Part shown: positions 1-38,173 of the stretch, in pieces | Position numbering within the stretch: the stretch's first letter is position 1 | Layout: each line of letters starts with the position of its first letter | DNA from: Oscillospiraceae bacterium | GTDB lineage: Bacteria > Bacillota > Clostridia > UMGS1840 | DNA: 38,173 bases | Assembly: GCA_015068645.1 (NCBI GenBank) | Contig: SVKD01000002.1 | Span: 119,733 to 157,905, forward strand | Direction: 5' to 3' | Translations under genes and position numbers: made by a program | Notes under the pieces: model-generated | Told to the model about the DNA's origin: nothing | The model's input: only the letters and a program-made list of their open reading frames with translations | The model's database searches: none

Positions 1-702
1 GTTGGAATAGATATTGGACATTTCGATTGCCTGATTGGTTTCGATTAATACATCTTCCAACAGGTCTTCGTCCTCCTCGTATAAACGGATAAATTTTCCG
101 CGACGAATCTTCTGCATGGTGATTTCGTTCGCCTTTAAAGAGGTGGAGAAGAACACCAGAGATTTTTCCAGATCGAGTAACTGAATTAACTCTTTGTTTT
201 TCATAGAGCGGTGGAGCTGACGTTCCACATAACTTGAAATTTTATCAATCTGTTTTAAATAAAACAGGTATTTACTTGCCACACGATACAAAATTTGCAG
301 GATAAAACGGGTTTTTAAGTTGGTGTGCACCTGCTTCACCACCCCGTCTGCAAATGCCTTTAAAATGGCGGTTTCGTCGTTACAAATGGTGATGATATAG
401 TCTTTATTGACGATGATGGATAAGGGCAGGGTTTCAAATAAAATGGTGTTTCCCACGTGCTCTTCTTTTTCGGGAGCGGGAATATCCACAATGATTAAGG
501 TGGTGCCGTTATCATCGGTTTCAACACGGGACATTTCTTCTTCGTCCAAGGAGGAACGGATAAAGTCTTTATCAATTCCCAACTGTTCTGTCAGGAAACG
601 GGTATCCTTATCGTCAGGATCCACAAAATTGATCCAACAGTCTTTCTCAATTTCTGAAATCTGTTGAATTTTTCCGTCAAAGGATTTATAAATGCTATAC
701 AT
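1..702 (-). CDS. corA: CorA-family divalent cation transporter, N-terminal part (cut by window edge)
   Basis: The reverse strand reads open from an ATG at 702 (MYSIYKSFDGKIQQ) to base 1 without a stop, so the 3' part of the gene lies outside the window. The 234 visible residues match the cytoplasmic N-terminal domain of CorA-like Mg2+/Co2+ transporters: a mixed alpha/beta part (FVDPDDKDTRFL, TLIIVDIPAP) followed by long charged helices. The two C-terminal membrane helices and the GMN selectivity motif that would prove the family are off the edge. An upstream ATG at 709 is in a frame that stops after four codons, so 702 is the start; GGGGTGAT just upstream is the ribosome-binding site. The gene follows gpsA on the same strand by 83 bases and may be co-transcribed with it. 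Confidence 0.8.
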   Translation of the reverse strand, partial: MYSIYKSFDGKIQQISEIEKDCWINFVDPDDKDTRFLTEQLGIDKDFIRSSLDEEEMSRVETDDNGTTLIIVDIPAPEKEEHVGNTILFETLPLSIIVNKDYIITICNDETAILKAFADGVVKQVHTNLKTRFILQILYRVASKYLFYLKQIDKISSYVERQLHRSMKNKELIQLLDLEKSLVFFSTSLKANEITMQKIRRGKFIRLYEEDEDLLEDVLIETNQAIEMSNIYSN

Positions 703-785
703 TTTGCATCACCCCGTTACGGTAAAACCGTCCCTTTCGTTGGATTTTTGGCATTTTCAGCTATTTTTGCACTTTGCCATCACTG

Positions 786-1781
786 TTACTGCTCGGATTT
801 TTTATCCCGCATCATCAGATTCACAGCGGATTCTTTGGGATTTTTGCCTTCATAGATAATCTGATATGCTTCGTTGATGATGGGCATATCCACATTGTAT
901 TTTTCGGACGCTCTTTTTACAGCTTTTAAGCATTTGATGCCCTCTACCACCATGTTGACCTCACTCATGGCATCTTCCGGCTTCATTCCGCCACCGATTA
1001 ACATACCGCAACGGCGGTTACGAGAGTGCATACTGGTACAGGTTACAATTAAATCACCCATACCGGAGAGGCCGTAAAAAGTTTCCAATTTTCCGCCCAT
1101 GGCAACGCCAAGTTTGGCAATTTCGTACATTCCACGGGTCATTAAAGCCGCTTTGGAGTTATCTCCGTAGCCGCAACCGTCGGAAATTCCGGCACATAAG
1201 GCAATAATATTCTTCACAGTGCCGCCAAGCTCCACGCCCTTACTGTCGGTGGAGGTGTAGACACGAAAATTTTCATTCATAAAGGCATATTGCACCGCTA
1301 AAGACACTTCTTCGCTGGGACAAGCCGCCACAATGGTGGTGGGTAAATCCCGTCCCACTTCTTCTGCATGTGTGGGACCCGATAAGGCACAAACGTGGCT
1401 TCCTTCGGGAAGTTCATCTTCGATTACTTCGGTTAACGTAAAGAGAGTTTCCTCTTCTAATCCTTTTGCCACACAAATTGCAATCTGCTTTTCGGTATCA
1501 AATAAGGGTGCCACGGTTTTTGCCGTGGAACGAATAGCAAAGGAAGGCACCGCAAACACGATAAAGTCAGCGTTTTTCACGGCTTCCTTCATATCAGAAG
1601 TAAACGAAATATTGTCTGTCAGCTTCACGCCGGGCAAAAATTGTTTGTTTTCTCTGTCTCTGGTTAACGCCTCGGTTTCTTCAGGAAAATAAGACCAGAT
1701 GATAATGTCATTACGCCCGGATAATGTATGTGCAAGGGCACAGCCCCAACTGCCGGAGCCAAGGATTGCGATACGACTCAC
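786..1781 (-). CDS. gpsA: Glycerol-3-phosphate dehydrogenase [NAD(P)+]
   Basis: Reduces dihydroxyacetone phosphate to sn-glycerol 3-phosphate, the backbone precursor of membrane phospholipids, in the cytosol. The N-terminus carries the Rossmann motif GSGSWG (residues 8-13). Later come the family blocks VAKGLEE, LSGPTHAEEV, the catalytic-lysine region GTVKNIIAL and GLSGMGDL. Length of about 331 aa is normal. The frame stays open upstream to an ATG at 1835, but that extension (MQNSIRCVIL...) is not family-like. I chose GTG at 1781 (MSRIAILGSG), 11 bases after GGAAAGG; a TTG at 1790 is the alternative. The gene is a housekeeping enzyme and lies upstream of corA. Confidence 0.95.
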   Translation of the reverse strand: MSRIAILGSGSWGCALAHTLSGRNDIIIWSYFPEETEALTRDRENKQFLPGVKLTDNISFTSDMKEAVKNADFIVFAVPSFAIRSTAKTVAPLFDTEKQIAICVAKGLEEETLFTLTEVIEDELPEGSHVCALSGPTHAEEVGRDLPTTIVAACPSEEVSLAVQYAFMNENFRVYTSTDSKGVELGGTVKNIIALCAGISDGCGYGDNSKAALMTRGMYEIAKLGVAMGGKLETFYGLSGMGDLIVTCTSMHSRNRRCGMLIGGGMKPEDAMSEVNMVVEGIKCLKAVKRASEKYNVDMPIINEAYQIIYEGKNPKESAVNLMMRDKKSEQ

Positions 1782-2513
1782 AACAATCAACACCTTTCCA
1801 AGTATCAGTATAACACATCGGATTGAATTTTGCAACCGCTTTTTTTAAAAAAATGAAGAATGAAGAGTGAATAATGAATAATTTCGGTGGGTTGGCGTTG
1901 CCAACCATTATAGGATGGAGAACCCGAAAACCAAATCAATCCAAGGAAAGGCTCTCCTTTTAGGAGAGCTGTCAGCAAAGCTGACTGAGAGGTTTTTTTG
2001 TGGGTTGTCGGTTTTACCAACCAAAAGGGACACACCTTTTGGTTGAAATTGCGGGACGCCGAGGACGTCGTCCCCTACAATGTGCCCAAAGGGCACCACC
2101 TTTTTTATTATTTCTTCTTTCAACCGAACCCGAAGGCGTACCGAGTGTTTTTTATAAGGGGTGTAGGAAAAGGACGCAGAATCAATCAACCAAACCCGAT
2201 AGGGGTTACCCGAAAGCGTAGTACTGCGTACAGCATAACAGTACGCCGAGAGGTGAGGTTGTTTGATAGCAAAAGGCATTTTAATCCAATTGTTTGAAAA
2301 ACAATTTCACCTTATAAAACAAAAAGACATGAGTAAAAACTCATGCCTTTCTATTGATTATTCGTAATAAGAGTGCCATATTTTCATGAGGTGCAGGAAA
2401 ACTGATGCAGAATCCGAAAATTAAATCAAGGCAACGCCTTGACAACGCCCGAAGGCGTACCGAGTGTACGCCGAGTGGTGAGATTAGCGGATTATGCGCG
2501 GTTTTACAAGCCT
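1782..2513. repeat. Repeat-filled intergenic region between gpsA and the DivIVA-like gene
   Basis: No convincing gene lies in these 732 bases; open frames here are short and cross repeats. At 1853-1884 is the AT-rich end of the AATGAATAATT inverted-repeat family, followed by a GTTGGCGTTGCCAACC hairpin and an AGGCTCTCC/GGAGAGCT hairpin. Around 2055-2085 is an inverted GGACGTCGTCCCCTAC unit. At 2226-2246 and 2454-2472 are two GCGTAC...GTACGC hairpins. The 2240-2350 part is related, in inverse orientation, to the block at 35760-35880 (shared GATAGCAAAAGGCATT and TTTCACCTTATAA). Confidence 0.75.
2323..2350 (-). terminator. Probable intrinsic terminator downstream of the DivIVA-like gene
   Basis: On the minus strand a CATGAGT/ACTCATG stem with AT-rich flanks is followed by TCTTTTTGTTTT. 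It lies about 160 bases beyond the DivIVA-like stop codon, inside repeat sequence, so it may be carried by the repeat element rather than being gene-specific. Confidence 0.5.
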
Positions 2514-3074
2514 TTACTCTAAACGTTCTTTGAGGTCTTCGGAAAACCGTTCCATCAACTTCTGGATATTCTGGGTAAAATCGGTTAACTCCGCTCTGGA
2601 CTGCTTATAACGTTCTTTTTCTGCATCCACCTTACGTCTGGCATCTGCAATCATTTCGTCTGCTTCCCGCACGGCATCTTCCACGATTTTGTCTGCCGCA
2701 CCTTCGGCGGTGAGCAAAGCCCGTCCGATTTTATCACGTTCCATGGTAAACTGCTCTTTCAGCTCGAGAAACTGTTTCTGAAGCTCTTCTTTTTCTTTGC
2801 GGAATTCTTCTTTGGCGCTCTCGATTTTTTCGGCTGATTCCTTTTCCACACGGGCAATTTCTTCCTCGTGTGCAGTTTTTTGGGATTTCAGCTTCTTTTC
2901 TAAGTCCGAAATGGTATTTTTCTTTTCGGAAAGCTCCTTTTTCAGTTCACGGATATCGTCATCCTTGTTGCGGATTTTCGTTTCCACATCACGGGACATC
3001 TGGTCTAAGTAGCTTAATACTTCCTCTTCCTTGAGGCCGCCGAATATGGATTTTTTAAAGCCGTTTACCTGCAT
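2514..3074 (-). CDS. DivIVA-like coiled-coil protein
   Basis: A 186-aa cytosolic protein. The first 30 residues (FKKSIFGGLKEEEVLSYLDQ) resemble the short N-terminal membrane-curvature-sensing segment of DivIVA/GpsB-type proteins. Residues 30-120 are an almost uninterrupted charged coiled coil rich in K and E. A second helical stretch follows (DAVREADEMIADARRKVDAEKERY), typical of DivIVA C-terminal halves. Proteins of this type mark poles or division sites and organise cell-wall synthesis; the particular role here is inference. The ribosome-binding site CAGGAG lies 10 bases before the ATG. It sits 90 bases downstream of ilvE on the same strand. Confidence 0.7.
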   Translation of the reverse strand: MQVNGFKKSIFGGLKEEEVLSYLDQMSRDVETKIRNKDDDIRELKKELSEKKNTISDLEKKLKSQKTAHEEEIARVEKESAEKIESAKEEFRKEKEELQKQFLELKEQFTMERDKIGRALLTAEGAADKIVEDAVREADEMIADARRKVDAEKERYKQSRAELTDFTQNIQKLMERFSEDLKERLE

Positions 3075-3164
3075 ATCTCTACACTCCTGATTCTTTTGGT
3101 ATCGGGAAACACAAGATTTTTTTGTTTCCTGTGCTTTGCCGTATCTTAGGGGAACCGCCCGAAT

Positions 3165-4229
3165 TTATTTCACTTCTACGGTCCAACCCATATCGTCTTC
3201 CACTTTACCCCACTGGATACCGGTGATGGTGTCGTATAATTTTTGGGATACAGGACCGATTTCGTTGTTATTGATGAGCATTACATCGTCTTTATAACGC
3301 AGTTTGCCAACGGGAGAAATTACCGCTGCAGTACCGGAACCGAAACATTCTTCCAGTTTGCCTGCTTTCTGAGCGGCAATCAGCTCTTCGGCGCTGATTT
3401 TTCTTTCTTCCACAGTGTAACCCATTTTTTTGCACAACTGAATTACGCTGTCACGGGTAACGCCGGGTAAGATGGAACCGTTTAATTCGGGGGTAACAAT
3501 TTTACCGTCAATTTTGAAGAAAATGTTCATAGCGCCCACTTCTTCAATGTATTTTCTTTCCACACCGTCTAACCAGAGCACCTGAGAATAGCCGTCATCG
3601 TGTGCTTTCACCTGAGCTGCTAAAGATGCCGCATAGTTACCGCCGGTTTTTGCAAAACCGATACCGCCTTTTACGGCACGAACATACTCGTCTTCAATCC
3701 AGATGCCAACAGGAGCCAGACCGCTTGCATAGTACGCTCCGGAGGGAGAAAGAATAATCATAAATTTGTAGGTTTTAGAGGGTGCAACGCCCAAAAATTC
3801 ATCGGTTGCAATGATGAAGGGACGGATATATAAGGAAGTACCGTCTGCGGTGGGAATCCAGTCTTCATCCACTTTTACCACAGCTTTTACCGCTTCCACA
3901 AAATCTTCCACGGGAATGTGGGGAATGCAGAGACGGTCATTGGTATTATTGGTACGTTTTGCATTCATATCAGGGCGGAATAGACGCACTTTACCGTCTT
4001 TTCCGCGGTATGCTTTCAAGCCTTCAAACATTTCCTGACCGTAGTGGAATACCATGCAGGCAGGATGTAAGCTCAAGTTATGGATGGGAACGATTTTGGC
4101 ATCGTGCCAACCGATTCCCTCGGTATATTCCATTTCAAACATATGGTCGGTAAAAATTTTACCGAAGCCTAAGTTGGACTGGTCGGGTTTTTGAGCGGGG
4201 TTCTGAGTTTTGGTAATTTTGATTTCCAT
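3165..4229 (-). CDS. ilvE: Branched-chain amino acid aminotransferase
   Basis: PLP-dependent fold-type IV transaminase that interconverts leucine, isoleucine and valine with their 2-oxo acids using 2-oxoglutarate/glutamate. The 354-aa length and sequence fit the larger BCAT2-like subgroup. Visible hallmarks are HYGQEMFEGLKAYR (residues 62-75), YIRPFIIATD, the PLP lysine K194 in GFAKTGGNYAASLAAQ, and the EEVGAMNIFF block (229-238) that contacts the cofactor. The ribosome-binding site AAGAGGTG precedes the ATG. The gene shares a short divergent region with degV. I looked for a T-box leader (AGGGTGGTACCGCG) upstream and found none. Confidence 0.96.
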   Translation of the reverse strand: MEIKITKTQNPAQKPDQSNLGFGKIFTDHMFEMEYTEGIGWHDAKIVPIHNLSLHPACMVFHYGQEMFEGLKAYRGKDGKVRLFRPDMNAKRTNNTNDRLCIPHIPVEDFVEAVKAVVKVDEDWIPTADGTSLYIRPFIIATDEFLGVAPSKTYKFMIILSPSGAYYASGLAPVGIWIEDEYVRAVKGGIGFAKTGGNYAASLAAQVKAHDDGYSQVLWLDGVERKYIEEVGAMNIFFKIDGKIVTPELNGSILPGVTRDSVIQLCKKMGYTVEERKISAEELIAAQKAGKLEECFGSGTAAVISPVGKLRYKDDVMLINNNEIGPVSQKLYDTITGIQWGKVEDDMGWTVEVK

Positions 4230-4402
4230 TGCGGAATAACACCTCTTATAATTTTAGTTTTTTTAAAAGGGACGACCTGATTCTTTCAGAGATTGCTCTC
4301 ACGAACTTGGTCAATTATATATTATACAACACATTTTTGAAAATTTCAACTGTTTTTGCCGTTTTTTAGAAGATTTTCTTGAAAAAATTTTTCAAAATCA
4401 TC

Positions 4403-4431
4403 TTGCTATTTTTCAAAAACTATTGTATAAT
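4403..4431 (+). promoter_or_regulatory. Sigma-A promoter for degV-ybeY
   Basis: TTGCTA at 4403-4408 and a perfect TATAAT at 4426-4431 are separated by 17 bases. The -35 block (CTTGCTATTTTTCA) recurs almost exactly in the promoter upstream of tmk at 34124. Confidence 0.75.
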
Positions 4432-4487
4432 ATACGATGATATAGATTATAGTGAGAGAACTATGCCCACAGAAGGAGAGAATATTC

Positions 4488-5366
4488 GTGTCAAAAATCA
4501 GAATTTGCGTGGATACTGCCAGTGATATTGACTTAAAAACAGCTCAGAAATATGATATCCACCTGCTCCCTATGACCATTACCATCGATCAAAAAGAATA
4601 TAAAGAAGCTTATGATTTTACCAAAGAGGAATTTTATGACCTTCTGCCCGAAGGGGACGAAATCCCCACCACGGCGCAGATTCCTCCCTTTGAGTTTTTG
4701 GATGCCATCAAAGCGGCATATAAAGATGATGTAACCGATCTCATCATCGTTACCATCAATGCCAAGGCTTCTTCCACCAACAATTCCGCCCAGTTGGCGC
4801 GGAAAATGTTTTTTGCAGATATGCCCGATTGCAAAATGAACATCACTGTGGTGGATTCCGGCACTTACAGCTATTGTTACGGTCATCCCGTACTCATGGC
4901 AGCCAAGATGGCAAAAGAAGGAAAGCCTGCGGAAATCATCTTAAATTATTTGGAAGACTGGTTTTCCCGTCTGGAACTTTATTTCACCGTGTTTGATTTG
5001 AAATATGCGAAAAAATCAGGCAGAATCGGTGGCGCAGCTGCTGTTGCAGGGGAACTTCTGGGGATTAAACCCATTATGTGTTTAACCGGCGGCGATTCTG
5101 TGACTGCGCAGAAGGTTCGCGGCTTGAATAAAGCAATGGACGTTCTTTGCAACATTGCGGAAGAACGCATCGGTGTCGACAAAAACTATATTATTTTACA
5201 CGGAAAAAATGACGGTAAGGACTTTTCGAAACTTGCCAAGGATGTGCTGAAAGAAAAACCTGCGGAAGCTGCCTTAATCGGTCCTTGTATTGTGGTAAAT
5301 GCAGGTCCTGAGGTGCATGGCATTGCCTTTTTGGGCGAAAAACGTGACCAGCAGGTACTTTATTAA
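4488..5366 (+). CDS. DegV family fatty-acid-binding protein
   Basis: DegV proteins are two-domain cytosolic proteins that bind a single fatty acid and, in Firmicutes, can hand it to the FakA kinase. The sequence starts MSKIRICVDTASDI, with the typical strand-TASD turn, then MTITIDQKEY, and contains SSTNNSAQLA and SGRIGGAAAVAGELLGIKPI, both characteristic DegV ligand-pocket blocks. Length is 292 aa. The frame is open from an ATG at 4452, but the GTG at 4488 has a well-spaced GAAGGAGAG and gives the family N-terminus, so I chose it. ybeY follows after 11 bases, so the two probably share a transcript. No fakA/dak gene is in the window. Confidence 0.92.
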   Translation: MSKIRICVDTASDIDLKTAQKYDIHLLPMTITIDQKEYKEAYDFTKEEFYDLLPEGDEIPTTAQIPPFEFLDAIKAAYKDDVTDLIIVTINAKASSTNNSAQLARKMFFADMPDCKMNITVVDSGTYSYCYGHPVLMAAKMAKEGKPAEIILNYLEDWFSRLELYFTVFDLKYAKKSGRIGGAAAVAGELLGIKPIMCLTGGDSVTAQKVRGLNKAMDVLCNIAEERIGVDKNYIILHGKNDGKDFSKLAKDVLKEKPAEAALIGPCIVVNAGPEVHGIAFLGEKRDQQVLY

Positions 5367-5377
5367 AGAGGAACAAT

Positions 5378-5866
5378 ATGCATAACATTGAGTTTTATAA
5401 CGAAGTGGAAGAGGTTTTCTCCCAAGAGGAGGAACTGACCGATTTTTTAAATCAGTGTCTTGACGTGTTAAACCCCGATTTCTCGGTGCTCTTAACCGTC
5501 ACTGTGACGGATAACGAAACCATCCGTCAGGTAAACCGTGAGCAAAGAGACATTGATAAACCCACCGATGTGCTGTCTTTTCCCATGCTCTTTTACAGCC
5601 AACCCGAAGTGCTTTCGGAGCCTTTGCAGGAGTATGATTACGACCCTGAAAGCGGATTGGTCGTGTTGGGGGATTTGATGCTTTCCCACGAGAAAATCGC
5701 GGAGCAGGCAGAAGAATACGGTCACACTTATCAAAGAGAGCTTTGTTATCTCACCCTTCACGGATTGCTTCATCTGTTCGGCTATGACCATATGGTAGAT
5801 GAAGATAAAGTGGTAATGCGCGCAAGAGAGAAAGAGATATTATCGAGAATAATGAAGAATGAATAG
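5378..5866 (+). CDS. ybeY: Endoribonuclease YbeY (16S rRNA 3'-end maturation)
   Basis: Zinc-dependent single-strand endoribonuclease involved in 16S rRNA 3' processing and ribosome quality control. The signature HGLLHLFGYDH (residues 128-138) supplies the three zinc-binding histidines H128, H132 and H138. The upstream DKPTDVLSFP block (60-69) is also family-specific. Length, 162 aa, is usual. The last residues (RIMKNE) and the stop codon at 5864 lie inside the left arm of a dispersed inverted-repeat element, which has supplied the end of the reading frame. Usual neighbours such as phoH and era are not in this window. Confidence 0.95.
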   Translation: MHNIEFYNEVEEVFSQEEELTDFLNQCLDVLNPDFSVLLTVTVTDNETIRQVNREQRDIDKPTDVLSFPMLFYSQPEVLSEPLQEYDYDPESGLVVLGDLMLSHEKIAEQAEEYGHTYQRELCYLTLHGLLHLFGYDHMVDEDKVVMRAREKEILSRIMKNE

Positions 5867-5971
5867 TGAATAATGAATAATTGCGGTGGCGCCCTATGGG
5901 CGCATGATATGATGCAGGCGAAGCCTGCCACCATAATTCTTCATTCTTCATTTTTCACTATTCATTAAAAT
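5850..5971. repeat. Palindromic AT-ended repeat element (MITE-like), complete copy
   Basis: The left end AATGAAGAATGAATAGTGAA and the right end TTCATTTTTCACTATTCATT are inverted repeats. Between them lie smaller hairpins, GCGCCCTATGGGCGC and GCAGGCGAAGCCTGC, bounded by GCGGTGGC/GCCACC. Related or partial copies occur at 1853-1884, 21626-21725 and 32910-32970. No open frame is inside, so if mobile it would depend on a transposase encoded elsewhere. Confidence 0.8.
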
Positions 5972-6065
5972 TTGAGGAGCAAGTTTTTTTACAAGCGCTA
6001 TGTTTTAAGAGAGTTGTATGATTTGAAATTTCAATTACCCTAAGAAAGACGAGGATCAAAAGAAA

Positions 6066-7019
6066 ATGTTTGATGCGGTTATCGGGCAAGCTCTTCCCAA
6101 AAAGCTGTTGGAAACGGCGCTTTCTACGGGAAAACTGAGCCACGCCTATATTTTTCACGGTGCCGATGGGATTGGCAAAACCACCCTGGCGCTGGAATTT
6201 GCCAAAGCAATCGTGTGTGAACATCACACAGGTTGCGGCGTTTGTGCCGCCTGCAAACAGTTTTTTTCCACACAAGATATTCGCATTTTAGAAGGAGATC
6301 GCTCCATTTCGGTGAATCAGATTCGGGAATTGACCACCGAAATTTATTTGCAACCCTTTTTGTTTTCCAAAAAAATCTATCTGATAAAAGATGCCGAAAA
6401 AATGACTGTGGGAGCCCAAAATGCCTTGCTTAAGGTGTTGGAAGAGCCTCCTCGGTATGCAATGATTTTGTTGGTGACCAATTCCCTTTCAGGTCTTTTA
6501 CCAACGATTTTGTCCCGAGGGGTGCAAATCCGCTGTCCCCAGCTTAGTCCCCTCGAATTAAAAGAATATTTTACCAAACAGAACTTACCCATTCCTTCCG
6601 ATGAGGTGTTGGCTTTGTCCAAAGGGTCGGTGACCGAAGCCTTGGCGCTGGCACAATCGGAAGATTATAAGCAAATGAGAACGGCAATCCTTCGGGATGC
6701 AAGTTTTTTGATAAAGAACAGGTCTTCGAAAGACGTGGTTCGTTTATACCAAGATTTCCTCACTTACGAAAAAGAAGTTTCTCGGGTGACAGACATTTTG
6801 TTGTCTCTCATCTATGATGCTTCTTTGCAGGATAAAACGCATCGGAAAAACGCTGATTGGAGCGATATTCCAAATATCAGCTTATCGGAAGCGTCTGCCT
6901 TATATGAGGACGTGAAAGCTTTGGCAAAAGCCCTGGCGCACAACGGTAATTATGCCATTTCTGTGCTGGGCGCCCTCCTTCGTATGAAGGGACATCTCTG
7001 TGAAGAAAGGATTTATTAG
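6066..7019 (+). CDS. holB: DNA polymerase III subunit delta' (clamp loader)
   Basis: AAA+ clamp-loader subunit that helps load the beta sliding clamp at replication forks. Walker A is GADGIGKTT (residues 32-40). It is followed by a four-cysteine zinc-binding module (C51, C57, C60, C63), as in DnaX/HolB proteins, then IYLIKDAEKM with the Walker B-like acidic pair, the sensor block NALLKVLEEPP, and LLPTILSRGVQIRC at the arginine-finger position. The arginine is kept, although the usual SRC triplet reads SRG. At 317 aa it is normal for delta'. ricT follows after three bases, a conserved Firmicute pair; the tmk gene often found upstream is instead 27 kb away. Confidence 0.95.
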   Translation: MFDAVIGQALPKKLLETALSTGKLSHAYIFHGADGIGKTTLALEFAKAIVCEHHTGCGVCAACKQFFSTQDIRILEGDRSISVNQIRELTTEIYLQPFLFSKKIYLIKDAEKMTVGAQNALLKVLEEPPRYAMILLVTNSLSGLLPTILSRGVQIRCPQLSPLELKEYFTKQNLPIPSDEVLALSKGSVTEALALAQSEDYKQMRTAILRDASFLIKNRSSKDVVRLYQDFLTYEKEVSRVTDILLSLIYDASLQDKTHRKNADWSDIPNISLSEASALYEDVKALAKALAHNGNYAISVLGALLRMKGHLCEERIY

Positions 7020-7022
7020 TCA

Positions 7023-7886
7023 ATGATAGAAGTAATCAGTGTCAAATTTAAAGATTTCGGCAAAGTGTACTACTTTGACCCCAACGGTCTCACCGTAACG
7101 GCAGAGGACTCGGTCATTGTGGAAACTGCCCGTGGCTTAGAATACGGAAAGGTTGTCCGTGGGAATTCCATGGTATCCGAAGAGGATTTGGTGCCTCCGT
7201 TAAAACCCGTAATTCGTATTGCCACCGAAGAGGATGCCAAACAGTTGGCAGAAAATAAAGAAAAAGAGAAAAAAGCCTTTGGGATTGCAGAAGAAAAAAT
7301 CAAAAAACACGGCTTGGAAATGAATCTTTTAGAAGTGGAATACACCTTTGACCGCAGTAAAGTGCTGTTTTATTTTTCTGCAGACGGCAGAGTGGACTTC
7401 CGTGAACTGGTAAAAGATTTAGCAGGAGTGTTCCGCACCCGAATTGAATTGCGCCAGATTGGTGTGCGTGATGAAGCAAAAATGTTAAAATGCTTCGGGC
7501 CCTGCGGACGTCAGTGCTGTTGCTCCACCTTCCTGTGTGAGTTTAAACCTGTTTCCATCAAAATGGCAAAGGACCAGAACTTATCCTTAAATCCCACCAA
7601 AATTTCCGGTGCTTGCGGACGTCTGATGTGTTGCTTAAATTATGAACAGGCTTCCTATGAAGATATGTGGAAAGACACTCCCCGCCACGGCTCCATTGTA
7701 AAATTGCCCGGTGGCGGCGAAGGTACCGTTATTGACGTGAACGTGATTACCGGCATGATTCGTGCCGTGTCTTCCGACACCGAAGCAGTGGGCACTTATC
7801 ACAAAAAAGATGTAAAAATCATCAAGCAGGCAGTGATTCGTGATGACCACGACTCTCAAGAAATTAAGGAATTAACCAAAGAATAA
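7023..7886 (+). CDS. ricT: PSP1-domain protein RicT (YaaT)
   Basis: RicT is the iron-sulfur-binding subunit of the RicAFT complex, which in Bacillus promotes RNase Y-dependent mRNA maturation and affects sporulation, competence and biofilm formation. The PSP1 region (about residues 60-145) contains FDRSKVLFYFSADGRVDFR. It is followed by a cysteine-rich segment, CFGPCGRQCCC...CEF...GACGRLMCCLNYE (about 158-207), which supplies Fe-S ligands. Length is 287 aa. It starts three bases after the holB stop, with AAAGGA inside the end of holB as ribosome-binding site. RicA and RicF are not in this window. Confidence 0.95.
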   Translation: MIEVISVKFKDFGKVYYFDPNGLTVTAEDSVIVETARGLEYGKVVRGNSMVSEEDLVPPLKPVIRIATEEDAKQLAENKEKEKKAFGIAEEKIKKHGLEMNLLEVEYTFDRSKVLFYFSADGRVDFRELVKDLAGVFRTRIELRQIGVRDEAKMLKCFGPCGRQCCCSTFLCEFKPVSIKMAKDQNLSLNPTKISGACGRLMCCLNYEQASYEDMWKDTPRHGSIVKLPGGGEGTVIDVNVITGMIRAVSSDTEAVGTYHKKDVKIIKQAVIRDDHDSQEIKELTKE

Positions 7887-7932
7887 CAACCATTTTACGA
7901 CAAAATCTTCAAAAAAAGTTGTAAAAAAAGAG

Positions 7933-7961
7933 TTGACATTTCACAAAAAAAGGTTTATACT
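7933..7961 (+). promoter_or_regulatory. Sigma-A promoter for the glycine riboswitch transcript
   Basis: A perfect TTGACA (7933-7938) and TATACT (7956-7961) with 17-base spacing. Transcription would start near 7968, just ahead of the riboswitch. Confidence 0.85.
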
Positions 7962-7990
7962 ACCTCATAGACAATTTCATATTGTGCTAA

Positions 7991-8178
7991 GTGAAGGATG
8001 CAGGAGAAAGGCGGATGCCTTGCCGAAGGAGTAACTCTCTCAGGCGCTTTTAGCAAAGACTGCAGACGGATAGCGCTCCGGAGAAGTCCCTTTTCCCTCA
8101 ACCAAAAAGAGGAAAAGACAAAGGATGCCGAAGGTGTAAAGCTTAAAAGAGCTAATCTCTCAGGCAAAAGGACGGAGA
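7991..8178 (+). promoter_or_regulatory. Tandem glycine riboswitch
   Basis: Two consecutive copies of the glycine aptamer core can be read. The first has GGAGAAAG, GCCGAAGGAGTAA and CTCTCAGGC (8002-8046). The second has CTCCGGAGAAG, GCCGAAGGTGTAAA, CTCTCAGGCAAAAGGACGGAG (8077-8177). The GCCGAAGG and CTCTCAGG boxes are the invariant glycine-binding elements. A terminator follows at 8230, and the next gene is an alanine/glycine symporter, so control is probably by transcription termination. Whether glycine turns the gene on or off cannot be decided from the sequence by eye. Confidence 0.93.
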
Positions 8179-8229
8179 AAACAGTCATTTCTTTTGAAAA
8201 ATGGCTATTTCTGTGTAATGCGGAATATT

Positions 8230-8266
8230 CGGAGTTTTTATGATTTCATAAGGACTCCGTTTTTTT
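8230..8266 (+). terminator. Riboswitch expression-platform terminator
   Basis: CGGAGT (8230-8235) pairs with ACTCCG (8254-8259), followed directly by seven T. It lies between the second aptamer and the symporter start codon, where a regulated terminator is expected. Confidence 0.85.
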
Positions 8267-8308
8267 ATTCAAAAATAAAATTTTTTTCATATAAGGAAGG
8301 GAAGAATT

Positions 8309-9823
8309 ATGGAATTTTTAAACTGGTTAACAGACTTTAACAGCAAAATCAATTCCTTCGTTTGGGGCAAAGGTTTGTATCTTCTGCTCTTAACAGGTGT
8401 TGTCATGACCTTAGTAACAGGGGTATTTCAGATTACCCATATTGGTCATTGGTTCTCCGAAACCTTGGGAAAACTCTTTTCCAAAGACGTTTCCGGGAAA
8501 GTAAAAGGAAAATCCATTTCTCAGTTTCAGGCACTTTGTACCGCGTTGGCTGCCACCATTGGTGTCGGTAATATTGCGGGGGTTGCCACTGCAATTGTTG
8601 CAGGGGGTCCCGGTGCGGTATTCTGGATGTGGATTGCTGCATTCTTCGGTATGATGACCAACTACTCCGAAAACGTGCTTGGTATTTTCTACCGCAGAAA
8701 AAACAAAGACGGCGAATGGTCCGGCGGTGCAATGTACTTCTTAGAAGATGGCCTGGGTAAGAAAAAAGGCTGCAAATGGCTTGGTAAAATCTTAGCAATT
8801 TTATTCAGTATCTTTGCAATTTTAGCATCCTTCGGTATCGGCGCAATGGGTCAGATTAACAAAATTGTTGTGAATATGGTCTCCGCGTTTGACATCCCTG
8901 CCTTGTCTTCTCACGTGCTGTATGAAGGTGTATCTGTTTACCATTTGGTAATTGGCATTGTGTTATTGGTAATTGCTGCTTTGATTATTATTGGCGGTTT
9001 AAAAAGAATTGCCGCTTTTGCAGAAAAAGTGGTACCTTTTATGGTAGTGCTCTTTGTGGTTGGCAGTGTTGCTGTAATTATTGCAAACTATCAGTTGATT
9101 GGCGCAGCATTTTCTGCCATCTTTAAATATGCGTTTAGTGTTCCTGCAGCACTTGGTGGTGTTAGCGGTATTGTGGTGAAAGACATTGTAACCCAGGGTT
9201 GCAAACGTGGGGTATTCTCCAACGAAGCAGGTCTTGGTTCTTCCGTAATGGTACATAGTAATTCCAACGTAAAAGAGCCTGTACGTCAGGGTCTCTGGGG
9301 TATTTTTGAAGTGTTTGCAGATACCATGGTTGTTTGTACAATGACCGCTCTGGTGGTATTAACCTCCGGTATGATTAACTTAGACACCGGTGCTTTGCAG
9401 GAAGGTATCACCGATGCCACTTTAGTTGCAAAAGCATTCAACGGTCTTTTTGGTATCTGGGGTGAACGTTTCATCGCCATTGCGATTTTGCTGTTTGCAT
9501 TCACTACCGTTTTAGGCTGGGATCACTACGGCTCCAAAGCGTGGGAATACTTATTCGGCGTAAAATCCAAAATGGTATATAAAATCCTGCATCTGGCAAC
9601 CATTTTTGCAGGTGCACTGCTCACTTCTTCCTTAGCTTGGGATATTTCCGACACCTTCAACGGTTTGATGATGGTGCCCAACTTGATTGGGGTATTGGCA
9701 CTGTCCGGTCTGGTTTATAAAATCACCAGAAACTATGTGGACAGAAAGCTAAAAGGAAAAGATGTAAAACCCATGCTTTCCGCATTCTCCGAAATTCAGG
9801 AAGAAATGGAAAAAGACCTGTAA
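8309..9823 (+). CDS. Alanine/glycine:cation (Na+) symporter, AGCS family
   Basis: A 504-aa polytopic membrane protein that imports alanine and/or glycine with sodium. Hallmarks are ALAATIGVGNIAGVATAI (about residues 78-95), GGPGAVFWMW, the GAMYFLEDGLG loop, CKRGVFSNEAGLGS and LFAFTTVLGW. About ten or eleven hydrophobic helices can be counted. The ribosome-binding site AAGGAAGGG precedes the ATG. The upstream tandem glycine riboswitch suggests glycine is a physiological substrate. It is a single-gene unit closed by a terminator at 9864. Confidence 0.95.
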   Translation: MEFLNWLTDFNSKINSFVWGKGLYLLLLTGVVMTLVTGVFQITHIGHWFSETLGKLFSKDVSGKVKGKSISQFQALCTALAATIGVGNIAGVATAIVAGGPGAVFWMWIAAFFGMMTNYSENVLGIFYRRKNKDGEWSGGAMYFLEDGLGKKKGCKWLGKILAILFSIFAILASFGIGAMGQINKIVVNMVSAFDIPALSSHVLYEGVSVYHLVIGIVLLVIAALIIIGGLKRIAAFAEKVVPFMVVLFVVGSVAVIIANYQLIGAAFSAIFKYAFSVPAALGGVSGIVVKDIVTQGCKRGVFSNEAGLGSSVMVHSNSNVKEPVRQGLWGIFEVFADTMVVCTMTALVVLTSGMINLDTGALQEGITDATLVAKAFNGLFGIWGERFIAIAILLFAFTTVLGWDHYGSKAWEYLFGVKSKMVYKILHLATIFAGALLTSSLAWDISDTFNGLMMVPNLIGVLALSGLVYKITRNYVDRKLKGKDVKPMLSAFSEIQEEMEKDL

Positions 9824-9863
9824 GGTTTTGTATCGGATAATCTCATTTTCCTTATTGCAGAAG

Positions 9864-9895
9864 ACAGTCTTTCATTTTTTGGAAGGCTGTTTTTT
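9864..9895 (+). terminator. Intrinsic terminator after the AGCS symporter
   Basis: ACAGTCTTTC and GGAAGGCTGT pair around an ATTTTTT loop, followed by a T run. Confidence 0.8.
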
Positions 9896-9922
9896 GCTTT
9901 TTTTGATATTTTTGTGATTTTC

Positions 9923-9951
9923 TTGACTTTAAAAAATCGATTTGTTATAAT
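9923..9951 (+). promoter_or_regulatory. Sigma-A promoter for trkA-trkH
   Basis: TTGACT (9923-9928) and TATAAT (9946-9951) with a 17-base spacer, 47 bases before the trkA ATG. Confidence 0.85.
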
Positions 9952-9998
9952 GTATAATGAGGTAGCTTAATACAACAGTATAAAAATGAGGCGAATTT

Positions 9999-11360
9999 AT
10001 GAATATTATTATCGTGGGCTTAGGAAGAGTCGGTCAGAAGTTGGCAGAACGTTTAAGCTCGGAAAAAGAACATTCTATCACGGTGGTTGATTTAAAACAG
10101 TCTGTGCTCTCAGACACCGTAAATTCCTATGATGTGATGGGGATTACGGGAAGTGGGGCAAGCATAGAGGTTTTAGAGGAAGCAGGTATCAAAAAAGCAG
10201 ATATTTTGATTGCCGTAACCAATTCGGATGAACTAAATCTTTTAACCTGCTTTATTGCCAGAAAATTAAGTCACGTAAGTACCATTGCCAGAGTGAGAAA
10301 TCCGGAATATAAAGAAGAAATTCAGCTCTTCCAGGAAGATTTGGGCCTTGCTATGATTATCAATCCTGAGCTGATTGCCGCCCGGGAAATGGCAAGATTG
10401 CTTCGATTCCCCTCTGCGGTGCAGATTGATACCTTTGCCAAGGGCAGAGTGGAAATTTTAAAATTTAAAATTTCTGAAAAATCGCCTCTTTGTAATTTAA
10501 AACTGATGGAAATTCCCCAAAGACAGTTGGGCGGCAATATCTTGATTTGCGGCGTTGAACGTGGGGAAGAAGCCTTTATTCCCGGTGGTGACTTTATGTT
10601 AAAAGCAGGGGATTATGTCAGCATTGTTGGCACTGTGCACGATGCCACTCAGTTTTTCAAAAAAATCGGATTAAAAACCGGTAAAGTGAAAAACACCATG
10701 ATTGTGGGCGGCGGCGAAACTGCGGTTTATCTTGCCCATCTGCTCATAAAAGCCGGGATAGACGTTAAAATTCTTGAGCAGGATTTTAAACGTTGCGATG
10801 AATTATGCACCATTGTGCCAAAAGCAACCATCATTCACGGAGACGGCACCGAAAACCGTCTGCTTTTGGAAGAAGGGGTTGATTCCACAGAATCCTTTGT
10901 GGCGTTAACCAATCTGGATGAAGCCAACGTGATGCTGTCTTTATATGTAAAAACCCGTACTGAGGGTAAAATCATCACCAAAATCAACCGTACTGCTTAC
11001 GATGAAGTTATCAGCAATTTAGGTCTTGATACCGTGATTTATCCCAAAGATATTACGGCGGAATATATTTTACGATTTGTCCGTGCGAAAAACAACTCCA
11101 TCGGCAGCAATATTGAAACCATGCACGAGATTTTAGATGGCAAAGCAGAAGCATTGGAATTTAACATCTTAGAAAATGCTCCCATTGCCAACAAAACTTT
11201 AGAAACCCTTTCCATCAAACCCGGTGTGTTAATTGCCTGTATCAACCGTCAGGGCAACATTATCACTCCCCGCGGAAAAGATATGCTGCTCCCGGGAGAC
11301 ACCGTGATTGTGGTAACCGCTCATAAGGGCTTTAACGATATCAGCGATATTTTAAGATAG
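9999..11360 (+). CDS. trkA: Trk potassium uptake system, NAD-binding regulatory protein TrkA
   Basis: Peripheral cytosolic regulator that binds NAD(H) and gates the TrkH potassium channel. The 453-aa chain has the duplicated RCK layout. The first Rossmann domain starts IIIVGLGRVGQKLAERL (residues 3-19), with TGSGAS and AVTNSDE loops, followed by a RCK_C domain to about residue 220. The second Rossmann domain starts MIVGGGETAVYLA (about 228-240) and is followed by a second RCK_C domain to the end. trkH begins 10 bases downstream, so this is an operon. Confidence 0.96.
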   Translation: MNIIIVGLGRVGQKLAERLSSEKEHSITVVDLKQSVLSDTVNSYDVMGITGSGASIEVLEEAGIKKADILIAVTNSDELNLLTCFIARKLSHVSTIARVRNPEYKEEIQLFQEDLGLAMIINPELIAAREMARLLRFPSAVQIDTFAKGRVEILKFKISEKSPLCNLKLMEIPQRQLGGNILICGVERGEEAFIPGGDFMLKAGDYVSIVGTVHDATQFFKKIGLKTGKVKNTMIVGGGETAVYLAHLLIKAGIDVKILEQDFKRCDELCTIVPKATIIHGDGTENRLLLEEGVDSTESFVALTNLDEANVMLSLYVKTRTEGKIITKINRTAYDEVISNLGLDTVIYPKDITAEYILRFVRAKNNSIGSNIETMHEILDGKAEALEFNILENAPIANKTLETLSIKPGVLIACINRQGNIITPRGKDMLLPGDTVIVVTAHKGFNDISDILR

Positions 11361-11370
11361 AAGGATTATT

Positions 11371-12810
11371 ATGAATTATAAAATCATTCTGAACACCTTG
11401 GGTTGGGTGGTCAACTTTGAAGGAATCTGTATGATTCTGCCTTTTCTTTGCAGTTTAGGCTTTGGGGAGCAGAATCCCTTCCTCTTTCTCTTTTGTATGG
11501 GAATTTGTCTGTTGGTTGGGATTCCCCTCACGTTAATTCGTTCCAAAGAAAAGAATATGTTTGCCAAGGAAGGCTTCGTTACTGTGGCACTGTCTTGGAT
11601 TCTTTTAAGTATTTTCGGGTCGATCCCCTTTTATTTATCGGGAGAAATCCCCTTGTTTACCGATGCACTTTTTGAAACCGCCTCCGGCTTTACCACCACC
11701 GGTGCATCCATTCTGCCTGATGTGGAAGCATTACCAAAATCCCTGTTGTTCTGGCGTAGCTTCACCCATTGGATTGGCGGAATGGGGGTTATCGTATTTT
11801 TGGTGGCGCTTCTGCCCTTATCCGGCGGAGACAACATGCATCTGCTTCGTGCGGAAAGCCCCGGACATTCGGTTGGAAAATTAGTGCCTCACGTGAAGAA
11901 TACCGCCAAAATTCTATACAGCATCTACTTAGGACTCACCCTGACACAGTTTGCTTTGCTGATGTGTGACCCCGGGATGGACTGGTTTACTGCCATCACC
12001 CTAACCTTCGGCACTGCAGGTACCGGCGGATTTTCCGTTTTAAATTCGGGATGTGCATCTTATTCCCCCTATATTCAGTGGATATTGACGGCATTTATGT
12101 TGATTTTCGGGGTGGATTTCGCCTTTTATTATTGCATCTTGATGCGTCGGTATAAAACGGCATTCTCCATGGAAGAAGTACGCACTTACTTATTCATTGT
12201 GATAGCGGCAATTGCACTGGTTTGTCTGAATATTTTCCACATGGTGGGCAACACTGCAGATACCGTCCGTTACAGTGCCTTTCAGGTGGCATCTATCATT
12301 ACCACCACGGGGTATTCTACTGTGGACTTTAATCTCTGGCCCCAGTTATCCCAGATGATTTTAGTTGCACTGATGTTTGTGGGTGCCTGTGCAGGCAGTA
12401 CCGGTGGCGGTATCAAAGTATCTCGTGTGCTGGTGCTCTTTAAAAGTGTGTTAAAAGAAATCAGGGTACTCACTCATCCCAAATGTACCACGAAAGTGAA
12501 ATTAAACGGACGTCCCTTGGAGCATGAAACCCTTCGTGGAATCACCGTGTTCTTTATTGCATACATTTTAATTTTTGCTTTGGCGCTGTTTGTGATTTGT
12601 CTGGATAATTTTGATTTTACCACCAATTTTACTGCTGTTGTAGCAACGTTTAGCAATATCGGTCCCGGTCTGGCAGGAGTTGGACCTACTTCCAACTTCT
12701 CCTGTTATTCTCCCTTTTCCACCTTGGTGCTCACCTTGGTGATGCTCACGGGCAGACTGGAAATTTTCCCGATGTTGGTGTTATTTTCCACTAAAACCTG
12801 GAAACGATAA
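11371..12810 (+). CDS. trkH: Trk potassium uptake system, membrane subunit TrkH
   Basis: Potassium-translocating integral membrane subunit of 479 aa. Four imperfect pore-loop repeats are visible with the conserved filter glycines: ASGFTTTGAS (repeat 1), TAGTGGFS (repeat 2), ITTTGYST (repeat 3) and FSNIGPGL (repeat 4). The block THWIGGMGVIVF following the first filter is typical of TrkH/KtrB. It forms a transcription unit with trkA, its gating partner. The downstream SEDS gene begins 37 bases later and may be co-transcribed. Confidence 0.96.
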   Translation: MNYKIILNTLGWVVNFEGICMILPFLCSLGFGEQNPFLFLFCMGICLLVGIPLTLIRSKEKNMFAKEGFVTVALSWILLSIFGSIPFYLSGEIPLFTDALFETASGFTTTGASILPDVEALPKSLLFWRSFTHWIGGMGVIVFLVALLPLSGGDNMHLLRAESPGHSVGKLVPHVKNTAKILYSIYLGLTLTQFALLMCDPGMDWFTAITLTFGTAGTGGFSVLNSGCASYSPYIQWILTAFMLIFGVDFAFYYCILMRRYKTAFSMEEVRTYLFIVIAAIALVCLNIFHMVGNTADTVRYSAFQVASIITTTGYSTVDFNLWPQLSQMILVALMFVGACAGSTGGGIKVSRVLVLFKSVLKEIRVLTHPKCTTKVKLNGRPLEHETLRGITVFFIAYILIFALALFVICLDNFDFTTNFTAVVATFSNIGPGLAGVGPTSNFSCYSPFSTLVLTLVMLTGRLEIFPMLVLFSTKTWKR

Positions 12811-12847
12811 ATTTCGTGGGAATTCCCCACAGATATGAGGAAACTAT

Positions 12848-13960
12848 ATGGAAAAATTTCGGCAAATTTTAAAAAGTTTGGATATGCCTTTGCTGAGTGC
12901 CGTGTGTATTTTATGTATCATCGGTATCTTTTTGGTGTCTTCTGCCACCGCATCTCTGGTTGGCGGTGACACGCAGGTAATGATTCAGGCAGGCTCCTTC
13001 ATAGTAGGATTGATTTGTTGCCTGTTTTTAGCCTTTATGGATTATGAATTTTTGGCTTCCAAATACCTTTATATCATCGGAATTGATGTGTTCTTGCTGT
13101 TGCTGGTGCTTTTCATCGGTACCGGTGCTGAAGAAGTGGGCGGAAACAGCTGGATTCGCTTTGGTCCCATTGGGATTCAACCGGCAGAAATTGTAAAAAT
13201 TGGCTTTATTTTATCCTTCGGCTTCCAGCTTGATAAATATAAAGAACGTATCAATGACCCCAAAGTGGTTCTGTGTGCATTTGCACATATTGCAGTACTG
13301 GTAGCATTGGTAATGATGCAACCTGACTTTGGGACAACTATGGTCTTTGTTGCCATCTTCCTTGCGTTGATTTTTGTGGCGAAAATCAGCTGGAAATACC
13401 TGGTAGGACTGGCAGGCGCCGTTGCTGTCACCATCCCCGTGCTATGGTTGTTTGTTTTTAAAGACTATCAGAAAAACCGTATTTTAACCTTCTTAAATCC
13501 GGAGCTGGACACTCAGATGTCCGGTTATCAGGTAATGCAGTCCAAAACTGCCGTAGGCGCCGGACAACTCTTCGGTCAAGGTCCTTACAAAGGTATTTTA
13601 ACCCAGAATAACTTCCTTCCTGCCAAACACACCGACTTTATCTATGCAGTTGCCTGTGAAGAATTCGGTTTTTTGGGCGGAATCATCATTTTGGCACTGA
13701 TTTGCTTTATTGTGTTCCGTTGTTTCTATATCGGCTACAACGCCAAAGACCACTTGGGTGCTTTCATTTCCATCGGCGTTGGTACTATGTTCTTAGTCCA
13801 ATCCTTTGAAAACATCGGTATGACCATCGGTTTAACTCCCGTCACCGGCATTACCTTGCCCTTCTTAAGCTACGGCGGCTCCTCCATGGTTACCAACTTA
13901 ATTGCCATCGGACTGGTACTAAACGTCAAAATGAAAAATAAAAACCTATCTTTTATATAG
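12848..13960 (+). CDS. rodA: SEDS peptidoglycan glycosyltransferase, RodA type
   Basis: A 370-aa membrane protein of the RodA/FtsW/SpoVE family, which polymerises lipid II into glycan strands with a partner class B PBP. About ten membrane helices are visible. Diagnostic blocks are NSWIRFGPIGIQPAE (residues about 98-112), the extracellular loop containing GQGPYKG and LPAKHTDFIYAVACEEFGF with the catalytic-region aspartate, and LPFLSYGGSS near the C-terminus. The sequence favours RodA (elongation) over FtsW, but SpoVE cannot be excluded. No PBP2 or MreBCD genes are adjacent, which is unusual for rodA; here it follows potassium-transport genes. Confidence 0.88.
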   Translation: MEKFRQILKSLDMPLLSAVCILCIIGIFLVSSATASLVGGDTQVMIQAGSFIVGLICCLFLAFMDYEFLASKYLYIIGIDVFLLLLVLFIGTGAEEVGGNSWIRFGPIGIQPAEIVKIGFILSFGFQLDKYKERINDPKVVLCAFAHIAVLVALVMMQPDFGTTMVFVAIFLALIFVAKISWKYLVGLAGAVAVTIPVLWLFVFKDYQKNRILTFLNPELDTQMSGYQVMQSKTAVGAGQLFGQGPYKGILTQNNFLPAKHTDFIYAVACEEFGFLGGIIILALICFIVFRCFYIGYNAKDHLGAFISIGVGTMFLVQSFENIGMTIGLTPVTGITLPFLSYGGSSMVTNLIAIGLVLNVKMKNKNLSFI

Positions 13961-14310
13961 GTAGGGGCTTGAAAAACCGCGCCTTTCCGTCTTTACGTTC
14001 ACTTGCGTACACTCGGTACGCGGCGTTCTCTGAAAGAGCGGAAATGCATCTGTTTTTTCGCGCCCTATTGTATGAAGGTGGGGGTTTGAAAATCTTCCTC
14101 TAACCCAAAAACCTCATCGCTCGGCGTACACTCGGTACGCCTTCGGATGACCCCTTCGGGCTCGGTTTTTGAGTTATAGATTGATTTTCTTCACCCGATT
14201 GTATGGAGGTGTGGGCTAATAAAACAGCACCTTTCCGCTTTTACGTTCACTTGCGTACACTCGGGTACGCGGCGTTCTCTGAAAGAGAGCAAATGCATCT
14301 GTTTTGCTTT
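13961..14310. repeat. Intergenic repeat cluster with a 75-bp direct duplication
   Basis: No gene is seen. Two nearly identical 75-base units (13982-14056 and 14230-14305) share CCTTTCCG, TTTTACGTTCACTT, a GCGTAC/GTACGC hairpin, GGCGTTCTCTGAAAGAG and AAATGCATCTGTTTT. A related unit lies between them (14110-14160) with its own GCGTACACTCGGTACGC hairpin and CTTCGG. Short GTATGAAGGTG/GTATGGAGGTG spacers separate the units. Confidence 0.8.
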
Positions 14311-14314
14311 TGAA

Positions 14315-14344
14315 AAGACGGAATTGGAAAATTCCGTCTTTTTT
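14315..14344 (+). terminator. Intrinsic terminator upstream of guaA
   Basis: AAGACGGAATT (14315-14325) pairs perfectly with AATTCCGTCTT (14330-14340) across a GGAA loop, followed by T's. It probably ends the rodA transcript after the repeat cluster. Confidence 0.85.
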
Positions 14345-14379
14345 CATAAATTTTTTTCTAAAAACTTATGAATAACTAC

Positions 14380-14408
14380 TTGAAAATCAGAAAAAACTAT
14401 GTTACAAT
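14380..14408 (+). promoter_or_regulatory. Sigma-A promoter for guaA
   Basis: TTGAAA (14380-14385) and TACAAT (14403-14408) are spaced by 17 bases. No purine riboswitch core was seen in the 40-base leader. Confidence 0.7.
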
Positions 14409-14450
14409 TAAGAATCATATTATTTGAAATGACATTTTAGGAGGGATATT

Positions 14451-15452
14451 ATGGATACCAACAAAAGACCCGATACCATGGAACGTATCACCACAAAAGA
14501 ACTGGCAGACAAATTTATCGCAGAGCAGGTTGCCCTTGTTCAGCAGCAGGTAGGCGATAAAAAGGTTCTGTTGGCTTTATCCGGCGGTGTAGACAGTTCT
14601 GTTGTGGCAGCGCTGTTAATCAAAGCCATCGGCAAACAGTTAGTTTGTGTGCACGTAAATCACGGTTTGATGAGAAAAGGCGAATCGGAAGATGTTATCG
14701 AAGTGTTCCGCAATCAGATGGATGCCAACTTGATTTATGTGGATGCTACCGACCGTTTCTTAGATTTACTGGCAGGAGTTTCTGACCCTGAGAAAAAACG
14801 TAAAATCATCGGTGGCGAATTTATCAAGGTGTTTGATGAAGAAGCAGCCAAACTGGAAGGTATTGAGTTTTTGGCACAGGGTACCATTTATCCCGATATT
14901 TTAGAAAGCATCAAAGCGGCAGAAAGCGGCAAACCCGTAAAAAGCCATCACAATGTTGGGGGCTTACCCGACGATATGGCAATGGAACTGGTTGAACCCG
15001 TGAAACTGCTCTTTAAAGACGAAGTTCGTGTGGTTGGGGAAGCGTTAGGTCTGCCCCACGCTATGGTATACCGTCAGCCCTTCCCGGGTCCCGGACTGGG
15101 CGTTCGTTGCTTAGGTGCTATCACTCGTGACAGACTGCACGCATTAAGAGAAGCAGACGCCATCTTAAGAGAAGAATTCGATAAATGCGGACTGGCAGAA
15201 ACCGTTTGGCAGTACTTTATTTCTGTGCCCGATATGAAGAGCGTTGGCGTGCGTAACGAAATGCGTTATGAAGGCTGGCCTGCAATCATCCGTGCGGTAA
15301 ACACCGTAGATGCTATGACAGCCACCATCGAAGAAATCCCCTACGAAGTGCTTCATAAAATCACTGCGCGTATCACCTCCGAAGTGGAAGGTATTAACCG
15401 CGTTCTTTTCGACTTAACTCCCAAGCCGACCGGCACCATCGAGTGGGAATAA
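14451..15452 (+). CDS. guaA: GMP synthetase ATP-pyrophosphatase subunit (lacks glutaminase domain)
   Basis: Adenylates XMP and aminates it to GMP in guanine nucleotide synthesis. The PP-loop SGGVDSS is at residues 44-50, followed by the GuaA blocks HVNHGLMRKGE, LAQGTIYPDILES, KSHHNVGGLP and RQPFPGPGLGVRCLG. The C-terminus TGTIEWE is the canonical GMP synthase end and forms the dimerisation/XMP site. Most bacterial GuaA proteins are about 510-525 aa with an N-terminal class I glutamine amidotransferase; this one, 333 aa, starts directly at the pyrophosphatase. A terminator, repeats and a good promoter and ribosome-binding site (GGAGGG) lie upstream, so this is not a lost exon. A separate GuaAa-like amidotransferase must act in trans or ammonia is used. 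Confidence 0.94.
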   Translation: MDTNKRPDTMERITTKELADKFIAEQVALVQQQVGDKKVLLALSGGVDSSVVAALLIKAIGKQLVCVHVNHGLMRKGESEDVIEVFRNQMDANLIYVDATDRFLDLLAGVSDPEKKRKIIGGEFIKVFDEEAAKLEGIEFLAQGTIYPDILESIKAAESGKPVKSHHNVGGLPDDMAMELVEPVKLLFKDEVRVVGEALGLPHAMVYRQPFPGPGLGVRCLGAITRDRLHALREADAILREEFDKCGLAETVWQYFISVPDMKSVGVRNEMRYEGWPAIIRAVNTVDAMTATIEEIPYEVLHKITARITSEVEGINRVLFDLTPKPTGTIEWE

Positions 15453-15466
15453 TATTATAATCAAAA

Positions 15467-15492
15467 AGCCCTTAGCGATAAGGGCTTTTTTT
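15467..15492 (+). terminator. Intrinsic terminator after guaA
   Basis: AGCCCTTA (15467-15474) pairs with TAAGGGCT (15479-15486) across a GCGA loop, followed by seven T. Confidence 0.9.
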
Positions 15493-15539
15493 AAACTGAA
15501 AAACTATCAAATTTTATAACGGAAAAGAGGTTTTACAGA

Positions 15540-16661
15540 ATGAAAAAAATGAAGAAAATCTTAGCGTTACTTGTTTGTTTTATGATGATGTTCTCTTGTG
15601 CATCTTTGGTTTCGGCTACCACCTACTCAGACGCACAAGCTGCAGAGCAATTGTTGGTTGATTTTTGCAATCAAAATGGTTTGGATCCTCAATATGGAAG
15701 CCATGATGCAGAAACACTTCTGGCAGACCTTAATTATGACGGCATTCCGGAATTGTTATTTTCCGAGTCCATCCCGGATTACGGTCTGACGGTGTATCAG
15801 GTAAAAAACAATCAGGTGGTGGAACTCCCCAATAAAATCACAACCAGACCGGAAAGAGGAGAAAATGACATTGAGCTTCTGATGGACGATACCGGAGCGT
15901 TAAGTTTTTATTTCTTTTATCGTAAGCCTGCCTTTGAAATGGGAGAGACTGATTCTTTAGAGCACGTGATTTACAGTTGGTCAGAAAGTGGCTTAACTCC
16001 CACTCAATATTTGGGTTATTTTGAATATATGGGTTCTTCCGGCTTGGTTCAGGAATATACCACCGATGTCCGTGCAGATTCCAACCCGTACCTTGCTAAA
16101 ATCCCGACCGACTTTTCCCTGTTCAGCGAGAAAAATAATGAATACTATGAGAAAACGGCTCTGTATAGCGTGTGGAGATGGAGCTGGATGAGTTCCATTA
16201 TGCAGCCGGTGGGGCTCACCGATATCTGGAATATACAGAAAGAACGGTATTTTAGAAAATCTGCAGACTCAGAAAACTATGCAATTTTGCAAATCGGAAA
16301 TCCTATGATGAATGTCTTTGGCACCTTCAAATCCATTGACGGAGAAAACGGTACTGCTCCCATGATTTTAAATGGCAGAACCATGATTCCCGTTCGGGCA
16401 GTTGTGGAAGAAATGGGCGGAAGCGTAGCCTGGGATGGAGAAACCCGGACGGTAACTCTTTCCGGCAAGGGAATTACTCTGGAATTGGTAATCGACAGCA
16501 CCACTGCTTATGTCAACGGTGTTCCTCAGACGTTGGATGTGGCACCTGTTATTCAAAATAACAGAACCATGTTCCCTGCCCGTTTTATTGCGGAAAGCTT
16601 CGGTTATTCTGTTGCGTGGAATGAAATTCCCCGGGCGGTTGTAATCACTGGCACAAATTAG
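15540..16661 (+). CDS. Secreted protein with C-terminal copper-amine-oxidase-type stalk domain
   Basis: 373 aa. A signal peptide (MKKMKKILALLVCFMMMFSC, cleavage probably near residue 27, after VSA) directs export. Residues about 30-250 form a domain I do not recognise; it includes an acidic segment with the FG-GAP/EF-hand-like pattern LADLNYDGIPELLF and an aromatic-rich stretch. Residues about 262-371 are the stalk fold (copper amine oxidase N-terminal domain-like), with the repeated pattern NGRTMIPVRAVVEEMGGSVAWD and NNRTMFPARFIAESFGYSVAW. In Clostridia such domains are common on cell-surface proteins and do not imply amine oxidase activity. It is monocistronic, between two terminators. Function unknown. 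Confidence 0.85.
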   Translation: MKKMKKILALLVCFMMMFSCASLVSATTYSDAQAAEQLLVDFCNQNGLDPQYGSHDAETLLADLNYDGIPELLFSESIPDYGLTVYQVKNNQVVELPNKITTRPERGENDIELLMDDTGALSFYFFYRKPAFEMGETDSLEHVIYSWSESGLTPTQYLGYFEYMGSSGLVQEYTTDVRADSNPYLAKIPTDFSLFSEKNNEYYEKTALYSVWRWSWMSSIMQPVGLTDIWNIQKERYFRKSADSENYAILQIGNPMMNVFGTFKSIDGENGTAPMILNGRTMIPVRAVVEEMGGSVAWDGETRTVTLSGKGITLELVIDSTTAYVNGVPQTLDVAPVIQNNRTMFPARFIAESFGYSVAWNEIPRAVVITGTN

Positions 16662-16680
16662 TCTCAGTAATGAAACGATA

Positions 16681-16710
16681 AAAAAGCATCGGCATTGCCG
16701 ATGCTTTTTT
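16681..16710. terminator. Bidirectional terminator between convergent genes
   Basis: AAAAAGCATCGGC and GCCGATGCTTTTTT form a near-perfect stem with A and T runs at both ends. It lies between the plus-strand stalk-domain gene and the minus-strand zinc-ribbon gene and can serve both. Confidence 0.9.
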
Positions 16711-16712
16711 CG

Positions 16713-17099
16713 TTATTGTTGTTTGTTTTTCAGAAATTCAATGGTATTTTGCCATAATTTAATTGTATGCTTTGAAATTAAGATGCTAAGCAGGAGAGGT
16801 ACACTAATTACTGCATATCCGAGTAAGACTGCAATAGCTCCTAAGAAAAAATCCTCGGGATTATACCACCAGTAGTGAAATGCATCCATCACAAGTGAAC
16901 CAATCCATATGGTTGCGAATAAAGTAAGTGCTCCAAACGAAATCCAAGCGAAAATCTGCCAAAATTTATGGTGTTTTATCACTTTTTTCAGTTGTTCTTG
17001 CAATAAATCCACCTTGGAATGTTGGGTAGGCATTTGATATCCACATATAGGGCAAAACGGGGTTTCGCAGTTCGTGCGGCATTTGGGACAAGTCCACAT
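16713..17099 (-). CDS. Small zinc-ribbon membrane protein, function unknown
   Basis: 128 aa. The N-terminus MWTCPKCRTNCETPFCPICG is a treble-clef/zinc-ribbon motif with C4, C7, C16 and C19. A short basic amphipathic helix (residues 30-46) follows, then two membrane helices (about 48-72 and 84-108) and a short charged tail. The layout recalls the zinc-ribbon membrane proteins of the 24-31 kb cluster, but the sequence is different, and it lacks the GxW domain and the AGDL end. AAAGGA precedes the ATG. It is a single gene with no informative neighbour. Confidence 0.75.
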   Translation of the reverse strand: MWTCPKCRTNCETPFCPICGYQMPTQHSKVDLLQEQLKKVIKHHKFWQIFAWISFGALTLFATIWIGSLVMDAFHYWWYNPEDFFLGAIAVLLGYAVISVPLLLSILISKHTIKLWQNTIEFLKNKQQ

Positions 17100-17212
17100 A
17101 GCTAAAGGGTCCTTTCAGAATCATTAAATTTTGTATCTTAAGAATAGTATAGCACAAGAAATGCTTCCTGTCAATCGGGATAAATTCGATGGTTCTCATC
17201 CATCTTTTACAA

Positions 17213-17420
17213 GAGCAGAATGATTTCGATGTTTCTTATTTTAGCGATATACTCGCTTACGCTCGTACGATATATTTGCTTCGCAAATTCGATATGTTTT
17301 TTGTTTCACGATAAAACTCGCTATGATATAAATCTCGTTGCCGCAAGGCAACATATCGTGCCGTCAGGCATATCGAGTGCGTTAGCACATATCGAAAATC
17401 TCGCAAGAGATTTATATCGA
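17213..17420. repeat. Array of short hairpins separated by ATATCG linkers
   Basis: Consecutive perfect stem-loops differ in sequence but share linkers: GTTGCC-GCAA-GGCAAC (17337-17352), TGCC-GTCA-GGCA (17359-17370), GTGC-GTTA-GCAC (17377-17388) and AAATCTC-GCAA-GAGATTT (17396-17413). Each is followed by (A)TATCG. Earlier members are TTTGC-TTC-GCAAA (about 17274) and a degenerate CTCGCTTACGCTCG unit flanked by CGATATA. Unit spacing is 18-22 bases. No protein frame is supported here. Confidence 0.8.
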
Positions 17421-17422
17421 TG

Positions 17423-17454
17423 AAAAAAGACTATTCCGAAGAATAGCCTTTTTT
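17423..17454. terminator. Terminator-like hairpin after the hairpin array
   Basis: AAAAAAGACTATTC (17423-17436) and GAATAGCCTTTTTT (17441-17454) pair around CGAA with one mismatch. It is symmetrical enough to work on both strands. No obvious gene ends here, so it may be part of the repeat block. Confidence 0.6.
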
Positions 17455-17473
17455 CTGGTGGAGGGAGATGGAT
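17454..17473 (-). repeat. Fragment of tRNA-Tyr 3' end (degenerate duplicate)
   Basis: About 20 bases including CTGGTGGAGGGAGATGGAT duplicate the 3' end (CCA, acceptor strand and start of the T arm) of the intact tRNA-Tyr at 17646-17664. Two further T-arm-like pieces, in inverse orientation and sharing ATTCGATGGTTCTCATCC, are at 17182-17212 and 17583-17608. The rest of the tRNA is missing. Confidence 0.65.
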
Positions 17474-17617
17474 ACTCTGCGCCTCTTGATTTTCCGACCG
17501 CTCTTAGCGGTGAGCGAAAAATCTTCGTTGCTCGAGACTTCGCAGTCCAATTGCCGTTGGCACTTGTCTGCTTCGACGAACCAATTCGATGGTTCTCATC
17601 CATCTTTTGATAAAAAG

Positions 17618-17644
17618 AAAAGCACCGACAAACGTCGATGCTTT
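17618..17644 (-). terminator. Intrinsic terminator of the tRNA-Thr/tRNA-Tyr transcript
   Basis: On the minus strand AAAGCATCGAC and GTCGGTGCTTT pair around a short loop, followed by TCTTTTTA. It starts two bases after the encoded CCA of tRNA-Tyr. Confidence 0.8.
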
Positions 17645-17645
17645 C

Positions 17646-17730
17646 TGGTGGAGGGAGATGGATTCGAACCATCGAAGCAAGATGCAACAGATTTACAGTC
17701 TGCCCCCTTTGGCCACTCGGGAACCCCTCC
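17646..17730 (-). tRNA. tRNA-Tyr (anticodon GTA)
   Basis: The minus strand reads GGAGGGGTTCCCGAGTGGCC at the 5' end, an anticodon loop CTGTAAA with anticodon GTA, a long variable arm typical of tyrosine tRNA, the T arm GATGGTTCGAATCCATC and an encoded CCA. The acceptor stem pairs over seven bases. Length is 85 nt including CCA. Confidence 0.95.
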
Positions 17731-17747
17731 ATATTCAATTGAAAAAG

Positions 17748-17823
17748 TGGAGCTGGTGATGGGACTCGAACCCGCAACCTGCTGATTACAAATCAGCTGC
17801 TCTGCCAATTGAGCTACACCAGC
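17748..17823 (-). tRNA. tRNA-Thr (anticodon TGT)
   Basis: The minus strand reads GCTGGTGTAGCTCAATTGGC at the 5' end. The anticodon stem is GCTGA/TCAGC around TTTGTAA (anticodon TGT, decoding ACA), the T arm is GCGGGTTCGAGTCCCAT-like, and CCA is encoded. Length is 76 nt. It lies 17 bases upstream of tRNA-Tyr in the same transcript. Confidence 0.95.
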
Positions 17824-17865
17824 ACAGGCCTGGGAAAAAGTTCAATCATCAATTTCACCTTAACG

Positions 17866-17894
17866 ATTATAACATAGGTGGTCCGGTTTGTCAA
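17866..17894 (-). promoter_or_regulatory. Sigma-A promoter for the tRNA-Thr/tRNA-Tyr unit
   Basis: On the minus strand TTGACA (17894-17889) and TATAAT (17871-17866) are both perfect, with a 17-base spacer, about 43 bases before the mature tRNA-Thr. Confidence 0.9.
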
Positions 17895-18007
17895 GCATTT
17901 TTTTTATTTTTTTTTCAAAGTGACATTTTTCCTTGGAAAATCAAGGGTTTAAGAGGGGAAAAATTCGTGCAAACTAAAAGAAGATACTGATTTGGAGAGG
18001 ATTTTTT

Positions 18008-18913
18008 ATGGCTTACAATAAATTTTTCGTTATGATTTTGGTGTTGGCAGCTGTTTTGTTTTCGACGATAATGGTTGGACTTGGTGCTTGGTGCTCCTAC
18101 CGTTACATTTCGCCTGCAGAGCGGGTACCGGAAACAGTCACCGATATTGCAGACGCCGGACGGGTAAACGCTTTGCTGCTGACGACCGACGATGCGGGAC
18201 TTCTTTCCGATACCGTGACGCTTTTGTCTTTTGACCCCCACCGTGAGCGCCTGAACATTCTTTTTATTCCCAAAGATATCCGTGTCCCACGGGACGGCAC
18301 TTTATATCAGTTTCATACGTTGTATGCTATGGGAGAAGAAGGCAAACGTTACGAGGAGCCTGTTCGTTACGTCAAAGAACTGACGGGGCTTCCCGTCCAT
18401 TATTATGCAGTGATGCATCCTGACGCACTTCGGACGGTTGTGGATGAGCTGGGCGGGGTCTGGATGGATGTGCCGAAGCGGATGTATTATCGGGATTCCA
18501 AGCGGAATCTTACCGTTGATTTATCTCCCGGATATCAACTTTTAGACGGGGAAAAAGCAGAACAGTTTACCCGTTTTCAGGCGGGATACAGCGATGGGGA
18601 GTCAGAACGAATCAAGGCCCGGCAGATGCTTGTTACCGAGTTGATTAATCAGAAGGCAAAACCGCGGTATCTTGGGAAAGTACCCCGGTTGTTGCAGGTG
18701 CTTTCCAGTCATGTGGAAACAAACTTAAAAGTCGCAGATTTCTCCCTTTTCCTGCAATTTTTCGGAAACTTTTCCGAGATTACTGTTTCCACTTTCCGGA
18801 TGCCTGTTTTAAAGGAGTTAAAAAACGGAATTTCCTATGTGATTTGTGACGAGGAAAAAACCCGTCAACTAATCCGTCGGGAATTTTTGGGACAAGAGGA
18901 GAAAAAACGTTGA
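18008..18913 (+). CDS. LytR-CpsA-Psr (LCP) family protein
   Basis: LCP proteins are membrane-anchored enzymes that attach polymers such as teichoic acids or capsular polysaccharide to peptidoglycan. A single N-terminal membrane anchor (residues about 7-29) precedes the LytR domain. Family blocks are NALLLTTDDAGLLSDTVTLL (54-73), FDPHRERLNILFIPKDIRV (75-93, counterpart of the SIPRD motif), YYAVMHPDALRTVVDELGGV, and LSPGYQLLDGEKAEQFTRF followed by RIKARQ. The usual LGsDsR triad reads LTTDDA and SIPRDT reads FIPKDI, so some catalytic positions differ from well-studied members. The ribosome-binding site GGAGAGGA precedes the ATG. It appears monocistronic. Confidence 0.88.
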   Translation: MAYNKFFVMILVLAAVLFSTIMVGLGAWCSYRYISPAERVPETVTDIADAGRVNALLLTTDDAGLLSDTVTLLSFDPHRERLNILFIPKDIRVPRDGTLYQFHTLYAMGEEGKRYEEPVRYVKELTGLPVHYYAVMHPDALRTVVDELGGVWMDVPKRMYYRDSKRNLTVDLSPGYQLLDGEKAEQFTRFQAGYSDGESERIKARQMLVTELINQKAKPRYLGKVPRLLQVLSSHVETNLKVADFSLFLQFFGNFSEITVSTFRMPVLKELKNGISYVICDEEKTRQLIRREFLGQEEKKR

Positions 18914-18963
18914 TTTTTTGGGGAAAAATCCCATAAAATATGGGAAAAACCAACAAAAATTTA

Positions 18964-18992
18964 TTGACATTGGGGAAAAACTGTGCTATACT
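18964..18992 (+). promoter_or_regulatory. Sigma-A promoter for the structured leader/ncRNA upstream of potA
   Basis: A perfect TTGACA (18964-18969) and TATACT (18987-18992) with a 17-base spacer. The predicted start is near 18999, about 550 bases before the potA ATG, so the transcript has a very long untranslated leader or makes a separate RNA. Confidence 0.88.
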
Positions 18993-18998
18993 GAAAAT

Positions 18999-19364
18999 AT
19001 CATCGGATTTTGGAACATAGGTTCCTGAGGGTGAGAATCACGACCGCTTGATTTTTTGGAAAATTCCATCAAGCCAAGGCCAGACGGACAGCCGGGTCGA
19101 ACGCCGAAACGCCGAATTTTGAACGCAGAATTCGGTTGGTAGGGATAACCTGCCTTATTGATTGAGTTAGAAGCTCAAATTTTATAAGTTGGTTCCTTTA
19201 CAACCATGTGCCAAAAACAGCGCACACATCGACTTGTGAAACGGTCAATAAGAGTACGCGGATTAAACTCTGAAACCTATTTCAAACCGGCAAAAGGGAA
19301 ATACCCTTTTTGTCTTCGGATTAACCTTTGCAAGCGGTGTGTCAATCAGACATACCGTTTTTTT
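18999..19364 (+). ncRNA. Candidate structured ncRNA or riboswitch-like leader upstream of the pot operon
   Basis: This stretch has its own strong promoter and ends in a strong terminator (19335-19364). The core (about 19010-19205) folds by eye into many local helices: GGAAC-ATAG-GTTCC, GGTGA-GAA-TCACG, CTTGAT.../...ATCAAG, CCGAATT.../...AATTCGG, GGTAGG-GATAA-CCTGCC, TTGAG.../...CTCAA and GTTG.../...CAAC. Purine-rich joining segments between them (GGCCAGACGGACAGCCGGGT, GAACGCCGAAACGCC) look like conserved single-stranded cores. A frame open through part of this region joins onto potA but has no family similarity. I could not assign it to a known class with certainty; it has the length and density of helices of large Firmicute ncRNAs such as raiA. 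Confidence 0.55.
19335..19364 (+). terminator. Strong intrinsic terminator inside the pot leader
   Basis: CGGTGTGTC (19335-19343) pairs fully (one G-T) with GACATACCG (19349-19357) around AATCA, followed by seven T. A second terminator-like stem, AAAAGGG/CCCTTTT, is at 19292-19310. Either could end an ncRNA or attenuate the pot transcript. Confidence 0.82.
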
Positions 19365-19500
19365 ATTGTGAATACAACAAGGCTCCGGGGCACCCGACTG
19401 CAATCTTTGATTGCTTCATCGGGTCGGGTTCTTATTGTGAATACAACAAGGTTCCGGGGCACCCGACAGCAATCTCTGATTGCGTCATCGGGTCGGGTTC
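19363..19500 (+). repeat. 69-bp tandem duplication just upstream of potA
   Basis: Two copies (19363-19431 and 19432-19500) of a unit beginning TTATTGTGAATACAACAAGG and containing CCGGGGCACCCGAC, a GCAATC/GATTGC inner stem and TCGGGTCGGGTTC. In each copy ACCCGAC can pair with the GGGTCGGGT side. The copies differ at only about five positions, implying a recent duplication. Confidence 0.88.
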
Positions 19501-19547
19501 TTATTTTTGCAATTTTTCTAACTTATACAGAGAAGGAAGAAACCTCT

Positions 19548-20681
19548 ATGGAACAGACGAACATGACGAAGAAAATCATCGAACTTAAAAATATCTCCAA
19601 GGAGTTTGAAGGCGAACAGGTCTTACGCTCCATCAATTTGGATATTTATGACAAGCAGTTTGTAACCCTGCTTGGTCCTTCCGGTTGCGGAAAAACCACC
19701 ACTCTTCGTATTGTAGGCGGTTTTGAGGTTCCCAATGAAGGGGAAGTGCTCTTTGAGGGCAAGCAGATTAACGATGTGCCTGCTCACAAGCGTCATATCA
19801 ACACGGTGTTTCAGAAATATGCGTTATTCCCTCATTTAAACGTGTTTGAAAACGTGGCATTTTCCTTGCGTCTTAAAAAAATTCCCAATGCGGAAATCAT
19901 CCGCAGAGTGAAAGAAATGCTGGAATTGGTTGCTCTAAAAGGCTTTGAAAGAAAGAACGTGACTAAGTTATCCGGCGGGCAGCAGCAGCGTGTTGCTATT
20001 GCAAGAGCGTTAATCAGCCATCCCAGAGTGTTGCTTTTAGACGAACCTTTGGGTGCTTTAGACTTAAAACTTCGTAAAGACATGCAAAACGAGCTGAAAA
20101 AAATCCAGAAGCAGACCGGCATCACCTTTATCTACGTTACTCACGACCAGGAGGAAGCGCTCTCCATGTCAGACGTGGTGGTGGTTATGGCAGAAGGAAA
20201 AATTCAGCAAATCGGTTCTCCCACCGATATTTACAATGAACCTGTAAACGCGTTCGTTGCAGACTTTATCGGCGAAAGTAACATTTTAGACGGTGTGATG
20301 AATGAAGATTACAAGGTAACTTTTTCAGGACATACCTTCCAATGCGTGGATAAAGGCTTTGCACCGGGCGAACAGATTGATGTTGTGGTGCGTCCCGAAG
20401 ATGTGGATGTGGTTGCTCCCAAAGACGGGATGCTCACCGGTACGGTTACCTCTGTCACCTTCAAGGGTGTTCACTATGAAATCATTGTGGATATTGACGG
20501 ATTCAAATGGATGATTCAGTCCACCGATTTTGTGGACGTGAATGCCAATATCGGCGTATCCATTGACCCGGATGCCATCCACATTATGAAAAAATCCGAA
20601 TTCTCCGGTCAGTACGGTGACTATTCCACCTTCTCCGACGAAATCGACGAGTTGTCTAACACGGAAACGGTAGGTGATTAG
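19548..20681 (+). CDS. potA: Spermidine/putrescine ABC transporter, ATP-binding protein
   Basis: ATPase of the polyamine importer PotABCD, on the cytosolic face. Motifs are Walker [10 protein letters not shown] (residues 43-51), Q-loop Q89, signature LSGGQQQR (141-148), Walker B LLLDEP (163-168 region) and H-loop H199. A C-terminal TOBE-type regulatory domain covers about 280-350 ([26 protein letters not shown]). The frame is open upstream to 19206, but that would translate the structured leader and tandem repeat. ATG 19548, after AGAAGGAAG, gives the normal 377-aa PotA. The stop codon sits one base before the potB ATG. Confidence 0.95.
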
Positions 20682-20682
20682 G

Positions 20683-21501
20683 ATGCAAAATTCGAAAAGC
20701 AGTTTTTTGGGGAAGATGACTGCAGCACCCCATATTCTGTGGTCAGTCCTGTTTATCCTGGCACCCCTTGTTTTTGTGATTTATTATAGCTTCACCGATG
20801 CCAACGGCGCCTTTACTTTTGGCAATATTTTAGCACTGGAAGAACATACCAACACCTTCTTTTTATCGATAAGTCTATCGGTGATTGCCACTTTTATCTG
20901 TTTTATCATCGGCTATCCTTTGGCATATTTTATTGCAGGATATAAGGAAAAATCCCAAAAAATTATGATTACCCTCTTAATGCTTCCCATGTGGACCAAT
21001 CTGTTAATCAGAACCTACTCCATGATGGCAATTATGGATGACGGCGGTTTTTTGAACACCATTTTAGGTGCATTAAACTGGGGAAAAGTACATTTAATCG
21101 GCACCAAGGGTGCTGTGATTTTCGGGATGGTGTATGATTTTCTGCCCTATATGGTGCTTCCCATTTACACCATCATCTCCAAATTGGACGTGAGCCTGAC
21201 AGAAGCTGCCCGTGATTTGGGTTGCAGCCAGATGCAGGTGGTAAAAAAAGTGATTCTTCCCTTATCCAAATCCGGAATCATTTCAGGGATCACTATGGTG
21301 TTTGTGCCTTCCATCTCCACCTTCTACATTTCCCAGAAGCTGGGCGGCGGCACCTTTGAACTCATCGGTGACACCATTGAACGTCAATTTCAAAATGTTT
21401 CCACCTACAACGTAGGGGCTGCCATTTCTTTGGTTATGATGATTCTGGTATTGCTCTCTTTAGCCATCATGAACCGCTTCTCAGAAGAGGAGGCTTCGTA
21501 A
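20683..21501 (+). CDS. potB: Spermidine/putrescine ABC transporter, permease PotB
   Basis: One of two membrane permease subunits, about 272 aa with six membrane helices. The cytosolic EAA loop that contacts PotA reads EAARDLGCSQMQVVKKVILP. The LPMWTNLLIRTYS block is typical of PotB. I chose ATG 20683, preceded at good spacing by AGGTGAT in the end of potA; an in-frame GTG at 20674 would overlap potA. The partner permease potC is not adjacent: 525 bases of repeats intervene, although all four pot genes share orientation. Confidence 0.94.
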   Translation: MQNSKSSFLGKMTAAPHILWSVLFILAPLVFVIYYSFTDANGAFTFGNILALEEHTNTFFLSISLSVIATFICFIIGYPLAYFIAGYKEKSQKIMITLLMLPMWTNLLIRTYSMMAIMDDGGFLNTILGALNWGKVHLIGTKGAVIFGMVYDFLPYMVLPIYTIISKLDVSLTEAARDLGCSQMQVVKKVILPLSKSGIISGITMVFVPSISTFYISQKLGGGTFELIGDTIERQFQNVSTYNVGAAISLVMMILVLLSLAIMNRFSEEEAS

Positions 21502-22026
21502 AATCGTCACATTTTTCGTTTTTCTTCCTTTGCGTACACAAAAGTACGCGGCAGTCAGAAAATTCACAAAATCTGTTCGATTTTTTCATCAGCCTCATAG
21601 GAATGGAGGAGGCGGGCTAAAAATCAATGAATATTGAATAATGAAAAATGAATAATTGCGGTGGCAGGCAAAGCCTGCATTATAATGTTCCCAAAGGGCA
21701 CCACCATTTTTATTCTTTCATTCTCCAATACATAGAAAGTAGGGGACGATGCCCACATTGTCCCGCTATACTGCAAGCCTGACGAAATTTTGTGTTGTAT
21801 CAAACAACGGGCAGATGTAGGCATCTGTCCCTACTTGCAGAATTCCAAAAAATACATCTGTTTTCCATAATCCCCATTGGAATGACTTGATATTAGCGGA
21901 AAAAAACAATTCAGATTGTGCGGCTTTTGTGACCGACGCATACTATGTGTATGCGAGGGAGCAAAAACGTGCAAGATGTTTGTTTTTAGACGCGGTAATA
22001 CATAGAAAGGTAAAAGAGCAAAGAAT
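21502..22026. repeat. Nested repeat block inserted between potB and potC
   Basis: No gene is seen. In order it holds a GCGTAC/GTACGC hairpin unit (21532-21549), an AT-rich inverted-repeat element (21626-21725, with GCAGGCAAAGCCTGC and CCCAAAGGG hairpins), a GTAGGGGACGATGCCCACAT palindrome (21740-21764), a related inverted unit (21808-21834, GCAGATGTAGGCATCTGTCC), and a hairpin GCATAC/GTATGC (21938-21954). The block separates two genes whose products work in one complex. Confidence 0.8.
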
Positions 22027-22836
22027 ATGAAAATTTTCTCTAAAATCTATACTGCTTTAATTTTCATAATTTTATATATCCCTATTTTAGTGCTGATGAT
22101 GTTTTCCTTTAACTCCACATCCAACACGGGTGCTATGACAGGGTTTTCTTTCTATTGGTATTCTGAGCTTTTTAACAGTCCCGAAACTTTCACTGCATTG
22201 CAAAACACATTGGTGCTTGCTATAAGTGCCGCTGTGATTTCTACCGTAATTGGTACGGCTGCGGCAGTTGGTTTAACCAAATTTCGTAAAAATTACTGGA
22301 AAAACTCTGTGATTTCCATTACCAATATCCCGATGATGAATCCTGATATTGTAACCGGGATTTCTATGATGCTCTTGTTCGTATTTATCGGAACAATGCA
22401 GGGCAGCGACGAAAAGCTCAGCTTTTTTACCATTCTGATTGCACACGTTACCTTCTGTTTGCCCTATGTGATTTTATCCGTTCGTCCCAAGCTGTTATCT
22501 ATGCCGAAATCTTTACCCGAGGCAGCGCAGGACTTAGGTTGCACACCCCTGCAGTCTTTCTTCCGTGTGGAACTGCCCAACATTATGCCCGGTGTTATTT
22601 CCGGCTTCATTTTAGCATTTACCTTATCCTTAGACGACTTCGTAATCAGTTATTTTACCACGGGGAATGATTTTCAAACCCTGCCTTTGTTGATTTATTC
22701 TATGACCAAAAAAGAAGTAAAACCTGATATTTACGCTCTTTCCACCATTATGATTGTGGCGGTTACCACACTTTTGATTTTGTCCAATCTGTTTTCCAAG
22801 GAAAAAAGCACGGAAGGAAGGTTGTCTATCAAATGA
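22027..22836 (+). CDS. potC: Spermidine/putrescine ABC transporter, permease PotC
   Basis: Second permease of the polyamine importer, 269 aa with six membrane helices. Characteristic blocks are YIPILVLMMFSFN near the N-terminus, the proline-rich NIPMMNPDIVTGISMMLLF, and the EAA loop EAAQDLGCTPLQSFFRVELP, which pairs with PotA. LDDFVISYFTTG is strongly PotC-like. The stop codon overlaps the potD start (ATGA at 22833), so potC and potD are translationally coupled. The nearest ribosome-binding-site-like sequence is AGAAAGGTAAAAGAG. Confidence 0.94.
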   Translation: MKIFSKIYTALIFIILYIPILVLMMFSFNSTSNTGAMTGFSFYWYSELFNSPETFTALQNTLVLAISAAVISTVIGTAAAVGLTKFRKNYWKNSVISITNIPMMNPDIVTGISMMLLFVFIGTMQGSDEKLSFFTILIAHVTFCLPYVILSVRPKLLSMPKSLPEAAQDLGCTPLQSFFRVELPNIMPGVISGFILAFTLSLDDFVISYFTTGNDFQTLPLLIYSMTKKEVKPDIYALSTIMIVAVTTLLILSNLFSKEKSTEGRLSIK

Positions 22837-24047
22837 GAAAAATTCTTTCCATCTTCTTAGCCTTGCTGTTGTGTGTCACCGTGTTGCCCTTATCCGGTTG
22901 CCAAACCAAAAGCGAAAAACTCACCTTAAATGTGTATAATTGGGGCGAATACATTTCCGACGGAAGCGAAGACACATTGGATGTCAACAAGGAATTTGAA
23001 ATTTACTGTCGGGATGAGTTGGGAATGGAGGTAGAGGTCAACTATACCACCTATGCCAGCAACGAAGATATGTATAACAAGTTAAAAAGCGGCTCCACCA
23101 CTTATGATGTGGTGATTCCCTCTGAATACATGATTGAAAAAATGATTGCAGAGGATATGCTTTCCCCCTTAGATTTTTCTAATATCCCCAATTTTCAGTA
23201 TATTGATGACGGATTTAAAAATCTGTTTTATGACCCCGAAAATCTCTATTCCGTCCCCTACACCTACGGAATGGTTGGTATTATTTACAATGATACCATG
23301 GTAAATGAGGAAGACCTGGGTAGCTGGGATTTACTTTGGAACGAGAAATACAAAGGAAAAATTCTCCAGTTTAACAATCCCCGTGATGCCTTTGGCACCG
23401 CCATTTACTGGGCAGGGGAAGACGTAAACTCCACCGACCCCAAGGTGTGGCATTCTGCAGTGGAAAAACTGAAAGCTCAGAAGCCTTTGGTTCAGAGCTA
23501 TGTGATGGATGAAATTTTCAATAAAATGAAAAACGGCTCCGCTGCTGTGGCTCCTTATTATGCAGGGGACTATCTTACTATGTATGACGGTAATGACAGC
23601 TTAGGCTTTTATTATCCCGAAGAAGGCACCAACGTGTTTGTGGATGCTATGTGTGTTCCAAAATGTGCCAAAAATCAGGAATTGGCAGAAATTTATATTA
23701 ACTTTATGTTAGAAGAAGAGGTTGCCATTGCCAATGCCGAATATATCGGATACGCTTCTCCCCACAAGCTGGTGCGGGAAAACGAAGAGTATGTGGAATA
23801 TATGGTAGATTGGCACGAGGATGCAATGGAGATTCTTTATCCTTCCGGCAATCAGGATATAAAAACTGCTTATTACGAAAGTCTGGCCCCCGCCACTTTA
23901 GAGCTTCAGAACAGTCTTTGGGAAACCTTAAAGATTGAAAATGCGGTGGAACCCTGGATTTATCTGGCAAGTGCCACGATTGTGGGCGCATTGCTCTTAT
24001 TCTTCTTATATCGTATGATTCGCAAAAAACATCGCGACAACTATTAA
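22833..24047 (+). CDS. potD: Spermidine/putrescine-binding lipoprotein PotD with extra C-terminal membrane helix
   Basis: Extracytoplasmic substrate-binding protein of the polyamine importer. The N-terminus is a lipoprotein signal ending in LSGC (lipidated Cys 23). The mature domain shows PotD blocks: LNVYNWGEYIS (about 31-41), DVVIPSEYMIEKM, YGMVGIIYN and APYYAGDYL. At 404 aa it is about 50 residues longer than usual PotD. The extra part is a C-terminal hydrophobic helix, WIYLASATIVGALLLFFLYR, followed by a basic end (RKKHRDNY), so the protein may be held in the membrane at both ends. Coupled to potC by an ATGA overlap; 18 bases before the next gene. Confidence 0.93.
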   Translation: MRKILSIFLALLLCVTVLPLSGCQTKSEKLTLNVYNWGEYISDGSEDTLDVNKEFEIYCRDELGMEVEVNYTTYASNEDMYNKLKSGSTTYDVVIPSEYMIEKMIAEDMLSPLDFSNIPNFQYIDDGFKNLFYDPENLYSVPYTYGMVGIIYNDTMVNEEDLGSWDLLWNEKYKGKILQFNNPRDAFGTAIYWAGEDVNSTDPKVWHSAVEKLKAQKPLVQSYVMDEIFNKMKNGSAAVAPYYAGDYLTMYDGNDSLGFYYPEEGTNVFVDAMCVPKCAKNQELAEIYINFMLEEEVAIANAEYIGYASPHKLVRENEEYVEYMVDWHEDAMEILYPSGNQDIKTAYYESLAPATLELQNSLWETLKIENAVEPWIYLASATIVGALLLFFLYRMIRKKHRDNY

Positions 24048-24065
24048 AACTCGGGAGATATTTGC

Positions 24066-24503
24066 ATGGATAGCTTGGAAACCAATGTAATTTTAAAATT
24101 TCAAAGACTTTGTGACTGCTGGCTTTGCGAGGATTGCGGTTGTGAAAACTCCATCGTCGATTCTGTCTGCCTTGTGTGTGGTGCCAACCGTACCGGTGAT
24201 GATCTTGTGCTTCACGCAGGAGAAGAAGGGCCCGTGAATACCGATCGTGTTGACCGCGGTACTGGTGGCGGCAGAATTAGCGGAGGAACCGGTGGCGGCA
24301 GAATCAGCGGAGGAACCGGCGGCAGAACCGATGGCGGACTTAGCGGCAGAACTGGTGGCGGCTATAGTGGTGGACCTGTTGGCAGCTATGATGGCAGCTA
24401 TACCGATACTGGCTCAGGAAGTAACATCGGACTGATTGTGGCAATTATTTTTATCGTGATTGCAGTTATCGCTGTTTCAGTGGGCATTTTATTATACCAG
24501 TAA
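24066..24503 (+). CDS. Zinc-ribbon protein with Gly-rich repeats and C-terminal membrane anchor
   Basis: 145 aa. Cysteines C21, C24, C35 and C38 (CEDC...CLVC) form a zinc ribbon, with extra cysteines C16, C18 and C26 nearby. Residues 64-118 are a low-complexity Gly/Ser/Arg region with repeated GGGRISGGTG units, encoded by near-identical 27-base DNA repeats at 24258-24330. Residues 121-143 are a hydrophobic helix ending only two residues before the stop, so the protein is probably tail-anchored with its zinc ribbon in the cytosol. It starts 18 bases after potD and is followed at 38 bases by another zinc-ribbon gene; I take it as the first gene of the signalling cluster, possibly read through from the pot operon. 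Function unknown. Confidence 0.8.
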   Translation: MDSLETNVILKFQRLCDCWLCEDCGCENSIVDSVCLVCGANRTGDDLVLHAGEEGPVNTDRVDRGTGGGRISGGTGGGRISGGTGGRTDGGLSGRTGGGYSGGPVGSYDGSYTDTGSGSNIGLIVAIIFIVIAVIAVSVGILLYQ

Positions 24504-24541
24504 TTTTTATAAATCGAACGAAAGTAATCGGAGGAACCATT

Positions 24542-25351
24542 ATGCTTTGTAATCAATGTGGAAAAAATAATCCCTTCGGCGTAAAGGAATGTACCTATTG
24601 CGGTGCATTTATGCCTGCCCAGGAAGCCTGTGGCGGCTTTGCCGATATTTTAACCTATCAGCCTCCGCAGGGGCAGCAGCCTGCTCAGACTGCTCAGCAA
24701 CCTGCTCAGTTCAGTCAGCAAGCACCGGCGGCAACTTACTCAGCAAGCGGATACCGGGCAGAGTATGGTCGGGAAAACCCCTTCCGCAGACAGCTTGTGA
24801 AACAGCGGAAAATTTCCAATATTTTGCTGATTATTTCGCTGGTACTGGTGGTTGTTACATGCTTTTGTGTAATCAATTTTGGAAAGACCAAAGAAAAACT
24901 TTCCGATACCGAAACAAAACTTTCCACTCAGGAGAAAATTAACAGGCAGTTACAGGAACAATTGAATCAGCCGGCTCAGCAGGCGAAAGAGGGCCAAATT
25001 CCTCCCAATGTTGAGACGGCAAAAAGAAAAGCTGTTGAAGACAGTAAACAAATTGCGAAGAAAGCACTGGAGCTTTTGACAGGTAACAGTGCAGGCACCG
25101 GTAATGGTGAATTGATGAATCGGGTTCCTGCAGCTGCATCTCCCGCATCTACATCTGCAGCAACTCCCACACCTACCCCTGGAGTAAATCCCGAACCGTC
25201 TCTCACAGCAACTCCCACACCTGCCTCTGGAGAAAATTCCAACTCGGCTGTCGCAAGAAATTCTGCTACCAGTGAGGAAAAATTTGCAAATAATGATAAG
25301 CAGAAACCAACTGAGACCAATACTGATGTAGCTGTAGATTCCGCTCAGTAA
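24542..25351 (+). CDS. Zinc-ribbon, single-pass membrane protein with coiled coil and Pro/Thr-rich tail
   Basis: 269 aa. The N-terminus MLCNQCGKNN...ECTYCG is a CxxC...CxxC zinc ribbon (C3, C6, C17, C20). Residues 36-66 are Gln/Pro/Ala-rich (PAQTAQQPAQ). One membrane helix (about 92-112) is followed by a coiled coil (113-142) and then a Pro/Thr/Ala/Ser-rich tail with repeated ATPTP units (200-235). With a cytosolic zinc ribbon, the coiled coil and tail would be outside. Unlike the three later zinc-ribbon proteins, it has no GxW domain and no second membrane helix, and it ends DSAQ rather than AGDL. CGGAGG precedes the ATG. Function unknown; context ties it to the vWA/PP2C/kinase genes. Confidence 0.8.
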   Translation: MLCNQCGKNNPFGVKECTYCGAFMPAQEACGGFADILTYQPPQGQQPAQTAQQPAQFSQQAPAATYSASGYRAEYGRENPFRRQLVKQRKISNILLIISLVLVVVTCFCVINFGKTKEKLSDTETKLSTQEKINRQLQEQLNQPAQQAKEGQIPPNVETAKRKAVEDSKQIAKKALELLTGNSAGTGNGELMNRVPAAASPASTSAATPTPTPGVNPEPSLTATPTPASGENSNSAVARNSATSEEKFANNDKQKPTETNTDVAVDSAQ

Positions 25352-25419
25352 CAGTAATAAGGAAACGTAAAACAGGATACATAATAACGTAAATAAGAAT
25401 ATTTCAGGAGGAAAAGAAA

Positions 25420-26109
25420 ATGGCAAGCAATTATGGTAATTTAACTTATAACGTGGATATGGTGTTTTGTATCGACTGCACCGGTAGTATGGATCATATC
25501 CTTGATATTGTAAAAAATAACGCATTAAACTTCTATAATGACGTTACCAGCGTTATGGCAAACAAAAACAGACATATCACTCAGCTGCGCGTTCGCGTGG
25601 TTGCATTCCGTGATTATCTGGCAGATGGCGATAAGGCAATGATGGTAACCGATTTCTTCCGTCTGCCTCAGGATGCAGCAACTTTTGAACGCTGCGTAAG
25701 AAGCTTAACTGCAGACGGCGGCGGAGACGACCCGGAAGACGGTCTGGAAGCGTTGGCATATGCCATCAAATCCAAATGGGATACCTCTTCCGTAAAGAGC
25801 CGTCAGGTTATCGTGGTTTGGACTGACGACAGCACTCATCCCTTAGGATTTGGTGCAAGCAGTCCCTATTATCCCAAAGGAATGGCAAAAGATATCCGTG
25901 AATTATCTTCTTGGTGGGGTGGACCTCAGGAAGGCGGTTTTATGACTAAAAACGGAAAACGTTTATTGTTATTTGCTCCCGATCTTCCCGATTGGAATGT
26001 GATTTCTTCCAACTGGGATAACGTGGTGCATTTCCCCTCAGAAGCAGGAAAGGGTCTGGATACCGTAAGCTATCAGCAGATTTTAGATGCGATTTCCAAT
26101 TCTATTTAA
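25420..26109 (+). CDS. von Willebrand factor A domain protein, intact MIDAS
   Basis: A 229-aa single-domain vWA protein, probably cytosolic (no signal or membrane helix). The first strand and metal site read VDMVFCIDCTGSM, giving a MIDAS of D19-x-T21-x-S23. A DDPEDG loop lies near 103-108, and VVWTDDSTH places D136 at the third metal position. vWA domains of this kind act as Mg2+-dependent protein-binding scaffolds. With the PP2C and kinase genes downstream, the arrangement matches the TerY-type vWA proteins of TerY-P triads. AGGAGG lies before the ATG. The next gene is a close tandem duplicate. Confidence 0.88.
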   Translation: MASNYGNLTYNVDMVFCIDCTGSMDHILDIVKNNALNFYNDVTSVMANKNRHITQLRVRVVAFRDYLADGDKAMMVTDFFRLPQDAATFERCVRSLTADGGGDDPEDGLEALAYAIKSKWDTSSVKSRQVIVVWTDDSTHPLGFGASSPYYPKGMAKDIRELSSWWGGPQEGGFMTKNGKRLLLFAPDLPDWNVISSNWDNVVHFPSEAGKGLDTVSYQQILDAISNSI

Positions 26110-26147
26110 TTCAATTTGCATAGTTTGGAAAAGGATTGATGATTCAT

Positions 26148-26840
26148 ATGGAACAGAAAATGAAAAAAAATCGTAGTAATTTCACTTATAACGTGGATAT
26201 GGTATTTTGCATTGGCTGTACCGGTGATATGGGATATATTCTTGATATTATAAAAAATAATGCATTAAACTTTTATAATGACGTTACCAGCGTTGTGGCA
26301 AACAAAAACAGACATATCACCCAACTTCGTGTTCGCGTGGTTGCGTTCCGTGATTATCTGGCAGATGGCGATGAGGCAATGATGGTAACCGATTTCTTCC
26401 GTCTGCCTCAGGATGCGGCAATTTTTGAACGATGTGTGAGAAGCTTAATAATAGCAGGCGGTGGCGATCCTCCGAATGATGGCTTGGAAGCTTTGGCATA
26501 TGCCATCAAATCCAAATGGGATACTTCCTCTGACAAGAGCCGCCAGGTGATTTTGGTGTTTGCGGATGAAAGTACCCATCCCTTGGGTTATGGTGCAAGT
26601 AGCCCTTATTATCCCAAAGGAATGGCAAAGGATTTTGACGAATTATCTTCCTGGTGGGGCGGACCTCAGGAAGGCGGTTTTATGACTAAAAACGGAAAAC
26701 GTTTGCTGTTATTTGCTCCCGACGCTCCCGGTTGGAATGTGATTTCTTCCAACTGGGATAACGTGGTGCATTTCCCCGGCGTAGAAAACTATTATATGAG
26801 CTATCAGCAGATTTTGGATGCGATTTCCAATTCTATTTAA
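26148..26840 (+). CDS. von Willebrand factor A domain protein, paralogue with degenerate MIDAS
   Basis: A tandem copy of the preceding gene: most of the protein, and long runs of DNA such as that encoding MANKNRHITQLRVRVVAF, are the same or nearly so. The metal site has changed. VDMVFCIGCTGDM replaces D with G and S with D, so the DxTxS MIDAS is lost, and the third position reads FADESTH. The fold is otherwise preserved to the shared end (QQILDAISNSI), with no frameshift, so it is probably a functional non-metal-binding partner rather than debris. Possible starts are ATG 26148 (used), ATG 26139 and TTG 26136; GGAAAAGGA lies just upstream. The next gene, PP2C, follows after 24 bases. Confidence 0.85.
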   Translation: MEQKMKKNRSNFTYNVDMVFCIGCTGDMGYILDIIKNNALNFYNDVTSVVANKNRHITQLRVRVVAFRDYLADGDEAMMVTDFFRLPQDAAIFERCVRSLIIAGGGDPPNDGLEALAYAIKSKWDTSSDKSRQVILVFADESTHPLGYGASSPYYPKGMAKDFDELSSWWGGPQEGGFMTKNGKRLLLFAPDAPGWNVISSNWDNVVHFPGVENYYMSYQQILDAISNSI

Positions 26841-26864
26841 TTAGATTTAGGTAAGGTGTTGACT

Positions 26865-27761
26865 ATGAAACATGGGTTAAGCTGTCTGTTTCTGGTGGCG
26901 GAAGAAATGATTTCCGACCATGGAGAAGACTGCTATTGCTATAAAGCAACCAAAGACCGCTTTTTAGCAGCCGCTTTTGACGGTTGCGGCGGTTCCGGTG
27001 CCAGAAAATATCAGAATTATTCCCAGCAGTCCGGTGCATATGTGGCTTCCAGAGCTGTCAGCGGCAGTATCTGGGAATGGTTTGCCTCCGGAAAAGGTGA
27101 GGATGCCATGGCAGGTTATGTGCAGGCATCCTTGAATGTGTTAAAACAGTACGGAGATGCGGGCGGACGTATGCTGGGTTCTTTGGGGAAAGATTTTCCC
27201 ACCACCGCAGCGATTATCACCGGTACCATTGGCAGAAGAGCAACAGAAATTACTTGCTCCTGGGCAGGGGATTCCCGTTGTTACCTGTTAAACGCCAATG
27301 GGCTTCATCAGCTCTCTCAGGACGACCTGGACGGAGAAGATGCCATGAGCAATCTTTATAATGACGGTGTTATGACCAATGTGGTGAACGCATCCGTACC
27401 GTTTACTCTGCATCAGAAAGGGTTCCGGCTGAGTGAACCCGGCTTTTTGATTGCTGCAACTGACGGTTGCTTCGGATATCTGCAGTCACCGATGGAGTTT
27501 GAGCATTTGCTGGTGGATTCTTTGGTATCGGTACAGAATATCCAGGGGTGGAAAAAAGAATTGAACGACCGAATCCGTTCGGTAGCAGGGGACGATTATA
27601 CCCTCACCGTTGCCGGCATCGGTTACGGCAGTTTTTCTGAAATGCAGAAAAGCTTATATGCCCGTCGTCAGGTGTTGGAGCAGCACTATCTGATCCCCGA
27701 TTGTGACCCTCAGATTCTCTGGGAGCGTTACAAACAAGAATATTCGCGTTATTTAGACTAA
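26865..27761 (+). CDS. PP2C-family serine/threonine protein phosphatase
   Basis: A 298-aa soluble metal-dependent phosphatase, expected to reverse phosphorylation by the kinase encoded at 30722. Metal-binding and fold motifs are AAFDGCGGSGA (D39-G40), FPTTAA (111-116), WAGDSR (133-138), ATDG (198-201) and the GDD pair (242-244). No receiver, PAS or membrane segment is attached. A short C-terminal extension after residue 255 (QKSLYARRQVLEQHYL) is not part of the core fold. The frame is open to a GTG at 26856; ATG 26865, seven bases after AAGGTG, is the better start. It sits between the vWA pair and the GxW-domain membrane proteins. Confidence 0.9.
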   Translation: MKHGLSCLFLVAEEMISDHGEDCYCYKATKDRFLAAAFDGCGGSGARKYQNYSQQSGAYVASRAVSGSIWEWFASGKGEDAMAGYVQASLNVLKQYGDAGGRMLGSLGKDFPTTAAIITGTIGRRATEITCSWAGDSRCYLLNANGLHQLSQDDLDGEDAMSNLYNDGVMTNVVNASVPFTLHQKGFRLSEPGFLIAATDGCFGYLQSPMEFEHLLVDSLVSVQNIQGWKKELNDRIRSVAGDDYTLTVAGIGYGSFSEMQKSLYARRQVLEQHYLIPDCDPQILWERYKQEYSRYLD

Positions 27762-27790
27762 ATATATTATAAGGAAAGGAAGGACGATTG

Positions 27791-28570
27791 ATGTTTTGTA
27801 AAAATTGCGGTACACCCACCAACCCTTCTGAACAGTTTTGTAAAAAATGCGGAGCGCCTGTTGTTCCGGCAGCACCCGCTTATCCGTCAGGAACTTATGC
27901 GGTAGCTCCCGCTGCCAAACGGTCTCCCTGGATGATGGTGGTCGGCATTATCTTATTGGTAGTTGCCTTGGGCGGTCTGATTTTCTCCTTTACCACCGAT
28001 GCGAAAATTCTTGGAAAATGGAGAGAACATAATCAGTACTATCATTATGATTCGGATGCTGTTATCTTTGAATTTGGTATGTTTAATAAATTAAAAGTGC
28101 AGACGTCAGTAAATGGAATACCGACGAATGTACCAACTTCCTATAATCTGAGCGGAAATATGCTGACCTTGCAATCAGGTTTTGATTACGCCTCTATTCG
28201 GACTGTACCGATTGTTTTTTTAAATCATAATACCATTATTGCAGATGGCGATTCCGATTATCCGCTTATCAGAATGGATTCCGTTGCAACTTATGTGATT
28301 ATTATGATTGTATCTGTGTTTTTGGCAGTTGTTGGTATTATCCTGATTGTGGTCTCTATGAGAAAGCCGAAAACTCCGGCACCGATGATGTATCCTACCG
28401 GTTTTGCAGGTGCAGCTCCTATTCCTCCTATGGGTGGAGTTCGTATGGGCACTCCCAATCCCGGTGCAGTTCCCGGTTCTCCTGCAGGCGGAGTTCGTAT
28501 GAGCACTCCCGACGCGGCAGGTGCTCCTGCTCCCGGCGCAACTCCGGTTGTCCCCGGTGAAGGCAGATAA
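27791..28570 (+). CDS. Zinc-ribbon, two-helix membrane protein with external GxW domain (paralogue 1)
   Basis: 259 aa. Zinc ribbon MFCKNCG...QFCKKCG (C3, C6, C17, C20); membrane helix 1 about 47-67; a beta-rich segment of about 100 residues opening with ILGKWREH (GxW at 75-77), like lipocalin-type DUF5640 proteins; membrane helix 2 about 168-189; then a Pro/Gly/Ala-rich tail with a repeated GGVRM(G/S)TP unit. The predicted topology puts zinc ribbon and tail in the cytosol and the GxW domain outside. It lacks the AGDL terminus of its two paralogues (ends GEGR). ATG 27791 is chosen over TTG 27788, with AAGGAAGG seven bases upstream. Function unknown. Confidence 0.8.
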   Translation: MFCKNCGTPTNPSEQFCKKCGAPVVPAAPAYPSGTYAVAPAAKRSPWMMVVGIILLVVALGGLIFSFTTDAKILGKWREHNQYYHYDSDAVIFEFGMFNKLKVQTSVNGIPTNVPTSYNLSGNMLTLQSGFDYASIRTVPIVFLNHNTIIADGDSDYPLIRMDSVATYVIIMIVSVFLAVVGIILIVVSMRKPKTPAPMMYPTGFAGAAPIPPMGGVRMGTPNPGAVPGSPAGGVRMSTPDAAGAPAPGATPVVPGEGR

Positions 28571-28611
28571 TATCATTCATTTTATAAATCAAAGAAAGGA
28601 AGGGCAGCAAG

Positions 28612-29553
28612 ATGCAATGTCCAAACTGCGGTTCGATTCTCGTTTCCACGGCTACCGTTTGTAATCGGTGTAATACGCCTGTGAAACCGGCAAATGCGCC
28701 AAAACCTGTCAAAAAATCTATATTTGCAAAAATTGTTGCTGTCTTTTTGTTTTTGGTTGCAGCAGTTGGTGTGTTTTTTTCTATGAAACCATCTGTCTGT
28801 CTGACAGGTACCTGGCAACGTAATTTCCAAACGGAACAGGCTGGTGTTCTGGTTCGTCAGGAATATTCCTTTAATCCTGTGGGAGTGATGTCCCGTGATT
28901 TGGGAAATCAGCGGGAACGTGGCAGATATGAACTGCAAGACGGTTATTTTGTGTTTACTCAAACCAATGCAGATGCTTCCGAAACCATTCCCTACTCAGT
29001 TTCCGTTTTTGGAAAACTGACCATCAACGGAGAAATCCCCTACCCGTACACCATTGTGGGATTATCTCTTTCGCACACCCTTTTACTCATATCCATTGGC
29101 CTTGTGGGATTAGGTGTGTATCTGTTTTTAAAACGACCGAAATTAAAACTGGAAGACGACGAAGACGAGGACGAAATTGAATACGAAGTGTATGAAGAGG
29201 ATGAAGAGGACGAAGAGGAAATAGTTCCGGTAGTTCCCAATCCTCCCCCACCGCGGCGGCGTCCCGAAGATTATCCTTTAATAATGGGTCATCGGGTTGG
29301 TCCCCGTGATCAATTTGTCAATGTGGATCCTTTGGATCCCGGCAGAGGCGTTGTTCCCCAAAAGCCGAATCCTCCCCCACCGCCGCGGCGTCCCAAAGAT
29401 TATCCTTTAATGGGTCGTCCGGCTGGTCCCCGTGATCAATTTGTCAATGTGGATCCTTTGGATCCCGGCAGAGGCGTTGTTCCCCAAAAGCCGAATCCGC
29501 CACCACCTGCCAAAGCTGATAATGAGCATTTTCAGCAGGCAGGCGACTTATAA
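28612..29553 (+). CDS. Zinc-ribbon, two-helix membrane protein with external GxW domain, acidic/Pro-rich repeat tail (paralogue 2)
   Basis: 313 aa. Zinc ribbon MQCPNCG...VCNRCN (C3, C6, C17, C20); membrane helix 1 about 38-57; external beta segment starting LTGTWQRN (GxW 66-68); membrane helix 2 about 155-173; a strongly acidic run of D/E (181-203); then two tandem 42-43-residue repeats (210-252 and 253-294) built of PPPP, DYPL, GPRDQFVNVDPLDPGRG and VVPQKP. It ends QQAGDL, sharing AGDL with the next zinc-ribbon protein and the kinase. Proline-rich repeats after an acidic linker suggest a multivalent binding tail on the cytosolic side. AAAGGAAGGGC precedes the ATG. Confidence 0.8.
   Translation: MQCPNCGSILVSTATVCNRCNTPVKPANAPKPVKKSIFAKIVAVFLFLVAAVGVFFSMKPSVCLTGTWQRNFQTEQAGVLVRQEYSFNPVGVMSRDLGNQRERGRYELQDGYFVFTQTNADASETIPYSVSVFGKLTINGEIPYPYTIVGLSLSHTLLLISIGLVGLGVYLFLKRPKLKLEDDEDEDEIEYEVYEEDEEDEEEIVPVVPNPPPPRRRPEDYPLIMGHRVGPRDQFVNVDPLDPGRGVVPQKPNPPPPPRRPKDYPLMGRPAGPRDQFVNVDPLDPGRGVVPQKPNPPPPAKADNEHFQQAGDL
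29239..29493 (+). repeat. Tandem 129/126-bp coding repeat
   Basis: Two in-frame DNA repeats (29239-29367 and 29368-29493), with a third partial start at 29494, encode the 43- and 42-residue Pro-rich units. Stretches such as GATCAATTTGTCAATGTGG are identical in both, implying recent duplication or gene conversion. Confidence 0.9.
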
Positions 29554-29610
29554 GGATAAAATCAATCAAACTTAAAATAAGAATTTCCATTGGAAAGGAC
29601 GAGCGAGCAT

Positions 29611-30681
29611 ATGGTATGTAATCGATGCGGTACTCCCCTGAAAACAACAGATGTCTACTGTACTCGTTGCGGTGCAGACGTCAGAGGGAAGGTTCCCGCG
29701 AAAAAAACAAAAAAAGAATATGTTATTGTGAAGAAATCTCCCGGGGTAATCATTGTTGCAGTACTCCTTTTGATGATTGCCGCAGTGGGGATCTGGTATT
29801 CCACCACAGACCAGGCTCGAATTGTCGGACGCTGGAAATGTGAACGTGTAATTTCCGAAGCCGACGCAGAAACCGAAGAAACCGTTAGTGTATGGCTCAA
29901 TTTTGACCTGTTCGGAAATGTGACTGAAGAGGTGAAGGCTTCTGCCAAAAACGGAAATTACGTCAGTGGTACCGTAACCAAAGGGAAATATAAATTAAAT
30001 CGGAATAATTTGACGATAATCCGTGCAAATCCGAAAATCACCGTGGTGGAAGATTTTCAGTTTATGGGCGACAGTATGCTTGTGGTAAATGATAATGATG
30101 ATCATCCCCTTACCAGAATAGATGCCATCCGTTTTTACTGGTGGATTGTTGCCGGCTCTTTGCTGTTTGGTCTGATTGGCTTGGTGCTTTTGATCAAACA
30201 GAAGAAAAAGCCTGTGAAAAAAGAAAAAGGAATCGGCGGTTCTTTCTTTAAATTGTTTAATATAGGAGGTTCCTTGAATCCTGATGATGTGCCAAGGATC
30301 AAAACTCCCGGCGGAAGTACAGGTTCTACCGGTTCTATGGGCGGTGCGCAGGGCACTGCAGGCACATCAACCACCACCGGCACTGCTGCAGGCGGCGGTG
30401 TGAAGATCAATATGGGAAAATCAACCCATGGAACTTCTACCGGTTCTCTTGGTTCTTTTGGATCTTTGGGTTCCACCGGCACCTCAACCACTACCGGCTC
30501 CTCTGAAACACTTGGTTCCACCGGTGTATCAACCACTACCGGAGCCTCCGGTTCCAAGATTATTTCTTCTGTAAAATCTTCAGCAGGCGCTACCGGCACC
30601 TCATTTACAAGCCGTTCGGCTGGTTCTGCAAGTGTTTCGTCTTCCGATTCCGATCTGATGGAACGTGCAGGAGATTTATAA
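29611..30681 (+). CDS. Zinc-ribbon, two-helix membrane protein with external GxW domain, Ser/Thr/Gly repeat tail (paralogue 3)
   Basis: 356 aa. Zinc ribbon MVCNRCG...VYCTRCG (C3, C6, C17, C20); basic linker; membrane helix 1 about 45-64; external beta segment starting IVGRWKCE (GxW 73-75); membrane helix 2 about 176-195; basic KKKPVKKEK stop-transfer; then a 150-residue tail rich in Ser, Thr and Gly with repeated GTSTTTG and GSTG units, ending LMERAGDL. The Thr/Ser-dense cytosolic tail is an obvious possible substrate for the neighbouring kinase, but that is inference. The frame is open to a TTG at 29590; ATG 29611 aligns the zinc ribbon with its paralogues. The kinase gene begins 40 bases downstream. 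Confidence 0.8.
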   Translation: MVCNRCGTPLKTTDVYCTRCGADVRGKVPAKKTKKEYVIVKKSPGVIIVAVLLLMIAAVGIWYSTTDQARIVGRWKCERVISEADAETEETVSVWLNFDLFGNVTEEVKASAKNGNYVSGTVTKGKYKLNRNNLTIIRANPKITVVEDFQFMGDSMLVVNDNDDHPLTRIDAIRFYWWIVAGSLLFGLIGLVLLIKQKKKPVKKEKGIGGSFFKLFNIGGSLNPDDVPRIKTPGGSTGSTGSMGGAQGTAGTSTTTGTAAGGGVKINMGKSTHGTSTGSLGSFGSLGSTGTSTTTGSSETLGSTGVSTTTGASGSKIISSVKSSAGATGTSFTSRSAGSASVSSSDSDLMERAGDL

Positions 30682-30721
30682 TCAGAAATTTTAGTAATAT
30701 CAAATTAGCGGAGAGATTTTT

Positions 30722-32119
30722 ATGACCATCAACGGATATACCTTGCAAGGGGAATGGATCACCACCAACAGTGGTTTTTCCAAGTGGGGCTTTGCAAATA
30801 AAAACGGACGGGAATACTTTATTAAAGAGCTGGTAACCCCCGTGTATCCCGTAGACCCTGCTGTAATGACACCCGGGCAGTTTGAAAGCCGTCGTACATA
30901 TTGCAAGGAGTATGAAAAACGATTTGAAAAATTCTATACCCGTATCAATGAAGTAAGCCGTGGAAATCTAGTCAGAATCCATGAGTTTTTCCGTCACGGC
31001 AGCCGATATTATGTGGTAACGGAAAAGGTGAGAGGTTCTGCTGCAGCTATGCAACAGATTTCTCAGCTACCTGAAAATAAAAAGCTGCTTCTGATGAAAA
31101 CAGTTGCCCAGAGCTTTTGTGATTTACATTCGGTAGGAATTATTCATTTTGATGTAAAGCCTGCCAATATTCTGCTCAATATTACCGGACACGGCAATTA
31201 TGTTGCCAGAGTGATCGACTTTGATTCCGGTCTTTTCCGGGAAGAAACCTTGGAGGACCGTGAATTGGGCGGTGACTTAACCTATCTGGCTCCTGAAACT
31301 TTTTTGGGAATGATTGGTGAGGACTCTCATCCGGACGAGAAAGCAGACGTGTTTGCATTGGGGCTGGTATTTCACGAATATTATTTCGGAAGATTACCTG
31401 CCTATAGCGAAAAGGGTTACGAATATCCCTTTGAAGAGGCTTTGGAAGAGGATTATGTTCATCCCGACACAGGATGCGGTTCCCGTATGGTTGCCGACCT
31501 GATTCAGGATATGTTAATCGCAGAGCCCGAAAAACGTCCTGCCATTGAAGATGTGTTAACCAGAATCAATAATTTTATGGGATTCCAGCAGCAGGAAAGC
31601 TCCAAAATCTGGGTCCGTGAACTGGAGCTTACCTATGGCGGTTCTCAGGGCAGAGCAATCAGCCTGACACCGGAACGTATCCGTTGGTGGAATACCGCAC
31701 CTTCCACAGCCTGGAAAGAAAACTGCGGACTGGCAGATTCCTATTTTGCTCATCAGGAAACACCGATGACGCCCGAGCTTTATCAGGAGTTAATGGAAAG
31801 TGTGATGGCAGCAGGACTTGTTCAGCTGCTGTCTGCACCAAAACCCACAGGGCGCCTGATTATTTCCGGTGCTTTCAACCAGTCGTTGCAGGTTTGTAAT
31901 CGGGACGGTACCATGGGTACCTATTCCGCAAAAGGAGCCCCCTTAGAACCATTCAATAAAATTGTTGCAATTTTAGAAAAACATTGCACCTTCCCTCGTG
32001 CGGAAGATCATCGGGAAACTACCCCCAAGGTAAAACCTGAGGAAACGCCTAAGACAGAAACGCCTGTCAATAGCGGACCCGAGCCGGCGGCTTGGTTTCA
32101 TCATGCCGGCGATTTATAA
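30722..32119 (+). CDS. Atypical Ser/Thr protein kinase with unrecognised C-terminal domain and AGDL end
   Basis: 465 aa, no membrane helix. The kinase domain covers about residues 5-288: a degenerate glycine loop (TTNSGFSKWGFA), ATP-binding K35 in YFIKEL, the catalytic loop HFDVKPANIL (H142, D144, K146, N149; the HRD arginine is Phe), IDFDSG in place of DFG (D166), YLAPE (188-192), D209 in ADVFALG and R272 in KRPA. Catalytic residues are present, so activity is likely. Residues about 297-425 form an alpha/beta region I do not recognise (ELTYGGSQGRAISL...RWWNTAP...IVAILEKHCTF). A Pro/Glu/Thr linker then leads to WFHHAGDL. It is the last gene of the cluster; GGAGAG precedes the ATG. Confidence 0.88.
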   Translation: MTINGYTLQGEWITTNSGFSKWGFANKNGREYFIKELVTPVYPVDPAVMTPGQFESRRTYCKEYEKRFEKFYTRINEVSRGNLVRIHEFFRHGSRYYVVTEKVRGSAAAMQQISQLPENKKLLLMKTVAQSFCDLHSVGIIHFDVKPANILLNITGHGNYVARVIDFDSGLFREETLEDRELGGDLTYLAPETFLGMIGEDSHPDEKADVFALGLVFHEYYFGRLPAYSEKGYEYPFEEALEEDYVHPDTGCGSRMVADLIQDMLIAEPEKRPAIEDVLTRINNFMGFQQQESSKIWVRELELTYGGSQGRAISLTPERIRWWNTAPSTAWKENCGLADSYFAHQETPMTPELYQELMESVMAAGLVQLLSAPKPTGRLIISGAFNQSLQVCNRDGTMGTYSAKGAPLEPFNKIVAILEKHCTFPRAEDHRETTPKVKPEETPKTETPVNSGPEPAAWFHHAGDL

Positions 32120-32280
32120 ATTTACGGCTTGCATTGTGCGGCGGCTTGAAAAATTGGCTCAAATGAATGAACCTCACCACTCGGCGTACAGCACGTACGC
32201 CTTCGGGTACTATCGAAACAAGTTTCGATTCGGTTTCTCCATTTTAGCCGAATTTTTCTTCACCTTACATTATACAAGTA
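32120..32280. repeat. Intergenic repeat after the kinase gene
   Basis: CCTCACCACTCGGCGTACAG and CACGTACGCCTTCGGG form the GCGTAC/GTACGC hairpin unit (32184-32200), followed by CGAAACAAGTTTCG and the CGGTTTCTCCATTTTAGCC and TTCTTCACCTTACATTATA blocks also seen near 35965-36010. The repeat ends at a terminator. No gene is supported; a short frame across it is repeat sequence. Confidence 0.7.
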
Positions 32281-32284
32281 ATAA

Positions 32285-32332
32285 AAAAGACGAAATTCTT
32301 TGTGAAAGAAAACAAAGAGTTTCGTCTTTTTG
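32285..32332 (+). terminator. Strong intrinsic terminator closing the signalling cluster
   Basis: AAAAGACGAAA (32285-32295) pairs with TTTCGTCTTTT (32320-32330), continued inward by TCTTTGT/ACAAAGA. The near-perfect stem of about 19 bp is T-rich at its 3' end. It lies 165 bases after the kinase stop. Confidence 0.85.
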
Positions 32333-32356
32333 TTTGGTTTGGAAAAATTATTTTGT

Positions 32357-32383
32357 AGGGGACGATGCCCACATCGTCCCGCT
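32357..32383. repeat. GTAGGGGACGATG-type palindrome
   Basis: GTAGGGGACGATG and CATCGTCCCG are inverted around CCCA. Similar units are at 21740, 36083, 36142, 37668 and, inverted, near 2055. Confidence 0.8.
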
Positions 32384-32443
32384 TATTTTGGTATTGAAAT
32401 TCCTTCTGTTGTGCAATATTATTTTTTCTTGTGTAAAAAATAC

Positions 32444-32472
32444 TTGTAATTCTAAAATATTTATGATACAAT
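32444..32472 (+). promoter_or_regulatory. Sigma-A promoter for the structured leader and Cys-rich gene
   Basis: TTGTAA (32444-32449) and TACAAT (32467-32472) are separated by 17 bases. The predicted start coincides with the first base of the large hairpin at 32479. Confidence 0.75.
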
Positions 32473-32478
32473 AATTTT

Positions 32479-32626
32479 GCGACTTAGCTTAATAACTTCC
32501 GAAACAGAGCATACTTTTGTTAAAAATGTATGCTTTGGTTATTTTTCTGTTTTGGAAGAAGCTATGTCGCAATAGTACCGAAGTAATACATTTTTAGTGC
32601 GTAGCTTCGGCTGCGCATTTTTTAAT
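32479..32626 (+). promoter_or_regulatory. Structured leader with attenuator-like hairpins upstream of Cys-rich small gene
   Basis: A 92-base hairpin (32479-32570) begins at the predicted transcript start. GCGACTTAGCTT pairs with AAGCTATGTCGC (11 of 12 positions), then ACTTCCGAAACAG with CTGTTTTGGAAG, then AGCATAC with GTATGCT. It is followed by a terminator, TGCGTAGC-TTCG-GCTGCGCA plus six T (32598-32623). CCGAAG (32578-32583) can instead pair with CTTCGG (32605-32610), which would break the terminator. The arrangement is that of a riboswitch or attenuator, but I do not recognise a known aptamer core. Confidence 0.62.
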
Positions 32627-32641
32627 TTAGGAGGAAAACCA

Positions 32642-32894
32642 ATGATTATTGACGGACCTACGGGAATTGAACTGATTCCGGGAAACGGGGGGGAAAGACT
32701 GTCCCGGCAACGGTGAACACGGAAACGAATGTTGTTGCGATGAATGTAACTATCTGTGTTGTTGTATCGATCATTTCAGAAAAAAACCTTGTAACGAATG
32801 TGTTCATGTAGAATGTCCCCGAAATGAGAATGATGTGTTAAAATCAGAAATCATAGAAATATTACAGGAAGAATTAAAAAACGGTAATATATAA
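32642..32894 (+). pseudogene. Cys-rich small protein gene with a frameshift in a seven-G run
   Basis: ATG at 32642 follows a strong AGGAGG. The frame MIIDGPTGIELIPGNG continues to a G7 tract (32687-32693), after which the original frame stops quickly. With six G the frame would run on to a stop at 32892-32894 and give 83 aa. That part contains 11 cysteines in clusters (DCP, ECCCDEC, LCCC, PCNEC, VECP), an IDHFRKKP segment and a helical charged end (LKSEIIEILQEELK). The Cys clusters suggest metal or cluster binding. Possible explanations are a sequencing or assembly error, phase variation by slippage, programmed frameshifting, or a true pseudogene. Function unknown. Confidence 0.65.
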
Positions 32895-32909
32895 AAAATG
32901 ATTCGTAAA

Positions 32910-32970
32910 TCCATACAATGCACCCTTAGGGTGCCACCGCAATTCTTCATTTTTCATCATTCGTTATTCA
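32910..32970. repeat. Partial AT-ended inverted-repeat element
   Basis: GCACCCTTAGGGTGC followed by CACCGCAATTCTTCATTTTT and CATTCGTTATTCATTA is the right half of the element seen complete at 5850-5971. Confidence 0.75.
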
Positions 32971-32972
32971 TT

Positions 32973-33012
32973 AAAAAAGACTGTTTCCCTTTTTAGGGGA
33001 ACAGTCTTTTTT
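32973..33012. terminator. Bidirectional terminator between the Cys-rich gene and ddh
   Basis: AAAAAAGACTGTTTCCCT and AGGGGAACAGTCTTTTTT pair along their full length (one G-T) with A and T runs at the two ends, between convergent genes. Confidence 0.92.
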
Positions 33013-33013
33013 C

Positions 33014-34003
33014 TTAAACCAATTCTTTCCGTAAGGTTGCCCCGTCTTTTTCAGAAAGGTAAGATAACGGAATATCCAAAACGGTTTTGGCACCCGATAC
33101 CCCTTCGGCATTTAATTTTACTGCCGCTCTGGCATACGCCACTAAAACGCTGGAGGTAAATTCGGGATTGGATTCCAATTTCAAAGAGAATTCCAGCACG
33201 TGATTGGTCTCGCTGTCAAATCCGGATTTTCCGCTACGGATGACAAATCCACCGTGGGGGATTCCTGCGTGGTCTCTCTTTAACTCTTCTTCACTGATAA
33301 AGTTTACTGTGGTATCATAATCTGCAAAATAGTTGGGCATAGTTTTGATTTCGTTTTCGATGCGGGAAAGATCTGCTCCCTCTTCTGCCACCACATAACA
33401 TTCTCTGGTATGTTTTTCTCTGGTGGTTAACTCAGGATTGTCACCGCTTCTTGCCCCTTCAATAGCGGAAGCAACGGGAACGGTGTACTGCTTCGCATCT
33501 TTTACGCCCTCAATTCGACGGATAGCGTCAGAGTGACCCTGACTTACCCCTTTGCCCCAGAAGGTGTAATCTTTTCCTGTGGGTAACACAGCACCAAAGA
33601 GCGCTCTCTGAATGGAGAACAGACCCGGGTCCCAACCCACGGAGATAATACCCACTTTGCCTGCTCCTTTGGAGGAAGCATTCACCGCATCAAAATATTC
33701 GGGGATTTTGGCGTGGGTGTCAAAACTGTCCACGGTGTTGAAGTACTTGGAAAGTTCAGGTCCCTGCACAGGAAGGTCGGTTGCAGAACCGCCGCAAAGG
33801 ATTAACACGTCCAGCTCGTCTTTGTAATTTAAAATATCATTCACCGAATACACGGGAACGTTTTTGGTTAAAGGTGTTAAAGAATTGGGATTTCTTCTGG
33901 TAAACACGGCTGCAAGTTCCATATCGTTGGTGTGAGAAATTGCCATTTCCACGCCACGGCCTAAGTTACCGTGTCCCACAATGCCCACTTTGATTTTACT
34001 CAT
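33014..34003 (-). CDS. ddh: meso-Diaminopimelate dehydrogenase
   Basis: NADPH-dependent enzyme that makes meso-diaminopimelate in one step from tetrahydrodipicolinate and ammonia, feeding lysine and peptidoglycan synthesis. The nucleotide-binding motif is VGIVGHGNLGRGVE (about residues 5-18). Substrate-site blocks include LCGGSATDLPVQGPELSKYFNTVDSFDTH, SVGWDPGLFS, FWGKGVSQGHSDAIRRI and IPHGGFVIRSG. Length is 329 aa. Upstream in-frame codons reach 34018, but ATG 34003 (MSKIKVGIVG) is seven bases after GGGAGG and is the best start. It is monocistronic and diverges from tmk. Confidence 0.95.
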   Translation of the reverse strand: MSKIKVGIVGHGNLGRGVEMAISHTNDMELAAVFTRRNPNSLTPLTKNVPVYSVNDILNYKDELDVLILCGGSATDLPVQGPELSKYFNTVDSFDTHAKIPEYFDAVNASSKGAGKVGIISVGWDPGLFSIQRALFGAVLPTGKDYTFWGKGVSQGHSDAIRRIEGVKDAKQYTVPVASAIEGARSGDNPELTTREKHTRECYVVAEEGADLSRIENEIKTMPNYFADYDTTVNFISEEELKRDHAGIPHGGFVIRSGKSGFDSETNHVLEFSLKLESNPEFTSSVLVAYARAAVKLNAEGVSGAKTVLDIPLSYLSEKDGATLRKELV

Positions 34004-34124
34004 ATTCATACCTCCCAAAAGGATTATTTTGCAATACTAAAAAATATTTTAGCACGATTTTTTTTTCAATGCAAGATTTTTTCATAAACTTTTTTATATT
34101 TTTGCAAAACCACCTGTCTGCCTC

Positions 34125-34153
34125 TTGCTATTTTTCACCATTTGTGATATACT
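34125..34153 (+). promoter_or_regulatory. Sigma-A promoter for tmk
   Basis: TTGCTA (34125-34130) and TATACT (34148-34153), spacer 17. The surrounding CTTGCTATTTTTCA is the same as at the degV promoter. Confidence 0.68.
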
Positions 34154-34198
34154 TATATTATAATATGAACTTTTAAGAGAAAAGGAGTCTACCAAAAA

Positions 34199-34867
34199 AT
34201 GGCAAAGTTGATTGTAATTGAAGGCACCGACGCCAGCGGCAAACAGACCCAGTCGGAGCTCTTGTATGAATACTTTAAAAAAGAGAATACTAAAGTCACA
34301 AAGCTTTGCTTTCCCGACTATGAAAGTCCCTCCTCTTCTCTGGTAAAAATGTATCTAAACGGGGACTTCGGCAAAACCGCCGACAGTGTGGACGGCAAAA
34401 TCGCTTCCATTTTCTATGCGGCAGACCGTTACGCTTCCTTTAAAACCAAATGGGAAGCAACCGTCAACGACCCTGATGCGGTGATTATCTTTGACCGTTA
34501 TGTCACCTCCAATATGATTCATCAGGCGGTAAAAGTGACCGACCCCAAAGAAAAGGACGAGTTTTTATCCTGGCTTTATGATTTGGAGTACGGCATTTTC
34601 AAACTTCCCCAGCCTGACCACATCATTTTCTTGAATATGCCTCCCGAACACGCCATGGAATTGATGAAAGACCGTGCCAACAAAATCACCAATGAATCTG
34701 TCAAGGATATTCACGAATCTGACGAAACCTACTTAAGAGCCTGCTACGATAACGCTTGTTACGTAGCGGACAAGTATCACTGGACGGTAATCCCTTGTGC
34801 CAAAGAGGGCAAAATCCGTTCCATCGAGGAAATTCAAACAGAAATCAGGAGTTATGTATGCAACTAA
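34199..34867 (+). CDS. tmk: Thymidylate kinase
   Basis: Phosphorylates dTMP to dTDP for DNA synthesis. The P-loop is EGTDASGKQT (residues 8-17): the Lys is kept, but the residue after it is Gln where most have Thr or Ser, with Thr next. Other blocks are the DRY-type motif FDRYVTSNMIHQ, the RYASF dTMP-site segment, PDHIIFLNMPPE and a short LID region. Length of 222 aa is slightly above the usual 205-215. The last 10 bases overlap the start of the DUF2156 gene, so the two are translationally coupled. It is separated from holB, its frequent neighbour in Firmicutes. Confidence 0.93.
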   Translation: MAKLIVIEGTDASGKQTQSELLYEYFKKENTKVTKLCFPDYESPSSSLVKMYLNGDFGKTADSVDGKIASIFYAADRYASFKTKWEATVNDPDAVIIFDRYVTSNMIHQAVKVTDPKEKDEFLSWLYDLEYGIFKLPQPDHIIFLNMPPEHAMELMKDRANKITNESVKDIHESDETYLRACYDNACYVADKYHWTVIPCAKEGKIRSIEEIQTEIRSYVCN

Positions 34868-35742
34868 AACCCCTCACCATTAACGACAGAGCCCTTTTTT
34901 ATCAGTATTATACCGAAAATCCCGCCAAATGCTCCTATTTAAGCTTTGCCAATCTGTTTTTATGGAAAGATGCGGAGGATATTCACTATTTTGAATATAC
35001 CCATCATCTGGTGGTAACAGGAAAAAGCATCTATAACGGAAAACGGTATTTTATGATGCCCCTAGGCGGTTGCCTTTGCGCCAAATTAAAAGCGTATCTG
35101 GACGAAAATTTCGGAACAGATTATCATATCTACGGCATTACCGAGCAGGATTTGGAATCCGTCCAAAAAAATTGCGGCGACATTTTTCAAATCAATCGGG
35201 AACGGGATATGGATAACTATGTCTATACCACTGAAAAACTGATTTCCTTGTCCGGCAAAAAGCTTCACGGCAAACGAAACCACATCAATAAGTTTAAAGA
35301 TTTATATCCCAACCATTCTTATGAACCGTTAACGGCAGAGAATCTGGAAAAAATCCGTCCCTTTATTGAGGATTGGTATCAGAAGAAAGCCGAAAGCGAT
35401 TCCTCTGTCCTCACCGAAAAAACGGCTCTGGAAAATGCACTGGCAAACTTTGAAGCATTGGAATTAAAAGGCGGAATTCTTCTGGTGGACGGCAAAGTGG
35501 TTGCTTTCACCATCGGGGAACAGTTAAATGAGGATACCGCCCTCATCCATTTTGAAAAGGCGGACACCGACTATCAGGGCGCCTACCCTATGATAAACCA
35601 GCAGTTTGTTCAACACGCCTGGAGTCATCTTGCCTATGTCAACCGTGAAGACGATATGGGTATCGAAGGACTTAGAAAGGCGAAACTTTCGTATTATCCT
35701 GATCTCATGGTCGAAATGTATAGCGCTGTTCCTACGGCTTGA
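34858..35742 (+). CDS. DUF2156 protein (GNAT-like, phosphatidylglycerol lysyltransferase C-terminal domain type)
   Basis: 294 aa, soluble. The chain fits the DUF2156 double-GNAT fold: CSYLSFANLFLWKD near the N-terminus, LSGKKLHGKRNHINKF in the middle (the family's best-conserved block), GILLVDGKVVAFTIGEQL and GLRKAKLSYYPDLMV at the end. The related domain of MprF transfers aminoacyl groups to lipids, but stand-alone DUF2156 proteins have uncertain acyl or aminoacyl substrates. I chose ATG 34858, six bases after AGGAG and overlapping the tmk end, rather than an earlier ATG inside tmk. A terminator follows. Confidence 0.88.
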   Translation: MQLKPLTINDRALFYQYYTENPAKCSYLSFANLFLWKDAEDIHYFEYTHHLVVTGKSIYNGKRYFMMPLGGCLCAKLKAYLDENFGTDYHIYGITEQDLESVQKNCGDIFQINRERDMDNYVYTTEKLISLSGKKLHGKRNHINKFKDLYPNHSYEPLTAENLEKIRPFIEDWYQKKAESDSSVLTEKTALENALANFEALELKGGILLVDGKVVAFTIGEQLNEDTALIHFEKADTDYQGAYPMINQQFVQHAWSHLAYVNREDDMGIEGLRKAKLSYYPDLMVEMYSAVPTA

Positions 35743-35760
35743 AAAAGAACATAGAACGCA

Positions 35761-35793
35761 AAAGGCATGGATTTATTTCCATGTCTTTTTTTA
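35761..35793 (+). terminator. Intrinsic terminator after the DUF2156 gene
   Basis: AAAGGCATGGA and TCCATGTCTTT pair around TTTATT, followed by a long T run. Confidence 0.85.
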
Positions 35794-36180
35794 TAAGGTG
35801 AAAATTTGTTAGCACAAATTTTGATTAGAATGCCTTTTGCTATCTGCAAACTTCACCGCTCGCTGTACCGATGTACAGCTTCGGGTAACCCTTCGGTTCA
35901 GTTTGCAAATTCTATGCCCTTTTTCTTCACTTTACATAGCAGAAAAGCACCCCCTGCAGGTTCGGTTTCTCCATTTTGCGTCCTTTTCTCATCGCCTTAC
36001 ATTATATATTATATATAAGACGGAATTTTTAAAATCCCGTCTTTTTGTTTTTGTGACTTGAATATGTGGTAAATATCGAAAATGTAGGGGACGGTGCCCA
36101 CACCGTCCCGTTTATTTTTTATAAGCAACGTATCAAAAAATGTAGGGGAGGGGTTCCATCCCCTCCCGTATTGGTTATGC
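35794..36180. repeat. Repeat-filled intergenic region between the DUF2156 gene and the XRE regulator
   Basis: No gene is seen. Contents are an ATTTGTTAGCACAAATTT hairpin; GCCTTTTGCTATC, related to the inverted unit near 2260; the hairpin GCTGTAC/GTACAGC (35862-35879), a covarying form of the GCGTAC family; CGGTTTCTCCATTTTGCG with CGCCTTACATTATA; a terminator-like AAGACGG/CCGTCTT stem (36018-36045); and two GTAGGGG palindromes at 36083-36109 and 36142-36168. Confidence 0.75.
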
Positions 36181-36183
36181 TTT

Positions 36184-36516
36184 CTACCTGTTTAGCGAAT
36201 CTAAATAAACCGCCAACAGTTTTAGCGCGGTTTCCTTTTCCAACGGCGTACATTGATGCAACCTTTGCCATAATTCTTCTTGTTGTGCGGAAACTGAAGA
36301 ATTATCGGCGGTTAATACTTCATCCGGAGTAATATGAAGTACCTGACAGATTTTTAGAATTGTTTCAATGCGCATATTCACACTGCCTCGTTCAATATCT
36401 GCATATGTTCTGGTGGAAAGCTCTGCACCTTCCGCAACCTCTGCTTGGGTTAGTCCCAATCTTTTTCTGAATGTATAGAGTCTGTTGCCGATTTTGGTTA
36501 ATTCAAAAATAAGCAT
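36184..36516 (-). CDS. XRE-family helix-turn-helix transcriptional regulator
   Basis: 110-aa DNA-binding protein. The HTH_3/XRE domain covers about residues 8-63: IGNRLYTFRKRLGLTQAEVA, then the recognition helix LSTRTYADIERG and the ICQVLHITPDEVL close. The C-terminal 45 residues (QEELWQRLHQCTPLEKETAL) are helical and may mediate dimerisation. The frame is open to 36558, but ATG 36516, seven bases after AAGGAGG, is the supported start. The gene diverges from a secreted stalk-domain protein across a perfect inverted repeat, which is the likely operator; autoregulation and repression of the divergent gene are inferred. Confidence 0.9.
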   Translation of the reverse strand: MLIFELTKIGNRLYTFRKRLGLTQAEVAEGAELSTRTYADIERGSVNMRIETILKICQVLHITPDEVLTADNSSVSAQQEELWQRLHQCTPLEKETALKLLAVYLDSLNR

Positions 36517-36565
36517 TATAATTCCTCCTTGTTCCTTATAATATGAATTATACCTCATATTTCTC

Positions 36566-36631
36566 TTGACAAACAGGAACCAATCCTCTATTATAATAAT
36601 AGGAAGAATAGTTCCTATTATTATAATAGAG
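36566..36631. promoter_or_regulatory. Divergent promoter region with a perfect 20-bp inverted repeat (candidate operator)
   Basis: The arm CTCTATTATAATAATAGGAA (36586-36605) is repeated exactly in inverse orientation at 36612-36631, with a six-base spacer, GAATAG. TTGACA (36566-36571) with TATTAT (36589-36594, spacer 17) makes a plus-strand promoter whose -10 lies inside the left arm, so binding of a dimeric XRE protein would block it. TATAAT sequences occur in both arms. Confidence 0.75.
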
Positions 36632-36693
36632 AGGGGGATAGCGGGTTAGAACCATTTTACTTTTATCAAATGAGAAGAGAGGAAAAGAAGCCA

Positions 36694-37590
36694 GTGAAAA
36701 GAAGTATATCGATTATTTTAGCCTTTGTTTTAATATTATCTGCACTGTTTAGTGTTACCGCAACTGCTGCAGATAATATTAGTGTTTATGTTGATAACAA
36801 ATTGGTAACCCTAACGGATGTAAATGGCAATACCGTGCGTCCTTTTATCCAAAATGGTACAACTTATATCCCTGTTCGTGGAGTATCGCAGGCACTTGGT
36901 TGCATTGTGGAATGGGACGGCGATAACAGAAATGTTCTTATTTATAAGAAAATCGACCCGGATGGAATGAAATTTCGCAATCAGACAGATGATGTAAAGC
37001 TATATGTCGACAATCAGGAGCAGATACTATACGATGCAAACGGAACCGAGGTAAAACCGTTTATTAAAGACGGAACAACTTATGTACCATTAAGAGGTGT
37101 TTCCAAATCACTTGGATATTATGTAGAATGGGAAGGTTCAACAAGATCAGTTTATGTTTGGAAAGATGAGGTATCTCCAAACGGTGTTCCGCTAGATTTT
37201 TTAAGACCTTATGAAATTGATGCACCTATAGGTGGTATGGATGTATTGTATGAATCTGACGGGACGGTTAAAGAAATTGGGGGTACTGATTATACCGATA
37301 CCATTTGGGGGATTTTTGGTTCGGCATTATTTAATTTAGATGGTAAATATGATACCTTAACTTGTGATTTAGGATATGTTCCGGAATCAACGAGCGAGGG
37401 AGAATCAACAATAACATTTATTGTAGACAGCAAAATTGTAGAGTCTTTTAATGTTACACAAAATTCTTCTACAAAGAAGATAGAGGTAAATTTAGATAAA
37501 GGGTCGCAATTAAAAATATCTTTTAATCCCGGAAAAAATCGTGCTGATATTTATGCCGGGTTGGGTAACATTACTTTTTACGGTGAATAA
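36694..37590 (+). CDS. Secreted protein with two stalk domains and a C-terminal NPCBM-like domain
   Basis: 298 aa from GTG 36694 (MKRSISIILAFVLILSALFS, signal peptide cut near residue 26). An in-frame ATG at 36670 adds eight residues but has no ribosome-binding site. Two copies of a copper-amine-oxidase-type stalk repeat follow: residues about 28-86 (RPFIQNGTTYIPVRGVSQAL) and 100-157 (KPFIKDGTTYVPLRGVSKSL). Residues about 165-297 look like an NPCBM/NEW2 carbohydrate-binding beta domain (FNLDGKYDTLTCDLGY, TITFIVDSKIVESFNV, LKISFNPG). This suggests a cell-surface or glycan-associated protein. Its base composition (AT-rich, many ATA and AGA codons) differs from the housekeeping genes, hinting at acquisition. 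It diverges from the XRE regulator. Confidence 0.85.
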   Translation: MKRSISIILAFVLILSALFSVTATAADNISVYVDNKLVTLTDVNGNTVRPFIQNGTTYIPVRGVSQALGCIVEWDGDNRNVLIYKKIDPDGMKFRNQTDDVKLYVDNQEQILYDANGTEVKPFIKDGTTYVPLRGVSKSLGYYVEWEGSTRSVYVWKDEVSPNGVPLDFLRPYEIDAPIGGMDVLYESDGTVKEIGGTDYTDTIWGIFGSALFNLDGKYDTLTCDLGYVPESTSEGESTITFIVDSKIVESFNVTQNSSTKKIEVNLDKGSQLKISFNPGKNRADIYAGLGNITFYGE

Positions 37591-37598
37591 CATGTTAC

Positions 37599-37632
37599 AA
37601 AAAACAGGAATCTAATTTGGTTCCTGTTTTTT
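37599..37632 (+). terminator. Intrinsic terminator after the stalk/NPCBM gene
   Basis: AAAAAACAGGAA (37599-37610) pairs perfectly with TTCCTGTTTTTT (37621-37632). Confidence 0.93.
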
Positions 37633-37654
37633 GTTTCAGACGACGATACGAATA

Positions 37655-37745
37655 TCAAAATTCTGGAGAACGATGCCGACATCGTCCCGCTGTGCAGCAT
37701 TAACATTGTCCTGTAGGAGCGATTCACGAATCGCCCATGTGTGGG
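37655..37745. repeat. Two GTAGGGG-family palindromes upstream of the rRNA operon
   Basis: GGAGAACGATGCCGACATCG followed by TCCCGC (about 37664-37692) and CTGTAGGAGCGATTCACGAA followed by TCGCCC (37711-37736) are diverged members of the palindrome family. No gene is seen between the terminator and the rRNA promoter. Confidence 0.65.
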
Positions 37746-37866
37746 TTGTTTTCATCGTCGAAAAATAAAAATTCTAAAAATCATCTCCTAAAAACGCTCC
37801 AAAATCCGCTGTTTTCAATGGTTTTAAATCGTTTGAAAATTTTTTTTTAAAATTTGAAAAAAACTA

Positions 37867-37895
37867 TTGACATTTTAGGAAAATGGTGATATACT
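37867..37895 (+). promoter_or_regulatory. rRNA operon promoter
   Basis: A perfect TTGACA (37867-37872) and TATACT (37890-37895), spacer 17, with an A/T-tract upstream region resembling an UP element. The leader that follows (about 37903-38070) contains CTTGAAAACTGAATAAC, typical of Firmicute rRNA leaders and processing stems. Confidence 0.9.
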
Positions 37896-38070
37896 AGTCT
37901 AGCTGTCTGATTCGGACGGCAAATGAATCTTGAAAACTGAATAACATAATGGACCTTGAAAATTCTAGAGTTTTTATTTAGAGAACTACGAACGAAATCA
38001 AGTAAATCGAGGAAAAGAAAAGCGAAGCGAAAAGCTAGCGAACTTTAATTGTTTATTTTTTTAATGGAAA

Positions 38071-38173
<103 letters not shown>

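Follow-up and report, generated by a model that had tools for sequence, protein, structure and literature searches.

A conserved leader RNA of polyamine genes, filed in Rfam as SpF59 sRNA, as a candidate polyamine riboswitch ahead of a potABCD importer operon

In the present study, we analysed a structured RNA ahead of the potABCD importer operon in a stretch of 38,173 nucleotides from an Oscillospiraceae bacterium (the window). We propose that this RNA, as the leader of the importer genes, attenuates their transcription in cis, and that it is most likely an OFF riboswitch which senses a polyamine; we consider this reading probable. That the RNA attenuates polyamine genes in cis is, judging from comparative sequence analysis, almost certain, and direct sensing of a polyamine by the RNA itself is fairly likely on the logic of the pathway. 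The evidence comes from the family to which the RNA belongs, from a conserved pairing between its core and the terminator, and from the genes behind it.

Layout of the locus and family of the RNA

The elements of the locus, all on the plus strand of the window, are the following.

18964-18992, +, sigma-70-type promoter, TTGACA-17-TATACT with TG ahead of the -10 box (from the sequence; recurs in homologues)
19012-19025, +, 5' leader hairpin GGAAC/GTTCC (minimum free energy fold, a single-sequence prediction only)
19041-19107, +, 5' domain, the RF02440 match, with P1 19041-45/19095-99, P2 19046-50/19070-74 and P2b 19078-80/19091-93 (Rfam, covariation)
19111-19136, +, inserted hairpin, found mostly in PotA-linked members (fold, alignment)
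19138-19154, +, P3 hairpin with strong covariation (alignment statistics)
19156-19250, +, core, with P4 19156-61/19245-50, P5 19162-66/19174-78, P6 19183-90/19231-38, P7 19191-94/19202-05 and P8 at about 19207-11/19222-26, shifted relative to the model (alignment; the core is found by model R2)
19251-19271, +, P9 hairpin, short form without P9b and P10 (model fit)
19224-19237, +, predicted 5' strand of the antiterminator, formed by the 3' strands of P8 and P6 (pairing scan)
19330-19342, +, predicted 3' strand of the antiterminator, sharing bases with the terminator's left arm (13 pairs with one bulge, -17.4 kcal/mol)
19332-19366, +, intrinsic terminator, a 12-pair stem at 19332-19360 followed by a T-run (from the sequence)
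19548-20681, +, potA, ATPase of a spermidine/putrescine ABC transporter (open reading frame; NCBIfam NF043075 and TIGR01187 above cut-off)
20674-21501, +, potB-like permease (named by position and matches to the blastp set, without a scan of its own)
22027-22836, +, potC permease (best match PotC, below the equivalog cut-off)
22833-24047, +, potD substrate-binding protein (best match PotD, below the equivalog cut-off)

The original prediction had described a unit of promoter, structured RNA and terminator upstream of potA. This arrangement was confirmed, except that the promoter, which had been called perfect, carries 11 of the 12 consensus bases. Promoters with at least 10 of 12 bases were present no more than 140 nt 5' of the RNA in 39 of 57 homologues (5.9% of shuffles), and with at least 9 of 12 in 49 of 57, compared with 32% of shuffles. 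The transcript 18999-19367 has a predicted minimum free energy of -115.5 kcal/mol (z = -4.96), and none of 100 dinucleotide shuffles was as stable.

Several other features of the window were observed. Between the terminator and potA (19360-19497), a 69-nt element with a hairpin is present twice in tandem, the copies being 93% alike. This element occupies 40 sites of the genome with 79-100% identity (40 of 46 candidates scored) and is a REP/MITE-like dispersed repeat. The gap of 525 bp between potB and potC (21502-22026) has no long plus-strand open reading frame, contains a 66-aa frame on the minus strand and a weak 34-nt repeat, and is possibly another inserted element within the operon. A glycine riboswitch aptamer (RF00504, 48.1 bits) is located at 8068-8185.

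The Rfam search of the region recovered a family that the original prediction had overlooked. Positions 19041-19107 match RF02440, 'SpF59 sRNA (ldcC RNA)', over the whole model (1-54 of 54) with 61.8 bits and E 6.5e-9, above the gathering cut-off of 37.2, so that the window RNA belongs to this family. raiA RNA is a large structured RNA of Firmicutes, and a raiA-like class had been suggested for the element. A permissive Rfam scan of 18900-19540 (E <= 1) gave RF02440 alone, with no match to raiA, T-box or SAM riboswitch models, and the raiA proposal was dropped on this ground.

RF02440 covers only 54 nt (67 nt in the window) of a conserved RNA of about 200 nt; it describes the 5' domain of P1, P2 and P2b and is filed as an sRNA gene. 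Within the order, 7 of 9 genomes carry it; the numbers are 40 of 391 for the class, 31 of 398 for the class to which genome G343 belongs and 18 of 398 for genomes sampled across the phylum, with one match per listed genome. Among 14 named control genomes only Lactococcus lactis carried it. To describe the RNA at its full extent, we built model R1 (198 positions, from 56 non-redundant RNAs) and model R2 (125 positions, from 46 RNAs), the latter restricted to the 3' core. R1 matches the window at 19041-19271 with 148 bits and E 8e-42, a match by construction since the window copy is one of its 56 training rows. Among 291 genomes of the class, R1 matched 40, seven of which RF02440 missed. R2 matched 25 of the 398 phylum genomes, namely all 18 with RF02440 and seven more, and thus the 3' core outlasts the loss of the Rfam domain. 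This domain is absent in several of the loci found by R1 or R2 only, which indicates that the P4-P9 core is more widely shared than the 5' domain. By a manual count of family codes, the RNA was found in 46 families, all of one phylum, and a search of viral contigs with one exact core pattern gave no sign that phages carry the core.

Two loci of one family (f107; L149 and L150) carry minimal forms without P1-P5, in which only the core ACTTGTGAA...TAAGAG...TTTGCTATATAGACTCT is retained. They lie upstream of SpeD with a terminator-like hairpin recognised by eye, and these forms are a guide to the smallest functional core.

Conserved fold and alternative pairing of the terminator

Alignment of the homologues answered the question of covariation clearly, and the outcome in which no covarying helices are found did not arise. 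In the alignment of 86 RNAs (80 distinct) fitted with R1, which is biased toward its own structure, standard pairs fill 95.1% of cells, and changes on both sides are seen in 34 of the 56 pairs; neither value was reached in any of 500 shuffles, and pairing falls to 34-40% when the partners are slid by 1-3 columns. An unfitted MAFFT alignment of the 56 homologues agrees, with double changes in 7 of 28 RNAalifold pairs. In this alignment the outer pair of P1 is U-A, C-G or G-C in 53 of 56 RNAs, and P3 and P2b covary too. P4 is nearly invariant and P6 mostly so, and covariation is silent for both; P8 pairs in only 66% of cells. In the window the pairs of the model all form apart from P8, whose register is shifted, and P9b, which is missing.

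Sequence comparison also points to a pseudoknot, P10, which would close the 5' and 3' ends of many members not linked to PotA. A GCAAATA-like stretch just 5' of P1 can pair with TATTTGC in P9b; this pairing ranks within the best 5% for 28 of 53 loci, with covariation in several. Compensatory changes upstream of P1 and in P9b were seen in four loci (L033, L085, L086 and L126), for example CACAATG/CATTGTG. Neither the window nor most of the other PotA-linked members have P10, and we therefore rejected it as a part of the window's mechanism.

An intrinsic terminator lies between the RNA and the gene in 62 of 63 loci; the exception, a weak match (L127), has none and lies 28 nt ahead of its gene. 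For 48 of the 62 loci, the 22-nt stretch that best complements the terminator's left arm has its centre in the 3' strands of P8 and P6, against about 12.5% expected from length; for the other 14 it is elsewhere. Compared with shuffled arms, the pairing has z < -2 in 54 of 62 loci. True partners have a mean of -14.6 kcal/mol and swapped ones -11.6, with none of 2000 permutations as good, and the result was the same (0 of 2000) when arms were swapped within a gene class. Since the true partners surpass the swapped ones, the antiterminator and P6/P8 covary. For the window copy, the automatic scan had chosen a later hairpin in the dispersed repeat, and the canonical terminator was substituted by hand for the permutation test. 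With this canonical terminator, the window arm GCAAGCGGTGTGT pairs with 19224-19237 at a predicted -17.4 kcal/mol, and 2 of 1000 shuffles were as good. Energies predicted without ligand or kinetics place the P6 form (-104.7 kcal/mol) and the antiterminator (-105.0) near balance before the right arm of the terminator is made; after it is made, P6 with terminator (-115.5) wins over the alternative (-105.9). Thus, as in a transcriptional riboswitch, the terminator arm has an alternative partner within the conserved domain.

The first guess of the original prediction, a terminator-controlled leader sensing something related to polyamines, has the best support of the readings, from this covarying partner of the terminator as well as from the genes described below. 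This evidence fits any effector, and an attenuator mediated by protein, in which an RNA-binding protein responding to polyamines would bind the leader and stabilise its terminator form, has to be considered. We regard it as unlikely, because the core P4-P9 is nearly invariant over about 100 nt, with many conserved positions that are unpaired, in 46 families of one phylum, which is more aptamer-like.

Control of the speF type acts through ribosome stalling at a leader peptide. A translated leader of this kind, with arginine or ornithine sensed through stalling, is extremely improbable for the present RNA and was rejected: only 7 of 63 loci have a short open reading frame preceded by a Shine-Dalgarno sequence, with no common position, and single-base indels in the loop of P5 break any common frame, even though polyamine genes are leader-controlled elsewhere, as the accessible part of PMC6386406 describes for Salmonella speF.

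Polyamine genes behind the RNA

Downstream sequence could be read for 99 loci, and in 97 of these the next gene in the direction of the RNA is a polyamine gene. In the 83 RF02440 loci it is CASDH in 33, SpeD (SAM decarboxylase) in 18, an Orn/Lys/Arg (OKR) decarboxylase in 17 and PotA in 13 (81 of 83), within about 500 nt, and a decarboxylase follows SpeD in 17 of the 18 SpeD-linked loci. The same was found in 7 of 7 loci detected by R1 only, in 6 of 6 further loci detected by R2 only (the seventh, in genome G278, is counted under R1), and in 3 of 3 others, L025, L028 and L153 of Paenibacillus cellulosilyticus; L030 was left out as its sequence ends inside the RNA. The two exceptions are a contig end (L088) and an IS200-like transposase read from its open reading frame (L089). 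In L089 the transposase gene stands directly behind the RNA at about 2006-2413, and the 5 kb behind it gave no decarboxylase (ADC); two loci of the same genus (L079 and L080) have one.

The names of the reference proteins come from NCBIfam and Pfam models: SpeD from TIGR03331 and PotA from NF043075 and TIGR01187, all above cut-off, the decarboxylase from PF01276, and CASDH from its best match, carboxynorspermidine synthase NF043000, below the cut-off of that model. The RNA search used no protein information, so the link between the RNA and polyamine genes is not circular. Many of the loci come from one family-like group (f35) and are non-independent, and the four gene types and 46 families are the safer measure. 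A conserved folded domain is thus found 5' of functionally related genes, as is expected of a transcriptional riboswitch. Taken together with the antiterminator, this context points to a cis leader and away from a free-standing sRNA gene, and the suggestion that the element is an independent ncRNA which merely sits here fits poorly with the 97 loci.

In the importer-linked copies a further regularity was seen. SpeD (PF02675) was not found in any of the 13 genomes with a PotA-linked RNA, four of which are less than 80% complete; it was found in all five comparison genomes, of which only two are informative, as three carry the RNA directly on SpeD. The genome of the window has one OKR decarboxylase and no CASDH match. 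In the simplest reading there is one switch, and it controls the route, whatever this may be, by which polyamines are obtained.

The substrates of SpeD and of the decarboxylases are SAM, arginine or lysine. A riboswitch for one of these substrates, or for agmatine or decarboxylated SAM, is conceivable on that account, and we judge it rather unlikely. SAM or decarboxylated SAM makes little sense for the PotA-linked members, whose genomes are those without SpeD, and the importer and the biosynthetic genes have polyamines as their common end product.

Proposed mechanism and relation to known systems

Returning to the reading of a polyamine-sensing leader, we propose the following course of events. 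RNA polymerase would start from the promoter at 18964-18992 and produce the folded RNA of about 200 nt with its nearly invariant core P4-P9. Binding of a polyamine, spermidine or a relative, would stabilise P6/P8, and the left arm of the terminator at 19332-19360 would then be free to form the stop ahead of potA. In the ligand-free RNA, P8 and P6 would give up their 3' strands (19224-19237) to an antiterminator with the left arm (19330-19342), and potA would be transcribed. A polyamine is the end product of the pathway, and by this logic P6/P8, and hence termination, should be the state that it favours. Direct ligand binding, the identity of the ligand as a polyamine and the OFF direction are what we infer in this scheme.

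The one established spermidine riboswitch that we found is a SAM-I variant (Salvail et al, PMC10853860). As described in the accessible part of that paper, it shares with the scheme proposed for the window RNA the control of polyamine genes (ldcC and speE included), the terminator/antiterminator OFF design and the end-product logic. Its architecture is different, and the window RNA has no SAM-I-type match at E <= 1; the 'ldcC' of PMC10853860 is a gene name, and we rejected the identity of the two RNAs. The same part of the paper presents that class as rare (13 representatives in its alignment) and gives speE, speB and ldcC as its genes, with no importer stated. An 'ABC-leader' ahead of potABCD in Haemophilus somnus and Pasteurella multocida is, in the accessible part of PMC2965389, a predicted attenuator as in the window; it belongs to Gammaproteobacteria and is likened to the window RNA by description only.

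The family itself is already known, since it is in Rfam as a short sRNA, and the alias 'ldcC RNA' means that someone had noted the link to ldcC. The alias fits SP0916 of S. pneumoniae, which we take to be a lysine decarboxylase. The pneumococcal sRNA F59/srn235 occupies the gap from SP0915 to SP0916 with the orientation of SP0916, and srn235/SN20 insertions lower lung fitness (accessible part of PMC3395615); F59 is likewise listed in the available part of PMC4387999. A paper of 2025 treats srn235/F59/Spd_sr49 as a putative sRNA, present in 385 strains and 327 nt long by TIGR4 coordinates (PMC12323649, in part). Going by the name, F59 is Rfam's SpF59, which also suits the alias.

On these records, the RNA could be taken for a small RNA acting in trans, with the adjoining polyamine gene incidental: Rfam types it as 'Gene; sRNA', F59/srn235 is among the candidates with predicted targets in the accessible part of PMC12323649, and the srn235 insertion mutants have a lung fitness of 0.05 in that of PMC3395615. 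We consider this very unlikely. The RNA stands ahead of, and codirectional with, a polyamine gene in nearly all loci, the terminator arm covaries with its core, and polarity on the downstream operon could account for the fitness effect. A leader cut at its terminator would explain why pneumococcal studies list an sRNA, and the terminated RNA could in addition act in trans.

The literature within our reach, which left out most subscription journals and preprints, contained no description of RF02440 as a riboswitch or polyamine leader. As far as it goes, the full extent of the RNA, its almost exclusive association with genes that make or import polyamines, and the terminator/antiterminator design are new. 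Hunts for spermidine riboswitches have been numerous and mostly unpublished, and further classes are expected, according to the accessible part of PMC10853860. We lean to the view that the present RNA is a second class of polyamine riboswitch, structurally independent, far more widespread and hidden in Rfam as a 54-nt 'sRNA', with one copy per genome placed on SpeD/decarboxylase, on carboxynorspermidine synthase, or on the PotABCD importer where the SpeD route to spermidine is missing.

In conclusion, the RNA is a specific and testable riboswitch candidate in 46 families of one phylum, with defined boundaries of aptamer and expression platform. Its confirmation would recast an RNA listed as a virulence-linked sRNA of S. 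pneumoniae as the leader of a polyamine operon, and would explain how the spermidine importer is controlled in species without SpeD.

Follow-up and report, generated by a model that had tools for sequence, protein, structure and literature searches.

A vWA-PP2C-kinase gene cluster of an Oscillospiraceae bacterium and a short C-terminal tag as a candidate recruitment signal

What could nine neighbouring genes be doing together when they encode two vWA proteins, a PP2C-type phosphatase, a Ser/Thr kinase, two zinc-ribbon membrane proteins and three proteins that combine a zinc ribbon, a transmembrane (TM) helix, a beta-barrel and a second TM helix? They occupy positions 24066-32119 of the window, by which we mean the whole stretch of 38,173 nucleotides that was analysed. 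The original prediction took them for a membrane-facing phosphosignalling system. This is still the best reading; the unit recurs in other genomes, and the tails of its membrane proteins are placed in the cytosol with the kinase. The most informative feature of the cluster, which went unmentioned in that prediction, is a short C-terminal tag that the kinase shares with two of the membrane proteins.

All nine open reading frames were verified on one strand, and the description of a co-directional, closely spaced gene set holds in its coordinates, strand and intergenic gaps (24-68 bp). Most of the genes have a purine-rich Shine-Dalgarno-like stretch 5' of the start codon. A strong terminator-like hairpin of 20 pairs (32284..32331, + strand, as are all features below) closes the unit 3' of the kinase gene; no hairpin of comparable strength was found on scanning the cluster (24066-32119). 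Housekeeping genes flank it.

The first vWA protein, vWA1 (25420..26109), has a VWA_4-type domain by Pfam, scores above cut-off with PF25106/PF13519 and retains its metal site (MIDAS, DxTxS). It is the most conserved gene of the system, with 65-83% identity across genomes. Within the MIDAS loop D19-C20-T21-G22-S23 (25474..25488), residue 20 is the sole vWA position with a fixed difference, being Cys in genomes with [AG]GDL tails and Ala in those with variant tails; the correlation rests on a single tree branch, and Cys139 of the PP2C follows the same pattern. A PDB sequence search with the vWA profile gave marginal integrin beta matches only. The paralogue vWA2 (26139..26840, start uncertain within 26136-26148) is 86% identical to vWA1, but its MIDAS is lost (D19G, S23D, D104P and T135A in vWA1 numbering), and because of this loss its family match is weak. 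It is nevertheless under purifying selection (dN/dS 0.17). The duplication of the vWA gene is real in the window, but the second copy is metal-site-dead and, among tag-bearing loci, occurs only in the window's genome.

The phosphatase (26856..27761, starting at GTG 26856 or ATG 26865) keeps its metal-binding motifs DG / TDG / GDD, which are invariant. It scores below the Pfam cut-off, while a relative (locus L010) matches PP2C_2 at 4e-4; a PDB sequence search with the PP2C profile gave no matches. The kinase (30722..32119) is a soluble protein of family PF00069 (E=1e-26) with the motifs HFDVKPAN and DFD, a folded C-terminal region at about residues 298-420, a variable linker and the tag. Its AF2 model is poor (pLDDT 51) and gives no information on tail binding. 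It contains neither a Pfam zinc-ribbon match nor a CxxC pair. A PASTA kinase of the PrkC/Stk1 kind was considered and rejected: there is no PASTA match, no TM helix is found in the L009 orthologue or the other kinases, and the NCBIfam Stk1 match does not extend beyond the kinase domain and scores 59 bits against 450. The predicted families accordingly stand for the kinase and vWA1 by Pfam and for the phosphatase by its motifs and its relative; for vWA2 the Pfam match is the weak one just mentioned.

Five proteins were expected to be zinc-ribbon membrane proteins, and this is borne out by two CxxC pairs in each of them. Pfam zinc-ribbon matches exceed the cut-off for M1 and M3 and are weak for zr1 (E=0.055), zr2 (E=0.003) and M2 (E=0.0034). 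The protein zr1 (24066..24503) has an N-terminal RanBP2-like zinc ribbon, a Gly-rich linker and one C-terminal TM helix; zr2 (24542..25351) has a zinc ribbon, a conserved GFADIL(S/T)Y, one TM helix and a low-complexity region rich in Q, E and K. Between the phosphatase and the kinase lie M1 (27791..28570), M2 (28612..29553) and M3 (29611..30681). M1 and M2 share the order zinc ribbon, TM, GxW domain, TM and tail, the GxW of M1 reading KILGKW. The tail of M1 is Pro/Gly-rich and untagged, that of M2 acidic and Pro-rich with a terminal tag. In M3 the GxW domain is predicted by AF2 as an 8-stranded beta-barrel between the two TM helices, and a disordered, tagged tail follows. The G and W of the motif, which lies N-terminally in the barrel, are invariant. 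Foldseek gives the ToxS structure 8u2f as best match to the M3 barrel (E=9e-4), followed by many lipocalins, and Lipocalin_4 matches M3 at E=0.0015, below its curated cut-off (19.8 vs 22.4 bits). The likeness to the ToxS periplasmic domain and to lipocalins is one of fold only; the M3 barrel is part of a two-TM zinc-ribbon protein. Charge asymmetry at the last TM helix puts the tails in the cytosol, on the same side as the kinase, and the predicted charge distribution agrees with the proposed topology of cytosolic zinc ribbons and tails and an external barrel. Whether the barrel senses an extracellular ligand is, on our estimate, an even bet. Another linear motif, L[KR]STMR, also recurs in the disordered tails; it is at most a putative phosphosite.

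The tag itself reads HFQQAGDL at the C-terminus of M2 (29527..29550), LMERAGDL at that of M3 (30655..30678) and WFHHAGDL at that of the kinase (32093..32116), that is, [W/H]FxxAGDL or near. It is absent from M1, zr1 and zr2. It forms an 8-residue tail after a disordered linker, with low pLDDT in the models. In the whole genome of the window, only the kinase, M2 and M3 are encoded by AGDL-terminal reading frames of at least 60 amino acids. Pfam gave no match at E<=1 over the tails of the three proteins, neither to SHOCT nor to another known C-terminal domain, and no description of the tag was found in the open-access literature and no match in the databases searched. Since the tag recurs in other genomes, it is far more than chance. 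WFxxAGDL followed by a stop occurs at 11 sites in 7 of 391 genomes of the class (the reversed pattern at 2), and all seven fall among the 11 genomes with a vWA at 65% identity or above (hypergeometric p=1.3e-12). In a sample of 398 genomes of the phylum, the window is the only true match; the other (G455) reads AGDF. The looser pattern FxxAGDL/GGDL gives 21 sites in the eight tag genomes. Of these, 19 belong to a cluster, and the two outside are near chance level (1 in the control), a double copy excepted.

Might the tags be functionless remnants of recent duplication or recombination between neighbours? Copying would also make tags alike within a genome, and kinase tags are indeed most like partner tags of the same genome (permutation p=0.002), as in the pairs GGDL/GGDL in G025 and ADDLS/ANDLD in G362. 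Yet WFxx[AG]GDL ends all nine of the closest, divergent kinases beside linkers so different in length and sequence that they cannot be aligned. The tagged partners in relatives are otherwise non-homologous: a leucine-rich repeat surface protein (LRR_5), a TetR-like regulator, a 4-TM protein, a soluble zinc ribbon and a barrel protein. The tail is therefore under selection, and the remnant explanation, already largely refuted by this conservation, is extremely improbable. Another suggestion is that the tail is a signal for degradation or processing, either a C-terminal degron or a protease site, setting a joint half-life for kinase and sensors. Degrons too are typically short C-terminal signals on unrelated proteins. 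A generic degron, however, would be expected genome-wide, whereas the tag is almost confined to the cluster; the unit lacks a protease, and the tails co-vary within genomes. We consider such a role very unlikely. The tail looks, from its distribution, like an address label that would gather proteins into one complex, and it is probably a docking signal.

How constant is the unit around the tag? The vWA-PP2C-kinase core is present in 11 of 391 sampled genomes of the class and also in Chloroflexota and Cyanobacteria; the wider phylum sample gave no further copies. Its distribution is patchy: one family has it in 4 of its 21 genomes, and the genus of the window in 2 of 5. Nine genomes from several families of Clostridia keep the order zr1-zr2-vWA-PP2C-(others)-kinase. 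The constant parts are the triad, zr1/zr2 (9 of 12 clostridial loci) and the C-terminal tag of the kinase; zr1 has relatives in each of the nine genomes with [AG]GDL tails, and a small relative with a zinc ribbon and a TM helix lies on a Herpetosiphon plasmid. The expected recurrence in clostridial neighbourhoods, once tabulated, thus holds for the triad with zr1/zr2 as a unit. The barrel proteins are not a constant part: the zinc ribbon-TM-GxW-TM set predicted between phosphatase and kinase, although present in the window, is found in about 5 of 12 clostridial loci; elsewhere other membrane proteins or none take its place. At some loci, L012 among them, the kinase has no accompanying tagged client.

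This patchiness brings to mind an anti-phage or conflict system: a defence module resembling TerY-P, carried on mobile DNA, whose membrane proteins would be invasion sensors or effectors. TerY-P modules defend P. aeruginosa from phages (PMC10889362) and are associated with restriction systems (PMC11090510). Two loci (L010 and L087) adjoin phage terminase or capsid genes, two relatives are plasmid-borne, and another is on an integrase-bearing contig that was deposited as phage. The kinase also resembles those of MAD6 and PD-T4-6. However, the unit encodes neither a nuclease nor an NADase nor any other effector that is known, PADLOC returns generic kinase matches only (from a library without a TerY control), and the neighbours in the window are housekeeping genes. 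Membership in MAD6 or PD-T4-6 was rejected, as the PADLOC and NCBIfam matches are generic to the kinase domain and fall far short of the cut-off whenever there is one. A phage origin was likewise rejected: IMG/VR holds no relative, and the integrases on the phage-deposited contig resemble those of an integrative element. Among 72,556 plasmids (a set from which R478 is absent), the vWA has two distant matches only. A defence role is, on balance, unlikely.

We favour, with a probability of roughly 0.6, an accessory membrane-associated Ser/Thr phosphosignalling complex that would recruit its clients through the shared linear tag. Its core would be the vWA, PP2C and kinase, kept near the membrane by zr1 and zr2. 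The variable part would be the clients, mostly membrane sensors with a disordered cytosolic tail, carrying the kinase's own tag, [W/H/F/R]Fxx[A/G]GDL-COOH. A single receptor in the core would bind the tag and so bring clients and kinase together; the kinase would phosphorylate the client and the PP2C would reset it. The chances that the clients are indeed substrates of the kinase seem to us about equal either way. Gain of a tag would add new clients, as may have happened in relatives with the leucine-rich repeat surface protein and the TetR-like regulator, and perhaps with an FtsW-type protein. As receptor we tentatively name the vWA metal site, binding the Asp of the tail and/or its carboxylate; the alternatives are the PP2C, zr1/zr2 or a host factor, and the proposal falls somewhat short of even odds. 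More doubtful is the full "address code", in which the vWA MIDAS ion reads AGDL-COOH, gain of the tail makes any protein a client of kinase and PP2C, and vWA2 is regulatory or scaffolding.

The FtsW-type protein deserves a comment. In the tag genome G060, a protein of FtsW/RodA type has a C-terminal extension bearing two FxxGGDL copies. Homologues from members of the family that have no vWA lack this extension. The gene lies beside that of a transpeptidase. Together with a ToxS/lipocalin-like barrel predicted outside the cell, this would fit control of cell wall or division, in which the barrel senses an envelope ligand and phosphorylation regulates wall synthesis through such a transferase. 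Such control would be a specific output of tag recruitment and not separate from it. But the case is that of one genome, the FtsW-type gene and the triad are on separate contigs, and C-terminal matches revealed no tagged FtsW in the other tag genomes. We regard this output as distinctly unlikely.

Where recruitment by bacterial kinase systems is understood, the substrates are mostly found by way of domains or of local features in the sequence. If recruitment by the tag is correct, a tail on a kinase and many unrelated partners would constitute a simple recruitment rule, and candidate substrates could be predicted from sequence alone by looking for it. The widespread and functionally obscure vWA-PP2C-kinase triad would gain named clients, and an acidic C-terminus would become a possible type of ligand for the metal site of bacterial vWA proteins.

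Which known systems does the cluster resemble? The proposed kinship with TerY-P stands in that this is the nearest triad, with vWA, PP2C and Ser/Thr kinase genes likewise adjacent and co-directional; zinc ribbons belong to both, and vWA genes duplicated with a defective MIDAS have been described there too (PMC11090510). It fails in that TerY-P is defined by a kinase fused C-terminally to a zinc ribbon, with an OB-fold in variants (PMC11090510). Here the kinase is unfused, the zinc ribbons are on separate membrane proteins, the vWA is of VWA_4 type, and the shared tag and variable membrane clients are added. Strict membership is thus rejected; in the broad sense the cluster is a TerY-P-type triad.

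E. coli also encodes a kinase, PP2C and vWA together (YegI-PphC-YegL), but without the tag and without membrane zinc ribbons between the genes. BLASTP is not significant for the PP2C, finds no match between the vWA and YegL, and reaches only E=8e-4 for the kinase; in Pfam, YegL matches VWA/VWA_2 and not VWA_4, the best family of our vWA (a comparison with no TerY profile as control). A vWA/PP2C/kinase group beside GAP1-N2 GTPase systems has a kinase with a fused zinc ribbon or fused TM helices, together with PP2C and stand-alone vWA genes (PMC7159879). In our cluster no GTPase or GAP1 genes are recognised, and it has separate membrane zinc-ribbon proteins and the tag. For the tag itself, a close analogy is offered by the effector-associated domains (EADs) of MoxR-vWA and GTPase conflict systems, which occur on core components and unrelated partners, are proposed to couple them, and resemble each other most inside one lineage or genome (PMC7159879). 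The tag behaves likewise: its copies are most similar inside one genome, and in the genomes sampled it occurs only where the core system is present. EADs, however, are small folded non-enzymatic domains, whereas the tag is a linear tail of eight residues that accompanies a kinase triad in the genomes examined.

The cluster at 24066-32119 is a real, recurrent and accessory membrane phosphosignalling system, marked by a short C-terminal tag on its kinase and on a set of other proteins, which we call clients. Its nine ORFs (most likely starts), all on the plus strand, are separated by 38, 68, 41, 24, 29, 41, 57 and 40 bp, in that order. They encode zr1 (a RanBP2-like zinc ribbon and one TM helix), zr2 (a zinc ribbon and one TM helix), vWA1, vWA2, a PP2C phosphatase, M1-M3 (zinc ribbon, TM helix, GxW domain, TM helix and tail) and a soluble Ser/Thr kinase. 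The zinc-ribbon assignments are based on two CxxC pairs per protein, with weak Pfam backing for zr1, zr2 and M2. Since ORFs, strand, gaps and product types are confirmed, the original prediction described the cluster correctly. Polyamine-type ABC transporter genes lie 5' of it. On the 3' side there is a strong terminator-like hairpin (32284-32331) and beyond it, as read by eye from the sequence, a dehydrogenase gene and then a thymidylate-kinase-like gene. Elsewhere in the window, an SpF59 sRNA match (Rfam RF02440, 61.8 bits; 19041-19107) lies just 5' of the transporter genes and a glycine riboswitch aptamer (RF00504) at 8068-8185.

In the window the tails are HFQQAGDL (M2), LMERAGDL (M3) and WFHHAGDL (kinase), and a whole-genome search found no other ORF of at least 60 aa ending in AGDL. 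A locus from the same genus (L009) has FFHSGGDL, HMERAGDL and WFSQAGDL in the same three proteins. At three further Clostridia loci the kinase/partner tails are WFKPAGDL/RFKQAGDL, WFSMAGDL/WFTSAGDL and WFSSAGDL. The aligned kinases consist of a catalytic domain, a linker very variable in length and sequence, and then WFxx[AG]GDL, which ends 9/9 of the closest kinases. In a five-sequence alignment W458, F459 and A462-L465 are invariant, and the region before them cannot be aligned. In systems further removed the tail is altered (FFKKADEL, HFMKADDLS, HFKKAEDIF, EKFKQAGSLF).

In the genomes sampled, the tail is largely specific to the system. A DNA-level scan of 391 class genomes for WFxxAGDL followed by a stop codon gave 11 sites in 7 genomes (one site being a contig-end repeat of another), against 2 for the reversed control. 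Relatives of the vWA with at least 65% identity are found in 11 of the 391, including all seven WFxxAGDL genomes (hypergeometric p=1.3e-12). Another set, 398 genomes from the phylum, yielded the vWA in the window's genome only, and the pattern in that genome and one other, where it reads AGDF rather than AGDL. The looser FxxAGDL/FxxGGDL gives 21 sites in eight tag genomes, 19 of them in clusters, the contig-end repeat counted. One of the remaining two is a 60-aa HTH-like ORF with the tail FRTAGDL, away from the main cluster (G287 contig 72, L108 1309-1521); it adjoins genes resembling those 3' of the L010 kinase. The other is an FtsW/RodA/SpoVE-type protein beside a transpeptidase-domain PBP (G060 contig 62, L117 5580-7232). 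This protein is extended at its C-terminus by about 110 residues, with FFRGGDL internally and FFTGGGDL at the end; the extension is absent from the homologues of four family members in which no vWA was found. Such a carrier brings to mind envelope or wall control as the specific output of the system, a reading that we consider unlikely.

The carriers are diverse. In G358 (L077) the tail, or something close to it, ends the kinase, all four proteins encoded between it and PP2C, and the products of two genes nearby; one of these proteins (WFKSAGDL) combines BspA-type LRRs with a TM helix, another is a TetR-type regulator (WFSVGNDL). Since a 4-TM protein (G112) and a soluble zinc-ribbon protein (G025) are also tagged, the tail, judged by sequence, is borne by non-homologous proteins. 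Another linear motif, [RK]L[KR]STMR with close variants, recurs in the disordered tails of proteins that bear the tag or are encoded nearby (L077 7155-9746, L009 2082-3143, L010 8587-9192, L085 8290-9330, L086 6108-6620) and is a candidate phosphorylation or binding site.

An AlphaFold2 model of an M1-M3-type protein, built from seven sequences, has a confident zinc ribbon, a TM helix (44-64), eight strands (73-169), a second TM helix (175-195) and then about 150 disordered residues. The nearest Foldseek matches of the whole model are the ToxS periplasmic domain (E=9e-4) and lipocalins. With target-normalised TM-scores of only about 0.4-0.6, the modelled likeness is one of fold and not of homology. 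The charges flanking the last TM helix put the C-terminal tails of M1-M3 and of the other tagged membrane proteins in the cytosol.

The gene set, its recurrence, the tail with its specificity and the charge-based topology are established; how the system works we infer. The zr proteins and tagged sensors would keep the triad membrane-bound, kinase and clients would dock through the tail on one core receptor that they share, and kinase and PP2C would set the phosphorylation state of client tails. Kinase and partner tails are more alike within a genome than in shuffled pairs (mean identity 5.67/9 versus 5.04, p=0.002), which fits a shared receptor; tails copied from one neighbour to another could add to the likeness. 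PP2C and vWA are the prime receptor candidates, because a fecal contig encodes a tailed kinase with only these two. Of the pair we would favour vWA: other vWA proteins use their MIDAS to bind acidic ligands, the tail has Asp-Leu-COOH at its end, and when [AG]GDL genomes are set against variant-tail ones a single vWA position, Cys/Ala 20 of the MIDAS loop, shows a fixed difference. This last argument is weak, since the split comes from one branch of the tree and is repeated at PP2C Cys139.

The constant part of the system is vWA-PP2C-kinase. Both zr1 and zr2 are present in 9/9 [AG]GDL-tail genomes and have no recognisable form in variant-tail genomes. Herpetosiphon and Calothrix plasmids carry triad relatives (vWA identity 40-46%), the former with a small zr1-like zinc ribbon-TM protein as well. 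Contig 5 of the window's own genome encodes a distant paralogue of the vWA (425 aa, 31% identity) in a different context (L091 9112-10383). Two clostridial triads at a greater distance, G328 and G274, have no such tail; the G328 kinase shares a C-terminal repeat domain with a zinc-ribbon protein instead. The 'WPE' repeat domain at the C-termini of a distant-triad kinase and zinc-ribbon protein (L088 3585-4160 and 4201-5802) may couple the two as the tail would elsewhere. Occurrence is patchy within genus and family, and phage terminase and capsid genes directly adjoin two triad loci (L010 1363-5498, L087 9179-10618); the system is therefore accessory and probably mobile. Phage defence as its role is conceivable, if doubtful.

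Among known systems, CoCoNuT operons also have duplicated vWA genes with defective MIDAS (PMC11090510). Here vWA2 is 86% identical to vWA1, with D19G, S23D, D104P and T135A at or beside the MIDAS, and dN/dS over the gene is 0.17; a metal-dead copy under selection is more likely to be a partner of vWA1 than a mere duplicate. In TerY-P, a TerY-like vWA and a PP2C go with a kinase that carries a fused zinc ribbon (PMC11090510); our triad would work in a similar way, but its kinase lacks that fusion. The vWA matches a different Pfam vWA family from E. coli YegL. Effector-associated domains (Kaur et al. 2020, PMC7159879) are likewise a module common to core and partners, but they are folded domains, unlike the C-terminal tail, of which no description was found in the open-access literature searched. 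We take the system for a new form of vWA-PP2C-kinase triad, set apart by the C-terminal tag that its kinase and clients have in common.
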